From Achromobacter insuavis (GTDB lineage: Bacteria; Pseudomonadota; Gammaproteobacteria; Burkholderiales; Burkholderiaceae_B), in contig NZ_CADIJR010000008.1 of assembly GCF_902859645.1 (NCBI RefSeq), forward strand, positions 1 to 64,000: DNA of 64,000 nucleotides, read 5' to 3'. Positions 1-64,000 of this stretch are shown one piece after another (the first letter of the stretch is position 1; each line of letters opens with the position of its first letter). Made by a program: the position numbers and the translations under genes. The notes beneath the pieces were generated by a model, which saw only the letters and a list, made by a program, of their open reading frames with translations, was not told the origin of the DNA and did no database searches.

Positions 1-115
1 CCGCGTTGTCGGCCGCGGCATCGACGGCCGGGCCCGCGGCATCGACCGTCGCGGTATCGACCGCCGCGGCATCGGCCGCCGCGGCATCGACCGGCGGACC
101 GGCGGCGTCGGCGGT
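1..115. repeat. imperfect 15-bp tandem repeats in the WG-protein gene
   Basis: Units resembling gccgcggcatcgacc recur about every 15 bp. On the minus strand they encode (V/A)DAAA-like pentapeptides. Because the period is a multiple of three, unit gain or loss would change the length of the Ala/Asp tail without breaking the frame. Confidence 0.6.
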
Positions 116-1348
116 CGTCGGTGTCGGCGCGGATTCGATGAGGGTCGGCGCCATCGGCGGCGGAGGGTCGGCGGGGCCGGGACCCGCCTCGGCCGGCGCC
201 TCGAGGGCGTCGGGGTGATCGGTCTCGGAGGCAGGCTTGGCCGCGTCGCTCGCGAACGCGTCGCGGGGGCCCTGGGCATACAGCCAGGCCAGGCCGTCGT
301 CGCTGACCGTGACACGGCCGAAGGCGGCCGGCGTCACCACGATATTGCCGCCGGGGGCGATCATCACGACCGCGTCGACGTCCGTCAGCACCTTCCAGCC
401 GCCGCTTTCCTCCACGCCCACGTAGGGGTTGGTGAAGGTGCGCATCGGCCGCAGGTCGGCATCCAGCAGCACGTACCGCGCCGTGTCGCGGGGCTTGACC
501 AGCCACAGGCCCGCGCCGGGCTGGGCCACGCTTTCATAGCGGCCCGCCGTCAGCGGCGTGCCGTCCGGCCGCACGAACATCCAGGACTGCTCGCGGTGCA
601 CGGCCAGCGTGTCGCCGTCGCGCAGCGGCGGCTGGTCCGAGCCCAGCACGTCGGGCGCGATGGCCCATTTGCCGTTGGCATCCAGCAGGCCCCAGAGGCC
701 GCCGTAGCGGTTGCTGCGGCGCTGCGCCGGCAGCGTGTCGGCCACCGGCCGCTCCAGCCGCATTACGTCGGTCGGCAGCGTCAGGGCGCGGCCGGTCGCG
801 GTATTGAACAGGCGCGGCGCTTGCGGCACTTCCATTGCCGCCAGCTTCTGGCCGGGTTCGAACCCCCACGACCGCGTGCCCAGCTCGAAGGTCTTGACGA
901 CCTGGCCCTGGCGATTGATGAGCACGTCGCGCTCATCGTCCTCGACTAGCGCGGTGCCCGCGGCGTTGAAGCCCGAGGCGCGCGCGAAGCGCGGCTTGAT
1001 CACCCAGGCGCCGCGCGTATCGATGTAGCCCCACAGGCCGTCCTGCTGCACGGCGGCCAGGCCGTTCTGGAACGACTCGGCGTCCTGGTAGGCCGGCGTG
1101 ATGACCATCTGGCCCTGCTTGTCGATGTAGCCCCAGGTGCCGGCGGCGTCGCTCGCCTTGCCGGTCAGCACCGCCGCCAGGCCTTCGGCGTAGTCGCGGT
1201 TGCACGACACGTCCGGGGTGATGGCGTAGGTGCGGCCGACGCAATCGTATTGCCAGTCGGCGAACGCCTCGTCCGCCTGGGCGCCGGCATGAAGACCGGC
1301 CAGCGCCACAGCCAGCGCCAGCGGCCGCAGTGTGAGGGCGCGCCTCAT
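1..1348 (-). CDS. WG-repeat periplasmic protein (3' end outside the window)
   Basis: The frame opens at ATG 1348 and stays open to the window edge, so the C-terminus is missing. The N-terminus (MRRALTLRPLALAVALAG..., ending near AQA-DE at residue 25) is a Sec signal peptide, so the product is probably periplasmic or surface-exposed. WG motifs recur as GTWGYIDKQGQ, GLWGYIDTRGAW and GLWGLLDANGKW, each followed by a V/AI-x-P stretch, as in WG beta-hairpin repeat proteins. The visible C-terminal part turns into an Ala/Pro/Asp-rich tail with repeated (V/A)DAA units encoded by about 15-bp tandem repeats at 1-115. It lies 184 bp downstream of an ECF sigma gene on the same strand. The function of WG proteins is mostly unknown; some act in the envelope. 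Confidence 0.8.
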   Translation of the reverse strand, partial: MRRALTLRPLALAVALAGLHAGAQADEAFADWQYDCVGRTYAITPDVSCNRDYAEGLAAVLTGKASDAAGTWGYIDKQGQMVITPAYQDAESFQNGLAAVQQDGLWGYIDTRGAWVIKPRFARASGFNAAGTALVEDDERDVLINRQGQVVKTFELGTRSWGFEPGQKLAAMEVPQAPRLFNTATGRALTLPTDVMRLERPVADTLPAQRRSNRYGGLWGLLDANGKWAIAPDVLGSDQPPLRDGDTLAVHREQSWMFVRPDGTPLTAGRYESVAQPGAGLWLVKPRDTARYVLLDADLRPMRTFTNPYVGVEESGGWKVLTDVDAVVMIAPGGNIVVTPAAFGRVTVSDDGLAWLYAQGPRDAFASDAAKPASETDHPDALEAPAEAGPGPADPPPPMAPTLIESAPTPTTADAAGPPVDAAAADAAAVDTATVDAAGPAVDAAADNA

Positions 1349-1532
1349 GGCGCGACCCGCGCGGCGGCGGACGAAGGTGCAATCAGGGGGATCGAGCGTA
1401 GCCGGACGTGCCGCATGGTGGTGATGCCTGCCAAAGGGGAACGAAGGCAGCACTGTAACCAGCAGTAGCAAGCAAAGAAACGACAAATGTAACGATAGAA
1501 AACGAACCGTTAACAACGCGCCCGCGGGCGGC

Positions 1533-2096
1533 TCAATCGTCGAGCCAGGCGCCCTGTTGGCGCATGCGCGAACGCAGCAGCGACCGCGCCCGCGACAGGC
1601 GGCTGCGCACCGTGCCGATCGGCAGATTCAGCTGCGCCGCGGCCTCTTCGTAGGACAGGCCGTCGGCGCAGATCATCATCAGCACCTCGCCCAGGTCGGG
1701 CGGCATGGCGGCCAGCGACCGCTCCAGGATGCGCAGCGTCTGCAGCAGTTCGGTGCGCGCGGCCGGGTCCGAACGGCGGTCATGTTCCTCGACCAGGGCG
1801 TCCTCGCTCACGAACGCATAGCGCCGTTCGGGCGCGCGCGACAGGTGATTGCGGATGAGGTTGCGGGCGATGCCGAACAGCCAGGTCGACGGCTTGCTCT
1901 CGCCCCGGAAGCGGTCAAAGCTCGACGACATCTCGACGAAGGCCTGCTGCGTGATCTCGTCGGCGTCGGAGCTGTTGCCCACCTGGCGCAGCACGAAGCG
2001 TCGCAGGCGTTCGGACTCTTCGCGCACCAGCTGGCTGACCGGGTCGGCCAGCGGGGAGGAGGGAATGGCGGCGGACGAACAGGAGGCAGGGGGCAT
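1533..2096 (-). CDS. ECF-family RNA polymerase sigma factor
   Basis: The 187-residue product matches the two-domain ECF sigma layout. Region 2 runs over about residues 25-95 (core binding and -10 recognition; DADEITQQAFVEM and STWLFGIARNLIRNHL). Region 4 covers about residues 115-178, with the helix-turn-helix LSYEEAAAQLNLPIGTVRSRLSRAR binding the -35 element. It directs core polymerase to a dedicated promoter set. The usual partner anti-sigma gene is not seen next to it: downstream is the WG-repeat gene, upstream a 290-bp gap. It could be autoregulated from that gap. The regulon cannot be read from this window. Confidence 0.92.
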   Translation of the reverse strand: MPPASCSSAAIPSSPLADPVSQLVREESERLRRFVLRQVGNSSDADEITQQAFVEMSSSFDRFRGESKPSTWLFGIARNLIRNHLSRAPERRYAFVSEDALVEEHDRRSDPAARTELLQTLRILERSLAAMPPDLGEVLMMICADGLSYEEAAAQLNLPIGTVRSRLSRARSLLRSRMRQQGAWLDD

Positions 2097-2386
2097 GGTG
2101 GCGGTGCTGCGGGTCGTGGACGGGGACGCCCGCAGCGCCGCGGCGGGCGCCTGGCGCGGGCGCGCACGTGTCCTGCGCGGCCCGGGCGGGTCCGCGCGGA
2201 AAGTGGCGTGGGGGAGTGCGGTGCAGCCCCGCGATCTCCCATGGCCCTGTCGGAAAGAGAAAGCGGATGCTGCGAAACCAGTCTACGTTTGGAAGATTCG
2301 GTAGCAAATACGGCGCGTGCCGTATTTTGGCCAGCGCCGCGCGGCCGCGGTCAGGCAGGCGTCGCGCGGATCAAGCGCCGCGCGGA
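2097..2386. other. 290-bp gap upstream of the ECF sigma gene
   Basis: I see no credible gene here. The stretch should hold the sigma gene promoter (minus strand) and the end of the response-regulator transcript. The only clear structure is a 9-bp inverted repeat, AAATACGGC (2306-2314) and GCCGTATTT (2319-2327), with a 4-nt loop. It could be a weak terminator behind the response regulator or a protein site; no long T-run follows it on the minus strand. Confidence 0.4.
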
Positions 2387-3025
2387 TCAGGCGCTGGGCA
2401 GGCCCAGGCGCACCGCGTAGGCCACCAGTTCGGCGGTGCTGTGCAGCGCGAGCTTGCGCATCAGGTTCTCGCGATGCTTGCGCGCGGTCAGCGGGCTGAT
2501 GTGCAGGGCCGCGCCGATCTGCGCGGCGGTGGCGCCCTGCGCGGCCAGCGCCAGCACCTGCTGCTCGCGCCGCGTCAGGGTCTCGGCCGGCGCCGGCGCG
2601 TGGGTGGGCCGGGGTTGCGCCGGGCGGCCGGCCTGGCCGTCGTGCAATCGCTGGATCGCGGCCATCAGTTCGCGCGAGCTGCCGGTCTTGGCCAGGTATT
2701 CGTCGGCGCCGGCCTCCAGGATGGCCTGGCGGCTGCGGGCGTCGGTATTGGCGGTCAGCACCATGATGTGCAGGGCGGGATGGCGTTCGCGCAGCGCGCG
2801 CACCCAGCCCGAGCCCGCCACGCCGGGCATGCCCAGGTCCAGCACCAGCACGTCGGCGCCATGCGCGGCCAGCAGCGCCAGCACCTGCTCGCCGGTGGCC
2901 GCTTCGTCGATCGAGCCGATCATCGCGCCCGCCTGGCTCAGCACCATTTTCAGGCCCTCGCGCACGATGCCGTGGTCGTCGGCCAGCAGGATGCGCAGCA
3001 GGGGAGGCGGGGAGGTCGGGGTCAT
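2387..3025 (-). CDS. NarL/LuxR-type response regulator
   Basis: The 212-residue product has an N-terminal receiver domain (ILLADDHGIVREG; acidic pocket D16/D17, phospho-acceptor D63 in VLDLGMPG, conserved K113) and a C-terminal LuxR helix-turn-helix (LTRREQQVLAL through AQIGAALHISPLTARKHRENL). It should act as a DNA-binding output regulator phosphorylated by the divergent histidine kinase at 3092. An upstream ATG at 3070 would add 15 residues with no domain content, so I chose the start at 3025. The two starts are 66 bp apart, so both promoters overlap. Confidence 0.9.
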   Translation of the reverse strand: MTPTSPPPLLRILLADDHGIVREGLKMVLSQAGAMIGSIDEAATGEQVLALLAAHGADVLVLDLGMPGVAGSGWVRALRERHPALHIMVLTANTDARSRQAILEAGADEYLAKTGSSRELMAAIQRLHDGQAGRPAQPRPTHAPAPAETLTRREQQVLALAAQGATAAQIGAALHISPLTARKHRENLMRKLALHSTAELVAYAVRLGLPSA

Positions 3026-3091
3026 GAGGGCGGTGAGGGCGCCGCGGCTTGTGTCAGAATGATGCACCATTATAGGGACCGATCCAGGCGC

Positions 3092-4498
3092 ATGACCGCC
3101 CCTGCCGCGCTATCCCCGCCCCAGCCACCGGGCACCGCCGCCGCGCACGCGGCCCCCGTCGCCGACGCCATCGCGACCGAGCTGGCCACGCTGCTCTACA
3201 AGCAATCGTATGGCGTCCTGTTCGCCAATTTCGTCGTCGCGCTGCCGGTGCTCTACGTCATGCGCGAGGCCGCGCCCGCCGGGGTGCTGGCGGCGTGGAT
3301 CGGCGCCGTCTATCTGCTGACGCTGGCGCGCGTGCTCGTCTGCCGCCGGTTCCTGCGGCGCGCGGCCGGGCCGGTGCGGCCCTGGGTGCGCGGCTTCTGC
3401 CTGCTGTCATGGACCTCGGGCCTGTTGTGGGGGCTGGCCGGGTTGCTGGCGGTGATGTCGGGGCAGGACCTGTTGCTGGCGTTCGGCTGCGTGATGCTGG
3501 CCGGCATGTGCAGCGGCGCGGTGCCGTCGCTGTCGGCCTATCCGCCCGCCTACGTCGGCTCGGCGCTGGGCATGGTGGCGCCGTTCATCGCCGCCTGCCT
3601 GGCGGCGGCCGACGGGCTGCACCTGGTGTACGCGGCCTTCGGCGTCTGCCTGCTGGCGGTGAACCTGTACTTCAGCGCGGTCACCTATCGCAGCCTCAGG
3701 ACCACGGTGGCGCTGCGCTTCGAGAACAGCGCCCTGATCCGCAGCCTGGAACACGAGCGCGACCGCGTGGCCGCGGCCGACCGCGCCAAGACCCGCTTCC
3801 TGGCCGCCGCCGGGCACGACCTGCGCCAGCCGGTGCACGCGCTCGGCATGTTCACCGACATCCTGGCCAGCCGCGCCGAGCAGGGCAGCGTCACGCCACA
3901 GGACGCGTTGCATGTGGCGCGGCGCCAGCAGGGCGTGCTCGACGGGCTGAACCGCCTGCTGGACGGCCTGCTGGACGTGTCGCGCCTGGACGCGCACCTG
4001 GTGCGCACCGAGCGCCGCGCCGTCGCGCTCGACGCCCTGTTCGACGACATCCGGCTGGACTACGAACCGCAGGCGCGGGCGCGCGGCCTGCGCCTGGTGG
4101 TGGCGCCGACCTCGCTGGCGCTGCAGACCGATCCGGCATTGCTGCGCCGCATCCTCGACAACCTGCTGGGCAATGCCCTGTCGTACACGCCGGCCGGCTG
4201 GGTGCTGCTGTCGGCGCGCCGGCGGCGGGGCGGCGTGCTGATCCAGGTCTGGGACACCGGCGCGGGCATCGCGCCCGACCTGCAGGAAACCGTCTTCACC
4301 GAGTTCACGCGCGGCGCCGGCGCGCCGGCCGCGTCGCAGGGGAACGAGGGGCTGGGCCTGGGGCTGGCCATCGTGCGCCGCCTGGCGGATCTGCTGCAGG
4401 GCGACATCGCGCTGCGCTCGGTGACGGGCAAGGGCTCGGTGTTCTCGTTGTGGCTGCCGGCTGGCATTCCCGGCGCGCATGCAGCCGGCGAAAAATAA
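3092..4498 (+). CDS. membrane-bound sensor histidine kinase
   Basis: The 468-residue protein starts with about six hydrophobic segments (residues about 42-195) with little periplasmic sequence, so it is an integral membrane sensor. A HisKA domain follows with H242 in AAGHDLRQPVHALGMF. Then comes a HATPase domain: N box DNLLGNALSYTP, G1 DTGAGIAPD, G2 GLGLGLAIVRRLADL. There is no fused receiver. It faces the NarL-type regulator gene and is its obvious partner. An in-frame ATG at 3062 would add ten residues overlapping the divergent gene; ATG 3092 fits the leader better. The signal sensed is unknown. Confidence 0.9.
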   Translation: MTAPAALSPPQPPGTAAAHAAPVADAIATELATLLYKQSYGVLFANFVVALPVLYVMREAAPAGVLAAWIGAVYLLTLARVLVCRRFLRRAAGPVRPWVRGFCLLSWTSGLLWGLAGLLAVMSGQDLLLAFGCVMLAGMCSGAVPSLSAYPPAYVGSALGMVAPFIAACLAAADGLHLVYAAFGVCLLAVNLYFSAVTYRSLRTTVALRFENSALIRSLEHERDRVAAADRAKTRFLAAAGHDLRQPVHALGMFTDILASRAEQGSVTPQDALHVARRQQGVLDGLNRLLDGLLDVSRLDAHLVRTERRAVALDALFDDIRLDYEPQARARGLRLVVAPTSLALQTDPALLRRILDNLLGNALSYTPAGWVLLSARRRRGGVLIQVWDTGAGIAPDLQETVFTEFTRGAGAPAASQGNEGLGLGLAIVRRLADLLQGDIALRSVTGKGSVFSLWLPAGIPGAHAAGEK

Positions 4499-4583
4499 TC
4501 AGTTGAAGCGGGGCCGAAGCGCCCCTGTAATAGCATCATCCATCCATCCGCACGGGATCGACGTCCCACGCCCGAGGTTCGCC

Positions 4584-5843
4584 ATGTCCGTCGCCGCATC
4601 GTCCGTCGCTTCTTCGCCCGGTCCCGCCGCCGCGCCCCGCAACCTGTGGCTCATGGTGCTGGCGGGCGGCATCGTCATGGGCCTGGCGCTGGGCGTGCGC
4701 CACGTGCAGGGCCTGTTCCTGCTGCCGGTCACCATGGACCGGGGCTGGTCGCGTGAAACCTTCGCCATGGCGCTGGCGGTGCAGAACCTGACCTGGGGCG
4801 TGGTGCAGCCGTTCACCGGCATGATGGCCGACCGCTTCGGCTCGGCCAAGGTCATCCTGGGCGGACTGGTGTTCTACGCCTTGGGCCTGGCGGGCATGGC
4901 GCATGCCGCCACGCCCGCGGCCTTCATGTGGACCGCCGGCATCTGCATCGGCATTGCGCTATCCGGCACGGCGTTCGCCGTCATCTACGGCGCGCTCAGC
5001 CGCCTGGTGCCGCCCGAGCGGCGCGGCTGGGCGCTGGGCGTGGCCGGCGCCGTCGGCGGGCTGGGGCAGTTCACCATGGTGCCGGCGGCGCAGTGGCTGA
5101 TCGGCGGCACGGGCTGGGTCGGCGCGCTGATGATCTTCGCGGCGGTGCTGGCGGTGGTGATGCCGCTGGCCTGGCCATTGAAAGAGACGTCGCGGCGGGC
5201 TGCTGGCGCCGCGGCGGCGCCCGAGCAGCCATTGGGCGCGGCGATCCGCGAGGCCTTCGCGCAGCCCGGCTTCTGGCTGCTGAACCTGGGTTTCCTGGCC
5301 TGTGGCTTCCAGCTGGCCTTCATCGGCACGCACCTGCCGGCCTACCTGATGGACAAGGGCCTGCGGGCGGCGGACGCGGTCGCGGCGCTGGCCATCATCG
5401 CGCTCGCCAATGTCGCCGGCACCTACGTCTGCGGCATCCTGGGCGCGCACCATCGCCGCAAATACCTGCTGGCCGGCATCTACCTGCTGCGCACCGCCGC
5501 GATGGCGCTGTTCTTCCTGCTGCCGCTGTCGCCCGCGTCGGTGTACGTGTTCGCCGCGGTCATGGGCTTCGTCTGGCTGGGCACGGTGCCGCTGACCAAC
5601 GGCCTGATCTCGCAGGTGTTCGGCGTGCGCTACATCACCACGCTGTTCGGCTTCGTCTTCTTCGGCCACCAGGTGGGTTCGTTCCTCGGCGTCTGGCTGG
5701 GCGGCGTGGTGTACGAGGCGACCCATTCGTACGACCTGATCTGGATCGGCGCGATGGCGCTGGGCGTGCTGTCGGCGGCGCTGCACTGGCCCATCGACGA
5801 CCGCGAGCTGCCGCGCATCCGCGCCGCCGCAGCCGCCGGCTGA
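4584..5843 (+). CDS. MFS transporter, monocarboxylate/oxalate-formate-antiporter-like
   Basis: The 419-residue protein has about 12 hydrophobic segments in two halves of six with a central loop (ETSRRAAGAAAAPEQ). The MFS loop 2-3 signature is present as GMMADRFGSAKVILGG. It is an inner-membrane carrier; the family carries small organic anions, but the substrate is not evident. ATG 4584 is preferred over 4479, which would overlap the kinase stop region and prepend a hydrophilic tail. It converges with the cupin gene, 17 bp away. Confidence 0.88.
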   Translation: MSVAASSVASSPGPAAAPRNLWLMVLAGGIVMGLALGVRHVQGLFLLPVTMDRGWSRETFAMALAVQNLTWGVVQPFTGMMADRFGSAKVILGGLVFYALGLAGMAHAATPAAFMWTAGICIGIALSGTAFAVIYGALSRLVPPERRGWALGVAGAVGGLGQFTMVPAAQWLIGGTGWVGALMIFAAVLAVVMPLAWPLKETSRRAAGAAAAPEQPLGAAIREAFAQPGFWLLNLGFLACGFQLAFIGTHLPAYLMDKGLRAADAVAALAIIALANVAGTYVCGILGAHHRRKYLLAGIYLLRTAAMALFFLLPLSPASVYVFAAVMGFVWLGTVPLTNGLISQVFGVRYITTLFGFVFFGHQVGSFLGVWLGGVVYEATHSYDLIWIGAMALGVLSAALHWPIDDRELPRIRAAAAAG

Positions 5844-5860
5844 ACCGCGCGCAGGCGTCG

Positions 5861-6260
5861 TCACGCCGCCTGCGCTTCGTAAGACCGGCCGGTGTTGCGT
5901 GCCCGCGCCCATGGTGATGTGCAGGATGCGACAGGACTCCACCACCTTGAGCGTATGCCAGGCGCCGCGCGGCACTACGTAGGCGTCGCCCGCCCGCAGC
6001 CGGACAACCTGTATGCCGGCAGGGCCGTCCAGATGCAGGTCGGCCGAGCCGGCCGTCAGGCGCACGATCTCGTCGGCTTGCGGATGCATCTCCCATTGCG
6101 GCCAGTCGCGGGCGCAGGGGTATTCCGACACCAGCCAGCCGTGGCCGTATCGTTCCAGGTCCTCATGCGGCTGCGACCAGAAGGCGTCGCCGCCCGCGAG
6201 CGGGGTGGCGTGGCCGGCGGCGTCAAGGAAGACGTACTGCGATGACAGGTCGGTGGGCAT
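5861..6260 (-). pseudogene. cupin-domain protein gene with an apparent 1-bp frameshift near its 3' end
   Basis: From ATG 6260 the frame encodes about 126 residues of a single-domain cupin: WQYD/WEMHPQADEIV with metal-type H and E, then PRGAWHTLKV and CRILHITMGAGTQHRPV. Homologous small cupins usually stop just after this HRP. Here the zero frame stays open for about 300 further codons on the strand opposite the MFS gene. Skipping one base at 5882 gives YEAQAA and a TGA at 5861-5863, a natural end at about 132 residues between the two genes. I read this as a one-base insertion (mutation or sequencing error). The cupin core is intact, so the protein may still fold. Confidence 0.7.
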
Positions 6261-6344
6261 GGCGGTCTCCAGAGCGGGGGTAATAGGCGTTATAACAGTG
6301 CCGAAGGCCGTCTCGACGGCGCGCCATCGTCGCCAGGAGTCCGC

Positions 6345-6863
6345 ATGCAGATCGAATCCCGTTGGTTGTTCCCGTGCGAGCCGCGGCACATCTGGCCGCA
6401 CTTCCTGCATGCGCGCATGGACGACAGCCGGCCGTTGCTGTTCCGCCTCGGCGTGCCCAAGCCGATCAGCTGCAAAGTGCTCGAAGGCGCGGCCGCCGTG
6501 GGCCATACGCGCCAGTGCACCACCGACCGCGGCACCATCGACCAGCGCATCCTGATCCTGCAGCCCGGCGAGCGCCTGCGCTACCAGATGCAGCGCAGCA
6601 CGGTCTGGTGCGCCGACTGGGTCGGAACGCTGGTCGACACCTTCGAATTGCGGCCGCTGCCGGGGCAAGGCACCGAGGTGCGCCGGACCACGCAGTTCGA
6701 GGCCGCCGGCCGCTGGCGCTGGGCCAAGCGCCTCGGCCTGTGGGCGGGGCTGCGCCAGGCCCATGCCTACGCCAGCCGCAACTGGCGCAGGCTGGCGCTG
6801 GCCAGCCAGGCCGCGCAGGCGCGCGGTGGCGAAGCGGCTGGAATACTCGAAAAACTGCGATAA
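6345..6863 (+). CDS. SRPBCC-like small-molecule-binding protein
   Basis: The 172-residue product starts MQIESRWLFPCEPRHIWP, a typical first strand and helix of the START/polyketide-cyclase (SRPBCC) fold. It continues with alternating strand-like segments (TIDQRILILQPGERLRYQM; GTLVDTFELRPLPGQGTEV) and a C-terminal amphipathic helix. Such proteins bind hydrophobic ligands, but none is indicated. A good ribosome site (aggag near 6334) precedes the ATG. It is divergent from the cupin gene with an 84-bp shared upstream region. Confidence 0.7.
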   Translation: MQIESRWLFPCEPRHIWPHFLHARMDDSRPLLFRLGVPKPISCKVLEGAAAVGHTRQCTTDRGTIDQRILILQPGERLRYQMQRSTVWCADWVGTLVDTFELRPLPGQGTEVRRTTQFEAAGRWRWAKRLGLWAGLRQAHAYASRNWRRLALASQAAQARGGEAAGILEKLR

Positions 6864-6912
6864 TCCGGGTCTTTCCAGGGGGCGCCGGCTCGCATCCGGC
6901 GTAGGTGTCGGC

Positions 6913-7152
6913 ATGAACAAGGGATTCGACGGCGTCCGGCCGGCATCCGAATCGTCCATCGAGATCGGTTTCTTCTACCAGGGCCGCCATTGCGTGGAGC
7001 GCATCCGCGTCAAGCCGACCGCCGCCAACCTCAAGCGCGCCGCCGAACGGCGCACCGCCATCCTGGCGGCGATCGCGCGCGGCGATTTCGACTACGCCGC
7101 CGAATTTCCCAAGCGCACCGCTGCCGCCCCATCCGCCAAGGACGAGACATGA
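6913..7152 (+). CDS. stand-alone integrase arm-type DNA-binding domain (DUF3596-like)
   Basis: The 79-residue product (KGFDGVRPASESSIEIGFF..., then VKPTAANLKRAAERRTAIL and GDFDYAAEFP) matches the N-terminal arm-binding domain found at the start of many tyrosine-type phage integrases. The core-binding and catalytic domains are absent, and the gene ends cleanly at a TGA that overlaps the next start (ATGA at 7149-7152). It is either a relic of a prophage integrase or a small domesticated DNA-binding protein translated together with its neighbour. ATG 6913 was chosen because the recognisable domain begins right there. Confidence 0.7.
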   Translation: MNKGFDGVRPASESSIEIGFFYQGRHCVERIRVKPTAANLKRAAERRTAILAAIARGDFDYAAEFPKRTAAAPSAKDET

Positions 7153-7697
7153 CCCGCGTTGCCGCATTGCCCATCTACGACCTGACCGCCGATGCCTTCG
7201 CATCCTATGGCTGGATGCTCGGCAAGCCAATCCCGCAGGGCAATGGCGTGCCGCTGTTCAGCAACGACGCCACCGACTTCTGGCAGGAACATGTCTTCAA
7301 CACCGGCGCGGGCGGCGACGCCGAGGTGCTGTGGGTCAACTACCGCAGCGCCTCGCCCGATGTCGCCAGCCTGGAGAAGCACCTGCTGACGCAGCAGGCG
7401 ATCGTGCCGCTGACCGGCGTCATCATCCAGGTGGTGGCCCGCAGCGCGGCCGATGGCAGCCCCGACCTGGACACGCTGGCGGCGTTTCGCGTCGATCCCG
7501 GGCAAGGCGTCTGCATGCGTCCCGGCTGTTGGCACGCCACGCGCGTGGCCGACGCGGAAGTCACCTGCCTGATGCTGACGCGCCGCTCGACCACGCTCGA
7601 CCTGATCCAGCACCTGACCACCGATGCTTGCGCCAGCGAAAGCGCGATCACGTCGATCCCGCCGCGGCAACTGGAAGCCCCGCATTTGCCGGACTGA
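7149..7697 (+). CDS. ureidoglycolate lyase family (AllA-like) protein
   Basis: The 182-residue protein belongs by pattern to the AllA cupin-like family. It has an N-terminal LTADAFASYGWMLG, a central strand-rich core, and the metal/active-site region VCMRPGCWHATRVADAEVTCLML. Members release glyoxylate and urea from ureidoglycolate in purine/allantoin degradation. No other allantoin gene is near, so the substrate may differ. The start overlaps the arm-domain gene by four bases, implying translational coupling. Confidence 0.8.
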   Translation: MTRVAALPIYDLTADAFASYGWMLGKPIPQGNGVPLFSNDATDFWQEHVFNTGAGGDAEVLWVNYRSASPDVASLEKHLLTQQAIVPLTGVIIQVVARSAADGSPDLDTLAAFRVDPGQGVCMRPGCWHATRVADAEVTCLMLTRRSTTLDLIQHLTTDACASESAITSIPPRQLEAPHLPD

Positions 7698-7879
7698 ATT
7701 ACGCAGACCGCGTGGCGTCCCGGGCGCCATGCGGCCATCGGGCGTGCGTGAAGTCGTCCTGTCATCGCCACGCGCTTTCACCGGCGTGGTGAAATGTGCC
7801 AGAATTTGAGCGACTGTTTTTTGTCGCGACGCTGCCGCCACCCGGGCGTTGCCAACGGCTTGCCCTGCTGGAGCATGGA

Positions 7880-9301
7880 ATGCGCATACGCCTCGCTGGC
7901 GTTGGATCGACCCGCTATGTTCGCGGCCTGCTTGTCCTGACGTTGTGCACCGGCGCGGCCGGCTGCAGTTTCACCTCGCCCGACGCGGCGACGGGGGCGC
8001 AGTACGTCGGCATCGACGGCGTGTCGGCGCCCGAGGCGCGCCGCATCGCCAAGGAAGCCTATGTCTACGGCTATCCCATGGTGGCCAGCTACCAGGCCAT
8101 GTATGCCGCCAGCATCGATCGGGGCAATCCCCACTACCGCGGGCCGTTCAACACCCTCGGCCGCGCCGAGCCGGCGCCGGACGACGCGCCGCAGTTTTCC
8201 GCCGTGCTGGACCTGCGCGCCGAGCCCGTCGTCGTCAGCGTGCCGCCGATGGAGGCCAGGCGCTACCACGCGTTGCGGCTGACCGACCTGTATGGCTTCA
8301 ACTTCGCCTATCTCGGCAGCCGCGCCACGGGCAATGGCGGCGGCAGGTATCTGGTGGCCGGGCCGCGCTGGAACGGCGCCGCGCCCACGGGCATCGCCAC
8401 GGTGATCCGCGCCGAGACCGAGCTGGTGAGCCTCGCGGGGCGCATCCAGCGCTTCTCGTCCTCGGACCAGGCCAACGTCAAGCGCATCGAGGACGGTTAC
8501 CGCATCCAGCCGCTCTCGGCCTACCTGAAGAAGCCGCCGCCCGCGCCGGCCACGATCGAGTGGCTGGCGCCCGAATCGCCCGCGCAGATGCGCACCTCGC
8601 TCGAGTTCTACAACCAGCTTGGATTCCTGCTGCAGTTCGCGCCGGTGGCGCACAGCGAGAAGTCGCTGCGCAAGAGGCTGGACAGCATGCGCATCCGGCC
8701 CGGCGCGCCGGCGGTCGCGGAGGGCAGCAATCCGCGCCTGCGCCAGGTCATGCAGGAAGGCATGCACGACGGCCAGAACGAGATCGACAAACGCCGCCTG
8801 GCGCTGGACGGCAAGGCCGACACGCTGTTCGGCGACCGCCGCACGCTCGGCAACGACTATCTGGCGCGCGCCACTGGCGCGCAGGTCGGCCTGGGTACGG
8901 ACAGCCGCGAAGAATCGATCACCACGGTGCTGGCCACCGACGCCGCGGGCCAGCCGCTGGACGGCGCCCAGCCGTATACGTTGCGGTTCGCGCCGCGCGC
9001 CTTGCCGCCGGTCAATGCGTTCTGGTCGGTGACGCTGCAGCGTCCGGCCGGGGCCGCGCAGGCGCCCCAGGCCGCCCGGCGCACGCTGGTGGATTCGTCG
9101 ATGCTGCCCGCGCTCAAGCGCGATCGCGACGGCGGACTGACGCTGCACATCCAGCCCCAGACGCCCGGCAAGGGCGGCGAGGCCAACTGGCTGCCGGCGC
9201 CGGCGGGGCCGTTCACGATCACGCTGCGCTATTACTGGCCCAAGCCGGCCTTGCTGGACGGCAGCTGGCAATCGCCGCAGCCGCAGCGCGTCGGGCTTTG
9301 A
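7880..9301 (+). CDS. DUF1254/DUF1214 lipoprotein
   Basis: The 473-residue product starts with a lipoprotein signal (LLVLTLCTGAAGC, lipid-acceptor Cys near residue 29), so it is probably anchored in the envelope. The N-terminal half is DUF1254-like (AKEAYVYGYPMVASYQAMY ... GPFNTLGRAEP ... VPPMEARRYHALRLTDLYG). The C-terminal part is DUF1214-like (DAQPYTLRF-type stretch, VNAFWSVTL, then ANWLPAPAGPFTITLRYYWP). The function of this family is unknown. ATG 7880 directly precedes the signal peptide and is preferred over an in-frame ATG at 7796. Confidence 0.85.
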   Translation: MRIRLAGVGSTRYVRGLLVLTLCTGAAGCSFTSPDAATGAQYVGIDGVSAPEARRIAKEAYVYGYPMVASYQAMYAASIDRGNPHYRGPFNTLGRAEPAPDDAPQFSAVLDLRAEPVVVSVPPMEARRYHALRLTDLYGFNFAYLGSRATGNGGGRYLVAGPRWNGAAPTGIATVIRAETELVSLAGRIQRFSSSDQANVKRIEDGYRIQPLSAYLKKPPPAPATIEWLAPESPAQMRTSLEFYNQLGFLLQFAPVAHSEKSLRKRLDSMRIRPGAPAVAEGSNPRLRQVMQEGMHDGQNEIDKRRLALDGKADTLFGDRRTLGNDYLARATGAQVGLGTDSREESITTVLATDAAGQPLDGAQPYTLRFAPRALPPVNAFWSVTLQRPAGAAQAPQAARRTLVDSSMLPALKRDRDGGLTLHIQPQTPGKGGEANWLPAPAGPFTITLRYYWPKPALLDGSWQSPQPQRVGL

Positions 9302-9367
9302 CGCACCGGCCCTGACAGTGGCGCGCGAGGCCGCGTCCGCCTGGCCGGCGCGCGCGTCGGCAAGCGG

Positions 9368-9392
9368 TCTGACGCCGTGGCGCGGCGTCAGA
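9368..9392. terminator. 10-bp hairpin at the convergent end of the DUF1254 and repressor genes
   Basis: TCTGACGCCG (9368-9377) and CGGCGTCAGA (9383-9392) pair perfectly around TGGCG. The stem includes the repressor stop codon (complement 9388-9390). There is no T-run on either side, so this is a terminator-like or mRNA-end structure rather than a canonical intrinsic terminator. Confidence 0.4.
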
Positions 9393-10089
9393 GGTCTTCG
9401 CTGCGCCAGACCTTCAACACACGTCCGAAAATCTGCAGATCCATGTCTTCGGTGATGTCCCAGGCATCGTATTTGGTGTTCTCGGACTTGGCGCGGATCA
9501 GCAGGCCCTGGGCGCTGGGAATGCGCTGCAGGCGCTTGATGAAGCCCTCGTTGCCGACACGAAAGAAAAACACGCCGTCGACTTCCGCCTTGACCACGCC
9601 GAGGTCAACCAGTAGCGGATCGCCCGGGTTGTACATGGGCCGCATGCTGTCGCCGAAACCCGTCACCACGCAAAGGTTGGCGGCCGCGGTGTAGTGGCGC
9701 AGGTTCTTGTGCAGCCATTCCTGGCTGACGCGCAGGCTCTGGATCACGCCGGGCTGGTCGCGCAGTTCGACGCCCGCGCCCATGGCGCCGCCGGTATCGA
9801 AGCGGGGGATGCGCAGATCATCGCCCGCGCCGTGGTCCACCCGCGGCGGTTCGCCGCCGCCGGCATCGGCCAGCACGACGTCCGGCGGATACTGCGCCGA
9901 CTCGTCCAGCAATTGTTCGAGTGACAGCCCCAATCCCGCCGCCAGGCGAGCCGCGTATTTGGAACGTTCGCTGTCGCGCCCCTCGAGCGCGGCGATGGTG
10001 CCCACGCCCACGCCGGTGCGCGCTTCCAGCTGTTCCAGGGTGAGACCGAGAGCGGCGCGATAGCGCCTGATTTGTTTTCCGAGAGCCAT
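9388..10089 (-). CDS. CI-like phage repressor (XRE helix-turn-helix plus S24 peptidase domain)
   Basis: The 233-residue protein has an N-terminal XRE helix-turn-helix (QIRRYRAALGLTLEQLEARTGVGVGTIAAL, residues about 4-60) and a C-terminal LexA/CI-type S24 domain. The catalytic Ser is in GFGDSMRPMYNPGD and the expected Lys in the EGFIKRLQRI region. Such repressors cleave themselves when RecA is activated by DNA damage and so control induction. It is transcribed away from the tail genes and shares a 273-bp control region with the regulator at 10363. ATG 10089 starts exactly at the DNA-binding domain; an upstream ATG at 10131 is possible. Confidence 0.9.
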   Translation of the reverse strand: MALGKQIRRYRAALGLTLEQLEARTGVGVGTIAALEGRDSERSKYAARLAAGLGLSLEQLLDESAQYPPDVVLADAGGGEPPRVDHGAGDDLRIPRFDTGGAMGAGVELRDQPGVIQSLRVSQEWLHKNLRHYTAAANLCVVTGFGDSMRPMYNPGDPLLVDLGVVKAEVDGVFFFRVGNEGFIKRLQRIPSAQGLLIRAKSENTKYDAWDITEDMDLQIFGRVLKVWRSEDL

Positions 10090-10104
10090 GGTGTCAACGC
10101 TAAA

Positions 10105-10140
10105 CAGTTGTGGAAAATTGTGCAACAACAAGTGTTGAAA
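10105..10140. promoter_or_regulatory. candidate repressor operator cluster
   Basis: AT-rich DNA between the divergent genes carries repeated TTGT/ACAA half-sites: aacagttgtgg, ttgtgcaacaaca and agtgttg. One inverted pair is CAACA-N5-TGTTG (10123-10137). It overlaps the -35 box of the rightward promoter, which is where a CI-type repressor would bind. The exact sites are inference. Confidence 0.45.
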
Positions 10141-10163
10141 ACGAGATTATACATTTGTAGAAT
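10135..10163 (+). promoter_or_regulatory. strong sigma70 promoter driving the regulator gene
   Basis: TTGAAA at 10135-10140 and TAGAAT at 10158-10163 are separated by exactly 17 bp. Transcription would start near 10170 and leave a leader of about 190 nt before ATG 10363. The leader contains a 7-bp hairpin, GGTAGCG (10213-10219) and CGCTACC (10223-10229). Confidence 0.75.
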
Positions 10164-10362
10164 CTTACTCATGGATTACCCAAAACGTGTGCTGTTATCA
10201 GACGGAAGCGTGGGTAGCGTATCGCTACCAAAGGGCTTCTCTCCCTCATCCATCCGGACCGCCGCAATGGCGATCCGCAACACCGGCGCCCGGGCGGCGC
10301 CACCTCGGCAGCGTCCGCCAGCGACGGACACCGGCATCGAACTCAATGGCAAGGAGCGGCAA

Positions 10363-10953
10363 ATGAATCAGGCAGGAAACATGGCATTGCAGGCCCCGCA
10401 GGGCTGGGTCGCGGCGGCATCGCAGGCGGGCGCCGCCATCGCGCGTTCCTTTGTGTCGCGGCCGGCGGAGCGGGCCGGTTGGCAGCAGGCGGCGCAGGGC
10501 CGCAACCAGAAGGGGCAGAACATGACGCGGGAAGAGTCGGATCAGGTCGAAGCGCTGATCATGGAGTGGTACCACTGGAGCCGGGGCTACCGGCCCAAGC
10601 TGGGCGTCGGCCGGGTCTCGGCGTTCGCGCGCGGCATGACGGCCGACGAGGCCTACGACGACGAAGACGTCGATGCCCGCCTGGCCGCCGCGCGCGGCGA
10701 GCAGACCGAGTTGTGTATCGACGAGCTGCCGTGGCAGCAGCGCTCCGCGATCGGCGTGCATGCCGGCAACCGGGCGGCCGGCGCTCGCGTTTTCAGCAAC
10801 CCGCGCCTGACGCCCGAGCAGCAGCACGCCGCCTACCAGGAAGCCAAGGTCGCCCTGTTGCCGGCATTGCGCCGGCGCGGGCTGGTGACGGCGCCGCAAG
10901 TGCGACACGCCGATCGCGCAAAGGCTTGCGGCGCGGGCGCCACATCCGCATAA
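10363..10953 (+). CDS. phage late-regulator candidate (possibly Q-like antiterminator)
   Basis: The 196-residue product starts at ATG 10363 behind a strong ribosome site (AAGGAG at 10351-10356). After a variable N-terminus comes a core (MTREESDQVEALIMEWYHW, then YRPKLGVGRVSAFARGM) that resembles small phage antitermination/late-activator proteins. An acidic segment and a basic C-terminus (ALLPALRRRGLV) follow. I cannot assign a family firmly. Its position fits such a role: it is expressed divergently from the repressor and sits directly before two intrinsic terminators that block entry to the tail operon. The frame is also open upstream to an ATG at 10171, but that has no ribosome site. Confidence 0.55.
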   Translation: MNQAGNMALQAPQGWVAAASQAGAAIARSFVSRPAERAGWQQAAQGRNQKGQNMTREESDQVEALIMEWYHWSRGYRPKLGVGRVSAFARGMTADEAYDDEDVDARLAAARGEQTELCIDELPWQQRSAIGVHAGNRAAGARVFSNPRLTPEQQHAAYQEAKVALLPALRRRGLVTAPQVRHADRAKACGAGATSA

Positions 10954-11003
10954 TTGAGTCGTCGGGCCAAGTTGCGCCCGAAGAAAATCTGAACGTACCG
11001 ACC

Positions 11004-11035
11004 AAGCCCCTCGGCAATTGCCGCGGGGCTTTTTC
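11004..11035 (+). terminator. intrinsic terminator 1 ahead of the tail operon
   Basis: AAGCCCC pairs with GGGGCTT around an inner GGC-AATT-GCC stem, and a TTTTT tract follows at 11030-11034. It lies 51 bp after the regulator gene. Confidence 0.85.
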
Positions 11036-11069
11036 ATGGCCGCTCCGGATCTCCGGAAACGCCTTTGTT

Positions 11070-11095
11070 GCCCGCCTCTGGCGGGCTTTTTTTTT
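11070..11095 (+). terminator. intrinsic terminator 2 ahead of the tail operon
   Basis: GCCCGCC (11070-11076) and GGCGGGC (11080-11086) form a perfect 7-bp stem with a TCT loop, followed by nine T residues. The tail-tube ribosome site (ggag) comes directly after, at 11096-11099. There is no room for a promoter between this terminator and the first tail gene. Confidence 0.9.
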
Positions 11096-11105
11096 GGAGT
11101 CTGCA

Positions 11106-11573
11106 ATGGCAGGTACTACCGTTTCGCAATTCGTTCAAACCCAGGGCACCCAGCTGGAAGTGTCGACCACGGCCACCGAGGACCTGGGCACCGCCGGCCT
11201 GACCTACGCCGATCTGGCCATCACCATCAAGGACCCGAACTTCCAGGGCGGCCAGACCACCGAGATCGACGTCACCGTGCTCAAGTCCACCGCCAAGGAA
11301 TACGCCCTAGGCCTGGACGACAGCGGCACCTTCAGCATGGCCGGCAACTGGAAGGCTGGCGATCCCGCCCAGAAGGCGCTGGTGGCCGCGCGCAGCGACA
11401 AGAAGACCCGCGCCTTCCGCGTGACCTTCGCCGACGGCGCCAAGTTCGAATTCCTCGGCCTGGTGACGCAATACCAGTGGCAAGGCCAGCTGGACAACGT
11501 CGTGTCCGCCACGTTCAACGTGCGCGTCACCGGCGCCGTCAAGCTGACCGACGCGCCCGCCAACGGGGGCTGA
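11106..11573 (+). CDS. major tail tube protein (lambda gpV-like)
   Basis: The 155-residue product is rich in beta strands and starts MAGTTVSQFVQTQGTQLEV. The segments TAKEYALGLDDSGTFSMAGNW, ALVAARSDKKTRAFRVTF and VVSATFNVRVTGAVKL follow the phage tail-tube/Hcp-like pattern. Rings of this protein stack on the tape measure to form the tail tube. It is the first gene of the tail operon, directly after two terminators, and only five bases separate it from gene G. Confidence 0.85.
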   Translation: MAGTTVSQFVQTQGTQLEVSTTATEDLGTAGLTYADLAITIKDPNFQGGQTTEIDVTVLKSTAKEYALGLDDSGTFSMAGNWKAGDPAQKALVAARSDKKTRAFRVTFADGAKFEFLGLVTQYQWQGQLDNVVSATFNVRVTGAVKLTDAPANGG

Positions 11574-11578
11574 GCGCC

Positions 11579-12052
11579 ATGACGGACACGTCGATCAATT
11601 CCTCTGCTCGCGCCGCGGGCCTGCGCGGCCTGGCGGTCGACCCGCTGGCCGGCTTCGCCCACGAAACCCTGACCGTGCCGCAATGGCAGGACGCGCGCGT
11701 CATCGTGCGCGCGCCCAGCGCCGGCGACCATCTGTTCCATATCCGCGCGATCTGGGCGGCGGCGGGCGTGGTGCCGGGCGAGGACAACGAGGTGGTGCGC
11801 GCCAAGCTGGACGCGCCGGGCGTGGACTACACCCGCGCCTCGGCCAGCCTGCTGGTGCGCACGCTGTTCGAGCAGACCGAACAGGGGCCGCGCCGCGTCT
11901 TCGACGACGAAGACGTCGACGTCGTGGCCGCGGCCTACGGGCTGGCGCACGCCACGCTGGTGGCCAAGGCGATCGAGCTGGGCAACCTCGGGGAGGGGGC
12001 GCAGGAGCGCGCAAAAAAGCCCTCCAGGAAACGCCAGACCTCCGTTTCCTGA
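11579..12052 (+). CDS. tail assembly chaperone, short form (gpG-like)
   Basis: The zero-frame product has 157 residues, with a conserved core (VIVRAPSAGDHLFHIRAIW ... ASASLLVRTLFEQTEQGPRRVFDDEDVDVV) and a short basic end after the slippery site. In lambda-type phages G and the frameshifted G-T protein bind the tape measure and recruit tube subunits. The stop TGA (12050-12052) lies inside the hairpin that stimulates frameshifting. Confidence 0.85.
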   Translation: MTDTSINSSARAAGLRGLAVDPLAGFAHETLTVPQWQDARVIVRAPSAGDHLFHIRAIWAAAGVVPGEDNEVVRAKLDAPGVDYTRASASLLVRTLFEQTEQGPRRVFDDEDVDVVAAAYGLAHATLVAKAIELGNLGEGAQERAKKPSRKRQTSVS

Positions 12053-12342
12053 TGGTCCTGGCGCTTCGACTGGGGCGCACGCTGGGCGAGTTGATGGACA
12101 CCATCGACACCCATGAAGTGTCGCTGTGGCGCGAATGGGACCGGACGTCTCCGCTGGGAGACGACCGGGCCGATGTGCTCGCCGCCAGCCTGGCCGCCAC
12201 GGTGGCGCGGGCGGCGGGGGCCAAGGTGCGCGCCACCGACATGCTGGTGCGCTGGGGCGCGCAAGACGAGGAACCTCCCGCCGAAGCGGGGGCGGACGCG
12301 TTGAAGGCGTTCCTGATGTCGAAGATCAAGAAGGGGTCTTGA
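11579..12342 (+). CDS. tail assembly chaperone G-T fusion made by -1 frameshift
   Basis: Ribosomes slipping at A-AAA-AAG (12013-12019) re-read G12019 and continue as ALQETPDLRFLMVLALRLG... to the TGA at 12340-12342. This gives a product of about 254 residues: 147 from G plus 107 from T. The T part (LGRTLGELMDTIDTHEVSLWREWD ... AFLMSKIKKGS) has the usual G-T tail content. ATG 12052, overlapping the G stop as TGATG, would allow a free T protein as an alternative. Confidence 0.85.
12003..12051 (+). promoter_or_regulatory. programmed -1 frameshift signal
   Basis: All three classic parts are present. A Shine-Dalgarno-like AGGAG lies at 12003-12007. The slippery heptamer A-AAA-AAG is at 12013-12019, in register with the zero frame. 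A stem of CAGGAAACG (12025-12033) with CGTTTCCTG (12043-12051) has a 9-nt loop and starts five bases after the heptamer. Confidence 0.9.
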
Positions 12343-12349
12343 CGACGTG

Positions 12350-12373
12350 TCCGGCCCGCGCGAGCGGGCCGGA
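12350..12373. other. perfect 10-bp hairpin between G-T and tape measure genes
   Basis: TCCGGCCCGC (12350-12359) and GCGGGCCGGA (12364-12373) pair around GCGA. No T-run follows, so it is more likely an mRNA processing or stability element than a terminator. Confidence 0.45.
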
Positions 12374-12399
12374 GGCGGATCTATGTGAGGTATAGGACC

Positions 12400-13686
12400 A
12401 TGGCAAACAACAACAACGCCGCGAACATCGCGGCGGAAACCTCGGCGCTCAGACAGAACACCGCCGAGCTCAATCGCAATGCGGCGGCCCGGCGGGCGTG
12501 GGAGAGCGCCGTTGCGCGGGCCGCGACCGTGTGCCAGAAAAGCAACGACACCACCGACAAGGGCACCGACGGCAAGAAAAAGTCGACGGACGCGCTGAAC
12601 AAGCATGCCCAGGCGATCCGGTCCGAGGCGGTCGAGCAGGCGCTGGCGGAAATGAAAAAGACCGGCGCGATGCTGGGCCGGACATCCGAAACCGCGAAGA
12701 TGGAGTACGAAACCGAAGCCGGCCGGTTCGCGGGCGAGAGTCCCAGCGACAAGTACAGCCTGACGACCGCTGCGTGGGATCTCGACAGGCTGCGCGACCA
12801 GACGAAGATGCGCGCCTATATCGAGAATCTCGCGGATCCCGATGCGGAATCCAGACGCGAGAAGACCCAGAAGCAGGGTGCGCTCGATGACGCGCTGCGA
12901 GATGGCACGCTCAGCCAGGACAAGTACGACAAGGAGCGGCGCAATCTCGGACTCGTCGAGAAGGACGGCGACTTCATGGCGAAGGTGAACGACAAGCTGC
13001 TCGAATCGGCGCGCAACGGCGCGGGCAAGATCCAGGACATTCTGGGCACCAAGATGTATGACTTCGTCTCCGAGAAATTCGACAAGATGGGGCTGTCGTT
13101 CCTGGACAACGTGGCCAAGATGGTGACATCGGCCGCCTCCGCCCAGCTCATGGAGACGTTGCTGGGCAAGGAATTCATGTCGGGTTCGGGCGGCCTGGGC
13201 GGCTGGATCGGCCAGGCAGGGGGCTTCATTGCAGGGCTGTTCGGCTCGGGTGGCGCAAGCAGCGCCAGCAGCGCCATCGTGCCGTCGGTGGCCCAGGCGT
13301 TTCCCGTCCAGTTCGCCAAAGGCGGCGCCTTCACCAACGGCATGACCGCCAGCCCCGTCGCCTTCCCCATGGGCGTCATGGGCGAAGCCGGCCCCGAGGC
13401 CATCATGCCGCTGCATCGCGGCGCCGACGGCTCGCTCGGCATCCGCGCCGCTTTCCCGAATGTGGGCGGCGACACGGGTCAGGCCGCGGGCGGCGTGTCC
13501 GTCAACGTCTATGTGCAGGACGGCAACGTCAGTTCCTCGAGCGAATCGGGCGAGGGCGGCTGGCAGCAGTTCGGCCAGCAGATAGGCGAATACGTCACCC
13601 AGCTGGTCGACCGCCGCATGACGCAATCGTATCGCCAGGGCGGCCTGGCCTGGCAAGCCAACAACAACCGTTTAGCGGGGGCATGA
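12400..13686 (+). CDS. short tail tape measure protein (lambda gpH C-terminal type)
   Basis: The 428-residue protein begins with polar, helical, coiled-coil-like sequence (residues 1-230). A hydrophobic Gly-rich segment follows (LGGWIGQAGGFIAGLFGSGG), then the conserved tape-measure end FAKGGAFTNG ... GVMGEAGPEAIMPLHRGADG. Tape measures set tail length and are usually 700-1500 residues, so this one implies a very short tail. By the usual rule of about 0.15 nm per residue the tube would be some 60-65 nm. It overlaps gene M by four bases. An alternative is an internally deleted tape measure. Confidence 0.8.
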   Translation: MANNNNAANIAAETSALRQNTAELNRNAAARRAWESAVARAATVCQKSNDTTDKGTDGKKKSTDALNKHAQAIRSEAVEQALAEMKKTGAMLGRTSETAKMEYETEAGRFAGESPSDKYSLTTAAWDLDRLRDQTKMRAYIENLADPDAESRREKTQKQGALDDALRDGTLSQDKYDKERRNLGLVEKDGDFMAKVNDKLLESARNGAGKIQDILGTKMYDFVSEKFDKMGLSFLDNVAKMVTSAASAQLMETLLGKEFMSGSGGLGGWIGQAGGFIAGLFGSGGASSASSAIVPSVAQAFPVQFAKGGAFTNGMTASPVAFPMGVMGEAGPEAIMPLHRGADGSLGIRAAFPNVGGDTGQAAGGVSVNVYVQDGNVSSSSESGEGGWQQFGQQIGEYVTQLVDRRMTQSYRQGGLAWQANNNRLAGA

Positions 13687-14027
13687 TCATGGCAGTCGAA
13701 ACCTTCACCTGGTCGCCGCGCGTCAATCCGCAAGGGCGGACCAAGTTTCGCGTGCTGACCGCGCAGTTCGGCGATGGCTACAGCCAGACCGCGGCCGACG
13801 GCATCAACAACAAAGTGGCCTCGTGGCCGCTGCAGTTCTCCGGCTCGGGAGCGCAGGTCGGGCCGATCGTGGCGTTCCTGGACCGGCACCAGGGGTATCG
13901 GAACTTCCAGTGGCAACCGCCGCTGGGCGAGCCAGGCTACTACACCGCGACGGATTACGACCTGACCGCGATGGGCGGCGAGATGTACTCGCTGGCCGTG
14001 ACCTTCCAACAAGTCTTCAGGCCCTGA
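13683..14027 (+). CDS. minor tail protein (gpM-like)
   Basis: The 114-residue product has the hallmarks of the phage minor tail M family: ETFTWSPRVNPQGRTKFRVLTAQFGDGYSQTAADGIN, followed by VAFLDRHQGYRNFQWQPP. In lambda, M acts in building the tail tip. Its ATG overlaps the tape-measure stop (ATGA), so translation is probably coupled. Confidence 0.88.
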   Translation: MIMAVETFTWSPRVNPQGRTKFRVLTAQFGDGYSQTAADGINNKVASWPLQFSGSGAQVGPIVAFLDRHQGYRNFQWQPPLGEPGYYTATDYDLTAMGGEMYSLAVTFQQVFRP

Positions 14028-14031
14028 CACC

Positions 14032-16674
14032 ATGGCAACCCTACAAGCGATCAATGTCGGCAAGACCGACAACGACCAGGCGGGCGATCCGCTGCGCGTG
14101 GCCATGCAGAAGGTGAACGCGAACTTCGCCGACGTGCAGTCCGGACTGGCTGGCCTGTGGAACGCGTCGGCGCTTGGCGCGACGGTGGACCTGAACACGC
14201 TGACGAACCCCGGACGCTATCACCAGGGCACCAACGCCAACGCGTTGACGGGCAGCAATTATCCGATCGCGAACGCCGGCCTGCTGGAAGTGGCGGCTTC
14301 CGCGGACGGCCTGTTCGTGTACCAGGAATACACCCAGTACCGGTCGGGCGCTTATTCGCGTCGTTTCTGGCGCTCGTTCTATGGCGGCATCTGGGCCGCC
14401 TGGCAGGAGCTGCCGGCGCTGTCGCAGAAAGGGGCCGCCAATGGCCTGGCCACGCTGGACGCGAATGGCAAGGTTCCCGTGGCGCAGATCCCGAGCGCGT
14501 TCGCGGCCGTCCTGCCGACGACCGCGCACGACCTGGACGACTACGCCACGCCGGGTTCGTTCTATCAGTCCACCATCGCCGGGGCCACGGCGGGCGCCCA
14601 TTATCCGGTGGCCAACGTTGGCTTCCTTGAAGTCACGGCCACCGGCACGCCGGTGACGCAGGTCTACACCACCCGCACCAATGTCGCGGCCGCCATGCAG
14701 CGCTTCTGGCGCGTGCGGGTGTCGGCCACCACCTGGTCCGCCTGGAAGGAACTGACCGACGTCTCGACCGTGGTGTCCTATGCCGGTTCGATGGCAGCCG
14801 CGCAGGATCTGAACGGCTATACGCAACGGGGACTGTGGGCCGTCGCCACGTCGGCGATCGCGGCCGGGGGCAGCAATTTCCCGATCGGACAGTCGGGCTA
14901 CCTGCTGGTCATGTCGGCCTCGCCCCAGGGCGGCGCCAGCGTCACCTCCGGCGTGTGCCAGGTGTACTACGCCGGCAATGGCAACAAGGTCTACAACCGG
15001 TCGCTGATCACCGGCACCTGGTCGTCCTGGGTGGCCAGCGTCGATTCGGCGCAGCTGGCGGCGCCGGGCGGCATTGCCACGCTGGACGCCGGCGGCAAGG
15101 TGCCGCAGGCGCAGATCCCGGGCGTCAACGCGCGGCCGCTGGGCGCCGCGGATGACCTGGATACCTATGCCACGCCGGGCGACTATAGCCAGAACACCAA
15201 TGCGGCCGCGGCGGCCGGAGCGAACTATCCCGCGCCGCTGGCGGGCCTGCTGTCGGTGAAATTCGGCACCGGCAGCAACAACGCGGTGTACCAGGAGTAC
15301 ACCACCTATACGCTGGCCAATCCGCGCAAATTCATCCGCAACCGCTTCCAGAGCGCCGGCGTCGCCACCTGGGGCGCCTGGTTCGAGCAGGCTCGCGCCG
15401 ATCAGGCCATGACGCATGTCTACCTGACCGCCGCGACGGACGCCAACACGCTGATCGCCGACAACACGTTCTACACCTGGGTCGGCGCCACGCCCATGTC
15501 GGCCGGATCGAACTGGCCGCCCAGCGCCGCCGTCAATGCCGGCTACATGAATGTCTATTGGCTGTCGGCGGGCATCGTGTGCCAGGAAATGTCGGTGCTC
15601 TTCACCGGTCAGAAACCGCGCCGGTATGTGCGCCACGGCAACACCACCAACGGCAGCTGGCAACCGTGGCGCGCCGTGGGCAGCTGGAGCAATGCGCTGC
15701 AGATGCCGACCGCGGATTGCGGCGACATCTACGTCGACGGCGCGGGCTGGCACCGCTGGAATGGCACGGCCTACGCGAAATACGATCCGAACGTGGCGCA
15801 GGACCTGGCGTTCGATTCCGCAACCTGGAAAGTCCGGGGCGCAATGGGTTTCGGGCCCAATGCGGGCGGGGTCTTCCAGAGCCTGTCGGGGGCCGGCAAC
15901 CTGAATGTCGCACCCGGCACCGCCGCCGCGGGCAGCCGCGTGAACGTGTGGCAGGACAGCGGCGCCAACGCCAGCGTGCTGTCCCTGCAGTGCTTTCCGT
16001 CGGGCTCGTACATCACCAGCGGCAGAACCGGGACGGGCGCCTACCAGCCGCTGATCTTCGAAGTCATCGGCTATGACTGCGGGCGCATCAACACCGCCGC
16101 CACCTGGGTCCTGGGCGCGGAATACAACCGTAATTACCTGGTGCGGCAGGCCATCAACTTCGAGGGTGGCGGCAGCCGCTTCGGCACGCTGTACAGCCCG
16201 CAGGCGGACCACACGTCGCCCATCGTATTCACCAACGCCGCCGGCGGGCTGGTGGGCACCATCCAGACCTCGCCGTCGGCAACCTCGTACAACACCACGT
16301 CGGACTACCGCGTGAAGTACGACATCGAGGACATGGACGGCGCCTGGGCCTTGCGGTCCGTGCTGCGCATGCGGCCACGCACGTTCCGGATGGTGATGGA
16401 TGACAGCGCGCAGGATGGCTTCATCGCGCATGAACTGCAGGAAGTGGCGCCGCTGGCCGTGTCGGGCGAAAAGGACGCGGTCATGACCGATGTCCACGGC
16501 GCCGCGCCACGCATGAAGTTGCAAGGCGTCGACAGCTCCAAGCTGGTCGCGCGCATGGTCTGCGCCATGCAGGAAATGCACCGGCGTATCGAGGAACTGA
16601 CCAGGCAGGTCGAGCGCCTGCGTGGCGAGGCCGGCGAGTCCGGGCAACCGCCACGGCAGGCCGGGGAGGAATAG
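14032..16674 (+). CDS. tail fibre with knob-like repeats and S74 intramolecular chaperone domain
   Basis: The 880-residue protein has an N-terminal tail-attachment part (about 1-45). About five degenerate repeats of 90-110 residues follow, each with a DLDTYATPGDY-like start, a GANYP / GLLSV strand pair and a W-(S/G)AW end, like pyocin-knob domains. Two linkers carry NGLATLDANGKVPVAQIP-type sequence. The C-terminal domain TSDYRVKYDIEDMDG ... FIAHELQEV matches peptidase S74, which trimerises fibres and then cleaves itself off; a coiled coil (MQEMHRRIEELTRQVERL) ends it. It would be the receptor-binding fibre. Its place between M and L is unusual. Confidence 0.85.
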   Translation: MATLQAINVGKTDNDQAGDPLRVAMQKVNANFADVQSGLAGLWNASALGATVDLNTLTNPGRYHQGTNANALTGSNYPIANAGLLEVAASADGLFVYQEYTQYRSGAYSRRFWRSFYGGIWAAWQELPALSQKGAANGLATLDANGKVPVAQIPSAFAAVLPTTAHDLDDYATPGSFYQSTIAGATAGAHYPVANVGFLEVTATGTPVTQVYTTRTNVAAAMQRFWRVRVSATTWSAWKELTDVSTVVSYAGSMAAAQDLNGYTQRGLWAVATSAIAAGGSNFPIGQSGYLLVMSASPQGGASVTSGVCQVYYAGNGNKVYNRSLITGTWSSWVASVDSAQLAAPGGIATLDAGGKVPQAQIPGVNARPLGAADDLDTYATPGDYSQNTNAAAAAGANYPAPLAGLLSVKFGTGSNNAVYQEYTTYTLANPRKFIRNRFQSAGVATWGAWFEQARADQAMTHVYLTAATDANTLIADNTFYTWVGATPMSAGSNWPPSAAVNAGYMNVYWLSAGIVCQEMSVLFTGQKPRRYVRHGNTTNGSWQPWRAVGSWSNALQMPTADCGDIYVDGAGWHRWNGTAYAKYDPNVAQDLAFDSATWKVRGAMGFGPNAGGVFQSLSGAGNLNVAPGTAAAGSRVNVWQDSGANASVLSLQCFPSGSYITSGRTGTGAYQPLIFEVIGYDCGRINTAATWVLGAEYNRNYLVRQAINFEGGGSRFGTLYSPQADHTSPIVFTNAAGGLVGTIQTSPSATSYNTTSDYRVKYDIEDMDGAWALRSVLRMRPRTFRMVMDDSAQDGFIAHELQEVAPLAVSGEKDAVMTDVHGAAPRMKLQGVDSSKLVARMVCAMQEMHRRIEELTRQVERLRGEAGESGQPPRQAGEE

Positions 16675-16676
16675 CA

Positions 16677-17405
16677 ATGGGTATTTATTCAGACGTTCAA
16701 AAGCTGGAAGTCGGCGCGTTGGTCGAGCTGTTCGAGCTGGATGCGACGGCCATCGGCGGCCAGGTCCTGCGTTTCCATGGCTACACGCAAGTGGGCGCCA
16801 TCTGGTGGCAGGGGCAGCAGTACGATCCGTGGGCCATCCGCGCCGAAGGGTTCGAACTGGTGGGAGAGGGGCAGCAGCCCTCGCCGACGCTGTCGGTGGG
16901 CAATATCGGGCAGGATGACAAAGGTAAGCCGGTGGTGGGCGTGATCTCGGCGCTCTGCGTCCACCTGGATGACCTGGTGGGCGCGCGCGTGGTGGTGCGC
17001 CGCACGCTCGGGAAGTATCTGGATGCGGTCAATTTCCCGCAGGGCAATCCCACCGCCGACCCGCAGGAAGAGTTGCCGCAGGAAGTCTGGCTGGTGCAGC
17101 AAAAGACCGCCGAGACCGCCGAGGTGGTGGAATTCTCGCTGTCCAGCGCGCTGGATTTCAATGGCCAGAAGCTGCCCGACCGGCCGATCATCGCTGGCGT
17201 GTGCTCGTGGCTGCGCAAGGGCGGCTATCGCGGCCCCTACTGCGGTTACACCGGCAGCCGCATGTTCGACCTGGATGGCAAGCCGGTCAGCGATCCGACG
17301 CTGGACCGCTGTTCGGGCCTGATGTCCGACTGCAAGAAGCGCTTCGGCGAGTACGAAGTCATCAACTTCGGCGGTTTTCCATCCGCCGACCTGGTCAGGG
17401 GATAG
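16677..17405 (+). CDS. minor tail protein L (Fe-S type)
   Basis: The 242-residue protein fits lambda gpL: YSDVQKLEVGALVELFELD at the start, and a C-terminal Cys set in GVCSWLRKGGYRGPYCGYTG and DRCSGLMSDCKKRFGEYEVINFGGFP. In lambda gpL the corresponding Cys residues hold an iron-sulfur cluster, and the protein helps form the tail tip. Two bases separate it from the fibre gene and two from K. Confidence 0.9.
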   Translation: MGIYSDVQKLEVGALVELFELDATAIGGQVLRFHGYTQVGAIWWQGQQYDPWAIRAEGFELVGEGQQPSPTLSVGNIGQDDKGKPVVGVISALCVHLDDLVGARVVVRRTLGKYLDAVNFPQGNPTADPQEELPQEVWLVQQKTAETAEVVEFSLSSALDFNGQKLPDRPIIAGVCSWLRKGGYRGPYCGYTGSRMFDLDGKPVSDPTLDRCSGLMSDCKKRFGEYEVINFGGFPSADLVRG

Positions 17406-17407
17406 GC

Positions 17408-18187
17408 ATGCTCAAACGCACGATGCAGGCCATCCGCGACCATGGCGTGGCGACGTATCCGCAGGAATGCTGCGGCCTGGTGGTCAAGGCGGGCCGACGC
17501 GAATGGTATGTGCCGTGCCGCAACACCGCCGCCAGCGAAGAGCACTTCGTCATGTCGGCGCAGGACTACGCGGCGGCCGAGGAAAGCGGCCGGATCACGG
17601 CCGTGGTGCACTCGCACCCGGACGCGACGGCGCTGCCCAGCGAAGCCGATCGGGTGGCCTGCGAGGCGTCCGGCCTGCCCTGGTACATCGTCGCCGTGGC
17701 CAAGGACCTGGACGGCAGGATCAAGGCTGGCGAGATCCGCGGCTTCACGCCGGAGGGCTTCCAGGCGCCGCTATTGGGGCGCCAGTTCGCGCACGGCGTG
17801 CTCGATTGCTATTCGCTGGTGCGCGACTGGTATGCGCGCGAACGCGGCATCAAGCTGCCGGACTTTCCGCGCGAGGATGGCTGGTGGGAACCTGGCCGCG
17901 CCGGCGACCTGTACATGGATCACTACGCCGAGGCGGGCTTTCGCCCGCTGCAGCCGCATGAAGCGCTGGCGCCGGGCGACGTGGTGGTGATGCAGGTGCG
18001 TTCGGATCGCGCCAACCATGCCGGCGTGTTTCTCGGCGCGCAGCCGTTGGGCGAGGCGCCGGACCTGTTTCCGCTGCCCGACGCGATGCTGCACCACCTG
18101 TATGGGCGCGACTCCGAGCGGGTCGTGTATGGCGGATTCTGGCGCGAAGCCACCCGGGTGGTGCTGCGCCATGGAGAAAAGACATGA
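17408..18187 (+). CDS. tail tip protein K with JAMM and NlpC/P60 domains
   Basis: The 259-residue protein has two enzyme-like domains. The first is a JAB/MPN metallopeptidase (upstream Glu in YPQECCGLVV; JAMM motif HSHPDATALPSEAD, residues about 66-79). The second is an NlpC/P60 cysteine peptidase (Cys in VLDCYSLVRDWY, His in RANHAGVFLG). All key residues are present. In lambda-type tails, K assists tip assembly and probably cell-wall passage. It overlaps I by four bases. Confidence 0.92.
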   Translation: MLKRTMQAIRDHGVATYPQECCGLVVKAGRREWYVPCRNTAASEEHFVMSAQDYAAAEESGRITAVVHSHPDATALPSEADRVACEASGLPWYIVAVAKDLDGRIKAGEIRGFTPEGFQAPLLGRQFAHGVLDCYSLVRDWYARERGIKLPDFPREDGWWEPGRAGDLYMDHYAEAGFRPLQPHEALAPGDVVVMQVRSDRANHAGVFLGAQPLGEAPDLFPLPDAMLHHLYGRDSERVVYGGFWREATRVVLRHGEKT

Positions 18188-18789
18188 ACGACAGGACACG
18201 AGTGGTCCGACTCTACGGCTGGCTGGGCGCGCGCTTCGGCCGTGAACACCGTCTGGCCGTGGCCAGTCCGGCCGAGGCGGTGCGGGCGCTGTGCGCCCTG
18301 TTGCCGGGCTTCGAACGCGCGCTCGCGAACAGCGAGCAACGGGGCGTGCGCTTCGCCTGCTTCGCCGGCCGCCGCAATCTGTCGGAAGACGAATTGGGGC
18401 ATCCGGTGGGCGCGGACGCCATCCGCATCGCGCCGGTGCTGGCGGGCGCCAAGAACGGCGGCCTGTTCCAGACGGTGCTGGGGGCGGTGCTGATCGCCGC
18501 GGCGGCGTTCTACAGCGGCGGCCTGACGGCGGCGTTCACGGCGGGGGGCATGGTTCAGGCCACGGCCACGCTGGGCCTGTCGATGATGCTGGGCGGCGTC
18601 GCGCAGATGCTGTCGCCGCAGCAGCGGCTGCTCAGCGCCAGGGACCGGCCGGAGAACGGCGCCTCCTACAACTTCAACGGGCCCGTCAACACGACGGCAC
18701 AGGGCAATCCCGTGCCGCTGCTGTACGGGGAAATGTTCGTCGGCAGCGCCACGATCTCCGCGGGCATCTATTCGGAAGACCAGGTATGA
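18184..18789 (+). CDS. tail assembly protein I (TAI family), copy 1
   Basis: The 201-residue product has a ubiquitin-like N-terminal part (VVRLYGWLGARFGREHRLAVASPAEAVRALCALLPGFERAL), a hydrophobic Gly-rich middle (residues about 95-145), and the conserved end SYNFNGPVNTTAQGNPVPLLYGEMFVGS. TAI proteins are needed for tip assembly next to J. A closely related second copy lies at 23006. Confidence 0.9.
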   Translation: MNDRTRVVRLYGWLGARFGREHRLAVASPAEAVRALCALLPGFERALANSEQRGVRFACFAGRRNLSEDELGHPVGADAIRIAPVLAGAKNGGLFQTVLGAVLIAAAAFYSGGLTAAFTAGGMVQATATLGLSMMLGGVAQMLSPQQRLLSARDRPENGASYNFNGPVNTTAQGNPVPLLYGEMFVGSATISAGIYSEDQV

Positions 18790-21700
18790 AACAACGACAT
18801 CGCATCAGGAACAGGGCGCCCGCGGGCGCCTTTTCTTTTGGCGGCAAGCCGATGGCCGAGGGCCAGGGCCTTGTCGGCCACAAGGGCAAGGGCGGCGGCG
18901 GCGGTCGCGCGCCGGTGGAATCGCCCGACAGCCTGCACAGCACCGCCTACGCGCGCGTCATCGACCTGCTGGGCGAAGGCGAGATCTACGGCCCCGTGCA
19001 CGGCATGGACAACGCGCTGCGCGATGTCTACCTGAACGGCACGCCCGTGGCCAACGAGGACGGCTCGCTGAACTTCAGCGGCGCGTCGATCGACTTTCGC
19101 ACCGGCACGCAGCTGCAGGAGCCGCTGCCCGGCTTTCCCGCGTCGGAAAGCACCATCGGCATCAACGCCGAGCTCAAGTCGAGCCAGCCGTGGACGCGTC
19201 TGTTCACCAACCTGCAGGCTTCCGCCGTGCGGGTCACGCTGGCGGTCGAAGGCCTGAGCCGCGCGGACACCAAGAACGGCGACATCAACGGCTACCGCGT
19301 CGAATACGTGATCGAGCTGAACACCGACGGCGCCGGCTACCAGACGGTGCTGTCGACCGCGTTCGACGGCAAGACCACCCAGCGCTATACGCGCTCGCAC
19401 CGCATCGAGCTGCCGCGCGCGCGCCAGGGCTGGACCGTGCGCGTGCGCCGCGTGACGCCCAACGCCAACAGCAACACCATCTCGGACCGCACCGTGGTGG
19501 ACACGGTCACCGAGATCGTCGACGCCAAGCTGCGCTATCCGATGTCGGCGCTGGTGGGCATCAAGATCGACGCGTCGCAGTTCCAGAGCATTCCCACCCG
19601 CGCGTACCACGTGCGCGGCCGCATCATCCGGGTGCCGTCCAACTATCACCCGGACCTGCGCCGCTATGACGGCGTGTGGGACGGCACCTTCAAGCTGGCC
19701 TGGACCAACAACCCGGCCTGGGTGTTCTACGACCTCATCAGCAACGACCGCTATGGCCTGGGCACGCGCGTGCCGGCGGGCTGGCTGGACAAGTGGGGCC
19801 TGTACCAGATCGGCCGCTATTGCGACGAGATGGTCGATGACGGCTTCGGCGGAAAGGAACCGCGCTTCACCTGCAACGTCTACCTGCAACAGGCGGCCGA
19901 CGCCTACCGGGTGGTGCAGGACTTCGCCTCCATTTTCCGCGGCATGGCTTATTGGGCCAACGCCGCCGTGTTCGCCTCGGCCGACATGCCGGGCGATCCG
20001 GTCTACACGTTCTCGTCGGCCAACGTGGTCGATGGCCGCTTCAACTACGTCGGCTCGGCGCTGACCACGCGCTACACCGTGGCGCTGGTGTCCTGGAACG
20101 ACATGTCCGAAATGGGTCGCCAGAAGGTCGAGTACGTCGAGAACCGCGAAGGCATCGCGCGCTATGGAATCCAGCAGGTCGAAGTGACCGGGTTCGGCTG
20201 CACCTCGCGCGGCCAGGCGCACCGGATCGGCAAGTGGATGCTGCTGACCTCCAACCTGGAGACGCGCTCGGTCACGTTCTCGGTCGGCCTGGATGCCTGC
20301 CGCGTGCGGCCGGGCAGCGTGATCCGCGTGGCCGACCAGCACCTGGCGGGCCGCCGCATCGGCGGCCGAATCCGTGAAGGCGAGATCAGCAAGATCACGG
20401 TCGATGCCGAACTCGGCGTGCGGCCGGGCGACCGCCTGACCGTCAACCTGCCCAACGGCCTGTCGGAAACCCGCGTGGTGGCGACGGCGGTGGGCACCGG
20501 CCTGACCGTGGACAACACCGTCTTCACCGTGGATTCGACCGAGCTGACCGCCGACCTGGTCGGCCTGCCCGGCACGGTGCTGCACATCACGGTCACCACG
20601 CCGTTCTCGCAGGCGCCGGAAGCCGAGTGCGTGTGGACGCTGGAATCCGAGGCGTTGTCGGCGCAGACGTTCCGCGTGTTGAGCGTCAAGCGCAAGCAAG
20701 GCCTGGTGGCCGAGATCGCCGCCGTGCAGCACGAACCCGGCAAGTTCGACAACGTCGACTTCGGCACGCGGCTCGATCCCAAGCCGATCACCGTCGTGCC
20801 GCCATCGGTGCAACCGTCCCCTGTGAACATCCGGCTGGCCTCGCGCTCGGTGATCGACCAGGGCCTGGCGCGGCACGTCGGCGTCATCAGCTGGGACGCG
20901 GCGGCCTCGGCCGTGGCCTACCAGGTGCAGTGGCGGCGCGACAATTCCGACTGGGTCGAGGCGGGCCGCACCGGCGCGCTGACGCTGGAATTGCCGGACA
21001 TCCGCGCCGGCGCCTACGTGGCGCGGGTGCGGGCGATCAACGTGTCGGACATCTCGTCGGTGTGGGTCAATTCCACCGAGACGATGCTGGAAGGCGACAT
21101 CGCGCCGCCGCCGGCGCTGGCGCTGCTGGCCACCAAACCCCTGGTGTTCGGCATCGACCTGCGCTGGGCCTTTCCGGAAGGGCGTTTCACCGCGCAGCGC
21201 ACCGAGATCTGGTACAGCGCGTCCAACGACCGCGCCAGCGCCATCAAGCTGGGCGACTTCGCCTTCCCGCAAAGCGCCCATACCCTGATGGGCCTGGCGG
21301 CCGGCAAGCGCTTCTACTTCTGGGGCCGCATCGTCGCCCTGAACGGCGAGATCGGCGCCTGGTATCCGGGCGACCAGGGCGTGATGGGCGAATCCAGCTG
21401 GGAAGCGAGCGAAATCCTGGAATACCTGAACGGCAAGATCAGCCGCGACGAGCTGGCCCAGGAACTGACCGGCACCATCGACGGCCTGACCACCGGCCTG
21501 GATGAGACCCGCGCCGCGATCACGGCCGAGGAGACCAAGCGGGCCGATGCCGATGGGGCGCTGTCCTCGCGCGTCGACACGGTGATGGCGACCGCCAACG
21601 GCGCCGCCGCCGGCGTGCAGGAAACGCGCAATGCGCTGGTGGACGTGGACGGTCAGCTCAAGGCCACCTGGAGCATCAAGGCCCAGGTCACGAAGGACAA

Positions 21701-22418
21701 GCAGATCTACGCAGCCGGCATGTCGCTGGGGGCGTACAGCCAGCCCGACGGATCGATGCAGACCTCGGTGTACTTCCTGGCCGACCGGCTGGCGCTGCTG
21801 AACCTGGCCAACGGCGCGACGACCACGCCGTTCGTGATCGATAACGGGCAGACGTTCATCAACGATGCGGTCATCGGGACGGGCAGGATCACGAATGCGA
21901 TGATCCGGAGCTTGAGCGCGGAGAAGATCAACGCAGGAGTGATGAGCGCCGAGCGCATCGATGTCGGGACGATTGCCGCACAGCTTGCCAACGTGGGGCA
22001 GGCGTATATCAAGCGTGCCAACATTCACGAAGCGCAGGTGGATACGCTGTCGATCGCTGGGAATGCCGTGACGATTCCCGTGTCGTGGTCCGGGCCTGGA
22101 GCCGGGACCCTCGTCATCAATAGCAACGTAGATGGTCCTGTTGTGGTGATTGCGTACCGGTCCGGCTACAGCGGCATGGCATCCAATTTGCGCATCTATG
22201 TCAATGGCGCCTTGATGGAGGAAGCCACGGGTTCCCATTCAGCCTGGCAGAGTGGCAGCGGGGACGGGCCTCAGCCTTGGGAATATACGAGCATGCCGCT
22301 TACCGCGGTAACCGTTGGGAATGCGATACGTGGCAACAACACCATCGTCGTGAATTCATCGAGTTCCGTAAGCAATGGCGCGAAGATCCGGATCGTGGCG
22401 CTGATGGTGAAAAGGTGA
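18786..22418 (+). CDS. central tail tip / host specificity protein J
   Basis: The 1210-residue protein is a lambda gpJ/TipJ relative. Its N-terminal part is GLVGHKGKGGGGGRAPVESPDSLHSTAYARVIDLL, followed by tip domains (VAFYDLI-like WVFYDLISNDRYGLGTRVP; VEYVENREGIARYGIQQVEVTGFGCTSRGQA). A fibronectin type III-like section covers about residues 680-775. After it come a DUF1983-like helical stretch and a variable C-terminus (about 1080-1210) that should contact the receptor. The first ATG (18786) overlaps the I stop; ATG 18852 (MAEGQGLVG) is the more homolog-like start, and a terminator-like stem lies between them. G+C falls in the last 400 bp. Confidence 0.9.
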   Translation: MKQRHRIRNRAPAGAFSFGGKPMAEGQGLVGHKGKGGGGGRAPVESPDSLHSTAYARVIDLLGEGEIYGPVHGMDNALRDVYLNGTPVANEDGSLNFSGASIDFRTGTQLQEPLPGFPASESTIGINAELKSSQPWTRLFTNLQASAVRVTLAVEGLSRADTKNGDINGYRVEYVIELNTDGAGYQTVLSTAFDGKTTQRYTRSHRIELPRARQGWTVRVRRVTPNANSNTISDRTVVDTVTEIVDAKLRYPMSALVGIKIDASQFQSIPTRAYHVRGRIIRVPSNYHPDLRRYDGVWDGTFKLAWTNNPAWVFYDLISNDRYGLGTRVPAGWLDKWGLYQIGRYCDEMVDDGFGGKEPRFTCNVYLQQAADAYRVVQDFASIFRGMAYWANAAVFASADMPGDPVYTFSSANVVDGRFNYVGSALTTRYTVALVSWNDMSEMGRQKVEYVENREGIARYGIQQVEVTGFGCTSRGQAHRIGKWMLLTSNLETRSVTFSVGLDACRVRPGSVIRVADQHLAGRRIGGRIREGEISKITVDAELGVRPGDRLTVNLPNGLSETRVVATAVGTGLTVDNTVFTVDSTELTADLVGLPGTVLHITVTTPFSQAPEAECVWTLESEALSAQTFRVLSVKRKQGLVAEIAAVQHEPGKFDNVDFGTRLDPKPITVVPPSVQPSPVNIRLASRSVIDQGLARHVGVISWDAAASAVAYQVQWRRDNSDWVEAGRTGALTLELPDIRAGAYVARVRAINVSDISSVWVNSTETMLEGDIAPPPALALLATKPLVFGIDLRWAFPEGRFTAQRTEIWYSASNDRASAIKLGDFAFPQSAHTLMGLAAGKRFYFWGRIVALNGEIGAWYPGDQGVMGESSWEASEILEYLNGKISRDELAQELTGTIDGLTTGLDETRAAITAEETKRADADGALSSRVDTVMATANGAAAGVQETRNALVDVDGQLKATWSIKAQVTKDKQIYAAGMSLGAYSQPDGSMQTSVYFLADRLALLNLANGATTTPFVIDNGQTFINDAVIGTGRITNAMIRSLSAEKINAGVMSAERIDVGTIAAQLANVGQAYIKRANIHEAQVDTLSIAGNAVTIPVSWSGPGAGTLVINSNVDGPVVVIAYRSGYSGMASNLRIYVNGALMEEATGSHSAWQSGSGDGPQPWEYTSMPLTAVTVGNAIRGNNTIVVNSSSSVSNGAKIRIVALMVKR
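18815..18839 (+). terminator. terminator-like stem at the start of J
   Basis: GGCGCCCGCGGGCGCC (18815-18830) is a perfect palindrome followed by ttttctttt. As RNA it resembles an intrinsic terminator, placed between the I stop and the likely J start at 18852. It could attenuate J expression relative to the upstream tail genes. Confidence 0.5.
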
Positions 22419-22423
22419 GAGGA

Positions 22424-22795
22424 ATGAATATGTACATCGCATCGTTTTACGACTCGACGGGTCGGATTGTCGGCGTCATGCGTGGACCGCGCGAAAGCGT
22501 GGAGGCGACTTCGGCGGTGACGGGAGATCCCTTTGTCGAGGGAGAGGGCAATCCCGATCTGCAATATGTTCGGGAGAAAGCCCTCGCATCACGGCCGGAA
22601 TCGCCCTCCATCCTGACGCGCCACACATTGTCGGCGTTGCCTGTCCCGTGCACGATCCGGATCGGCCGTGCCGTGTACCCGTGCACCGAGGCTGAAGTCG
22701 ATCTGGAGTTTGGATCTCCCGGCACATTCCAGGTCACCGTCGAAGCCTGGCCCTATCTGAACAAGGAGTTCACCGTTGAAAATCCGCCACTATGA
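22424..22795 (+). CDS. phage hypothetical protein downstream of J
   Basis: The 123-residue product (MNMYIASFYDSTGRIVGVMRGP ... VPCTIRIGRAVYPCTEAEVDLEFGSPGTFQVTVEAWPYLNKEF) is soluble and strand-rich, with no membrane segment. It follows J by five bases behind GAGAGGA. I do not recognise a family. By position it may be a tip accessory or a fibre-assembly partner of the variable J end. Its codons are less GC-rich than the core tail genes. Confidence 0.7.
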   Translation: MNMYIASFYDSTGRIVGVMRGPRESVEATSAVTGDPFVEGEGNPDLQYVREKALASRPESPSILTRHTLSALPVPCTIRIGRAVYPCTEAEVDLEFGSPGTFQVTVEAWPYLNKEFTVENPPL

Positions 22796-23009
22796 ACCCT
22801 ACGCGCCGCTGCGCGCCCGCGCCTATCCCGCCATCGGCGACCAGCTCGACGCGATCATGAAGTTCGCCGCGCACCTGCAGGCGTCGGGCCAGGCGCTGCC
22901 CGACGAGGTGACGAGCTGGGTGGCGCAATGCCGCAACGTCAAGCAGCGCTACCCGAAGCCGGCCGACGCCGCGGCCGGACCGCAAGGACTGCCGGGGAGC
23001 CAGGCATGA
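22776..23009 (+). CDS. small phage tail-region protein
   Basis: The 77-residue product MKIRHYEPYAPLRARAYPAI... is hydrophilic. It has a helix-rich middle (IGDQLDAIMKFAAHLQASGQALPDEV) and a Pro/Gly-rich end. It overlaps the previous gene by 20 bases and the following I copy by four, so the three are co-translated. A role as a small tip or fibre accessory is a guess from position. Confidence 0.65.
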   Translation: MKIRHYEPYAPLRARAYPAIGDQLDAIMKFAAHLQASGQALPDEVTSWVAQCRNVKQRYPKPADAAAGPQGLPGSQA

Positions 23010-23602
23010 CTCAAACCCTCACCACCGTCCGCCTCTACGGCCGGCTGGGCGCGGAGTTCGGCCGGCTGCACCGGCTGGCCGTTTCCAGCACCGCCGAAGC
23101 GGTACGCGCGCTGTGCGTATTGCTGCCCGGCTTCGAAGCCCGCCTGCTCGACAGCGAATCCAGGGGCGTGCGCTACGCCTGCTTCCTCGGCCGCCGCAAC
23201 CTGGATGAAAGCGAATTGGCGCGGCCGGCGGGCCGTGAAGACATCCGCATCGCGCCCATGCCCACCGGCGCCAAGCGCGGCGGCCTGATGCAGGTGGTGG
23301 TGGGCGTGGCGATGATCGTCGCGTCCTTCATTCCCGGCGTCAACGTCGCGTTGTGGGCGGGCGCCAGCACCTCGCTGATGACCATGGGCCTGGCCATGAC
23401 GCTGGGCGGCGTGGTGCAGTTGCTCACGCCGCAGCAACGGGCCCTGAGCGTCAAGGACGGGCCCGACAACGGCGCGTCGTACAACTTCAACGGCCCGGTC
23501 AACACCACGGCGCAGGGCAACCCCGTGCCGGTGTTGTATGGCGAGATGTTCGTGGGCAGCGCCACCATCTCGGCGGGGATCTACTCCGAAGACCAGGCGT
23601 GA
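23006..23602 (+). CDS. tail assembly protein I (TAI family), copy 2
   Basis: The 198-residue protein parallels the copy at 18184 along its whole length: VRLYGRLGAEFGRLHRLAV, RGVRYACFLGRRNLDE, and an almost identical end from GASYNFNGPVNTTAQGNPVP to GIYSEDQ. Only the hydrophobic middle differs clearly. It lies after J, outside the normal lambda order. This suggests a duplication, or the leading gene of a second tip module whose J has been lost. Confidence 0.85.
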   Translation: MTQTLTTVRLYGRLGAEFGRLHRLAVSSTAEAVRALCVLLPGFEARLLDSESRGVRYACFLGRRNLDESELARPAGREDIRIAPMPTGAKRGGLMQVVVGVAMIVASFIPGVNVALWAGASTSLMTMGLAMTLGGVVQLLTPQQRALSVKDGPDNGASYNFNGPVNTTAQGNPVPVLYGEMFVGSATISAGIYSEDQA

Positions 23603-23618
23603 CGGCGATTCGCGGATG

Positions 23619-23638
23619 CCGGACGGTTGCCCGTCCGG
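23619..23638. terminator. hairpin at the right end of the tail island
   Basis: CCGGACGG (23619-23626) pairs with CCGTCCGG (23631-23638) around TTGC, 17 bp after the last tail gene. No T-run follows, so termination is possible but unproven. Confidence 0.4.
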
Positions 23639-23725
23639 TCCGCCTGCTCCTGGCGGCGTTCTCGACCTAGAATCAGGCATCGGGCGGAGCGAGCCTCCGC
23701 GCCAACAGGGGAGCCGCGATACCGC

Positions 23726-24655
23726 ATGAAGCGCAACTTCAACATCCACGACCTGCGCATCTTCTACACCGTCGTCATGACCGGGTCCACCCGGCAGGCC
23801 GCGCAGGCCATGCACCTGACCCAGCCGGCCGTCAGCCACGCCATTTCGCGGCTCGAACAGGCGACCGGCGTGCAGTTGTTCGACCGGTCCCACAAGACGC
23901 TGCGGCCCACCGAGGCGGGACAGTATCTGTACGGCGAGGCCAAGTTCGTGCTGGACGAGCTGGTGCGCATCGACGAGGCGCTGCACAGCATCGAGCAGTT
24001 CGGCGGCCGCGGGCTGCGTATCGCCAGCTCGCCCGCGCTGGCCTTGTCCTATGCGCCGGACGCGGTGCGTCGCTATCTCGACGCCCACGGCACGCGGCCG
24101 TTCTCGATCGACCTGGAGTCGTCGGTGCAGGCGATCAGCGCCGTCGACACCATGCGCGCGGATTTCGGGCTGGGCGCGGTGTCGCAGGAGAATTCCCGGC
24201 TGATGTTCCGGCCCTTCCTGCGCACCGAGGTCATGGCGATCGTGCATCGCGAGCATGCCCTGGCGCGCGGCGAGGTGGTGGCGGTGGCCGACATCCGCCC
24301 CGACAGCTACGTGCAGCCCTTGTGGTCCGACTACGTCATGCCGCAGGGCGACATCGCCGAGTCGATGCAGCTGCGTTCCGGCATGCGGGCGCATATGTCG
24401 CTGCTCGCCGGCACGGTGTGCGCGGTGCGCGGCGTCAGCATGGTCAACGCGCTGTCGGCCGCCGACATCACGGCGGCCTATCCCGACCTGGTGGCGCTGC
24501 CGCTGGCCTCGCGCCAATGGTTCGATTTTGTGTTGATCGCGCGCAACGAGGCCGCCAGCCGGGAGTCGGCCGAGCACCTGCTCCAGGCCTTGCACGCTGC
24601 CGCCCGGCAGCGGCAGCAGGGCGTGTATGCGCGGACGGTCCAGCTATTGGCGTAG
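23726..24655 (+). CDS. LysR-family transcriptional regulator
   Basis: The 309-residue protein has the LysR N-terminal helix-turn-helix (FNIHDLRIFYTVVMTGSTRQAAQAMHLTQPAVSHAISRLE, then FDRSHKTLRPTEAG) and a periplasmic-binding-like effector domain from about residue 90. It is transcribed toward the minus-strand SDR/binding-protein/BKACE operon and stops three bases from the SDR end. Its likely target is that operon, whose promoter region lies at about 27.7-27.9 kb. The effector is unknown. Confidence 0.9.
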   Translation: MKRNFNIHDLRIFYTVVMTGSTRQAAQAMHLTQPAVSHAISRLEQATGVQLFDRSHKTLRPTEAGQYLYGEAKFVLDELVRIDEALHSIEQFGGRGLRIASSPALALSYAPDAVRRYLDAHGTRPFSIDLESSVQAISAVDTMRADFGLGAVSQENSRLMFRPFLRTEVMAIVHREHALARGEVVAVADIRPDSYVQPLWSDYVMPQGDIAESMQLRSGMRAHMSLLAGTVCAVRGVSMVNALSAADITAAYPDLVALPLASRQWFDFVLIARNEAASRESAEHLLQALHAAARQRQQGVYARTVQLLA

Positions 24656-24658
24656 GAG

Positions 24659-25477
24659 CTAGTCCGCGGGCGGCTGCCATGGCAGCGATTGCAGGTCGCC
24701 GTCGATGCTGATGGCCTGGCCGCTGACCATCGCCCCGAACGGGCTGGCCAGGAACAGCGCCATGTTGGCGATGTCCGCCGCGCGCACGAATTGCCCCAGG
24801 CTGACGCCGGCCAACTCCAGCCGGGTCTCCTCGGCCACCGTCACGCCCATGTTGCGGGCGCGCGCCTCGATGACCCGGTCGATGCGGGGGCCGGCCACCA
24901 GGCCGGGCAGCAGTGCGTTGACGCGGATGCCGTAGCCGCCGAGCTCCACCGCCAGCGAGCGGGTCAGGCCGATCACGCCCCACTTGGTGGCGGCATAGGG
25001 CGTGCGCATCGGCACGCCCATGCGGCCGGCCACCGAGCTGATGTTGAGGATGCTGCCGTCGCCCGCTTCGCGTAGCGCCGGCAGCGCGTGCCGCACGGTG
25101 TGGAACTGCGCGGCCAGGTTGATGTCCAGCGTGGCGTCCAGGTCCTGCGGGGCGATGTCGCCGATGCCGGCGGTCGGCCCGGCGATGCCGGCATTGTTCA
25201 CCAGGACGTCGAGTCCGCCCAGGTGCGATAGCGCCTCGCCCATGTAGCGGTCGATCTCGTCGCGCCGGCTCACGTCGGCGCGCGACCAGGGATGCGGGCA
25301 GGCCGCCAGCGCGCGTTCGTCCACGTCGCACACATGCACCCGCGCGCCACGCGCCGCGAAAGCGCCGGCGATGGCGGCGCCGATGCCGGCCGCGCCGGCC
25401 GTGACGATGACACGCTTGCCGGCCAGGTCCACGGGCAGGGCGCCGATGTCCGCCGGGATGGGATTTTTGACAGTCAT
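24659..25477 (-). CDS. SDR-family NAD(P)-dependent oxidoreductase
   Basis: The 272-residue protein is a classical short-chain dehydrogenase. The nucleotide motif is TAGAAGIG (residues about 27-34), followed by DVDERAL, NNAGIAG, the catalytic Ser in NISSVAGRMG, and the Y-x3-K motif in YAATKWG. An Asp after the second strand (VCDVD) favours NAD. It is the last gene of an operon with a binding protein and a BKACE enzyme, so it probably oxidises or reduces a hydroxy or keto intermediate of the imported compound. Confidence 0.92.
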   Translation of the reverse strand: MTVKNPIPADIGALPVDLAGKRVIVTAGAAGIGAAIAGAFAARGARVHVCDVDERALAACPHPWSRADVSRRDEIDRYMGEALSHLGGLDVLVNNAGIAGPTAGIGDIAPQDLDATLDINLAAQFHTVRHALPALREAGDGSILNISSVAGRMGVPMRTPYAATKWGVIGLTRSLAVELGGYGIRVNALLPGLVAGPRIDRVIEARARNMGVTVAEETRLELAGVSLGQFVRAADIANMALFLASPFGAMVSGQAISIDGDLQSLPWQPPAD

Positions 25478-25510
25478 GCAGGTTCCTTGCTCAGGGCGAT
25501 CCGGGCGGGA

Positions 25511-26710
25511 TCATGGCTTCATCAGGCGGCAGGTCGATTCGGCCGGCGAGGTATAGATCTGGTCGCCCGGCGCGCGCGCCACCAGCTTGTAGTAGTCCCA
25601 CGGGCCTTTCGATTCCGCCGGCGTCTTCACCTGCATCAGGAACATGTCGTGCACCATCAGGCCGTCGGCGCGGATCTTGCCGTCTTTCACGAAGAAGTCG
25701 TTCACCGGGTTGGCCTTCAGCCACTTCATCACCGTGTCGCCATCGGTGCTGCCGGTGGCGGCCACGGCCTTCAGGTAGGTGGTGGTGGCCGAGTAGTCGC
25801 CGGCCTGCAGCATCGACGGCTTCTTCTTCATCTTCTCTTCGAAGCGCGCCGCCCATTGGCGCGACGCGTCGTCCTGGTCCCAATACCACGCCGTGGTCAG
25901 GTACATGCCCTGCGCGGCCGGCAGGCCGAGCGCGTGGATGTCGGTGATCAGCACCAGCAGGCCGGCGATCTTCATCTTCGGCGTCAGGCCGAACTCGGCC
26001 GCCGCCTTGACGGCATTGCTGGTGTCGCTGGCGGAGTTGGCCAGCCCGAGCACCGAGGCGCCCGACGCCTGCGCCTGCAGGATGAAGGACGAGAAGTCCG
26101 CCGTGTTCAGCGGATGGCGCACGCGGCCCTTGACCGTTCCGCCCTCGGCCTGCACGACGGTCGACGCGTCCCGTTCGAGCGCCTGCCCGAAAGCGTGATC
26201 CACCGTCAGGAAGAACCAGTCCTTGTTGCCTTCCTTGAGCATCGCCCGCGCCGTGCCGCGCGCCAGCGACACCGTGTCGTAGACATAGTGCACGGTGTAG
26301 GGCGTGCATTGCGAATTGGTCAGTTCCGAGGCGCCCGCGCTCACCACGAAGAACGGCGTCTTCTTCTCTTCGGCCACCTTGGCCATGGCCAGCGCCGCCG
26401 CCGAGTTGGCGCCGGCGATCAGCATGGTCACGCCCTTCTGGTCGAGCCACTCGCGCGCCCGCGACGAGGCGATGTCGGCGCGGTTCTGGTGGTCGGCCAC
26501 CAGCACCTCGACCTTCTTGCCCGCCACCACGCCGCCCAGGTCGGCCACCGCCATCTTGATGGCCTCGACGCCGCCGGGGCCGTCGGCGTCCGCCGACAGC
26601 CCCGACATGTCGGTGATGAAGCCGATGCGGATCACGCCGTCATCGGCTTGCGCCGCGCCCGTCCCGCCCAGCGCGGCGGCCAGCGCGGCCGCGCACAGTG
26701 TCTTTCTCAT
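25511..26710 (-). CDS. branched-chain-amino-acid-type ABC substrate-binding protein
   Basis: The 399-residue product has a signal peptide (MRKTLCAAALAAALGGTGAAQA) and the LivJ/LivK type I fold: IRIGFITDMSGLSADADGPGGVEAIKMAVADLGG, VTMLIAGANSAAALAMAKVAEE and FFLTVDHAFGQALERD. It should bind a small polar ligand in the periplasm. No permease or ATPase gene lies in this operon, so it either feeds a transporter encoded elsewhere or acts as a sensor. Gaps are 53 bp to the BKACE gene and 33 bp to the SDR gene. Confidence 0.9.
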   Translation of the reverse strand: MRKTLCAAALAAALGGTGAAQADDGVIRIGFITDMSGLSADADGPGGVEAIKMAVADLGGVVAGKKVEVLVADHQNRADIASSRAREWLDQKGVTMLIAGANSAAALAMAKVAEEKKTPFFVVSAGASELTNSQCTPYTVHYVYDTVSLARGTARAMLKEGNKDWFFLTVDHAFGQALERDASTVVQAEGGTVKGRVRHPLNTADFSSFILQAQASGASVLGLANSASDTSNAVKAAAEFGLTPKMKIAGLLVLITDIHALGLPAAQGMYLTTAWYWDQDDASRQWAARFEEKMKKKPSMLQAGDYSATTTYLKAVAATGSTDGDTVMKWLKANPVNDFFVKDGKIRADGLMVHDMFLMQVKTPAESKGPWDYYKLVARAPGDQIYTSPAESTCRLMKP

Positions 26711-26763
26711 GGTTGTCTCCTCGATCCCGCGGATCTTGTTGTGGTGGGTGGCCCCGCCGCCGC

Positions 26764-27699
26764 TCAGAACGCGACGTCGCGGCCGCCCTTCAGTTGCAGG
26801 ATCGCGCGCGCCTCGTCGGGCGTGGCGATCTGCAGCGACAGGTCCTCCAGGATGCGGCGGATGCGCCGCACCTGGTCGGCGTTGGAGCGCGCCAGTTCCC
26901 CCGGCCCGTCCCACAACGAATCCTCCAGCCCCACGCGCACGTTGCCGCCCATCGTGGCCGCCATCGTCGCCAGCGGCGTCTGCTTGCGTCCGGCCGCCAG
27001 CACCGACCAGGTGTAGTCGGCGCCGAACAGGCGATCGGCGGTGCGCTTCATCATCATCACGTCTTCGGGGTGCGTGCCGATGCCGCCCCGGATGCCGAAC
27101 ACGGACTGGATCAGGAAAGGCGGCTTGAGCAGCTTGCGGTCGACGAAGTGGGCCGCGGTGTACAGGTGGCCGATGTCGTAGCACTCGATCTCGAAGCGCG
27201 TGCCGTTGTCGCCGCAGGCCGTCAGGATGTGCTCGATGTCCTTGAAGGTGTTCTTGAAGATCAGGTCGTTGCTGCCTTCCAGGTAGGGGCGTTCCCAGGT
27301 GTGCGAGAACGTCTTGAAGCGCTCCAGCAGTTCGTACATGCCGAAGTTCATCGACCCCATGTTCAGCGATGCGACTTCCGGCTTGAAGCGCAGCGCCGGC
27401 GCCATGCGGTCGGCCAGCGGCAGCACCGGCGATCCGCCCGTGGTGATGTTGATCACCACATCGGACGCGGCCTTGATGCGCGGCAGGAATTGCGCATACA
27501 GCGCCGGATCCTGCGTCGGCTGGCCCGTGTCCGGCTGGCGCGCGTGCAAGTGCACGATGGCGGCGCCGGCCTCGGCCGCCTCGATGGCGGAGCGGGCGAT
27601 CTCGTCGGGCGTGACGGGCAGGTGCGGCGACATCGACGGCGTATGGACCGAGCCGGTGATGGCGCAGGTGATGATGACCTTGTTCCTGGATGGCTTCAT
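26764..27699 (-). CDS. BKACE-family (DUF849) beta-keto acid cleavage enzyme
   Basis: The 311-residue protein matches the 3-keto-5-aminohexanoate cleavage enzyme family: VIITCAITGSVHTPSMSPHLPVTPDEIA, AGAAIVHLHARQP with the zinc-type HxH, and the later GGNVRVGLEDSLW containing the conserved Glu. Members condense a beta-keto acid with acetyl-CoA to give a new CoA ester and acetoacetate. It is the promoter-proximal gene of the operon. The keto acid used cannot be told from the sequence; several carnitine-, lysine- and glyphosate-independent variants exist. Confidence 0.9.
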   Translation of the reverse strand: MKPSRNKVIITCAITGSVHTPSMSPHLPVTPDEIARSAIEAAEAGAAIVHLHARQPDTGQPTQDPALYAQFLPRIKAASDVVINITTGGSPVLPLADRMAPALRFKPEVASLNMGSMNFGMYELLERFKTFSHTWERPYLEGSNDLIFKNTFKDIEHILTACGDNGTRFEIECYDIGHLYTAAHFVDRKLLKPPFLIQSVFGIRGGIGTHPEDVMMMKRTADRLFGADYTWSVLAAGRKQTPLATMAATMGGNVRVGLEDSLWDGPGELARSNADQVRRIRRILEDLSLQIATPDEARAILQLKGGRDVAF

Positions 27700-27969
27700 G
27701 GGCCTGGACCTCTTGGATGTGGGGCCCGGCTGTCTCCCGCCAGGCGCAGGCCATTCTGTCGCACGCCGCCGGCCGCTGTCACCTGAACAGAAATTATCAA
27801 TTGATAGGGAATCCGGTGCTGCGGCGCAGCGTAGGGCGGGCCGGCGACGGGGAGGTGCGGGATTGGGGGCAGGGGCCCGTGCCATCGCTTCCATTGATGC
27901 GCCGGAAGGGGCGTTTTCGTAATATGCCGGTTCCGGCGCGCCCGTCTCTTTGCCTTTTCGATCGATGTC
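27700..27969. promoter_or_regulatory. divergent control region of the BKACE operon and sugar kinase operon
   Basis: A 270-bp region holds no gene. It contains a 12-bp perfect palindrome, TATCAATTGATA (27795-27806), in locally AT-rich DNA, a good candidate for a LysR- or GntR-type operator. A TAATTT on the minus strand nearby could serve as a -10 box for the BKACE operon. Confidence 0.5.
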
Positions 27970-29541
27970 ATGAATGCTTCTGTGAACTACGTCCTCGCGG
28001 TGGACCTGGGCGGCACGCGCTTTCGCGCGGCGCTGGTCGACGGGGAGGGCGGAATCGCCCATTCCTGCTTCATCGACAGCCCGGCGGGTGTTGCGCTTCA
28101 GCCCGGTTGGGACGAGATCGACGCCGACGCGTGGTGGCGCGGCCTGCAGGCGCTGGCGGACACCCTGGCGGCGCAGGCCGGCGCGGCGGCTTTCGATGCG
28201 GTCCAGGCCATTGCCATCTGCGGCGTCACGCGCACGCAGGTGTTCGTGGACGCGCAGGGCGCGGCCATCCGGCCGGCCATCACCTGGCGCGATACGCGGG
28301 CGGCGGCGGACCTGCCCGAATGGGTGTCGTCGCTGCCGGCCGGCCATCCGGAAAGCGGACAGATCAACGCCTTCCATCCCTGGGCCCGCATCGCCTGGTT
28401 GCTGCGCAGGGAGCCGGCGCACGCGGCTCGCGTGCGGGTCGTGCTGGATCCCAAGGACTACCTCAACCTGCGCCTGACCGGCCGGGCGGCCAGCGACACG
28501 GTTTCACTGGCGCGCCTGGCGGCTTCGGCGACGCCTGGCCCGGTAGCCGCCGGGCAGGCATCTCCGCCTGTCGCGGATGTGCCGGCTTCGGCGACGTCCG
28601 CCGGCGACCTGCTGACCGCCATCGGCGCCGATCCCGCCTGGGTGCCCGACCTGCTCGATCCCCTGGACATCGTCGGCCCGGTGCGGCCCGGGCTGCCGGG
28701 CGCGCTGGCCCGCCTGGCCGGCCGTCCCGTGATCGCCTGCGCCAACGACACCTGGGCCGCCGTCGCCGGCCTGGGCGCGCTGCGCCCGGGATACGCCTAC
28801 AACATCTCGGGCACCACCGAAGTGTTCGGCGCGGTGGGCGCCGAGCCGGTGCATGCCGAGGGCCTGATGACCGTGGATTGGGGCGGCGGCCATCACCAGG
28901 TCGGCGGGCCGGGCCAGAATGGCGCCGACACCATTGCCTGGCTGCTGCCCTTGCTGGGCCGCCTGGGCGCGGAGGGCATGGCCGGCGTCGGCCCGGCGAT
29001 GGATGCCCTGCTTGGCGCGCCGCGCGATCCGCAGCCGGCCCTGTTCCTGCCATACCTGCAGGGCGAGCGCGTGCCGTACTGGGATCCGCACCTGCGCGGC
29101 GCCTTTGTCGGCCTGAACCGGCGCCATGGCCCGGGCGACCTGGCCTGGGCCGTGCTGGAAGGCGTGGCGTTCCTGAACCGCATCGTGCTGGAGCGCGCCG
29201 AGATGGCGCTGGGCCAGCCCGTGGCCGAAATCCGTTTCGGCGGCGGCGCCGCGTCCAATCCGCGGTGGTGCCAGGCCAAGGCCGATATCTGCGAGCGTCC
29301 CGTCATCGTCGACCAGGCCGACCAGCCCGGCATTCTTGGCGCGGCGGCCGCGGCCTGGACCGGGGTGGGGCGTTACGCCAGCTTCGCGGCGGCGCAGGAC
29401 GCGCTGGCGCGCGTCGCCCGGCGCTACGAGCCTCGGCCCGAGCGCGTCGCCGCCTATCGGCGGCTGTACGCCCAATTCCGCGCCGCCGAGGCCGCGCTTG
29501 CGCCCGTGTCGCACGCGTTGGCGGCCCTGCGGCTGGGGTAA
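27970..29541 (+). CDS. FGGY-family carbohydrate kinase
   Basis: The 523-residue protein has the FGGY/actin-like fold. Phosphate motif 1 is VLAVDLGGTRFRAALVD, the sugar-binding region is AITWRDTRA (Asp), the second half starts with CANDTWAAVAGLGAL and YNISGTTEVFG, and adenosine motif 2 is IRFGGGAASNPRWCQAKAD. It phosphorylates a sugar or polyol. It heads an operon with a CUT2-type ABC importer, so it probably acts on the imported sugar. It is about 25 residues longer than most members owing to an Ala/Pro-rich insert near residue 190. Confidence 0.9.
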   Translation: MNASVNYVLAVDLGGTRFRAALVDGEGGIAHSCFIDSPAGVALQPGWDEIDADAWWRGLQALADTLAAQAGAAAFDAVQAIAICGVTRTQVFVDAQGAAIRPAITWRDTRAAADLPEWVSSLPAGHPESGQINAFHPWARIAWLLRREPAHAARVRVVLDPKDYLNLRLTGRAASDTVSLARLAASATPGPVAAGQASPPVADVPASATSAGDLLTAIGADPAWVPDLLDPLDIVGPVRPGLPGALARLAGRPVIACANDTWAAVAGLGALRPGYAYNISGTTEVFGAVGAEPVHAEGLMTVDWGGGHHQVGGPGQNGADTIAWLLPLLGRLGAEGMAGVGPAMDALLGAPRDPQPALFLPYLQGERVPYWDPHLRGAFVGLNRRHGPGDLAWAVLEGVAFLNRIVLERAEMALGQPVAEIRFGGGAASNPRWCQAKADICERPVIVDQADQPGILGAAAAAWTGVGRYASFAAAQDALARVARRYEPRPERVAAYRRLYAQFRAAEAALAPVSHALAALRLG

Positions 29542-29688
29542 AACCCTAGGCGTGATCCGGCGCACCCCGGTGCCGGCGCGCGTGTGCCGGGTATACACTA
29601 CGACGCCACAGGCCCGGACCACGATCCGGCCGGCGGGCGCGGCATGATGGACGCCCCGCCATCAATCACATGCAGCAAGGGCGAGGCG

Positions 29689-30633
29689 ATGCGCGGCATC
29701 CTGGAAAAGTACGGCACGGCAATTGCGGGATTGGTCCTGGTGGGCTTTTTCGCGATAGCCGCCCCGAATTTCGCCGCGCCCGGCAACCTGCTGAACATCG
29801 CCAAGGAAACCAGTTTCCTGGCCATCATCGCCATCGGCTTCACGCTGGCGCTGGTGACCGCGGAACTGGACCTGTCCGTGGCCGACGTGGCCAGCCTGGC
29901 CGCCGTGGTCACCGGCGCCCTGGTGCATACCGGCCAGCCCGTGTTGCTGGCCATCGCCGCCGGCCTGGGCGTCGGCCTGTTCTGCGGCCTCTTCAATGGC
30001 TTTGCCGTCACCCGGCTGCGGGTTCCCTCCCTGATCGCCACGCTCGGCATGGCCGCCATGGCGCGCGGCTTCGCCTTCATGCTGACGGACGGCGTCTCGT
30101 ACGTGGGCCGCTGGCCCGCCGCCTTCACCGACCTGGCGCGCGGCAAGCCTTTCGGCATTCCCGCGCTGGTGCTGTGGATGGTGGGCGCGGTGCTGTTCGC
30201 CTTCTTCCTGGTCAAGTGGACCCGCACCGGCGCCCGCATGACCGCCACCGGCGAGGCCGGCGAGTCCGCCCGCCTGGCAGGCATCAACATCCGTGCCATG
30301 AAGAGCATCGGCCTGGCGCTGTCCGGCCTGTGCGCCGGCCTGGCCGCCGTGCTGCTGACTTCCAGCCTGTCTTCCGCCGCGCCCAACATGGCCGGCGACT
30401 ATTTCCTGTACGCCATCGCCGCCGTGCTGCTGGGCATGACCATGTTCAATCCCGGCCATGCCAACATTCCCGGCACGCTGGTCGCCGCGCTGATCCTCAA
30501 GGTCCTGGGCAACGGCCTGGTGCTGATGGGCGCGGCCTATTACGTGCAGGACATCGTCCTGGGCTTCATCATCGTCGCGTCCGTCGCGGTGTCATCGGCC
30601 GTGCTCAAGAAAGCGGCCTTCAAATTCGGATAG
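29689..30633 (+). CDS. CUT2-type sugar ABC transporter permease
   Basis: The 314-residue membrane protein resembles RbsC/FrcC, with about eight to ten hydrophobic segments. It carries the family region FLAIIAIGFTLALVTAELDLSVADVASLAAVVTG and the cytoplasmic EAA-like loop MTATGEAGESARLAGINIRAMK. ATG 29689 has a ribosome site (aagggcgagg); upstream ATGs at 29644/29647 would add hydrophilic residues. It follows the kinase after 147 bp and precedes the binding protein. Confidence 0.9.
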   Translation: MRGILEKYGTAIAGLVLVGFFAIAAPNFAAPGNLLNIAKETSFLAIIAIGFTLALVTAELDLSVADVASLAAVVTGALVHTGQPVLLAIAAGLGVGLFCGLFNGFAVTRLRVPSLIATLGMAAMARGFAFMLTDGVSYVGRWPAAFTDLARGKPFGIPALVLWMVGAVLFAFFLVKWTRTGARMTATGEAGESARLAGINIRAMKSIGLALSGLCAGLAAVLLTSSLSSAAPNMAGDYFLYAIAAVLLGMTMFNPGHANIPGTLVAALILKVLGNGLVLMGAAYYVQDIVLGFIIVASVAVSSAVLKKAAFKFG

Positions 30634-30647
30634 GAAGGGGAAACAGC

Positions 30648-31607
30648 ATGAACCGATTCTTCAAGCGCACGCTGCTGCTGGGCGCATTCGCCGCGCAGGC
30701 GCTGGCCGCCAGCGCCGCGCACGCGTTCGACGTCGGCGTGGTGGCCTTCCAGATGTCCTCGGAAACCCATGCGCGCGCCGCCAACGCGGCCGCGCAAGCC
30801 GCCCGCGCCAAGGGCTGGACCGTGACGCAGTTGAACGCCGAGGGCTCGCTGCCCAAGCTGGCCGAGCAGCTCGACACGCTGGTCAACAAGAAGGTCGACG
30901 CCATCGTCATCGCCATGGGCAAGCCGGTCGAGACCGACGCCCAGCTGCAGGCCGCCAAGGAAAAGGGCATCGCCGTGGTCGGCGTCATGTCCGGCGCCAG
31001 CCCGCACATGCTGTTCGACGTCGAGGTCAATGAATACGCCACCGGCGCGCAATCGGTGCTGTACCTGCTGGGCAAGATGGGCTACCAGGGCAACATCCTG
31101 TCGGCCCGCTTCGACGGCAATTCCGGCACCCGCATCCGCGGCAAGATGCTCGACGCGGTGCTGTCGGAAAACACCGCCGTCAAGGACCTGGCCAAGTTCA
31201 GCATGGCGCGCACGCAAAGCTGGCGCGACGACGTGCGCAACGGCATGCAGGCGCTGTTCCTGCGCAACCAGGGGCAGTTCAAGGGCGTCTGGGCCTCGTT
31301 CGACGGCCAGGCCTACGTGATTGACGACCTGCTGCAGGCGCAAGGCATGAAGAAGGGCGACATCACCCTGGTGTCGGTCGACGGCGGCCCGGAGACCTAT
31401 CGCCGCATCGCCGATCCCGACAGCCTCATCACCGCCACCATGATGATTCCGTTCGAGCAGCTGGGCGTCACCGCCATCGACGCGATTGACCGCATCGTCG
31501 TCAAGAAAGAGCCCAAGGACAAGATCGCGTCCGGCCCCTACCTGTTCATGGACTCGGTGCTGGTCGATGCCAGCAACGTGCAGCAATTCCTGACCCCCGC
31601 CAAATAG
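30648..31607 (+). CDS. CUT2-type periplasmic sugar-binding protein
   Basis: The 319-residue product has a signal peptide (MNRFFKRTLLLGAFAAQALAASAAHA) and the ribose-binding-protein fold: VGVVAFQMSSETHARAANAAAQAARAKGW, LDTLVNKKVDAIVIAMGKPVE, and TLVSVDGGPETYRRIADPD. It captures the sugar and delivers it to the adjacent permease. Its gene is followed by a strong hairpin, which often lets binding-protein mRNA accumulate over the downstream ATPase mRNA. Confidence 0.9.
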   Translation: MNRFFKRTLLLGAFAAQALAASAAHAFDVGVVAFQMSSETHARAANAAAQAARAKGWTVTQLNAEGSLPKLAEQLDTLVNKKVDAIVIAMGKPVETDAQLQAAKEKGIAVVGVMSGASPHMLFDVEVNEYATGAQSVLYLLGKMGYQGNILSARFDGNSGTRIRGKMLDAVLSENTAVKDLAKFSMARTQSWRDDVRNGMQALFLRNQGQFKGVWASFDGQAYVIDDLLQAQGMKKGDITLVSVDGGPETYRRIADPDSLITATMMIPFEQLGVTAIDAIDRIVVKKEPKDKIASGPYLFMDSVLVDASNVQQFLTPAK

Positions 31608-31613
31608 GCCCAC

Positions 31614-31640
31614 GGCAGGCGGCGTGCCGCGCCGCCTGCC
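31614..31640 (+). promoter_or_regulatory. 11-bp intercistronic hairpin after the binding-protein gene
   Basis: GGCAGGCGGCG (31614-31624) and CGCCGCCTGCC (31630-31640) form a perfect stem with a 5-nt loop and no T-run. It lies between the binding-protein stop and the ATPase start, as expected for an mRNA-stabilising element. Confidence 0.6.
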
Positions 31641-31652
31641 GCCGCATCCTTC

Positions 31653-32423
31653 ATGTCCGCTTCCGCCACCATGACCGCCGCTCCGCCCGCCGCGCTATCG
31701 CTCCGCCAAGTCCGCAAGTCCTACGGCGCCGTCGAGGCCCTGAAGGGCGTCGACCTGGAGGTGCCGGCGGGCCGCGTCATGGCCATCTGCGGCGACAACG
31801 GCGCGGGCAAGTCCACGCTGATCCGCATCATCTCGGGCGCCCAGGCGCCCACGGGCGGCGAGTTGAGCCTGGATGGCAAGCCGGTGGTGTTCGGCTCGCC
31901 GCATGACGCGCTGGCGCAGGGCATCGCCACCATCTACCAGGACCTGGCGCTGGCGCCGCGCCTGTCCATCTGGGAAAACGTCTTCATGGGCGCCGAACTG
32001 GTGCGCCGCATCGGCCCGCTGCGCGTGCTCGACAAGCGCCGCATGGCGCAGGAGGCGCGCGGCTACCTGCAACGCCTGTCGGTGCCGATCGACGACATGG
32101 ACCGCCCGGTCGAACGCATGTCGGGAGGCCAGCGCCAGGCCGTCGCCATCGCGCGGGCGCTGCGCTGGGACGCAAGGGTCGTCATCATGGACGAGCCCAC
32201 CGCCGCGCTCGGCGTCAAGGAAACCGCGCTGGTGCTGAACCTGGTGCGCAAGCTGCGCGAGGAAGGGCGCACCGTCATCCTGATCAGCCACAACATGGCC
32301 GACGTGGTCGCGCTGGCCGACCGCGTCGCGATTCTCAAGAACGGCGTCAAGGTCGTCGAGCGCGACGTGGCGGGCCTGGATGCCGACGCCCTGGCGCACA
32401 TGGTGATGACGGGCAAGGCCTGA
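31653..32423 (+). CDS. single-domain sugar ABC transporter ATPase
   Basis: The 256-residue protein has Walker A CGDNGAGKSTLIRI, Q loop IYQDLAL, signature MSGGQRQAVAIARAL, Walker B VVIMDEPTAAL and H loop LISHNMADV. It energises the sugar importer encoded just upstream. Most CUT2 importers use a fused double ATPase of about 500 residues; here there is one domain, as in FrcA-type fructose importers, so it probably works as a homodimer. Confidence 0.92.
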   Translation: MSASATMTAAPPAALSLRQVRKSYGAVEALKGVDLEVPAGRVMAICGDNGAGKSTLIRIISGAQAPTGGELSLDGKPVVFGSPHDALAQGIATIYQDLALAPRLSIWENVFMGAELVRRIGPLRVLDKRRMAQEARGYLQRLSVPIDDMDRPVERMSGGQRQAVAIARALRWDARVVIMDEPTAALGVKETALVLNLVRKLREEGRTVILISHNMADVVALADRVAILKNGVKVVERDVAGLDADALAHMVMTGKA

Positions 32424-32517
32424 TCGTCCGGGGCGGACAAAGTCAGGTGCAAACTTCACAGACCTTCACACGGATCCTGCGTAGCATGGGCGTGTCTCGT
32501 TCCCGAATGCCGCATCA

Positions 32518-33696
32518 ATGACTCCCTACGCCGTTTTTCGCGTCGGCCGCCCGCCTCGACGCCCGCTGCGCTCGCGTGCCGCGGGCGTCTTGCTGCTGAC
32601 TTGCGCCCTGGCGCTGCCGGGCGCCGCCGCCGCGGTGGCGGCGGGCACCCCTGACGTCACCGTCACCGCTGTTTCGCCGGCCCGTTGCATGCGTATCCTG
32701 CTGCAACAGCAGGACGACCGCCTGACGCTGCAATCGGACTACGACGCGACCACGCAGACCGTCATCCCCGAGCGGTCGGCCGGGATCCTGTCCAAGGAAT
32801 TCCGCCGCGTCTACGACATGCTGGAAGAGAACCGGCGGCTCGACGGCCGCTTCGACGCCCGCATGGCGATCCTGTCGCACGAACTGCTGGGACCGCTGCT
32901 GCCGTCGCTGCGCAAGGCGCCGTGCGTCATCTTCGAGATCCAGCCGACCTCCATGCACTTCGCGCTCGATCTGCTGCCGGTCGACGGCACGCCGTTGTTC
33001 GTGCAGAAGCCGGTCGCGTTCCGCTTCGCGGCGGCGGCCGGGACGCCCGAGGGCAATGCCGCGCCCGAATCCCGCCTGTCGCCCGCCGCGCCCGCGGCTG
33101 CGGCGGCTGCCGGCGCACGTCCCCGCGCCGCCGCCTTCGGCCCTGAAGCCCGCGGCCTGATCCTGCGGGATCCGGAGACCGATCCCGACGACGGCGCCGG
33201 CGACGTGCGCCGCCTCTACCCCGGCTCGACCTTCCAGCTCACCACCACCGCCACGCCCGACATGTTCGCGCGCAGCCGCTACGATTTCCTGCTGATCAGC
33301 GGCGAAGGTGTCGTCAGTCCCACCTGGGGGCGGCCGGAAAAAGACGAGAACGACGCCATCGGCCTGGGCGAGGACGACATGTACCCCAAGGACCTGCAGG
33401 GCGCCGCCTTCGACCTGGTCTATTTCGACGCCAGCCAGCTCGGCATGAGCAAGGCCTTCGTCGACGCCGCGCGCCGTTGCGGCGCCCATCACTACCTGGC
33501 CCCCATCATCAGCAACGAGTCCGGCAATTCCTCGACCCTGATGCTGCGCTACTTCTTCGGCGGCACCCGCCAGGGCGAGGCGCCCATGGAGGCGCTGTAT
33601 CGCGCCCGCAAGCGGATCTACCAGGAGTTCGAGGGCAAGGTGAACCGCACCGAGCAGATCTACTACGCGTATCCGTTCCGGTTGTATCTGCTGTAA
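32518..33696 (+). CDS. secreted CHAT-like protein with substituted catalytic residues
   Basis: The 392-residue product has a Sec signal (AAGVLLLTCALALPGAAAAVAA, cut near 42). The C-terminal half follows the CHAT caspase-like pattern: LLGPLLPSLRKAPCVIFEI with ALDLLPVDGTPLFVQKPVAFRF (about 124-170), RSRYDFLLISGEGVV (253-266), AFDLVYFDASQLG (297-309), and AFVDAARRCGAHHYLAPII ... STLMLRYFFGGTRQGE with EALYRARK. In active CHAT proteases the third segment carries THG/GHG and the fourth SACxTG; here they read GEG (E263) and DASQLG (S306). A peptidase-dead relative is therefore likely. An Ala-rich insert lies at 180-205. The family call is by motif order only. Confidence 0.55.
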   Translation: MTPYAVFRVGRPPRRPLRSRAAGVLLLTCALALPGAAAAVAAGTPDVTVTAVSPARCMRILLQQQDDRLTLQSDYDATTQTVIPERSAGILSKEFRRVYDMLEENRRLDGRFDARMAILSHELLGPLLPSLRKAPCVIFEIQPTSMHFALDLLPVDGTPLFVQKPVAFRFAAAAGTPEGNAAPESRLSPAAPAAAAAAGARPRAAAFGPEARGLILRDPETDPDDGAGDVRRLYPGSTFQLTTTATPDMFARSRYDFLLISGEGVVSPTWGRPEKDENDAIGLGEDDMYPKDLQGAAFDLVYFDASQLGMSKAFVDAARRCGAHHYLAPIISNESGNSSTLMLRYFFGGTRQGEAPMEALYRARKRIYQEFEGKVNRTEQIYYAYPFRLYLL

Positions 33697-33746
33697 GAGG
33701 GAGGGGGCGGGTTCCCGCCTGCGCCGCGGGCCGTCTGGCGGCTTTC

Positions 33747-33781
33747 AAAAAAAACCGCCGCCGGCATTGCGCTGGCGGCGG
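33747..33781 (-). terminator. intrinsic terminator of the parvulin gene
   Basis: CCGCCGCCGGC (33755-33765) pairs with GCTGGCGGCGG (33771-33781) around ATTGC. Eight A residues at 33747-33754 give the U-tract on the minus-strand transcript. Confidence 0.88.
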
Positions 33782-33806
33782 TCTCTGGACCTGCTGGGGC
33801 GAGGAC

Positions 33807-34088
33807 TCAGTCCTTGCGGCTGGTCACTTCGACCAGGTGATAACCGAACTGGGTCTTCACCGGGCCCTGGACTTCGCCGACCGGGGCGCTGAACACCACG
33901 GTGTCGAATTCCTTGACCATCTGGCCCGGGCCGAACGTGCCCAGGTTGCCGCCGTCGCGGCTGGACGGGCAGCTCGAGTTTTCCTTGGCCAGCTGGGCGA
34001 AGTCGGCGCCGTTTTCGATGGCGGTCTTCAGTTCGTTGGCCTTGGCTTCGGTCGAAACCAGGATGTGGCGGGCGGAGGCTTGTGCCAT
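33807..34088 (-). CDS. parvulin-type peptidyl-prolyl isomerase
   Basis: The 93-residue protein is one complete parvulin domain: ARHILVSTEAKANELK, CPSSRDGGNLGTFGPGQMVKEFDTVVF, and GPVKTQFGYHLVEV. It matches the small cytoplasmic PpiC type and has no signal peptide. It speeds cis-trans isomerisation of prolyl bonds. ATG 34088 has the ribosome site aaggag; an upstream in-frame ATG (34136) has none. It stands alone between two terminators. Confidence 0.95.
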   Translation of the reverse strand: MAQASARHILVSTEAKANELKTAIENGADFAQLAKENSSCPSSRDGGNLGTFGPGQMVKEFDTVVFSAPVGEVQGPVKTQFGYHLVEVTSRKD

Positions 34089-34242
34089 GTTGGGCTCCTT
34101 GCGGGGGGAATGATTGGGGTGGGGAGAGTAACGCATTTGGGCGGACTCGCTACGACGCCATCATAAACGGGGTTTGCTGTCGGCTCCGTGGCGTCCCAAC
34201 CTGTGCTTACATCTTGGAATAGGTGTCCGAGAGCAGGCAACA

Positions 34243-34267
34243 AAACGGGCGCCTCAAGCGCCCGTTT
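34243..34267 (-). terminator. intrinsic terminator of the amino-acid-binding protein gene
   Basis: AAACGGGCGC (34243-34252) and GCGCCCGTTT (34258-34267) form a 10-bp stem with a 5-nt loop. On the minus strand the stem runs into TTTTGTTG. Confidence 0.85.
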
Positions 34268-34287
34268 CTCCATTCAGGTATGCCGCG

Positions 34288-35304
34288 TCACCGCACCGGC
34301 CACCCATACATCAGCCCGCCGTTCCGATACGACGCATTCAATCCCCGAGCCAGCTTCAGCGGGCTGGTCTCTCCCAGGTTCTTCTCGAAACTCTCGCCGT
34401 AATTGCCGATCTGCTTGATGACGTTGTAGGCCCACTTGTCATCCACGCCCAGGTTCTTGCCCATCCCCGGCGTCACGCCCAGCAGGCGTTGCACGTTGGG
34501 GTTGGTGCTCTTGAGCATCTCGTCCACGTTCTTCGAGGTGACACCGTATTCCTCGGCCTCCAGCATCGCGAACATGGTCCAGCGGACCACGTTGAACCAT
34601 TGCTCGTCGCCCTGGCGCACCATGGGGCCCAGCGGTTCCTTGGAGAAGTTCTCCGGCAGGATGTCGTATTTCTCGGGATTCTCAAGATTGGTGCGGGCCG
34701 CGGCCAGTTGCGACTTGTCGCCGGTGAAGGCGTCGCAGCGGCCCACCGCGAAGGCGCGGACGATTTCATCCATGCGCTCGACCACGACCGGCTTGAAGGC
34801 GATGTTCTGCGAGCGGAACCAGTCGGACAGATTCAGTTCGGTGGTGGTGCCGGGCTGCACGCAGACGGTGGCGCCGTCCAGCTCCTTGGCGCTTTTCACG
34901 TTCAGGGACTTGTTCACCATGATGCCCTGGCTGTCGTAGTAGTTCACGCCCACGCCGATCAGGCCCAGGGTGGTGTCGCGCGTCATGACCAGCGTGGTGT
35001 TGCGCGGCAGGACGTCGACTTCGCCGGACTGCAGGGCGGTGAAGCGCTGCACCGCGCTGACGGCCATGATCTTGGACTTGGAGGCATCGCCGAACATGGT
35101 CACGGCCAGCGCGCGGCACAGGTCCACGTCCAGGCCCATCCAGCCGCCCTTGCTGTCATTGACCGAGAAGCCGGCCACGCCGGTGGACACGCCGCACTGC
35201 ACGAAGCCTTTGTTCTTGACGTTCTCGAACGTCACGCCCGCGCTGGCGCCCCACGACGAGAGAAGGAGCGCGGCGCCTGCCGCGACGGTAGTCAGTGCTT
35301 TCAT
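34288..35304 (-). CDS. general L-amino-acid ABC transporter binding protein (AapJ-like)
   Basis: The 338-residue product has a signal peptide ending at GASA-GVTF. The family sequence reads VQCGVSTGVAGFSVNDSKGGWMGLDVDLCRALAVTMFGD, then MTRDTTLGLIGVGVNYYDSQGIMV and RCDAFTGDKSQLAAAR. AapJ-type proteins bind a wide range of L-amino acids for the AapQMP importer. Those partner genes are not next to it, so it is monocistronic here with its own terminator. Confidence 0.9.
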   Translation of the reverse strand: MKALTTVAAGAALLLSSWGASAGVTFENVKNKGFVQCGVSTGVAGFSVNDSKGGWMGLDVDLCRALAVTMFGDASKSKIMAVSAVQRFTALQSGEVDVLPRNTTLVMTRDTTLGLIGVGVNYYDSQGIMVNKSLNVKSAKELDGATVCVQPGTTTELNLSDWFRSQNIAFKPVVVERMDEIVRAFAVGRCDAFTGDKSQLAAARTNLENPEKYDILPENFSKEPLGPMVRQGDEQWFNVVRWTMFAMLEAEEYGVTSKNVDEMLKSTNPNVQRLLGVTPGMGKNLGVDDKWAYNVIKQIGNYGESFEKNLGETSPLKLARGLNASYRNGGLMYGWPVR

Positions 35305-35598
35305 GGTGTCTCCGCGCGGGCGCGCAACTTATGGGTCTATGTCCGCCGACAGGCGGAAATGCGGCGAATGGTATCGGCCGGGCCTGGGGCGGAGAATCGG
35401 GGAATTCCCCTTAAATCCACTGTGCGGAATTTACGGGGCCGGATAGTCCCGGGTGGGGCGCGTGGCGGAAGCGTCGCCACGGTGCGAAATCCACTGAAAC
35501 CATCTGCCCATGGTGCGTAACCATTTCGATAATCCCTTCCGCGCACACTGGCCTCACCGCGTCCGCATTGGCGGACGCGACTGCGAGGGAGATGCATC
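35305..35598. other. 294-bp divergent region between AapJ-like and YXWGXW genes
   Basis: I see no gene. The stretch should carry promoters in both directions. It ends with a ribosome-site-like gagggagatg before ATG 35599. No strong repeat or consensus promoter stood out. Confidence 0.4.
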
Positions 35599-35922
35599 AT
35601 GAATAATCTAGTCAAAGCCGCGATGACCGCGGGTGCCGCGATGGTCCTGTCCCTGGGGGCGCTCTCTGTGCCCGGCGTCGCGCAGGCCGGCGTGGCCATC
35701 AGCATCGACGTGGCGCCGCCGCCTCCCCGCGTGGAAGTCGTGCCGCCGCCGCGCGTGGGCTATGTGTGGGCGCCGGGCCATTGGGAATGGGTCGGCGGGC
35801 GCCATGCCTGGATCGAGGGCGCCTGGTTGCCAGCGCGGCCGGGCTATGTGTATCACCGTCCCGAGTGGCGCCAGCGGCATGGGCATTGGGTGTATTACGA
35901 GGGGCGCTGGGGGCGCCATTGA
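35599..35922 (+). CDS. YXWGXW-repeat secreted protein
   Basis: The 107-residue product has a signal peptide (MNNLVKAAMTAGAAMVLSLGALSVPGVAQA). A Pro-rich linker and aromatic repeats follow: YVWAPGHWEWVGGRHAWIEGAWL, then YVYHRPEWRQRHGHWVYYEGRW. Proteins of this pattern are small periplasmic or outer-membrane lipoprotein-like factors of unknown function, often stress-induced. It has no operon partner. Confidence 0.85.
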   Translation: MNNLVKAAMTAGAAMVLSLGALSVPGVAQAGVAISIDVAPPPPRVEVVPPPRVGYVWAPGHWEWVGGRHAWIEGAWLPARPGYVYHRPEWRQRHGHWVYYEGRWGRH

Positions 35923-35985
35923 GATCGCGCCCGGCGTGAGTGGCGTAAGGGGCGGCCTTCCCGACGTGGGCGGCCCTCCCTCGCT

Positions 35986-36586
35986 TCAGTGCTTGAACAG
36001 GCGTTCGTGCATCCAGCCGTCATTGATCAGCACCAGCCCCGCGTGGCCGTGGATGTCGCCCTTTGCTTCTTCCGCCATGCTCGTGTATGCGGCTTGCACT
36101 TTGCGTTCTTGATCCAGTCGGCCGTGTCTTTCGCCTTGTAGTGGAAGTTCACCTGCGACACCTTCAAGCCCATCATGTTGCTGGGCTCGGTGAAGTTGTC
36201 CACATCGACCACGGTGTACGAGCCCGTGCAGAAGGCAAACTTGTGCCGCTCTCCAAGGTAGTTCCTGCCCAATTCGGTGACTTGGTATTCGGTGCCGGGC
36301 ACGGCGCCGCCGAACAACGCCTTGAGTTCCGTATCGTGCTTGCCGAGCAGGCCGGCATCGGCAAGCGCGTCTGCGCGGGCTTTGCAGCCCTGGCCTAGCA
36401 TGTCCTGCCTTTCCAGCTTGAGGGCAGTTCCCGCGCGGGAAGGTTGGCGCAGATGCCGTTCTGCGCATCCAGGTAAGCCTGGATGGCTTTGCTAAAGTTG
36501 GTCTTGTTGGAGCCCTTGGCGCTGCCGCACGCCGCCAGGGCGAGGGCGATGCTGCTCACGGCAACGAGTTTGAGGGCGGTCTGCAA
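35986..36586 (-). pseudogene. lipoprotein gene broken by two single-base deletions
   Basis: Frame 1 from ATG 36586 gives a lipoprotein signal (VAVSSIALALAAC) and NKTNFSKAIQAYLDAQNGICANLPARELP. Near 36418 the sense continues one base out of register as LKLERQDMLGQGCKARADALADAGLL ... VNFHYKAKDTADWIKNA. Near 36106 it shifts again into QAAYTSMAEEAKGDIHGHAGLVLINDGWMHERLFKH and the stop at 35986-35988. Each shift is repaired by adding one base (in ctgccctc and in the caaag run). The intact ancestor would be about 198 residues. It is either a recent pseudogene or carries two sequencing errors. Confidence 0.75.
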
Positions 36587-37142
36587 GGCGGGATCCTCCT
36601 TGTAGGCAATGCGCTGGAGCGCAAGTGTGTTGAACCCCTGGCTGAGCCAGACGATTGTGTCGATGATCGCACGTCGGATCAGGTGAATTTCTGATTCGCT
36701 CCGTGGATCGCGGGATCAGGAAGGGCGGCAGTCAATGGCCAGCGTCATGATCCGGGCCGGCGCGCTCTTCGAAATGCCGCGCGGCCGGGATCAGCCCGGC
36801 CAGCAGGGACTACACGCGTTGCAATTGCTGCGAGGAAGGCCGGCTTGGGTATGCGGATGCGAACCATCCTGACGCGGCATGCCGACGTTTTCGCGGCTGC
36901 GATAGCCGAAGGAAACTTTCCTAATCAGCTCGGCCATCGATGAGGTCATGGCTAAGACAGGCGCTTGGTGGTATAGGCTATTGGAGGCGGCTCATCCAAT
37001 AATGCTCTTGAGGCGCTGCATTTACGAACGGTGGTTGATCGTACGATCAATCCTATTTGGTCAAATGGGGGCTATTCAATTTTGGATTTTTCGGCGCGTA
37101 AGACGCCGAAGTGTTACATGTCCATTTTCGTATTATCCGTAT
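36587..37142. other. 556-bp gap at the left edge of the defence island
   Basis: No supported gene lies here. From about 36950 the G+C drops and the sequence changes character, marking the probable left border of the imported segment. A 16-bp perfect palindrome at 37035-37050 lies 92 bp before vsr. No integrase, transposase or obvious attachment repeat was seen. Confidence 0.5.
37035..37050. promoter_or_regulatory. 16-bp perfect palindrome upstream of vsr
   Basis: TTGATCGTACGATCAA reads the same on both strands. Its position 92 bp before the vsr start suggests an operator, for example for a control protein of the island, but no such protein is identified. Confidence 0.5.
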
Positions 37143-37577
37143 ATGACGCTTTCGACCACTCTTCAGCGCAGTCGGATGATGGCGGGCATCCGTGGGAAGA
37201 ACACCCGGCCCGAACTCCAACTCCGGCATGCGCTCTTTGCTGCTGGCTTTAGATATCGCTTGCACCGGCGCGATTTGCCGGGATCACCTGACATGGTTTT
37301 CTCGAGATATCGCGCGGCGCTTTTTGTGCACGGATGTTTCTGGCATCGACATGAAGGCTGCCGTTACACCACCACACCAAGGTCAAACGCCGAATTCTGG
37401 CGCCTCAAATTCGAAAGTAATGTCAGCCGGGACATTCGGGATATAGCCCTGCTCCGACAGGGCGGCTGGCGTGTTGCAATAGTCTGGGAATGCACTTTGA
37501 AGCGAGCGCCGAAAAATGTGGTTGTGAACGTGCTGGAATGGCTGCAAAGCGACCAAAATTTCCTTGTCGTCGAGTGA
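37143..37577 (+). CDS. vsr: very short patch repair endonuclease Vsr
   Basis: The 144-residue protein has the Vsr pattern: RSRMMAGIRGKNTRPELQLRHALFAAGFRYRLH, LPGSPDMVFSRYRAALFVHGCFWHRHEGC with the catalytic Asp and the zinc-type H/C residues, and a late WECTLK. Vsr nicks T:G mismatches left when 5-methylcytosine deaminates in the partner methylase's target. It converges with the methylase gene and their stop codons abut (37575-37580). ATG 37143 starts the family sequence; an upstream frame to 36948 has no family content. Confidence 0.92.
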   Translation: MTLSTTLQRSRMMAGIRGKNTRPELQLRHALFAAGFRYRLHRRDLPGSPDMVFSRYRAALFVHGCFWHRHEGCRYTTTPRSNAEFWRLKFESNVSRDIRDIALLRQGGWRVAIVWECTLKRAPKNVVVNVLEWLQSDQNFLVVE

Positions 37578-39209
37578 TCAGTTCACCTGGGCGAGATCCA
37601 GCTCAGCCTGTCGCTTGGCCGGAATGGGGCCGTCAGGAATCGATTTGCGCTGTAAGGGTGAATTCTTAGCCTTTCTTCTCGAGTTGCGATTCAATTCGGC
37701 CAAGACACCTCTGACGATCTTCGCCAGCTTGTGGGCAAGCAGAGGCGGTACTGCATTGCCGACCTGCGTATACTGTTCTGTGCGAGTACCCGCAAAGAAG
37801 TAGTTGTCCGGGAACGTTTGCAGTCTTGCCGCCTCCCTGACTGTAAGGCTTCGGCACTGGGTCGGATCGTAATGAATGTAATAGTGGCCATCCTTCGCGA
37901 TGTGTGACACGATTGTGGTGGCGGGCTCTCTTGCGCATTGCACCCGGAACCTGTCCTTGAAGGGTATAGCCTCGGTATTGGCCCTTTCTTTCGTTATGTT
38001 GCTGTGTTTCGGAAGCAGTTTCGGTGGAAATATGTCGAGGCGAGGGGAGTATCTCAGGGTTTGGGCGAAGCATGCGGCGAACAGGTATCGAGCGAGATCA
38101 GAATCCATGTGCGCGCGAGCCTCGTGCTGGCAGAAGCCATTCAGACTTCGATCGTGCACCCAACGTTGGAATTCGGTTTGCCCGGCAAACTTGGGTTTTC
38201 GGCCGGGCTTCTGTGCGAATGGCTTTCCAACGCTGTTCCATGTGGCTGCTCGGGCTGAGATCCGCATAAGTTCGGTCATAGCCCGTTCGTTTGGAGTTCC
38301 CCAGCCTTCGACGTAGGACGGGCCTGCTAGGACTGCCTTGCGCCACGCGTCGGTGGAGTCTCCTCTGGACAGCTTGCTGCGGATCTTTGGGAGATCGTCG
38401 ATGGCCTGCTTGACCGACACGGGTTTGCTGACCGGAAGCAGATCATGGCGGAACGCGCCGGCGTCCTTTCGGATGCCCAGCAAGATCACGCGGTGTCGGC
38501 TTTGCGGTATGCCGTACCTCTCGGCCTGTATCACGAAGTCGCCGGGTTCGAGCGTGTCGCTGTTGCCCTTCTTGACGAAAGAACGGATTTCGTACTCAAC
38601 CCCAGGCGAAGGGGTACAAAGGTCGGAGAGGATTCGCTCGAACATTGGGCTTCCTGAATGCTGCGACGAGAGCAGCCCCTTGACGTTCTCCATGACGAAG
38701 ATCGTAGGCAGGTGCACCCTGATGATGCGTAGGTATTCCTTGTATAGGAAATGCTTGACATCATCCTTGAAGGTCTTGTCGTTGGCTCGTCTTGCTCTGC
38801 CCGCCAGTGAATAAGCCTGACACGGCGGTCCTCCTATGAGAACCCACGTATCTTTGCCTCCCAGGGCGGCCCGGATTTCCGCGTCGATGTTTGCCTCGTC
38901 GGCCTTGCCCAGTTCCAGGCAGCGAGCTTCTTTTTCTGCGTTGGCGAAGGCTTCGGCGACGGCGGGAATTGTTCTGAACGTTGGCTCGTCGATCTCATTG
39001 CGGATGTACGAATAGTAGTGCTGGATGTGCTTCGTTCCTCGCAGGTGACGAAACACGGCACGCAGCGTTAGAGTCCTGTGAGCGATAGGGTCTTTCTCGA
39101 TCGACAGGCCGATCTCGAAGACGGGCTCACGCTTGTAGTCGCGGAGCGAGGAGAACCCCTCTCCGAGTCCTCCGGGGCCTGCGAAGAGGTCAATTACTGG
39201 AATTGGCAT
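37578..39209 (-). CDS. DNA (cytosine-5-)-methyltransferase
   Basis: The 543-residue protein shows the C5-methylase motifs in order: I VIDLFAGPGGLGEGF, IV GGPPCQAYSLAGR with the catalytic Cys, VI FVMENVKGLL, VIII IPQSRHRVILLGIR, a variable target-recognition region (about 270-410), IX SLTVREAARLQTFPD and X QVGNAVPPLLAHKLAKIV. An insert between motifs I and IV (about 60-120) is longer than usual. It should protect host DNA from the island's nuclease; the target sequence cannot be read. It lies 79 bp downstream of the AbiEi-like gene on the same strand. Confidence 0.93.
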   Translation of the reverse strand: MPIPVIDLFAGPGGLGEGFSSLRDYKREPVFEIGLSIEKDPIAHRTLTLRAVFRHLRGTKHIQHYYSYIRNEIDEPTFRTIPAVAEAFANAEKEARCLELGKADEANIDAEIRAALGGKDTWVLIGGPPCQAYSLAGRARRANDKTFKDDVKHFLYKEYLRIIRVHLPTIFVMENVKGLLSSQHSGSPMFERILSDLCTPSPGVEYEIRSFVKKGNSDTLEPGDFVIQAERYGIPQSRHRVILLGIRKDAGAFRHDLLPVSKPVSVKQAIDDLPKIRSKLSRGDSTDAWRKAVLAGPSYVEGWGTPNERAMTELMRISARAATWNSVGKPFAQKPGRKPKFAGQTEFQRWVHDRSLNGFCQHEARAHMDSDLARYLFAACFAQTLRYSPRLDIFPPKLLPKHSNITKERANTEAIPFKDRFRVQCAREPATTIVSHIAKDGHYYIHYDPTQCRSLTVREAARLQTFPDNYFFAGTRTEQYTQVGNAVPPLLAHKLAKIVRGVLAELNRNSRRKAKNSPLQRKSIPDGPIPAKRQAELDLAQVN

Positions 39210-39288
39210 TGAGGTCCTTAAAATTCTTGTGAGTGCGTGATCGCCGCGGACGGACCGCGTCGACGTCGTGATTTACGTAGTAGGGCAG

Positions 39289-39897
39289 TCATGCGAAGAC
39301 GCTTTCCATGTAGGGGCGCATTACATTGGATACCCGGTCGATGTCCGCGTAGTGCGACAGCTCATCCAGGGTGACCTTGCGTTGCTCCCAGCCGTCGCGT
39401 AGCGCTTCAAGTGCGACATCAATGCCGATCTTGTTGCGGTACTTGAAGCAGTCTGCAATGGTCTTGGCTGCATTGAAAACTGGTACGTCCAGTCCATCGA
39501 TGCGCATGGACTGAATGCCCTCGGTCAAAGCCTGGCCTGACATACGGACGGGGCGCAGCGCAGGGCGGTCGAAGCGAGGGGCGGGCGAGTTCTGTGGAAT
39601 CGCCAGCCAGATCTGATGCGGTGCCTGTGTACCCAGCTCATGTATGCGCAACGCTGAAAGCAGGCAGATGACCCCTCTCGGAACCCTCAGCGCGACCTCT
39701 GCCAGCGAAATGTGCTCGCTCAACGGTTGATCAGGACGGGCGTACACGCCGCGGCCAACGCGTCTAAGCCGACCATCCCTGACCAGGCGGCTCAGAATGA
39801 TAGTTGGCAGGGAGAGGGCGGCGACATCCCGGGCTCGCAGCAGGGATACGCTGCTGGCCAAGGCCAGCACCTGTTCCTCTTGTGTCTGGCTGGACAT
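39289..39897 (-). CDS. AbiEi-family winged-helix regulator without an AbiEii toxin
   Basis: The 202-residue product has an N-terminal winged helix (LLRARDVAALSLPTIILSRLVRDGRLRRVGRGVYARP, about 18-55) and the AbiEi C-terminal region (ICLLSALRIHELGTQAPHQIWLAIP ... VPVFNAAKTIADCFKYRNKIGIDVALEALRDGW). In AbiE type IV systems the AbiEi antitoxin represses its promoter and offsets an AbiEii nucleotidyltransferase. No such toxin lies next to it: the downstream gene is the methylase. It may serve as the transcriptional regulator of this island. Confidence 0.85.
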   Translation of the reverse strand: MSSQTQEEQVLALASSVSLLRARDVAALSLPTIILSRLVRDGRLRRVGRGVYARPDQPLSEHISLAEVALRVPRGVICLLSALRIHELGTQAPHQIWLAIPQNSPAPRFDRPALRPVRMSGQALTEGIQSMRIDGLDVPVFNAAKTIADCFKYRNKIGIDVALEALRDGWEQRKVTLDELSHYADIDRVSNVMRPYMESVFA

Positions 39898-40493
39898 TCA
39901 ATTTAAGGTCTGTGATGTTGCATTATTTATTCATTATTTCACAATCGAATAAAGATCGCAGCATCAGCGAGACGGTCCCTGAGTCTAGCCTTGTTCCTAA
40001 CCATAGCTGCAGATCGCAGAGACCCCAACATGACTGAGTACACATCGGCGGATCTTTAACGAGCATGGGTCAAATACTGAGGCGTTTTGCGAGAGGTTGT
40101 GCGTGCCGCCAAGGGGTAAGTGCAGAAAGCTCTGAAGGCTATGGCAGGGTGCTGGGCTTCGTTACAGTGCACTGTTGTCGGTTGAATCCGCTTGCCATGT
40201 AGGCAGGCGCGAGACCTTCAGATTACGCGCCGTTAAAAGATCCAAGGCGAGATAATGAAATCGTACAGAGTGCCGAATTCACACCATTCCATCGCGTTAC
40301 GTTTTGAGATAATCTTGTAAGCTAGGACGGAAGGGGCTCCTTCCGTCAAAGAGACGAGTCGGCGCCATGCGCGCGGCACAGTCCGTACGCAGTCGGGCCT
40401 CTTTCGCGGCCGGTCAGGCGAATGCGGACGTACCATGGAGGAGATTTCGATGTTCAGGTGTCTTTGGTGCATGGGCGCCGCTGAGGAGTACCT
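39898..40493. promoter_or_regulatory. 596-bp divergent control region of the defence island
   Basis: No gene is supported here. Near the AbiEi start a direct repeat ATTATTT (39922-39928 and 39933-39939) lies in AT-rich DNA, a plausible autorepression site. Toward the right is a 9-bp hairpin, GACGGAAGG (40326-40334) and CCTTCCGTC (40339-40347), in the leader of the ATPase operon. The long leader (over 100 nt after the hairpin) is unusual for this genome. Confidence 0.45.
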
Positions 40494-41951
40494 GTGATCG
40501 CGCGTTCTGATCTTGAAACCCTCGAGATCGTCCCTGATCCGGTGTCTTTAATCGAATCCATGCGCGCGGTCGGATACACGACCGAGTCTGCGATCGCCGA
40601 CTTAGTTGACAATAGCATCTCGGCGGAGGCGGACAACGTCGAGATAGAGTATGACGCGACAAGGGAGCCTTTTGTCGCGATCTTGGATAATGGTCGTGGC
40701 ATGAGCGCTTCCGAGCTCACGCAGGCGATGCGCCACGGCAGCAGAAATCCGGCAGATCGCCGTCATCCGAAAGATTTGGGGAGGTTCGGTCTCGGCCTCA
40801 AGACAGCTTCCTTGTCACAATGCCGAGTGCTCACCGTGATCAGCAAACAAGGGGGAAATCTCTCCGCGCGGCGCTGGGACCTTGACGTCGTTCAAGATTC
40901 GGGGCGTTGGCTAGTGGTGGTTCCGCCATTGGAGGCCCTTCAGAAGTTGCCGATGTTCAGCCGGCTCGAAGATGTGGACAGCGGCACCTTGGTCGTCTGG
41001 CAGGACTTTGATCGACTGACGGCGGGTTCGACTAATCTGGCGCGTGAATTTACGACGAAGTTCTCAGGGCTGCGGGAGCACCTTGCCCTAGTGTTCCACC
41101 GCTTCACCCATAAGGAAGATGGAGCGTCGCCGATCTCGATCAAGCTGAATGGCTTAGCGCTGCCCTTCCGTGACCCGTTCATTCGCGGAAACAGCTACCG
41201 ACAGCCGCTCGAAGGGCAGACCATTCGCCACGAGTGTGGGCAAGTGTGCGTGACGCCGCATGTTCTGCCACCGGTCTCGCATCTGTTGCAGGACGACATT
41301 GAGACTGCCGGGGGCTTGGAGGGCCTTCGAGGAACGCAAGGCTTCTATGTCTATCGTAACCGTCGTTTGGTGATCTGGGGGACGTGGTTCCGCCTTGTTC
41401 CGAAGCAGGAATTCTTCAAGCTGACGCGTGTTCAGGTCGACATTCCGAACACATTCGACGATCTTTGGTCGCTTGACATCAAGAAATCCGCTGCGCAGCC
41501 GCCCGAGTTCATCCGGAACCGTCTGACTGCGCTTATTCCTCACTTTGCCGAGGCCAGCAAGAGGACTATCTCCTATCCTGGACGCCGCACCGGCACTGCC
41601 ACCTACGTCTCCGTTTGGAACCGCTCCGAGCCGGGCCATGGAAGGTTTCGGTATGACGTGAATCGCGATCATCCGGCGCTCGTTGCACTTGCCAGCGAAA
41701 TGGATGATGGTCAGCGACGTCAGCTGGACGTCCTTCTCGATCTGATCTCGTCTGCGCTTCCGCTTGATGGCATCTACGCCGACATGTGCTCGGATAGCCG
41801 CAGTCTAGGTGACGACTCTGCGCTCGAGTCACTGGTGAAACTTGCGTCGTGCCTTCAAGAAGCAACCGGGATCGCGCTTTCGGCGATCCTCGATACCGAC
41901 CCGTTCATCCGTCACCCTAGTCTTCGCGACAGGATCATTCAGAGGGTTTAG
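40494..41951 (+). CDS. GHKL (MORC/MutL-like) ATPase of a defence system
   Basis: The 485-residue protein carries the GHKL ATP-binding motifs near its start: N box AIADLVDNSISAEA, G1 ILDNGRGMS, G2 LGRFGLGLKTASLSQC. A transducer-like middle follows (YVYRNRRLVIWGTWFRL; LTRVQVDIPNTFDDLW with the conserved K in DIKKSA). This matches the MORC-like ATPases found in bacterial restriction-modification islands. GTG 40494 has GAGGAG six bases upstream. Two bases separate it from the Z1 gene, so it is probably one unit with it. Confidence 0.88.
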   Translation: MIARSDLETLEIVPDPVSLIESMRAVGYTTESAIADLVDNSISAEADNVEIEYDATREPFVAILDNGRGMSASELTQAMRHGSRNPADRRHPKDLGRFGLGLKTASLSQCRVLTVISKQGGNLSARRWDLDVVQDSGRWLVVVPPLEALQKLPMFSRLEDVDSGTLVVWQDFDRLTAGSTNLAREFTTKFSGLREHLALVFHRFTHKEDGASPISIKLNGLALPFRDPFIRGNSYRQPLEGQTIRHECGQVCVTPHVLPPVSHLLQDDIETAGGLEGLRGTQGFYVYRNRRLVIWGTWFRLVPKQEFFKLTRVQVDIPNTFDDLWSLDIKKSAAQPPEFIRNRLTALIPHFAEASKRTISYPGRRTGTATYVSVWNRSEPGHGRFRYDVNRDHPALVALASEMDDGQRRQLDVLLDLISSALPLDGIYADMCSDSRSLGDDSALESLVKLASCLQEATGIALSAILDTDPFIRHPSLRDRIIQRV

Positions 41952-41953
41952 CC

Positions 41954-44698
41954 GTGAAAATCGACCCGTACGTCACCGCAGTTGGCCTTATCGGCGACAA
42001 CGATCTGACAGACGAATTGCTAGCCAAGGTGCTTGCCATGCTGCGGGTTTGGTCGCCTGACATCGACGATGCGACGATTCAAGGAGTGAAGAGGCAGCTC
42101 GAGTCATCCATGGGCGTGAGTCATTCCGTGGGTCAAGGGCTGCACGGCGGGGACATCGCTCCATGGGTGCTGGATGTGAAGGCCTCCATCCCTTGGCACT
42201 ACTGGGACGCATACGTCAAACAGTTGCGCACCAAGAACTTCGGAAATGAGGTCATTCGGGTTCTTGATCAGGACACGGAGAACATCCTTACCGAGTGCGG
42301 CAGTCCCCTGGAGCCCGGTCCCTGGATTTCCAAGGGGCTCGTTATGGGTGATGTCCAGTCCGGCAAGACCGCAAGCTATTGCGGGCTCATCAGTAAAGCC
42401 GGTGATGCTGGGTATAAGATCATCGTGCTTCTGACCGGAATGATAGAGGATCTGCGTGCGCAGTCTCAGGAGCGACTGGACGAGGGGTTCGTCGGCCGCG
42501 ACAGCCGCAAGCTTTTGACCAAGGATCGCTCGGATACGCCGATCGGCGCCGGCCGGTTCTCGACGAAGAGGCCTAATGTTCTCACCTCGATCGACTCTGA
42601 TTTTCTGAAGGCCAATCAAGAGGCTCTTGGCGGCATCCCGCTGGGGAACATCAGCGAGCCCGTGCTTCTTGTCATGAAGAAGAACGTGTCTCCGCTTTCG
42701 AATCTTATCGAGTTTCTGGACTCCCAGATGAAGAAGGGCGTCAAGCAGTTGGACCTACCGCTCCTCGTGGTCGACGACGAAGCGGACAACGCTTCGGTCA
42801 ATGGTCGCAAGGATGAGGAGCCCGCAGCGATCAACAGGCTAATCCGCGAGCTACTTGAGCGCTTCTCGAGGGCATCCTACGTCGCGTATACGGCAACTCC
42901 TTTCGCTAACGTACTGATCAATCCAGATATCGACGAGGATCTGTTTCCGGCAAACTTCGTCTACTCGCTCGAGACGCCGAGCAGCTATCTGGGCGTGATG
43001 AGCTACTTTGGAGACGACGCGTCGCATGGAGATGCCGTCCGCAACATCCAGGACGCAGAGAAGCTGCTGCCGTATACGCACAAGAAGGATCATCAGGTAG
43101 CCGGCCTGCCGGGGTCGCTGAAGGATGCTCTCGGGGTTTTCCTTTTGTCCTGCGCTGTGCGGGATCATCGGAAGGAGCCATTGCGGCATCGGTCGATGCT
43201 GGTCAATGCCTCAAGGTTTACTGATGTACAGGCACGAATAGCTACGCTTCTCAATAACGAGCTGTACGTACTTTCCGAAGATATTAAGCAGTACCTGTCG
43301 AGCGATGCTGTTTGGTCAAATCATGCAAGCCTTGTTCGCCTGCAAGAGCTGTGGCTCGAACACTACTCGGATGTCGGCCTGGAATGGAATGAGCTACGGC
43401 GCACGCTGTATGAAGCCATCTCCTCGGTGAAGGTCATAACAGTCAATCAGAAGTCTGATGAATCGGACCGGCTAAATTACTCTCTCTACGAAAAATCTCG
43501 CTACGGAAGACGCGTCATCGCGGTCGGGGGTTTGACATTGTCTCGAGGGCTCACGCTTGAGGGACTGTGCGTCAGCTACTTCTATCGAAACTCCAAAGCT
43601 TACGACACGCTGCTGCAGATGGGGCGGTGGTTCGGCTATCGACCGGGTTACGATGATCTTTGTCGCATCTGGGTGGATCCGAACGCGAAGGGCTGGTACT
43701 CACACCTTGCCGAGGTTGTCACCGAGCTGCGGCGGGACATCACTCGAATGCATGCCCAGCGACAACCTCCGCGTCGATTCGGCATGCGCATTCGCTCGCA
43801 CCCCGATGCGCTGATCGTGACTGCTCTCAACAAGATGCGGAACGCCAACGAAGTCCGGGTGGCCGTGTCGTACAGCAGTTTCGGCGCAGAGACCCCTCTG
43901 CTGCCGGAGAGCGCGGATCGCAACGACATGAATCTGGCTCGAGTCAAAGATTTCGTTGAGCGCTTGTCAACTGCGAAGCTCAAGGGAAATCGTCTGTTCT
44001 GGGGCGAGATCAAAAAAGCTCAAATTTCGCGGTTCCTGAATGGACTGGACATCCTGGAAATCAATACGCCGTTCATGAGAGATGCGACGAGCAAATCTCG
44101 CCCGCTCATCGACTTCATCTCGGGAAATTCGGTGAAGGAGCTCGAAATGTGGGACGTGTGCATGCCTCAAGGCACCGGCGCGACCCTGGAAGACTTCGTT
44201 GTCACCGCAGATGGAACAACTGGTGTCAAGGTTCGGCCGCGAATGCGTCAATTCGAGCGAACCAGAAAGAACGTCGGATTCCTTCGCCTGAACAAGCAGC
44301 GAGTCGGCGACGTGTCCGACGAACTGGTGGGGTTTACGTCCGATATGAAACGGCAGGCGGAAAAGGATTGGGAGGGGGAACGCATGCGAGACAGGAAGCT
44401 TGGTGCAGCTGTGCCAGGCTACTTCTACCGGCGATACCGCACACGCCCCCTCCTGACTATTCATGTGATCGAACCGGGAGATCCCAAGCCCGGCAAGGAT
44501 GATGACTCGGGCAAGCCGAAGAAGGACAAGCTCGAGGAGATGTTCTCTGCTGCCGAGATCGACCCGCACTCGCTTGTGGCGATTTCCATTTCGTTTCCCA
44601 ACTTCGACGGGGTCGAGAAGCCCGTCTACTACACCTTGAACAAGGTTGCGCTGCGCGAGGCCGGACTGCTGGAGGCAGATGAGAACGATGACGACTAG
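41954..44698 (+). CDS. Z1-domain helicase-like ATPase
   Basis: The 914-residue protein has a Walker A-like VMGDVQSGKTASYCGLI (about 130-147), a Walker B LLVVDDEADNAS (about 270), SYVAYTATPFANVLINPD (motif III-like), then the Z1 core VIAVGGLTLSRGLTLEG and LLQMGRWFGYRPGYDDLCRIWV. These are SF2-like motifs, so it probably translocates on or remodels DNA for the linked nuclease. Start is GTG 41954, three bases after the ATPase stop. It overlaps the DUF4420 gene start. Confidence 0.9.
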   Translation: MKIDPYVTAVGLIGDNDLTDELLAKVLAMLRVWSPDIDDATIQGVKRQLESSMGVSHSVGQGLHGGDIAPWVLDVKASIPWHYWDAYVKQLRTKNFGNEVIRVLDQDTENILTECGSPLEPGPWISKGLVMGDVQSGKTASYCGLISKAGDAGYKIIVLLTGMIEDLRAQSQERLDEGFVGRDSRKLLTKDRSDTPIGAGRFSTKRPNVLTSIDSDFLKANQEALGGIPLGNISEPVLLVMKKNVSPLSNLIEFLDSQMKKGVKQLDLPLLVVDDEADNASVNGRKDEEPAAINRLIRELLERFSRASYVAYTATPFANVLINPDIDEDLFPANFVYSLETPSSYLGVMSYFGDDASHGDAVRNIQDAEKLLPYTHKKDHQVAGLPGSLKDALGVFLLSCAVRDHRKEPLRHRSMLVNASRFTDVQARIATLLNNELYVLSEDIKQYLSSDAVWSNHASLVRLQELWLEHYSDVGLEWNELRRTLYEAISSVKVITVNQKSDESDRLNYSLYEKSRYGRRVIAVGGLTLSRGLTLEGLCVSYFYRNSKAYDTLLQMGRWFGYRPGYDDLCRIWVDPNAKGWYSHLAEVVTELRRDITRMHAQRQPPRRFGMRIRSHPDALIVTALNKMRNANEVRVAVSYSSFGAETPLLPESADRNDMNLARVKDFVERLSTAKLKGNRLFWGEIKKAQISRFLNGLDILEINTPFMRDATSKSRPLIDFISGNSVKELEMWDVCMPQGTGATLEDFVVTADGTTGVKVRPRMRQFERTRKNVGFLRLNKQRVGDVSDELVGFTSDMKRQAEKDWEGERMRDRKLGAAVPGYFYRRYRTRPLLTIHVIEPGDPKPGKDDDSGKPKKDKLEEMFSAAEIDPHSLVAISISFPNFDGVEKPVYYTLNKVALREAGLLEADENDDD

Positions 44699-45662
44699 GA
44701 TTGAGACCATCTGGGAGGAAGAGGCTCGAAAGGCCGAGACTCTTCCTATTGAAGCTGACGCGTTTCGACTCATTAGGCTAGACGAGAAGCAGGCTCATGA
44801 TATCTATGCAGGACTCGACGACGGGTTGCATGCAATTCTGGGCCTCGGAGTGTCGAGTCGACCGCCTGCAATCGTTCTGCAGTCGGATGCATTCGACTAC
44901 TTTCGTCGCCAACGAGCGGATGGAGCGTGGTTGCTAGTTCTCCGCTTGAAGCGCAGAGGGTTGGAGTCCGTCTTCGGTCGGCTGTGCCAAGATCTTGTGG
45001 ACTCTGCGTCGTTGGTGAAGGCTGAAGACGCTGTACTTGCACTCTTCGTGGAGCGGCTTCGCTTGTGGGAACGACTCTTCTCCGGATCGGACGACGGGCT
45101 ACTTCCGAAGCACAAGATTCGAGGCCTCGTGGGAGAGCTTCTTGTCCTGGAGCGGTTGCTCGTCGCGCAGACTGCCTCCATCGGAGAGCTCGTTGATTCA
45201 TGGGTAGGGCCGCTCAGTGCGGATCAGGACTTCTGTCTCGCCGACAGGTCGATCGAGGTCAAGGCGATTAACCCGGGAGCTAGGTCAGTAGGCATTTCAT
45301 CTCTTAGTCAGTTGGCTGCACCTGTGCCGTTGACACTTACCCTGATTACTCTTGCCACATCAGTCGCCAATTTCACAGAGGCGGTTTGCCTAAACTCCCT
45401 CGTGGATCGACTAGAAGCCCGTATCGCCGCGGAACCGGCGGCGCTGTCGGCGTTTAAAGAACGGTTGCTTGCCGCTGGGTACGTTGATCAACGGCGCTAT
45501 GGCGAGGATTGGTTCGTTGCGGTGCGAGAAGATTCGTTTGCAGTCACAGCCGGATTTCCCAGGCTGGTGCCCTCGGACGTCGTATCGGCTATCACCGGCG
45601 CGACCTACGAACTTGACATCGCCGCGCTCAGTGGATATCGAGTGGAGTTCCCGGCAGCATGA
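44679..45662 (+). CDS. DUF4420 PD-(D/E)XK-type nuclease
   Basis: The roughly 327-residue product has a conserved acidic pattern: GLVGELLVLERL (Glu), then GPLSADQDFCLADRSIEVKAI, where D-x(n)-E-V-K forms the PD-(D/E)XK catalytic signature. This would be the DNA-cutting subunit of the island. Two ATGs are possible, 44679 with GGAGG only three bases ahead and 44688; both lie inside the end of the Z1 gene, so translation is coupled. Its stop overlaps the AIPR start as ATGA. Confidence 0.85.
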   Translation: MRTMTTRIETIWEEEARKAETLPIEADAFRLIRLDEKQAHDIYAGLDDGLHAILGLGVSSRPPAIVLQSDAFDYFRRQRADGAWLLVLRLKRRGLESVFGRLCQDLVDSASLVKAEDAVLALFVERLRLWERLFSGSDDGLLPKHKIRGLVGELLVLERLLVAQTASIGELVDSWVGPLSADQDFCLADRSIEVKAINPGARSVGISSLSQLAAPVPLTLTLITLATSVANFTEAVCLNSLVDRLEARIAAEPAALSAFKERLLAAGYVDQRRYGEDWFVAVREDSFAVTAGFPRLVPSDVVSAITGATYELDIAALSGYRVEFPAA

Positions 45663-47788
45663 CTGATCTGGAGTTCTACTTGGAATTGAACCAGATGGTG
45701 GCAAGACGAGCCGCCTCGGATCATTTGGTGGACGTACTCGCGTTCGTACATGAGATTGCCGATAGACTGGGCGATGATCCAGCGTTTGGAGAGTTCGTTT
45801 CTGCTGAGTTCTCTGGGTCGGCGACTCGGGGACGGCAGCAGTTCCGTATCCATGGCTTCACCGCCTTCGACGAGGCGGACGGGAGCGTGGGCCTAGTCGT
45901 TGGGCGATGGTTTGACGACGAAGAGCCCGAAACGCTCACAACGGCGACCGTGAATCAGCTCTCTGCATATCTCCAGACGTTTGCTGAAGAGGCATTGAAC
46001 GAGTCGTTATGCGAAAGAATCGTCGAGTCAAACGGCGCATACGAAATCGCTCATCTGATGCAGAAGTCGAAGGCTCGCATTTCGAGAGTTCGTCTTCACG
46101 TTATCTCGAACCAACCCCTGAGCACGAAATTCAAGGAAAGAGTTCTTCAGCCTATCGGTGGCATTACGATAGAGCTGCATGTCTGGGATCTCTGTCGACT
46201 TCGCTCAGTATACGAATCCGATCGCGAGCGTGAAGTTGTGACGGTGAGCATTTCCGACTTCGGTGCGAGCGGCATTGAATGCATGCGAGCTTCTGGGTCC
46301 GAGAGTATTCAATCCTATCTGTGCATTGTTCCAGCGTCACTGCTCGCCGACATCTTTGAGCGTTACGGTAGTCGTGTACTTGAGGGGAATGTACGTTCGT
46401 TTCTGGGGATGAAGGGTGGAGTCAACAAGGGCATTCGGCGCACGATTCAGGACGCTCCGCATCTTTTCCTTGCATTCAACAACGGCATCGCCGCAACTGC
46501 GACCTCTGTGGAGGTGGGCGTCATCAATGGGAGATCGTTCATCTCGAGTCTCGTCGATCTGCAGATCGTCAATGGCGGGCAGACGACAGCCAGCATTCTC
46601 AATGCGCGGAAGAAGGACCGCCTGTCTCTGGAGGATGTGAACGTTGCTATGAAGCTGACCGTCGTGGAGGCGGCAGGTGCCGACGATCTCATTCCAAAAA
46701 TTGCGGAGTACGCGAACACGCAGAACAAGGTTGCCGTCGCAGACTTCTTTGCCAACCATCCATTGCACAGAAAGATTGAAGAAATCTCGCGAAGATTGGC
46801 CGTTCCCTCGAGCGAGGCAACACGTATTCGAAGCAAGTGGTTTTATGAGCGTGCGCGAGGGCAATATCAGAATGAGCGACTCTACCTCTCGGAGAAGAAG
46901 AAGCAGAACTTCGATCTCGAGTATCCGGCCAGACAGGTCATCAACAAGACCGACCTAGCGAAGTTCGACAGCGTTCTCAGTGAGAAGCCGCAGTGGGCCA
47001 GCCAGGGGGTTCAGAAGAACTTTGTCAAGTTTGCGTCCCACTTTGAACCGAAGACTTCTGAGAAAACCTCGGCCGAGTATTGGGCTGAAGTCAGTCCTCA
47101 GTATGGGGACGGCTATTACCAGCGTATCGTTGCCGTCGCTTTGTTGTGGAAGAAACTCGAGGCCATGGTCTCAGCTGCCCGAAACGACTGGTATCGGGGG
47201 GACTATCGCGCACAGATCGTCGCATACGGGCTTGCAATGTTGGTCCACGGAGCTCGCCGTTCGGGGCGAGAGCTGGATTGGGACGCACTCTGGAATGCAC
47301 AAGCGATCTCGTCGGAACTTGAGGAGGCAATGAAAGCGGCGGCGATCCTTGCTCAATCCGTGATTCTTACGCTGCCAGCGGGAGCCACCAATGCGGGTGA
47401 GTGGGCCAAGAAAGACACGTGCTGGGAGCACGCACGCGATGTAAGTCTGGAGCCGGCGGCTGATTCTACATGGCTTGTCTCGAGTGCCGAAGCTCGCTAT
47501 CAGCAAACTGAAGCTCGCAAGCAGGGAAAGCAAGACGACTTGATTGCCCTTCAGCGTCGAGTGTTTGCACTCTGCCAGTCGGGATACTGGGCTGATTTGT
47601 CCAGATGGTCCGAATTGCCTGAGATTGCATCCGAGGCGCAGAAAGCGCTGATTGTTCGGGCAAGTACGATCTCCGGCTTTATGAAGATCGGACTTGAAAG
47701 AGACTGGAGGCGTTTGTCAGAGTTGGCGAAATCGTGCGATGAAGCAGGTTTCAAGCCCGTGATGGAAGCCGTGAATAATCAGCCCTAG
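45659..47788 (+). CDS. AIPR-family abortive phage resistance protein
   Basis: The 709-residue protein fits the AIPR family: FGASGIECMRASGSESIQSYLCIVPASLLADIFERYGSRVLEGNVRSFLG, FLAFNNGIAATAT, LQIVNGGQTTASIL, KIAEYANTQNKVAVADFFANHP and FYERARGQYQNER. The GGQT and FNNG segments are the most conserved part of the family. Its biochemical role is unknown; it is regularly encoded beside Z1 and DUF4420 proteins. It is the last gene of the four-gene operon. Confidence 0.9.
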   Translation: MTDLEFYLELNQMVARRAASDHLVDVLAFVHEIADRLGDDPAFGEFVSAEFSGSATRGRQQFRIHGFTAFDEADGSVGLVVGRWFDDEEPETLTTATVNQLSAYLQTFAEEALNESLCERIVESNGAYEIAHLMQKSKARISRVRLHVISNQPLSTKFKERVLQPIGGITIELHVWDLCRLRSVYESDREREVVTVSISDFGASGIECMRASGSESIQSYLCIVPASLLADIFERYGSRVLEGNVRSFLGMKGGVNKGIRRTIQDAPHLFLAFNNGIAATATSVEVGVINGRSFISSLVDLQIVNGGQTTASILNARKKDRLSLEDVNVAMKLTVVEAAGADDLIPKIAEYANTQNKVAVADFFANHPLHRKIEEISRRLAVPSSEATRIRSKWFYERARGQYQNERLYLSEKKKQNFDLEYPARQVINKTDLAKFDSVLSEKPQWASQGVQKNFVKFASHFEPKTSEKTSAEYWAEVSPQYGDGYYQRIVAVALLWKKLEAMVSAARNDWYRGDYRAQIVAYGLAMLVHGARRSGRELDWDALWNAQAISSELEEAMKAAAILAQSVILTLPAGATNAGEWAKKDTCWEHARDVSLEPAADSTWLVSSAEARYQQTEARKQGKQDDLIALQRRVFALCQSGYWADLSRWSELPEIASEAQKALIVRASTISGFMKIGLERDWRRLSELAKSCDEAGFKPVMEAVNNQP

Positions 47789-48136
47789 CCCGTCAAGCTC
47801 AGCTTATCGGAACAGCCAATCGGCTGATAGTTGTTCCGTCGGAGCGTAACCGCTGATAGCCCCGCCGACGTCGCTCAGAAGAGTTTCTTGTTCGCCAAGC
47901 GGGATCGAAGGCGGCTGAGCACTCACTTTGTCGCAGTTAGCTTCATATGCTTTCCAAAAGAGGGTTTACCCTGTGGATTTCAGAGAGCATTTTGGGTACA
48001 CGCGTGGGAACCCAGAATCTCGGGTTTCGGTGTACCTCGGCGGGGATCTATGGGACTCGTTGGGAGGTTCTTTTAGCGCTAACTCGCTGACGTGAAAGCG
48101 AATTTGTTGGTTATGGGCCTTGTTGGGAAGGCCTAG
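47789..48136. other. 348-bp spacer between the defence island and tRNA-Leu
   Basis: No supported gene. Just after the AIPR stop a nested inverted repeat, CGGAAC (47808-47813) with GTTCCG (47833-47838) enclosing AGCC/GGCT, could end the transcript. The remaining sequence next to the tRNA 3' end is where a recombination scar would lie; I found no duplicate of the tRNA end on the far side of the island. Confidence 0.45.
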
Positions 48137-48221
48137 TGGTGCCCGGGGCCGGAATCGAACCGGCACGCCTTGCGGCGGGGGATTTTGAGTCCCCTGCGTC
48201 TACCAATTTCACCACCCGGGC
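48137..48221 (-). tRNA. tRNA-Leu (anticodon CAA)
   Basis: The minus strand folds as a complete 85-nt class II tRNA. The acceptor stem is GCCCGGG/CCCGGGC, the anticodon stem GGGGA/TCCCC with loop CTCAAAA (anticodon CAA, reading UUG), then a variable arm, the T loop GTTCGATTC and an encoded CCA end. Its 3' end points at the defence island. Confidence 0.95.
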
Positions 48222-48310
48222 AGGCTGGTCGCGGGGCCGTCCAGGCGACGGTCGCGGGTAAAGCGAAGACCGCGATTATATGCGGTCTGGGGAAAATTGT
48301 CAGGCAAGGG

Positions 48311-48331
48311 GCCGGCGCGGGGCGCGCCGGC
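48311..48331 (-). terminator. hairpin behind the NCS2 permease gene
   Basis: GCCGGCGC (48311-48318) pairs with GCGCCGGC (48324-48331). On the minus strand the stem is followed at a distance by a short T-run (caatttt), so termination is probable but not canonical. Confidence 0.5.
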
Positions 48332-48339
48332 TCGCGTGC

Positions 48340-49731
48340 TTACTTCTTTTCCGGCAGGAACCAGTTCATGACCAGCGCGCAGATGCCGCCGGTGGCCACG
48401 CCCGATTCCAGCACGCTTTTCACGGCGTGCGGCAGGTGCGACAGGATTTCCGGCACTTGCGACACGCCCAGGCCCAGGGCCAGCGACACGGCGATGATCA
48501 GCAGGGCGCGGCGGTCCAGGTGGATGCCGGCCAGGATGTTGATGCCCGAGGCGGCCACGGCGCCAAACATGACCATGGCGGCGCCGCCCAGCACGGGTTC
48601 GGGCACGGCCTGCAGCACGCCGGCGACAGCGGGGAACAGGCCTAGCAGGATCAGCATGCCGGCGATCCACACGCCGACGTGGCGGCTGGCGATGCCGGTC
48701 AGCTGGATGACGCCATTGTTCTGGGCGAAGACCGAGCTGGGGAAGGTGTTGAACACGCCGGCCAGCAGCGAGTTGGCGCCGTTGACCAGCACGCCGCCCT
48801 TGATGCGCTGCATCCACAGCGGGCCTTCGACCGGCTGCTTGGAGACCTTGCTGGTGGCGGTGACGTCGCCGATGGCTTCCAGCGAGGTGACCAGGTAGAT
48901 GATCAGCATCGGCACGAACAGTGCCCAGGAGAAGCCCAGGCCGAAGTGCAGCGGCATCGGCACCTGGAACAGCGCGGCTTCGCGCGCGCCGGTGAAGTCC
49001 AGGCGGCCCATGTAGGCGGCGGCGATGTAGCCGACGGCCAGCGCCAGCACCAGCGCGGTGCTGCGGATCCACACCACCGGCACGCGGTTCAGCAGGATGA
49101 TGGTGCCCAGCACCAGGCCCGATAGCGTCAGGTTCTCGGCGCTGGCGAAGGTGCCGCTGGCCATGGCGCCGAAACCGCCGCCCATGCTGATGAGGCCGAC
49201 CTTGATCAGCGTCAGGCCGATCAGCAGCACGACGATGCCGGTGACCAGCGGGGTGATCAGGCGCTTGACGAAGGGCAGGATGCGGCTGATGCCCATTTCG
49301 ACGAAGGAACCGGCGATGACGACGCCGAAGATCGCGGCCATCACGGCCTCTACCGGCGTGCCCTGTTTGACCATGACCGAGCCGCCGGCGATCAGCGGGC
49401 CGACGAAGTTGAAACTGGTGCCCTGCACGATCAGGAGGCCCGCGCCCAGCGGACCGAAGCGCTTGCACTGCACGTAGGTGGCGATGCCGGAGATGACCAG
49501 CGACATGGACACGATCAGGGTGGTGTCGCGGCTGCTCACGCCCAGGGCCTGGCAGATCAGCAGGCCGGGGGTGACGATGGGCACCAGGATGGCCAGCAAA
49601 TGCTGCAGGGCGGCGACGAAGGCGACCGGGGCGGCGGGACGATCGTCGGGGCCGTAGACCAGGTCGTGGCGGGGTTCGGCGTCGTCGGACGCGCCGTGGG
49701 AGGTAGGTTGGGTCAGGGAGGCGGGTTGCAT
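48340..49731 (-). CDS. NCS2 nucleobase permease (xanthine/uracil type)
   Basis: The 463-residue membrane protein has about 14 hydrophobic segments and the NCS2 landmarks: AALQHLLAILVPIVTPGLLI (the QH motif), GTSFNFVGP, the conserved Glu in YLVTSLEAIGDVTATS, and SSVFAQNNGVIQLTGIASR with the NxG region. It matches the XanP-like branch that imports xanthine with protons. ATG 49731 directly precedes the N-terminal tail; a longer frame to 49932 would run into the divergent gene. A 148-bp divergent region separates it from the DKNYY gene. Confidence 0.9.
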   Translation of the reverse strand: MQPASLTQPTSHGASDDAEPRHDLVYGPDDRPAAPVAFVAALQHLLAILVPIVTPGLLICQALGVSSRDTTLIVSMSLVISGIATYVQCKRFGPLGAGLLIVQGTSFNFVGPLIAGGSVMVKQGTPVEAVMAAIFGVVIAGSFVEMGISRILPFVKRLITPLVTGIVVLLIGLTLIKVGLISMGGGFGAMASGTFASAENLTLSGLVLGTIILLNRVPVVWIRSTALVLALAVGYIAAAYMGRLDFTGAREAALFQVPMPLHFGLGFSWALFVPMLIIYLVTSLEAIGDVTATSKVSKQPVEGPLWMQRIKGGVLVNGANSLLAGVFNTFPSSVFAQNNGVIQLTGIASRHVGVWIAGMLILLGLFPAVAGVLQAVPEPVLGGAAMVMFGAVAASGINILAGIHLDRRALLIIAVSLALGLGVSQVPEILSHLPHAVKSVLESGVATGGICALVMNWFLPEKK

Positions 49732-49879
49732 GGCAGGGAGCCGGCCGGGGAGGGGTAGGGGAGGAAAGTGCGGCATTTTAGCGGGGAAGGTCCCCGGGCG
49801 CAGCGCGTCTGCCTGGGGGGCGGCAGGGGGCTTGATAGAATTCTTGTCCGCCAACCCTGGACCGACGAATCGGGAATCG

Positions 49880-51286
49880 ATGCTGACGCGCACCAAAGGG
49901 ATCGTGATCGCACTGGTCTTGCTGACCGCCATCCTGCCGCTGATGCTGCTGATCTGGCTGGTCGACGGGGGCGACGATTTCGCCGCGATTGACCATGGCG
50001 AGTCCTACGGCAGCAGTATCTACAAGCATTATCAGGGCGCGGTCTACGCGGCCGTGCCCAGCAACGGCTATTACCGCGTGAACGAGGCGGACCCCGCGGG
50101 TATCGAGACCTTCGACACGGGCCGCTACGACGGCCGACAGGCGGCGCGCGACGGCCGCCATGTGTATTGCGGCAACCTCGTGCTGCCGGGGATGCGGCCC
50201 GCATCGACGCGCTATCTCGGCAACAGCTATTTCAGCGACGGTTCGGCCACGTTCTTCTGCGATTTCGCGTCCGAGCGCAATCACGAACTGGGCCGGCTGG
50301 ACGAGCTCTGGCAGACGCTGCTGTACCGCGCGGGCAAGGGCGACAAGCCGCAGACCTACCTGTATCCGTTCCTGGCCCTGCCGGCCAGCGCGCAACCCTA
50401 CCGGCCGCTGCTCGATCGGCAACTGGCCACCGATGGCGCCCGCGTGTTCTACGAAGGCCGCACAATGCCGCAAGCGGACCCGGCGCAATTGCGCCGCATC
50501 GCCGCGATCCAGCGCGGCGAGACGCGGCCGGGCGACGACTTCTTCGCCGATGGCCGCCGGGTCTACTACCGCGAGACGCTGCTGCCGCTGTCGGACGATC
50601 CGGCGCTGTACACCTTCACGGTCGGCAATCTTTACCGCCAGCCTTATCTGCGCGACCCGCGCGACGGCATGGTGTACCTGGGCGCGCTGGCTTTCGACCC
50701 GGCCCATGCGCCGTACCGGCTGCTGAACGAGGCGGGCGCCCATGTGCTGCATGCGCTGTTCGCCAGCAAGGACGGCATCTATTTCTACAACAGCGAGAAG
50801 CGGGTGGTCGAGCGGGCTGGCGATGATCCGTTCGCGGCCGGGGGCTTCACGGCGCTGTCGCCGTATGTGTTCCGGGACGGCCGCCAGGTGCTGTTCTTCA
50901 AGAGCAAGGAAGTCTGGAGCCGTTCCCGTGGGGGCGGCGGCTTGCTGTCCCGGTCCACGCTGATCCTGCGGTTCAAGGACGCGCCGACGGGGCAATGGAC
51001 CAAACTGGGCGAGGTCTATCACGGCTTCGGGTCGGTCTGGCGCAACGGCGACGCGCTCTATTACCTCGACGAGCTGGGCGCGACCCAGCTGATCTACAGC
51101 CCGATCTATCGCATCCTGGATCCGACGGCGGCGGATTTCCTGTTGCACTCGCAGCAGACTCGCCAGATCAAGGCGGACGACATTCGCAAGCTGGTGCACA
51201 GCGGGAAGCTGGCGGTGCCCGAATTTGAAGAGGTGCTGGAGGCCAAGACCCGCTATCGCAGCGGGTTCCTGTCCATTTTTGATTGA
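49880..51286 (+). CDS. DKNYY-type membrane-anchored protein
   Basis: The 468-residue product has one N-terminal hydrophobic helix (GIVIALVLLTAILPLMLLIWLV) and then a soluble, presumably periplasmic part. Strand motifs recur: DGRHVYCGNLVLPG, DGARVFYEGRTMP, DGRRVYYRETLLP, DGMVYLGALAF, KDGIYFYNSEKRVV and DGRQVLFFKSKEVW. These match the D-x-x-x-V-Y-Y repeats of the DKNYY family, thought to form beta-propeller-like sheets. The function is unknown. Confidence 0.75.
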   Translation: MLTRTKGIVIALVLLTAILPLMLLIWLVDGGDDFAAIDHGESYGSSIYKHYQGAVYAAVPSNGYYRVNEADPAGIETFDTGRYDGRQAARDGRHVYCGNLVLPGMRPASTRYLGNSYFSDGSATFFCDFASERNHELGRLDELWQTLLYRAGKGDKPQTYLYPFLALPASAQPYRPLLDRQLATDGARVFYEGRTMPQADPAQLRRIAAIQRGETRPGDDFFADGRRVYYRETLLPLSDDPALYTFTVGNLYRQPYLRDPRDGMVYLGALAFDPAHAPYRLLNEAGAHVLHALFASKDGIYFYNSEKRVVERAGDDPFAAGGFTALSPYVFRDGRQVLFFKSKEVWSRSRGGGGLLSRSTLILRFKDAPTGQWTKLGEVYHGFGSVWRNGDALYYLDELGATQLIYSPIYRILDPTAADFLLHSQQTRQIKADDIRKLVHSGKLAVPEFEEVLEAKTRYRSGFLSIFD

Positions 51287-51355
51287 TGCCTGGGGCGGAG
51301 CGGGGTGTCCTCGCTTGCCAGAGGCGGCGCCGGAACGGCCGTCGCCGGGTCCGGT

Positions 51356-51383
51356 CTTGAAATATTTCAGATGGCCCCCATCA
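51356..51383 (+). promoter_or_regulatory. sigma32 heat-shock promoter of htpG
   Basis: CTTGAAA (51356-51362) and CCCCATCA (51376-51383), 13 bp apart, match the RpoH consensus closely. Transcription would start near 51391, about 80 nt before the htpG start codon. Confidence 0.88.
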
Positions 51384-51470
51384 CAATAGGGTTTCCCGGA
51401 GACCGCCCGGGCCGCGCGGCCCGTCATCCGGCTTTCCTTTGTCCCTAATTTTCCGACTTTTCATACAACG

Positions 51471-53360
51471 ATGAGCCAAACTGCCACGTCCGAAACCCTG
51501 GGATTCCAGGCCGAGGTGAAGCAACTGCTGCACCTGATGATCCATTCGCTGTACAGCAACAAGGAAATCTTCCTGCGCGAGCTGGTGTCGAACGCGTCTG
51601 ATGCCTGCGACAAGCTGCGCTTCGAAGCCATCGACAATCCGGCGCTGCTGGAAGGCGATGGCGAGCTGGCCATCACCGTCGGCTACGACAAGGAAGCGCG
51701 CACGATCACCATTTCCGACAACGGCATCGGCCTGTCGCGCGAAGAGGCCGTGGCCAACCTGGGCACCATCGCCCGTTCGGGCACGCGCGAGTTCTTCTCG
51801 CAGCTGACCGGCGACAAGCAGAAGGATGCGCAACTGATCGGCCAGTTCGGCGTGGGCTTCTATTCCTCGTTCATCGTGGCCGACAAGGTCACGGTGGTCA
51901 GCCGCCGCGCCGGCGCCACCGACGCGATCCGCTGGGAATCCGACGGCCAGGGCGAATTCACCATCGCCGCCGCCGACAAGGCCACGCGCGGCACCGACGT
52001 CACGCTGCACCTGCGCGCCGACGAAGACGAGCTGCTCAACGGCTGGAAGCTGCGCGAGATCCTGCGCCGCTACTCCGACCACATCTCGCTGCCGATCCGC
52101 ATGGCCAAGGAAGAATGGGACGCGGAGAAGGGCGAACAGGTCAAGCAGGACGAGCTGGAAACGGTCAACCAGGCCAACGCCCTGTGGGCCCGCAACAAGG
52201 CCGACGTCACCGAGGAACAGTACCGCGAGTTCTACAAGACGGTGTCGCACGACTATGACGACCCGCTCGCCTGGACTCACAACCGCGTCGAAGGCCGCAG
52301 CGAATACACCCAGCTGCTGTACGTGCCCAAGCACGCGCCGATGGACCTGTGGGACCGCGACGGCCGTCGTGGCGTCAAGCTGTACGTCAAGCGCGTCTTC
52401 ATCATGGACGACGCCGACCAGCTGCTGCCGTCGTACCTGCGCTTCGTGCGCGGCGTGATCGACTCGGCCGACCTGCCGCTGAACGTGTCGCGCGAGATAC
52501 TGCAGGAAAGCCGCGACGTGCGCGCCATCCGCGAAGGCTCGGCCAAGCGCATCCTGTCGCTGCTGGAAGACCTGGCCGAGAACAAGCCGGAAGAGTACGC
52601 CGCGTTCTGGTCGGAATTTGGCCAGGTGCTCAAGGAAGGCGCGGGCGAAGACCACGCCAACCTGGAACGCATCGCCAAGCTGATGCGTTTTGCCTCGACC
52701 CACACCGGCGACCAGGCTCAGACCGTGTCGTTCGCCGACTACGTGGGCCGCATGAAGGAAGGCCAGGACAAGATCTACTACGTCACGGCCGACACCTTCG
52801 CCGCCGCCAGCAACAGCCCGCACCTGGAGATCTTCCGCAAGAAGGGCATCGAGGTGCTGCTGCTGTCCGACCGCGTCGACGAGTGGATGCTGTCGTATCT
52901 GCGTGAATTCGACGGCAAGTCGCTGGTCTCGGTGGCCAAGGGCGGCCTCGACCTGGCCGAGCTGGCCGACGAGGAAGAAAAGAAGCACCAGGCCGAAGTG
53001 GCCGAGGACTTCAAGCCGCTGGTCGAGCGCCTGCAGAAGACCCTGGAAGACCAGGTCAAGGAAGTGCGCGTGACGCTGCGCCTGGTGGATTCGCCGGCGT
53101 GCGTGGTGGTGGGCCAGAACGAACTCAGCCCGCACCTGCTGCGCATGCTGAAGGCGGCCGGCCAGGAAGCGCCCAACGTCAAGCCGGTGCTGGAGATCAA
53201 CCCGGAACACCCGCTGCTGGCCCGCATCCGCGCCGCCGACGACGGCGAGTTCGACCAGTGGGCCCGTCTGCTGCTCGACCAGGCCCTGCTGGCCGAAGGC
53301 GCGCAGATCGCCGACCCGGCGGCGTTCGTGAAGCGACTGAATGCGCTGCTGCTGAAGTAA
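51471..53360 (+). CDS. htpG: chaperone protein HtpG (Hsp90)
   Basis: The 629-residue protein is full-length bacterial Hsp90. The N-terminal GHKL domain has [35 protein letters not shown] and [19 protein letters not shown]. The middle domain has [17 protein letters not shown] (catalytic Arg) and [17 protein letters not shown]. The C-terminal dimerisation part ends in the absence of the eukaryotic MEEVD. It is an ATP-driven cytoplasmic chaperone acting with DnaK. It is monocistronic, with a sigma32 promoter upstream and an intrinsic terminator downstream. Confidence 0.98.
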
Positions 53361-53383
53361 GCGGCGGTACACGAAGGCAAGAA

Positions 53384-53409
53384 AAGGGCGCCCGCGAGGG
53401 CGCCTTTTT
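53384..53409 (+). terminator. intrinsic terminator of htpG
   Basis: GGCGCCC (53387-53393) pairs with GGGCGCC (53398-53404) around GCGA, and TTTTT follows at 53405-53409. It lies 24 bp after the stop codon. Confidence 0.88.
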
Positions 53410-53489
53410 CATTGGCGAGCGGCGGCTGAGGCCGTACTACCTAGTTGAGGATGGGATCGTTTAACCTGTCCCTTTTATCCTGGACCCAT

Positions 53490-53555
53490 ATTCCCGCTCG
53501 GTAATTTTTTTGATGAACAACGCGATTTCCGTCGAAAAAATTACCGAGCGGGAAT
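53490..53555. repeat. 21-bp perfect inverted repeat with 24-nt loop
   Basis: The left arm at 53490-53510 begins attcccgctcggtaa and ends in T6. The right arm at 53535-53555 begins A6-ttaccgagcgg. They are exact complements, and the loop is 53511-53534. The arms are too long and the loop too large for a routine intrinsic terminator. Confidence 0.85.
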
Positions 53556-53748
53556 TTCTCCCCTCTCTCGACCCCCCAACGTCATTCATGACTCCAAGTC
53601 AAAAGTCTTTCCCCGTTTAGTTGCTTTTTCTGTAAGGGTATACCCGGCATACTGGCCGCCTGTCTTCCGATCAGACCGTTCCCACGTCCCGGCTCCCGCC
53701 GCGGCGTCCCTGGATTCCCTGGTCGGCGCACCCAACCAAGGAACCCGT

Positions 53749-54948
53749 ATGTCTACCCATGAAACCCCGCCGGTGAAAGCCGGCCTGCCATTGCTGGCGC
53801 TGGCCGTCGGCGCCTTCGGCATCGGCGTCACCGAATTTTCGCCCATGGGCCTGCTGCCCGTGATCGCCGACGGCGTGGGCGTGTCCATCCCCAGCGCCGG
53901 CATGCTGATCAGCGCCTACGCGATCGGCGTGATGCTCGGCGCGCCGCTGATGACGCTGGCGCTGTCGCGCTGGTCGCGCCGCAAGGCGCTGATCGTGCTG
54001 ATGGCGATCTTCACCATCGGCAACCTGCTGTCGGCGCTGTCGCCCAACTACACCACGCTGCTGCTGGCGCGTCTGGTGACCAGCCTGAACCACGGCGCCT
54101 TCTTTGGCCTGGGTTCGCTGGTGGCCGCCAGCGTGGTGCCGCGCCACAAACAGGCTAGCGCGGTGGCGACGATGTTCCTGGGGCTGACCATCGCCAACGT
54201 CGGCGGCGTGCCGGCGGCGACCTGGCTGGGCCAGGTGATCGGCTGGCGCATGTCGTTCGCCGCGACCTCGGTCCTGGGCCTGCTGGCGATGCTGTCGCTG
54301 TGGTTCGCGTTGCCGGCGGGCGAAGCCGGGCGGCGTCCGGACATCCGCCACGAACTGGCGGTGCTCAAGACCCCGGTGGTGCTGGTGGCCCTGTTGACCA
54401 CGGTGCTGGGCGCGGGCGCGATGTTCACGCTGTACACCTACGTGGCGCCGACGCTGGCCGAGTTGACTGGTGCCTCGCCCAACTTCGTGACCGCGATGCT
54501 GGTGCTGATCGGCATCGGCTTCACCATCGGCAACACCGCCGGCGGCCGTTTCGCCGACCGGTCGCTGGATGGCAGCCTGATCGCCTTCCTGGTGCTGGTG
54601 ATCGCCGACCTGCTGGCCTTCCCGTGGCTGGCGCAGACCCCGGTGGGCGCCGCGATCGGCCTGCTGATCTTCGGCTTCGGCACCTTCGCCGTGGTGCCGC
54701 CGTTGCAGATGCGGGTGATGCGCGCCGCCACCGACGCGCCCGGCCTGGCCTCGTCGGTGAACGTGGGCGCGTTCAACCTGGGCAACGCCGTGGGCGCGGC
54801 GGCCGGTGGCGGCGTGATCTCCGCCGGCCTGGGCTACGCCGCGGTGCCGATCGCCGGCGCGGTCATCGCCGCCGCCGGGCTGGGGCTGGTGCTGTGGCAG
54901 CGCGCCGCCAACCAGCGCCAGCGCAAGCTGGCGGTGCAGGGCTGCTGA
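53749..54948 (+). CDS. MFS exporter, DHA1/AraJ-like
   Basis: The 399-residue membrane protein has 12 predicted helices. Helix 1 reads LLALAVGAFGIGVTEFSPMGLLPVIADGVGVS, typical of AraJ/sugar-efflux and drug-efflux DHA1 carriers. Loop 2-3 has LALSRWSRRKALI, and helix 5 has TIANVGGVPAATWLGQ (motif C-like). It probably exports a small molecule. It converges with the TonB-receptor gene: the two stop codons abut at 54946-54951. Confidence 0.88.
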   Translation: MSTHETPPVKAGLPLLALAVGAFGIGVTEFSPMGLLPVIADGVGVSIPSAGMLISAYAIGVMLGAPLMTLALSRWSRRKALIVLMAIFTIGNLLSALSPNYTTLLLARLVTSLNHGAFFGLGSLVAASVVPRHKQASAVATMFLGLTIANVGGVPAATWLGQVIGWRMSFAATSVLGLLAMLSLWFALPAGEAGRRPDIRHELAVLKTPVVLVALLTTVLGAGAMFTLYTYVAPTLAELTGASPNFVTAMLVLIGIGFTIGNTAGGRFADRSLDGSLIAFLVLVIADLLAFPWLAQTPVGAAIGLLIFGFGTFAVVPPLQMRVMRAATDAPGLASSVNVGAFNLGNAVGAAAGGGVISAGLGYAAVPIAGAVIAAAGLGLVLWQRAANQRQRKLAVQGC

Positions 54949-57132
54949 TCAGAACTCGAACGTCGCGCCCAACTCGTAGGTGCGACCCGGCGCCAGCAGC
55001 ACCTGGCTGGTGGCGCGACCGCCGTAGTAGGCGTAGAGCTTGTCGGTCAGGTTGCGCACGCGGAAGGTGATCAGCGCCGGCCGCAGGCGGTAGCTGACGG
55101 CCGCATCCACGGTGGTGTGGCCGTTGATGCGGATCTGGTTGGCGTTGTCGGTATAGATCTTGCCGGTGTGGTTCAGGCCGACGAAGAAGTTCATCGGCAG
55201 TTCCTTGAGCCGGTAGTTGGCGTACAGGTTGGCGACGCGCTCGGGCACGTTGGGCGGGGTGTTGCCCACGCGCGAGGTGCCGTCGGCCTCGGTCAGCGAA
55301 TCGAAGCGGGCGTTCAGCGCCGCGATGTTGCCGGACACGGTCAGCTGCGGCGTGACGCGCCAGTCGGCCGACAGCTCCACCCCGCGCGACGATTGGCGGC
55401 CGTTGTTGACGGTCACGCGCGGGTCATTGGCGTCGCGCGTCAGCACGTTCTCCAGCTTGATGTGATAGACCGCCGCGGTCCATTCGACGTCGCCCAGGCT
55501 CTGCTTGAAGCCGGCTTCCCATTGCTCGCCCTTGGCCAGCGGGAACGAGGCGTTGGACTGCGACAAGAGGAACAGCGAGCCCACCGGGATGGTGGCGTTG
55601 GTGTACTGCGCGTAGACCGAGGACGACGGCGTCACGTCATACACGGTGCCCAGGCGCATGGAGTTGGCGTTGTAGCGGGTGCCGAAGGCGCTGCGGGTGC
55701 CGGCGTTCAGGTCGGTGACGCTGCGCTCGACGCGGATGCGGTCGTAGCGGTAGCCGCCGACCACGGTCCAGCGCTCGGTCAGCTTGAGCGAGTCTTCCAG
55801 GAACAGCGCGGCGCCGCGCACGTCGGTGGTGAAGTCGGTGCGGTTGCCGGGGCCGCTCATCAGCGCGGGGTCGTCGTTGAAATAGCCCACGTCCGGATTC
55901 CACAGCGACACGCGCAGGGCGTCGCCGGTGCTGGCCGAGCGATTCGAGAAGCGCCGTTCGCTGTCGAGCGTGGTCTTGCTGAGCTCGCCGCCGATCACGA
56001 ACTTGTTCGACAGGCCGCCGATGGTGCCGTTGTGGGTCGCGTCGAAACGGTCGATCAGGTAGCGCTGGTGGTGCGTGATGATGGTCTGGTCACGGTCGAT
56101 CGAGCCGGGGGCGCTGAAGGTGGCCGATTCCGAGTTCTTCCACAGCCGGTCTACCTTGTTCATCGCCAGTTCGTTGCGCAGCGTCCATGACGGCGTCAGC
56201 TGGTGGGTGACCCGCGCCCGCACCCAATAGGCTTCAGCCTCGTTGCGGTCGTCGAGCACGTTGTAGTTCTTGCCGGCCAGGGCGCGGTCGAGCACGCGGC
56301 CGTCGGGCGTGCTGACCACGCCTGTGGGGTCCTTGGCCAGGCTGCGCGGGATCAGCGGCGTGCCCCAATAGGCGTGGCCGGTGTCGCGCGAGTAGTCGAA
56401 CGACAGGTCCAGGCGGGTGGCGGGCGCGACGTCGAAGGCGACGCCGGTGGTCAGGTGGTCCAGCTTGTTGCTGTTGCGGGCGATGGTGCCGACGCGGCTG
56501 TCGTTGTGGCTGTAGTCGATGCGGTAGGCGCCGGTCTCGCCGAAGTTGTCGCCCAGGCCGATGCCGGTGCGGGTGCTGCCGTAGCTCCCATACGAGAACA
56601 TCGCTTCGCGCGAGGGGTTGTCGCGGTCGGGGCGCTTGGTCTGGAAGTTGACGATGCCGCCGATGGCGCTGTCGCCCTGCAGCACCGAGGCCGGGCCTTT
56701 CAGGACTTCGATGCGCTCGTAGTTCCAGGTGTCCTCGACCCGGTTGGTCGAGCCGGCGCCCGACATGCGCAGGCCGTCGTACAGATACAGGATGTCGGAG
56801 AAGCCGCGCAAGGACAGCGTGGTGGGCGAGGACGGCGGACCGCCGCCGGCCAGGCCGGTGGCGCCGCGCAGGGCTTCGCTGAGGGTGGTGGCGCCGCGTT
56901 CGCGCATGGCCTGCTGCGACACGATCTCGACCGACGCCGGCGTTTCGCGCACGGTCAGGCCCAGGCGCGACGCGCTGCTGCTGCGGCTGTCCAGGTGCAG
57001 GCTGTCCGCATCGCTGGCGGCTTCGACGCGGATGCTGGGCAGTTCGGCCTCGCGCGCCTGGACTTCCTGGGCCTGGACATTGGGCACGGCGGTGCATGCC
57101 GCGAGCGCGGCGGTGGATACGACTCTTCTCAT
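54949..57132 (-). CDS. TonB-dependent siderophore-type outer-membrane receptor
   Basis: The 727-residue protein has a signal peptide (MRRVVSTAALAACTAVPNVQAQ), a probable TonB box around LPSIRVEA, and a plug domain (TVRETPASVEIVSQQAMRERG, ALRGATGL, LSLRGFSDILYLYDGLRM, IEVLKGPASVLQGDSAIGGIVNFQTKRP). A 22-strand barrel follows, ending ...LGATFEF with terminal Phe. It has no N-terminal signalling domain. It is the last gene of an operon with an ABC-2-type exporter or remodelling system, 39 bp after the second permease. The ligand is probably a ferric siderophore, but this is unproven. Confidence 0.92.
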   Translation of the reverse strand: MRRVVSTAALAACTAVPNVQAQEVQAREAELPSIRVEAASDADSLHLDSRSSSASRLGLTVRETPASVEIVSQQAMRERGATTLSEALRGATGLAGGGPPSSPTTLSLRGFSDILYLYDGLRMSGAGSTNRVEDTWNYERIEVLKGPASVLQGDSAIGGIVNFQTKRPDRDNPSREAMFSYGSYGSTRTGIGLGDNFGETGAYRIDYSHNDSRVGTIARNSNKLDHLTTGVAFDVAPATRLDLSFDYSRDTGHAYWGTPLIPRSLAKDPTGVVSTPDGRVLDRALAGKNYNVLDDRNEAEAYWVRARVTHQLTPSWTLRNELAMNKVDRLWKNSESATFSAPGSIDRDQTIITHHQRYLIDRFDATHNGTIGGLSNKFVIGGELSKTTLDSERRFSNRSASTGDALRVSLWNPDVGYFNDDPALMSGPGNRTDFTTDVRGAALFLEDSLKLTERWTVVGGYRYDRIRVERSVTDLNAGTRSAFGTRYNANSMRLGTVYDVTPSSSVYAQYTNATIPVGSLFLLSQSNASFPLAKGEQWEAGFKQSLGDVEWTAAVYHIKLENVLTRDANDPRVTVNNGRQSSRGVELSADWRVTPQLTVSGNIAALNARFDSLTEADGTSRVGNTPPNVPERVANLYANYRLKELPMNFFVGLNHTGKIYTDNANQIRINGHTTVDAAVSYRLRPALITFRVRNLTDKLYAYYGGRATSQVLLAPGRTYELGATFEF

Positions 57133-57171
57133 GACGCTTTCCCGAAACTTGATGGGGTGAAAAACCTGTGT

Positions 57172-58632
57172 CTAGACCACGCGATAGCGGCGCAGGCGCC
57201 AACCGGCCAGGGCCAGCAGCAACGCGACGGGCGCCAGCAGCTGCAGCAGCGCGCGCACGGCCCGCGCGCGGACGGCGGCGGGATCCTCTTCCTGCCAGTG
57301 GAAGACCGGCATGGCGGCAAAGTCCTCCGGCGCGATGGCGCGGCTGGCCTCGATGCGGGGCAGGAAGAAATCCTTCCAGGCCCGGTGATAGGCGTCGATC
57401 TGGCGCATGAAGTCGGCGTGGCGGCGTTGTCCGGTGCCCGCCAGCGCGGTGATGCCTTCGAACGCCACCGCCGCCGGCGACAGCACGCTGTAGCGCGCCA
57501 CCAGCGCCTGCTGGCGCGCCATCTGCGCGTCGAAGCGGTCCAGTTCGGGCTGCATCGCCGCGTCCACCTGGCGCTCGACCCGCGCATGGCCCAGCGGACG
57601 GCCGGTGATTTCCAGACGGCCGTCGCGCGGAATCAGCGCATCCGGCTTGTCCATGTGGCCGTAGTCGGTCGAGAGCAGGGCGGCGTGGTCGCGCATCGCC
57701 AGCGCCGTCGCCACGCGGGTGCGCGTGGCCAGCTCCGCGCGCGACGGCGCGGGGCTGGCGTAGGCCGCCGCCAGGTTGAGCAGCACCGGCACCACCAGCA
57801 CCAGCAGGACCCAGCCGACCATCAGGATCATGGCGTTGGCGGCCGAGGATTTGCCGAAGGCGTTGACCGCCACCACGGCGGAGAACCAGAACAGCGCGTA
57901 GGCGCCGACCAGCAGGGCCCACCACAGCGTGGCGCTGGCGGCCTGCAAGGCCTGGGGGCGGGCGAGCAGCAGGGCCGCCACCGGCAGCAGCACCGCGGCG
58001 CCCAGCAGCACGGCCGCGCGCAGCGCGATCTTGCCGCTGATCAGGGTCAGCAGCGCCAGCGGCTGTGACAGCAGCAGGCGCAACGTGCCGTCTTCCTTCT
58101 CGCCGGACAGCAGGTTGTGGCCGAGCGCGAAGATCAGCAGCGGCAGCAGGTAGACCACCACGAACGCCAGGTCGAAATGGCCGCTGAGCAGGTGCCAGGG
58201 GTTCTCGATGTCGTTGTTGTGGATGAAGTTGACCTTGCTGTCGTAGGTCACCTTGAACTGCGACGGGAACAGGTCGGTCTGGCCCAGCGCCACCGGCGCC
58301 AGCGGCACGCTCGGCATGATGGCGTAGTGCGCGCCCAGGCCGCCGCCCATGTTGGCGGGGCTGGCCGGGTTGCCGAACGGCGTCGGGGTTTCGCTGCCGT
58401 CCATGATGCGTTGCAGCTGCGCCAGCTGGCTGGCGCGGTTCTGCGCGTCGGCGCGCGCCAGCGCGGCCTGGGCCTCGTCGCGCAGCGACGTCTGCAGCAG
58501 CCCGTTGAAGACCGCGTAGCCCACCAGCAGCAGGAACAGCAGGCCGCACAGCCACAGCGCGCGTTCGCGCGTCAGCAGGCGGAGTTCGTGCCGCAGGACC
58601 ATCCCGAAGCGGCGAAATTGCGTATCGTGCAC
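57172..58632 (-). CDS. ABC-2 / DUF3526 permease subunit 2
   Basis: The 486-residue membrane protein has a first helix (ALWLCGLLFLLLVGYAVFNGLL), a large extracytoplasmic loop (residues about 45-135), five more helices, a second large soluble part (about 290-440) and a last helix. The segment GHNLLSGEKEDGTLRLLLSQPLALLTLISGK is the ABC-2 permease signature. The start is GTG 58632 with AGGAG seven bases upstream, ten bases after the previous stop. It pairs with the permease at 58643 and the ATPase at 60028. Confidence 0.87.
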   Translation of the reverse strand: MHDTQFRRFGMVLRHELRLLTRERALWLCGLLFLLLVGYAVFNGLLQTSLRDEAQAALARADAQNRASQLAQLQRIMDGSETPTPFGNPASPANMGGGLGAHYAIMPSVPLAPVALGQTDLFPSQFKVTYDSKVNFIHNNDIENPWHLLSGHFDLAFVVVYLLPLLIFALGHNLLSGEKEDGTLRLLLSQPLALLTLISGKIALRAAVLLGAAVLLPVAALLLARPQALQAASATLWWALLVGAYALFWFSAVVAVNAFGKSSAANAMILMVGWVLLVLVVPVLLNLAAAYASPAPSRAELATRTRVATALAMRDHAALLSTDYGHMDKPDALIPRDGRLEITGRPLGHARVERQVDAAMQPELDRFDAQMARQQALVARYSVLSPAAVAFEGITALAGTGQRRHADFMRQIDAYHRAWKDFFLPRIEASRAIAPEDFAAMPVFHWQEEDPAAVRARAVRALLQLLAPVALLLALAGWRLRRYRVV

Positions 58633-58642
58633 CAGGGGTCTC

Positions 58643-60031
58643 CTACAGGGCGGTCTGGCGGGCCACGGCGCGCCAGGCAAAGAGCAGGCTCAGCAGCAGC
58701 GCGGCGCCCAGCATCAACAGGCTCAGGCGCGCCTGGCGTAATGCCCAGCCGGCCGCGGGCGGCTGGTACTTGAAGGGCGGCACGCGCGCCCACAGCGAGG
58801 GGCTGGCCTGATACGAGAAATGCAGGTGTTCCTGCGTGTCGGCGTGCGCCACCAGGTCGGCGCTGACGATGTCCTGGATGACGCGGCGCTGCTGTTCGGC
58901 GGCGGTGGTGAAGTCGCGGTGGTGGGCGAAGTCGGTGCCGGCCATGGCGGCGGACAGCGCCCGCACCGCCAGCAGCGGCATCAGCCAGCCGGCCGCTTCC
59001 TGCACGGTCTGCTGCCGCTCCCAGGTGTCCCACAGGCGGCCGAAGTGGCGGTCGTAGACGGCGTAGCTGGACTGGTCGTCGAGCTTGAGCGCCAGGCCCC
59101 ACTTGTTCAGCGGCACGTCGCGGCTCCAGCGCTCGGTGGTGCCGAAGGCCTGCATCCAGACGCGGTCGGAGGTGGCCTTGAGGTCGTCCTGCAGCGCCTG
59201 GTTGAATTCCAGGCGAGTCGGGCTGGGATAGAGGCCGCGCGACAGTTCGGCCATCACGCGCGGCGCGATCACCGTATTGGCGATCCAGAGCGCCAGCAGC
59301 ACCGTGATCGCCACGCGCGACGAGCGCGCCGCCGCCGATACGCCCAGCGTGACGAAGATGAAGACGGCCAGGTACATCGCGTAGCCGCCCGCCAGCACGG
59401 CGAAGCGCCACAGCGCGTCGGCGCGGCCGCCGGCCAGCCACACCGCCACGCCGGCCGCCAGCGCGGCCGGCGCCAGCAGCAGGCCCAGGCTCATGGCCAG
59501 GGCGGTGGCCTTGCCCCACAGCAGGCGCCACGGGGCGATGCCCAGGCTCAGGGTCTGGCGCAGGATGCCTTGCTCGCGTTCGCCCGAAAACGCGTTGAAG
59601 CCCAGCACGATCACCAGCAGCGGCCCCAGCGCCTGCAGGATCCAGGCGGCCGACAGGTCGCCGAAGCGCTGCAGCCCGGTGGCGTCCTGCGCCGGGCGGA
59701 ACTTGACCTCGCTCTGGCGGTGCGCCTGCAGCCATACGGTGCTGCCGATATACGGATTGATGCCCGGATCCAGCAGCGCCAGGGTGGTGTCGGGCTTGAA
59801 GACGTGCATGCCCTGGTGGGCGGCGTCGTGGGGATGGCGCGCGCCTTGCTTGAGCCAGTCGGCGTAGTCGGTGTTCTGGGCCGCGGCCTGTTCGGCGCGC
59901 GCTTCCTGCTGGTGCAGGTAGCCTACCGCCAGCGCGGTCAGCAGCAGCACCGCGACGATGCCGCCGGCCCAGTACAAGCGGCCGTCGCGCAGGCGTTCGC
60001 GCAGGTCCTTGAGGGCGATCAGCAGAATCAT
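58643..60031 (-). CDS. ABC-2 / DUF3526 permease subunit 1
   Basis: The 462-residue membrane protein has the same layout as the next gene: helix 1 YWAGGIVAVLLLTALAVGYL, a long loop, GFNAFSGEREQGILRQTLSLGIAPWRLLWGK, further helices, a large soluble segment and a last helix. The two permeases probably form a heterodimer. Its ATG overlaps the ATPase stop (ATGA at 60028-60031), indicating tight coupling. Confidence 0.88.
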   Translation of the reverse strand: MILLIALKDLRERLRDGRLYWAGGIVAVLLLTALAVGYLHQQEARAEQAAAQNTDYADWLKQGARHPHDAAHQGMHVFKPDTTLALLDPGINPYIGSTVWLQAHRQSEVKFRPAQDATGLQRFGDLSAAWILQALGPLLVIVLGFNAFSGEREQGILRQTLSLGIAPWRLLWGKATALAMSLGLLLAPAALAAGVAVWLAGGRADALWRFAVLAGGYAMYLAVFIFVTLGVSAAARSSRVAITVLLALWIANTVIAPRVMAELSRGLYPSPTRLEFNQALQDDLKATSDRVWMQAFGTTERWSRDVPLNKWGLALKLDDQSSYAVYDRHFGRLWDTWERQQTVQEAAGWLMPLLAVRALSAAMAGTDFAHHRDFTTAAEQQRRVIQDIVSADLVAHADTQEHLHFSYQASPSLWARVPPFKYQPPAAGWALRQARLSLLMLGAALLLSLLFAWRAVARQTAL

Positions 60032-60738
60032 GCGCCGGTCCTCATGTGCGCCAGGTACAGCGCCTGCAGGTCGGTGTCGTCGATCTGCCGGCTGTCCAGG
60101 CTCTCGACCAGCCGGCCGCGCTTCATGATGCCGACGCGGGTGGCGGTCTGGCGAGCGTGGAACAGGTCGTGGGTGGTGGCGAGGATGGCCACGCCGCGTT
60201 CGCTGGCGCGTTGCAGCAGGCGGGTGAATTCGGCGGCGGCGGACGGGTCCAGCCCGGAGGTGGGCTCGTCCAGCAGCAGCGCGCGCGCGTCCTTGGCCAG
60301 CGCCACGGCGATCCAGACCTTCTGCCGCATGCCCTTGGAATAGGCGGCGACGCGCTTGTCGGCCGCGGCCGGATCGAGGCCGACCTCGGCCAGCAGTTCC
60401 AGCAGGCGCGCGCGCGGCGGCGCCTCGCCCAGGGCCAGCGCGGCGAAATAGCGCAGGTTCTCCAGTCCGCTGAGCGTCCCGTACAGATTGACCTGCTCGG
60501 GGATGTAGGCCACGTGGCGCTTGCTGGCCAGCGGCTCGCGCGCCACGTCCAGGCCGTGGATCAGGGCCTGGCCGCCGTCGGCGTCGATGAAGTTCAGGAA
60601 CAGGTTGATGGTGGTGGTCTTGCCGGCGCCGTTGGCGCCCAGCAGGCAATAGATTTCGCCCGGCTCGATGCGCAGGTCCAGCGGGTGGAGCGCGATCTGG
60701 TCGCCGTAGCGTTTGGTCAGGCCGATGGCTTCGAGCAC
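60028..60738 (-). CDS. ABC transporter ATPase (ABC-2 type)
   Basis: The 236-residue protein has Walker A LLGANGAGKTTTINLFL, Q loop YIPEQVNLY, signature YSKGMRQKVWIAVALAKD, Walker B ALLLDEPTSGLDP and H loop TTHDLFHA. It powers the two DUF3526 permeases. GTG 60738 has GAAGGA six to seven bases upstream; no ATG fits. It heads the ABC-TonB receptor operon. Confidence 0.93.
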   Translation of the reverse strand: MLEAIGLTKRYGDQIALHPLDLRIEPGEIYCLLGANGAGKTTTINLFLNFIDADGGQALIHGLDVAREPLASKRHVAYIPEQVNLYGTLSGLENLRYFAALALGEAPPRARLLELLAEVGLDPAAADKRVAAYSKGMRQKVWIAVALAKDARALLLDEPTSGLDPSAAAEFTRLLQRASERGVAILATTHDLFHARQTATRVGIMKRGRLVESLDSRQIDDTDLQALYLAHMRTGA

Positions 60739-60838
60739 TGCGAGTCCTTCTTCGTCCGAAGATGCGGGGGAGTCAATGGGAGGGGCGGGGCGGGCCGGTC
60801 GGGCATGTTGCCGGCCGAGTTGGGAATGGCTACCAATA

Positions 60839-60867
60839 GTTATGATATAACATAACGTGATTATATC
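60839..60867 (-). promoter_or_regulatory. promoter and operator of the ABC/TonB-receptor operon
   Basis: A small AT-rich patch holds a minus-strand TATAAT (complement 60860-60865). Overlapping it is an inverted repeat GATATAA (60844-60850) with TTATATC (60861-60867), and a second repeat GTTATG-N6-CATAAC (60839-60856) lies at the expected transcription start. The match to a Fur box is poor, so another repressor is likely. Confidence 0.6.
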
Positions 60868-60912
60868 GCCATCCCTCGCGCGGAACTCTGCTCGAATCGA
60901 CGATACAAAGCA

Positions 60913-60938
60913 GAAGGGCGCCCACGTGGGCGCCCTTC
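60913..60938 (-). terminator. 26-nt palindromic terminator-like hairpin after the galactonate MFS gene
   Basis: GAAGGGCGCCCAC and GTGGGCGCCCTTC at 60913-60938 are exact complements. The stem lies 36 bp past the MFS stop codon on the minus strand, and the following T-run is weak (tgctttg). Confidence 0.65.
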
Positions 60939-60973
60939 GTTGCGGTGGCGGTGCGGCGGCGATGCCGCGCGGA

Positions 60974-62365
60974 TCAGGCCTCGATGCGCTCCACCTTGCC
61001 CACCAGCAGGATGTACGACAGCGCGCCCAGCAGCGCCAGCGACGACACATACACGATGGCCGGCGCGAAGCTGTCCTTCGACACCAGGAAGCCGATCACG
61101 ATCGGGGTGCAGATCGACGACAGGTTGCCGACGAAGTTGAACACCCCGCCGGTCAGCCCCAGCAGCCGCACCGGCGCCAGCGCCGACACCAGGGACCAGG
61201 TGATCGACGCCAGGCCGTTGCCGAAGAACGCCACCGCCAGGAAGAAGATCACCCACGGCGTCGAGTCGGTGAAGTTGGCGCCGATCATCGACGTCGAGAT
61301 CAGCAGCCCCAGGATGATCGGCAGCTTGCGCGCCAGGCCCACGGTGGCGCCGCGGCGGATCAGGAAGTCCGACAGCACGCCCGAGCACAGCACGCCGATG
61401 AACGCCGCCAGGAACGGCACCGACGCCAGGAAGCCCGACTTGATGAAGTCCATGCCGCGGTACTTCACCAGATAGGTGGGGAACCACGTCAGGAAGAACC
61501 ACAGCGTCGACGTCAGGCAGAACTGGCCCAGGTACACGCCCCACAGCTTGCGCTGGCTCATCACCAGGCCCAGGTCGTTCCAGTTGAACGGCGCCTTCTT
61601 TCGCCGCCGGGCCGCCCCAAGGTGAAAGGCGCCCCCTTGGGGGGCAGGAAGCCCGTCTTGCGGGCGCGCCGTGGGGGCGTCTTCATTGACGCGCTTGTCC
61701 AGGTCGACCACGCCGCCGCCTTTCTGGATCAGCTCGATCTCGGCCGCGTTGGCGCCCTTGAACTGGCGCGGTTCACGGTAGATCAGGTACCACAGCACGC
61801 CCCAGATGATGCCCAGCAGGCCGGTGCTGACGAACACCATGTGCCAGCCGTAGTGGTGCTGCAGCCAGGCCAGCACCGGCGTCAGGAACGCCAGGCCGAC
61901 GAACTGGCCCGAGGTGTAGAAGCCGATGGCGGTGGCCCGTTCCTTTTCCGGGAACCAGGTCGTGACGACGCGGTTGTTGATCGGATAGGCCGGGGCCTCC
62001 AGCGCGCCCACGGCCAGGCGCAGCACGAACAGGATCACGAAGCTGCCGGCAAAGCCCATGAAGAACGTCGCCGCCGACCACAGGATCAGCGCGGCCGCGT
62101 ACAGCACGCGCGGCGACACGCGGTCCACCAGCCAGCCGCCGGGGATCTGCATGGCGGCATAGGTCCAGCCGAAGGCCGACAGGATCAGCCCTTCGTGCAC
62201 CGTGTCCAGGCCGAACTCGTCCTTGAGGGCGGGCGCGGCGATGGACAGGTTGCTGCGGTCCAGGTAGTTGATGACGACGGTGATGAACAGCATCACCATG
62301 ATGAGATAGCGGCTGCGCGTCGGCCGCTGGGCGCTTTGCAGGCCCGGGTGGGTGGCGGTGGTCAA
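60974..62365 (-). CDS. MFS transporter of the anion:cation symporter family, probable D-galactonate importer
   Basis: The 463-residue protein has 12 helices and ACS-family landmarks: VVINYLDRSNLSIAAPALKDEF, FGWTYAAMQIPGGWLVDRVSPRVLYAAAL and AYPINNRVVTTWFPEKERATAIG. Its place after dgoD in the dgo cluster suggests D-galactonate uptake with protons, like DgoT. The central loop carries an odd insert (residues about 228-256: DAPTARPQDGLPAPQGG... AARRRKKAP) encoded by a hairpin-rich repeat at 61601-61679. The frame is kept through it. Confidence 0.88.
   Translation of the reverse strand: MTTATHPGLQSAQRPTRSRYLIMVMLFITVVINYLDRSNLSIAAPALKDEFGLDTVHEGLILSAFGWTYAAMQIPGGWLVDRVSPRVLYAAALILWSAATFFMGFAGSFVILFVLRLAVGALEAPAYPINNRVVTTWFPEKERATAIGFYTSGQFVGLAFLTPVLAWLQHHYGWHMVFVSTGLLGIIWGVLWYLIYREPRQFKGANAAEIELIQKGGGVVDLDKRVNEDAPTARPQDGLPAPQGGAFHLGAARRRKKAPFNWNDLGLVMSQRKLWGVYLGQFCLTSTLWFFLTWFPTYLVKYRGMDFIKSGFLASVPFLAAFIGVLCSGVLSDFLIRRGATVGLARKLPIILGLLISTSMIGANFTDSTPWVIFFLAVAFFGNGLASITWSLVSALAPVRLLGLTGGVFNFVGNLSSICTPIVIGFLVSKDSFAPAIVYVSSLALLGALSYILLVGKVERIEA
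61601..61679. repeat. hairpin-rich interspersed repeat inserted in the MFS coding sequence
   Basis: The segment holds two adjacent hairpins: CCCCAAGG (61615-61622) with CCTTGGGG (61635-61642), and GCCCG (61651-61655) with CGGGC (61661-61665). Its composition resembles the short interspersed palindromic elements common between genes in Bordetella and Achromobacter relatives. Here it lies inside a gene and adds about 26 codons in frame. Confidence 0.65.
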
Positions 62366-62397
62366 GGGGGTCTCCTCTTTCGCTTTTTTCTACCGGC

Positions 62398-63546
62398 TTA
62401 CCACTCGGCGAAGCTGCCGTCGGCGTGGCGCCAGATGGGGTTGCGCCAGCGGTGGCCCACCGCCGCGCGTTCTTTCACGTATTCCTCGTTGACCTCGATG
62501 CCCAGGCCGGGGCCCTGGGGAATCGCGACCATGCCGTTCTCGTAGGCGAACACCTCGCGGTTGCTGACGTAGTCCAGCAGGTCGTTGGCGGCGTTGTAGT
62601 GGATGCCCAGGCTCTGTTCCTGGATGAAGGCGTTGTAGCAACCGGCGTCGATCTGCAGGCAGGTGGCCAGCGCGATCGGGCCCAGCGGGCAGTGCAGCGC
62701 CAGCGCCACGTCGTAGGCCTCGGCCATGGCGGCGATCTTGCGCGTCTCGGTGATGCCGCCGGCGTGCGACGGATCCGGCTGGATGATGTCGACGTAGCCG
62801 TCGGCCAGCACGCGCTTGAAGTCCCAGCGCGAGAACAGGCGCTCGCCCAGCGCGATCGGCGTGGACGTCAGCGGCGCCAGTTCCTTCAGCGCCTCGTAGT
62901 GTTCGCTGAGCACCGGCTCTTCGATGAACATCAGCTTGAACGGGTCCAGTTCCTTCATCAGCACCTTGGCCATCGGCTTGTGCACGCGGCCGTGGAAGTC
63001 CACGCCGATGCCGACGTTGGGGCCGACCGCGTCGCGCACGGCGGCCACGTTCTCCAGGCACTTCTCGACCTTGTCGAACGAATCGATGTACTGCAGTTCC
63101 TCGGTGCCGTTCATCTTGACGGCGGTGAAGCCGCGCTCGACCGCGCCCTTGGCGGCCGCGGCGGTGTCGGCCGGCCGGTCGCCGCCGATCCACGAATACA
63201 CGCGGATGCGGTCGCGCACGTTGCCGCCCAGCAGTTGCGACACGGGCACGCCCAGGTCCTTGCCCTTGATGTCCCACAGCGCCTGGTCGATGCCGGCCAG
63301 CGCGCTCATGTGGATGGCGCCGCCGCGGTAGAAGCCGCCGCGGTACAGCACGGTCCAGTGGTCCTCGATGTTGCGCGGGTCCTTGCCGATCAGGTAGTCC
63401 GACAGTTCTTCGACGGCGGCGGCCACCGAGTGGGCGCGGCCCTCGACGACCGGTTCACCCCAGCCGACGATGCCGGCGTCGGTTTCGATCTTCAGGAAGC
63501 ACCACCGCGGCGGCACGATGTAGGTAGTGAGCTTGGTGATCTTCAT
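62398..63546 (-). CDS. dgoD: D-galactonate dehydratase
   Basis: The 382-residue protein has the usual DgoD length and sequence: [56 protein letters not shown], and metal ligands in the pattern [13 protein letters not shown] (Asp), [10 protein letters not shown] (Glu) and [11 protein letters not shown] (Glu). A late catalytic His is in [13 protein letters not shown]. It is an enolase-superfamily enzyme that dehydrates D-galactonate to 2-keto-3-deoxygalactonate. Its ATG overlaps the dgoA stop (ATGA at 63543-63546). Confidence 0.95.
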
Positions 63547-64000
63547 GCTTGGGTCTCCTGGGCGGGATAGGCGCGTTGCCAGGCGGCGATGAAAGCGCGC
63601 GCGTTCTGGCCGACTTCGTTGGCCGTGAGGCCGGGTTTGTACAAGGCGGAGCCCAGGCCGAAGCCGCTGGCGCCCGCCTGGGCGTAGGTGGAAAGGTTGT
63701 CGGGCGTGATGCCGCCGACCGGCACCAGCGCGATCGGCGGGCGCATCACCGCGCGCCAGGCCTTGAGCACGGCCGGGCCGAGCTGTTCGGCGGGGAACAT
63801 CTTGAGCACGTCGGCGCCGGCCGCCAGCGCGGCGAAGGCTTCGGTCGGCGTGGCCACGCCGGGGCACGACGCCAGGCCCGCGGCCTTGGCCGCGCGCACC
63901 ACGGCCAGGTCGCTGTGCGGCATGACGATCAGCTCGCCGCCGGCGTCCTTGATGCGCGCCACGTCATCGGGGTTCAGCACCGTGCCGGCGCCCACCAGGC
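63543..64000 (-). CDS. dgoA: 2-dehydro-3-deoxy-6-phosphogalactonate aldolase (5' end outside the window)
   Basis: About 152 C-terminal residues are visible: [60 protein letters not shown] with the Schiff-base Lys in LKMFPAE, and [30 protein letters not shown]. This is the KDPG/KDPGal class I aldolase fold. It cleaves the phosphorylated product of the DgoD/DgoK steps to pyruvate and glyceraldehyde 3-phosphate. The start lies beyond the window. Confidence 0.92.

What the first reader, a model, noticed from the sequence alone, without database searches (positions are those of the whole stretch)
36948..47788. MORC-ATPase/Z1/DUF4420/AIPR restriction-like system with its own C5 methylase and Vsr
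Seen: GHKL ATPase, SF2-like Z1 protein, PD-(D/E)XK nuclease and AIPR genes in one overlapping operon, opposite a C5 methylase and Vsr. Known: comparative genomics has linked MORC-like ATPases with Z1 helicases and nucleases as predicted restriction-modification systems, but mechanism and the role of AIPR are open. This is the best candidate here for a poorly described defence system.
Basis: partly seen in the sequence, partly recalled or inferred. Interest (0 to 1): 0.85.

Follow-up and report, generated by a model that had tools for sequence, protein, structure and literature searches.

The report
This stretch is a mobile bacterial gene island that very probably cuts up foreign DNA while its own DNA is marked by a methylating enzyme; the kind of system was already predicted by others, but comparing relatives suggests that the marking genes are an interchangeable cassette that travels separately from the cutting genes.

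Summary

New here: two linkage modules. In the 83 loci with all six genes the core keeps one order, while methylase and Vsr show 12 arrangements and another history (distance correlations 0.28-0.33 with core, 0.52 with each other; clade swaps rejected, p 2e-46, 7e-10). AbiEi–methylase–Vsr is 82/81/68% identical in Ottowia beside a core 32-45% identical; L130 and L064 have cores 78% and methylases 26% identical. One cassette (methylase 97.5%, Vsr 96%) sits beside this core in one genome and beside DISARM-type DrmB in another.

The parts
35941..48136 (.). Segment absent from the nearest relative searched (the island lies in it; two short weak matches to the relative at 36759-36916 suggest that the true left edge is near 36917)
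   Evidence: flanks 94-95% identical to G301 up to 35940 and from 48137 on; 12,196 bp here against 1,079 bp of other sequence in G301. GC drop.
37143..37577 (+). Vsr, very-short-patch mismatch endonuclease (ORF opens at 36948; likely start 37143)
   Evidence: TIGR00632 2.3e-40; matches E. coli Vsr chain 1cw0, E 1.9e-28 (that 1cw0 is the E. coli enzyme is recalled)
37578..39209 (-). C5-cytosine DNA methyltransferase, DrmMII-like; tail to tail with Vsr
   Evidence: PF00145 8.4e-44, TIGR00675 3.1e-41, PADLOC DrmMII 2.1e-88; PCQ 129-131, ENV 174-176, Q236, R238, R240 in at least 95% of 88 loci
39289..39897 (-). AbiEi-like protein (antitoxin/repressor family) with no AbiEii partner in the island, 79 bp upstream of the methylase
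   Evidence: PADLOC AbiEi 1.4e-80, PF13338 2.9e-11; the only AbiEii hit in the genome is weak (25.1 bits, cut-off 22.5) and 40 kb beyond the window
39898..40493 (.). 596-bp divergent intergenic region between AbiEi and MORC; imperfect 20-nt inverted repeat with arms 39913-39932 and 39947-39966
   Evidence: no Rfam family. Operator function is inference.
40494..41951 (+). MORC-type GHKL + S5 ATPase (MzaB-like)
   Evidence: PF13589 2.7e-34; NF041932 305 bits, cut-off 850; profile's best PDB matches are MORC2, 3 and 4, ahead of MutL
41954..44698 (+). [not shown]
   Evidence: PF10593 6.1e-73; NF041933 439 bits, cut-off 1500; QSGKT 135-139, DDEAD 274-278, DTLLQMGRWFG 551-561
44688..45662 (+). DUF4420, predicted PD-(D/E)XK nuclease (MzaD-like); start 44679 or 44688
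   Evidence: PF14390 1.6e-54; E164, D195, E204, K206 (numbered from 44646) in at least 95% of 88 loci
45659..47788 (+). AIPR protein with AIPR_N (MzaE-like)
   Evidence: PF10592 1.2e-84, PF22879 2e-25; model pLDDT 91
48137..48221 (-). tRNA-Leu(caa); its 3' end is the right edge of the island

Best explanation
[not shown]
Against: No activity, methylation data or complex is shown. Of 74 well-flanked loci, two (L090, L093) lack DUF4420, so the nuclease may be dispensable or replaced there; one (L114) lacks a detected MORC; 12 lack a detected Vsr. AIPR chemistry is unknown. The AbiEi role rests on position in two loci (window, L079); among the 111 relatives only L079 and L105 have an AbiEi match. 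The split into modules is not perfect: MORC has small positive partial correlations with methylase and Vsr (0.145 and 0.135, p 0.02 and 0.04) and DUF4420 with Vsr (0.116, p 0.024).
Confidence: 0.68

Rival explanations
1. Conventional matched recognition: the core (through AIPR or DUF4420) reads a fixed sequence, and the methylases that accompany it all methylate that same sequence (for example CCWGG, as reported for DISARM), so swapping the cassette is neutral.
For: CglI recognition is by its own nuclease subunit (PMC4267653, passages). The methylase is closest to PADLOC DrmMII, and a review says that DISARM methylates CCWGG (PMC5957327, passage). AIPR_N leans with methylase divergence (r 0.34-0.54), but not significantly (max-statistic p 0.07-0.27).
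Against: Cores 78% identical (DUF4420 77%) carry methylases 26% identical with a target-recognition region that hardly aligns (L130 and L064). The nuclease shows no significant tracking of the methylase (partial 0.075, p 0.064; -0.02 to -0.48 in disjoint pairs).
Confidence: 0.3
2. Abortive infection: AIPR is a toxin released when phage attack upsets the methylase or core, so the island kills the infected cell instead of cutting phage DNA at unmarked sites.
For: AIPR is named for abortive infection; PMC3506569 (passages) places AIPR with AbiU1 and predicts an N-terminal HEPN toxin domain. PADLOC AbiU matches AIPR here at 1e-24.
Against: The AIPR model (pLDDT 91) has strands in its N-domain (helix, three strands, helices, two strands), unlike an all-helical HEPN domain (my reading of the DSSP string; that HEPN is all-helical is recalled). 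A DUF4420 gene accompanies it in 72 of 74 loci, with its motif residues in at least 95% of 88 loci.
Confidence: 0.15
3. [not shown]
For: Vsr is enriched; PMC12458937 (passages) reports Vsr-type nuclease domains fused to defence helicases; Iyer 2008 compares the set with MutL-Vsr repair.
Confidence: 0.1
4. [not shown]
For: Separate histories, and presence beside other systems.
Against: A C5 methylase is near 73 of 74 well-flanked cores, in several phyla by record title, too regular for passengers.
Confidence: 0.06

Closest known systems
[not shown]
   Same: MORC ATPase, SF2 protein with DThhQXuRhFG motif, RE-fold gene; Dcm, Vsr and AIPR named in the same neighbourhoods
   Different: Nothing essential; the orphan AbiEi and the cassette exchange are not in the sections read
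Putative defence system type II of Miller 2022 (PMC9523054 section 11 read)
   Different: Vsr is not named in the main text; the figure is not held, so subtype II-A or II-B not assigned
MZA (mzaABCDE, Gao 2020; paper not held)
   Same: Profile matches to MzaB, MzaC, MzaD and MzaE in that order
   Different: No MzaA found; all four proteins far below the NCBIfam cut-offs; C5 methylase and Vsr beside the core
CglI / NgoAVII ATP-dependent restriction systems (PMC4267653, passages); BceSIV is called homologous there
   Different: Nuclease there is PLD + B3 and reads the site; here DUF4420, plus MORC and AIPR; no B3 or PLD match
DISARM with DrmMII
   Same: Same family of C5 methylase, in three loci beside DrmB and, in two, DrmA (L171, L181, L186)
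[not shown]

Membership tests
[not shown]
   GFYVYRNRRLV at 283; pattern in 82 of 88 loci
[not shown]
   DTLLQMGRWFG at 551; pattern in 85 of 88 loci
[not shown]
   DUF4420 E164, D195, E204, K206; the fold itself was not modelled (job unfinished)
[not shown]
[not shown]
Miller 2022 putative system, type II | Subtype II-A or II-B | not testable with these tools
   Figure and supplements not held
MZA (Gao 2020) | MzaB-E above NCBIfam equivalog cut-offs | tested here: not met
   305/850, 439/1500, 129/420, 297/1050 bits
MZA (Gao 2020) | MzaA present | tested here: not met
   PDLC02203 gives 5 matches at E 0.001 or better in the genome, none on the window's contig
[not shown]
CglI-type systems | PLD-B3 restriction protein | tested here: not met
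   No PLD or B3 match among the seven proteins at E 0.1
AbiE type IV toxin-antitoxin | AbiEii toxin partner | tested here: not met
   None in the island; one weak hit 40 kb beyond the window. A relative, L105, has both
Any functional anti-phage system | Protection against phage | not testable with these tools
   Bench test

The most novel reading that the evidence does not exclude
Probability: 0.25. Interest if true: 0.8.

Novelty: new member of a known kind. Interest (0 to 1): 0.5.

Why it matters

Tried and rejected
AIPR C-terminus as the methylase-matching part: striking in single pairs and positive among the 141 pairs with core identity 0.55 or more (0.22 to 0.45 for windows from 572 on), but near zero or negative over all 3,828 pairs and not significant with disjoint pairs. 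AIPR_N leans most, also not significant. Nuclease as the matching part: partial correlation with the methylase 0.075, p 0.064, small mixed values over all pairs, negative in disjoint pairs.

Integrase or att repeat for the island: the tRNA end occurs once in the window; of four direct-repeat families in 35900-48300 none has a copy at each edge; none of the seven genes is an integrase (ORFs left of Vsr were not searched). ncRNA in 35900-48300: only the tRNA in Rfam. MzaA: not found on the contig. DUF4420 structure: submitted, not finished; pdb_via unavailable.

Full report

Which part of the core answers to the methylase. Among on average 22.6-34.5 disjoint close pairs, AIPR_N leans most with methylase divergence (r 0.34-0.54) but does not pass correction (p 0.07-0.27); DUF4420 parts give -0.02 to -0.48 (windows). 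So no core part is shown to follow the methylase. The region 251-400 of the methylase, taken as target recognition, is 78-83% identical between window and L079 but 9-20% between L130 and L064. This suggests, without proving, that specificity can change without remaking the core. If all these methylases share one target the same pattern would arise. A review passage says that DISARM methylates CCWGG yet also inhibited phages lacking the motif (PMC5957327).

Noticed in passing
window 39289-39897: AbiEi-like gene without an AbiEii partner, co-directional with and 79 bp upstream of the methylase; same arrangement in L079, 82% identical
   Followed up: partly
L171:9152-11770 and L041:6903-17432: Related repeats of about 140-160 bp bound the methylase-Vsr cassette in L171 and the whole system in L041, a possible route of exchange
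   Followed up: partly
[not shown]
   Followed up: partly
L105:4623-6105: Complete AbiEi-AbiEii toxin-antitoxin pair directly beside the same system
   Followed up: yes
[not shown]
   Followed up: partly
[not shown]
   Followed up: no
window 35941-36916: Sequence left of Vsr with only short weak matches to the nearest relative; its ORFs were not searched against families
   Followed up: no
AIPR model, window 45659-47788: Weak structural matches to ParB N-domains, McrC and a restriction enzyme; NGGQTT recalls the DGQHR motif of DndB, but profiles do not link them
   Followed up: partly
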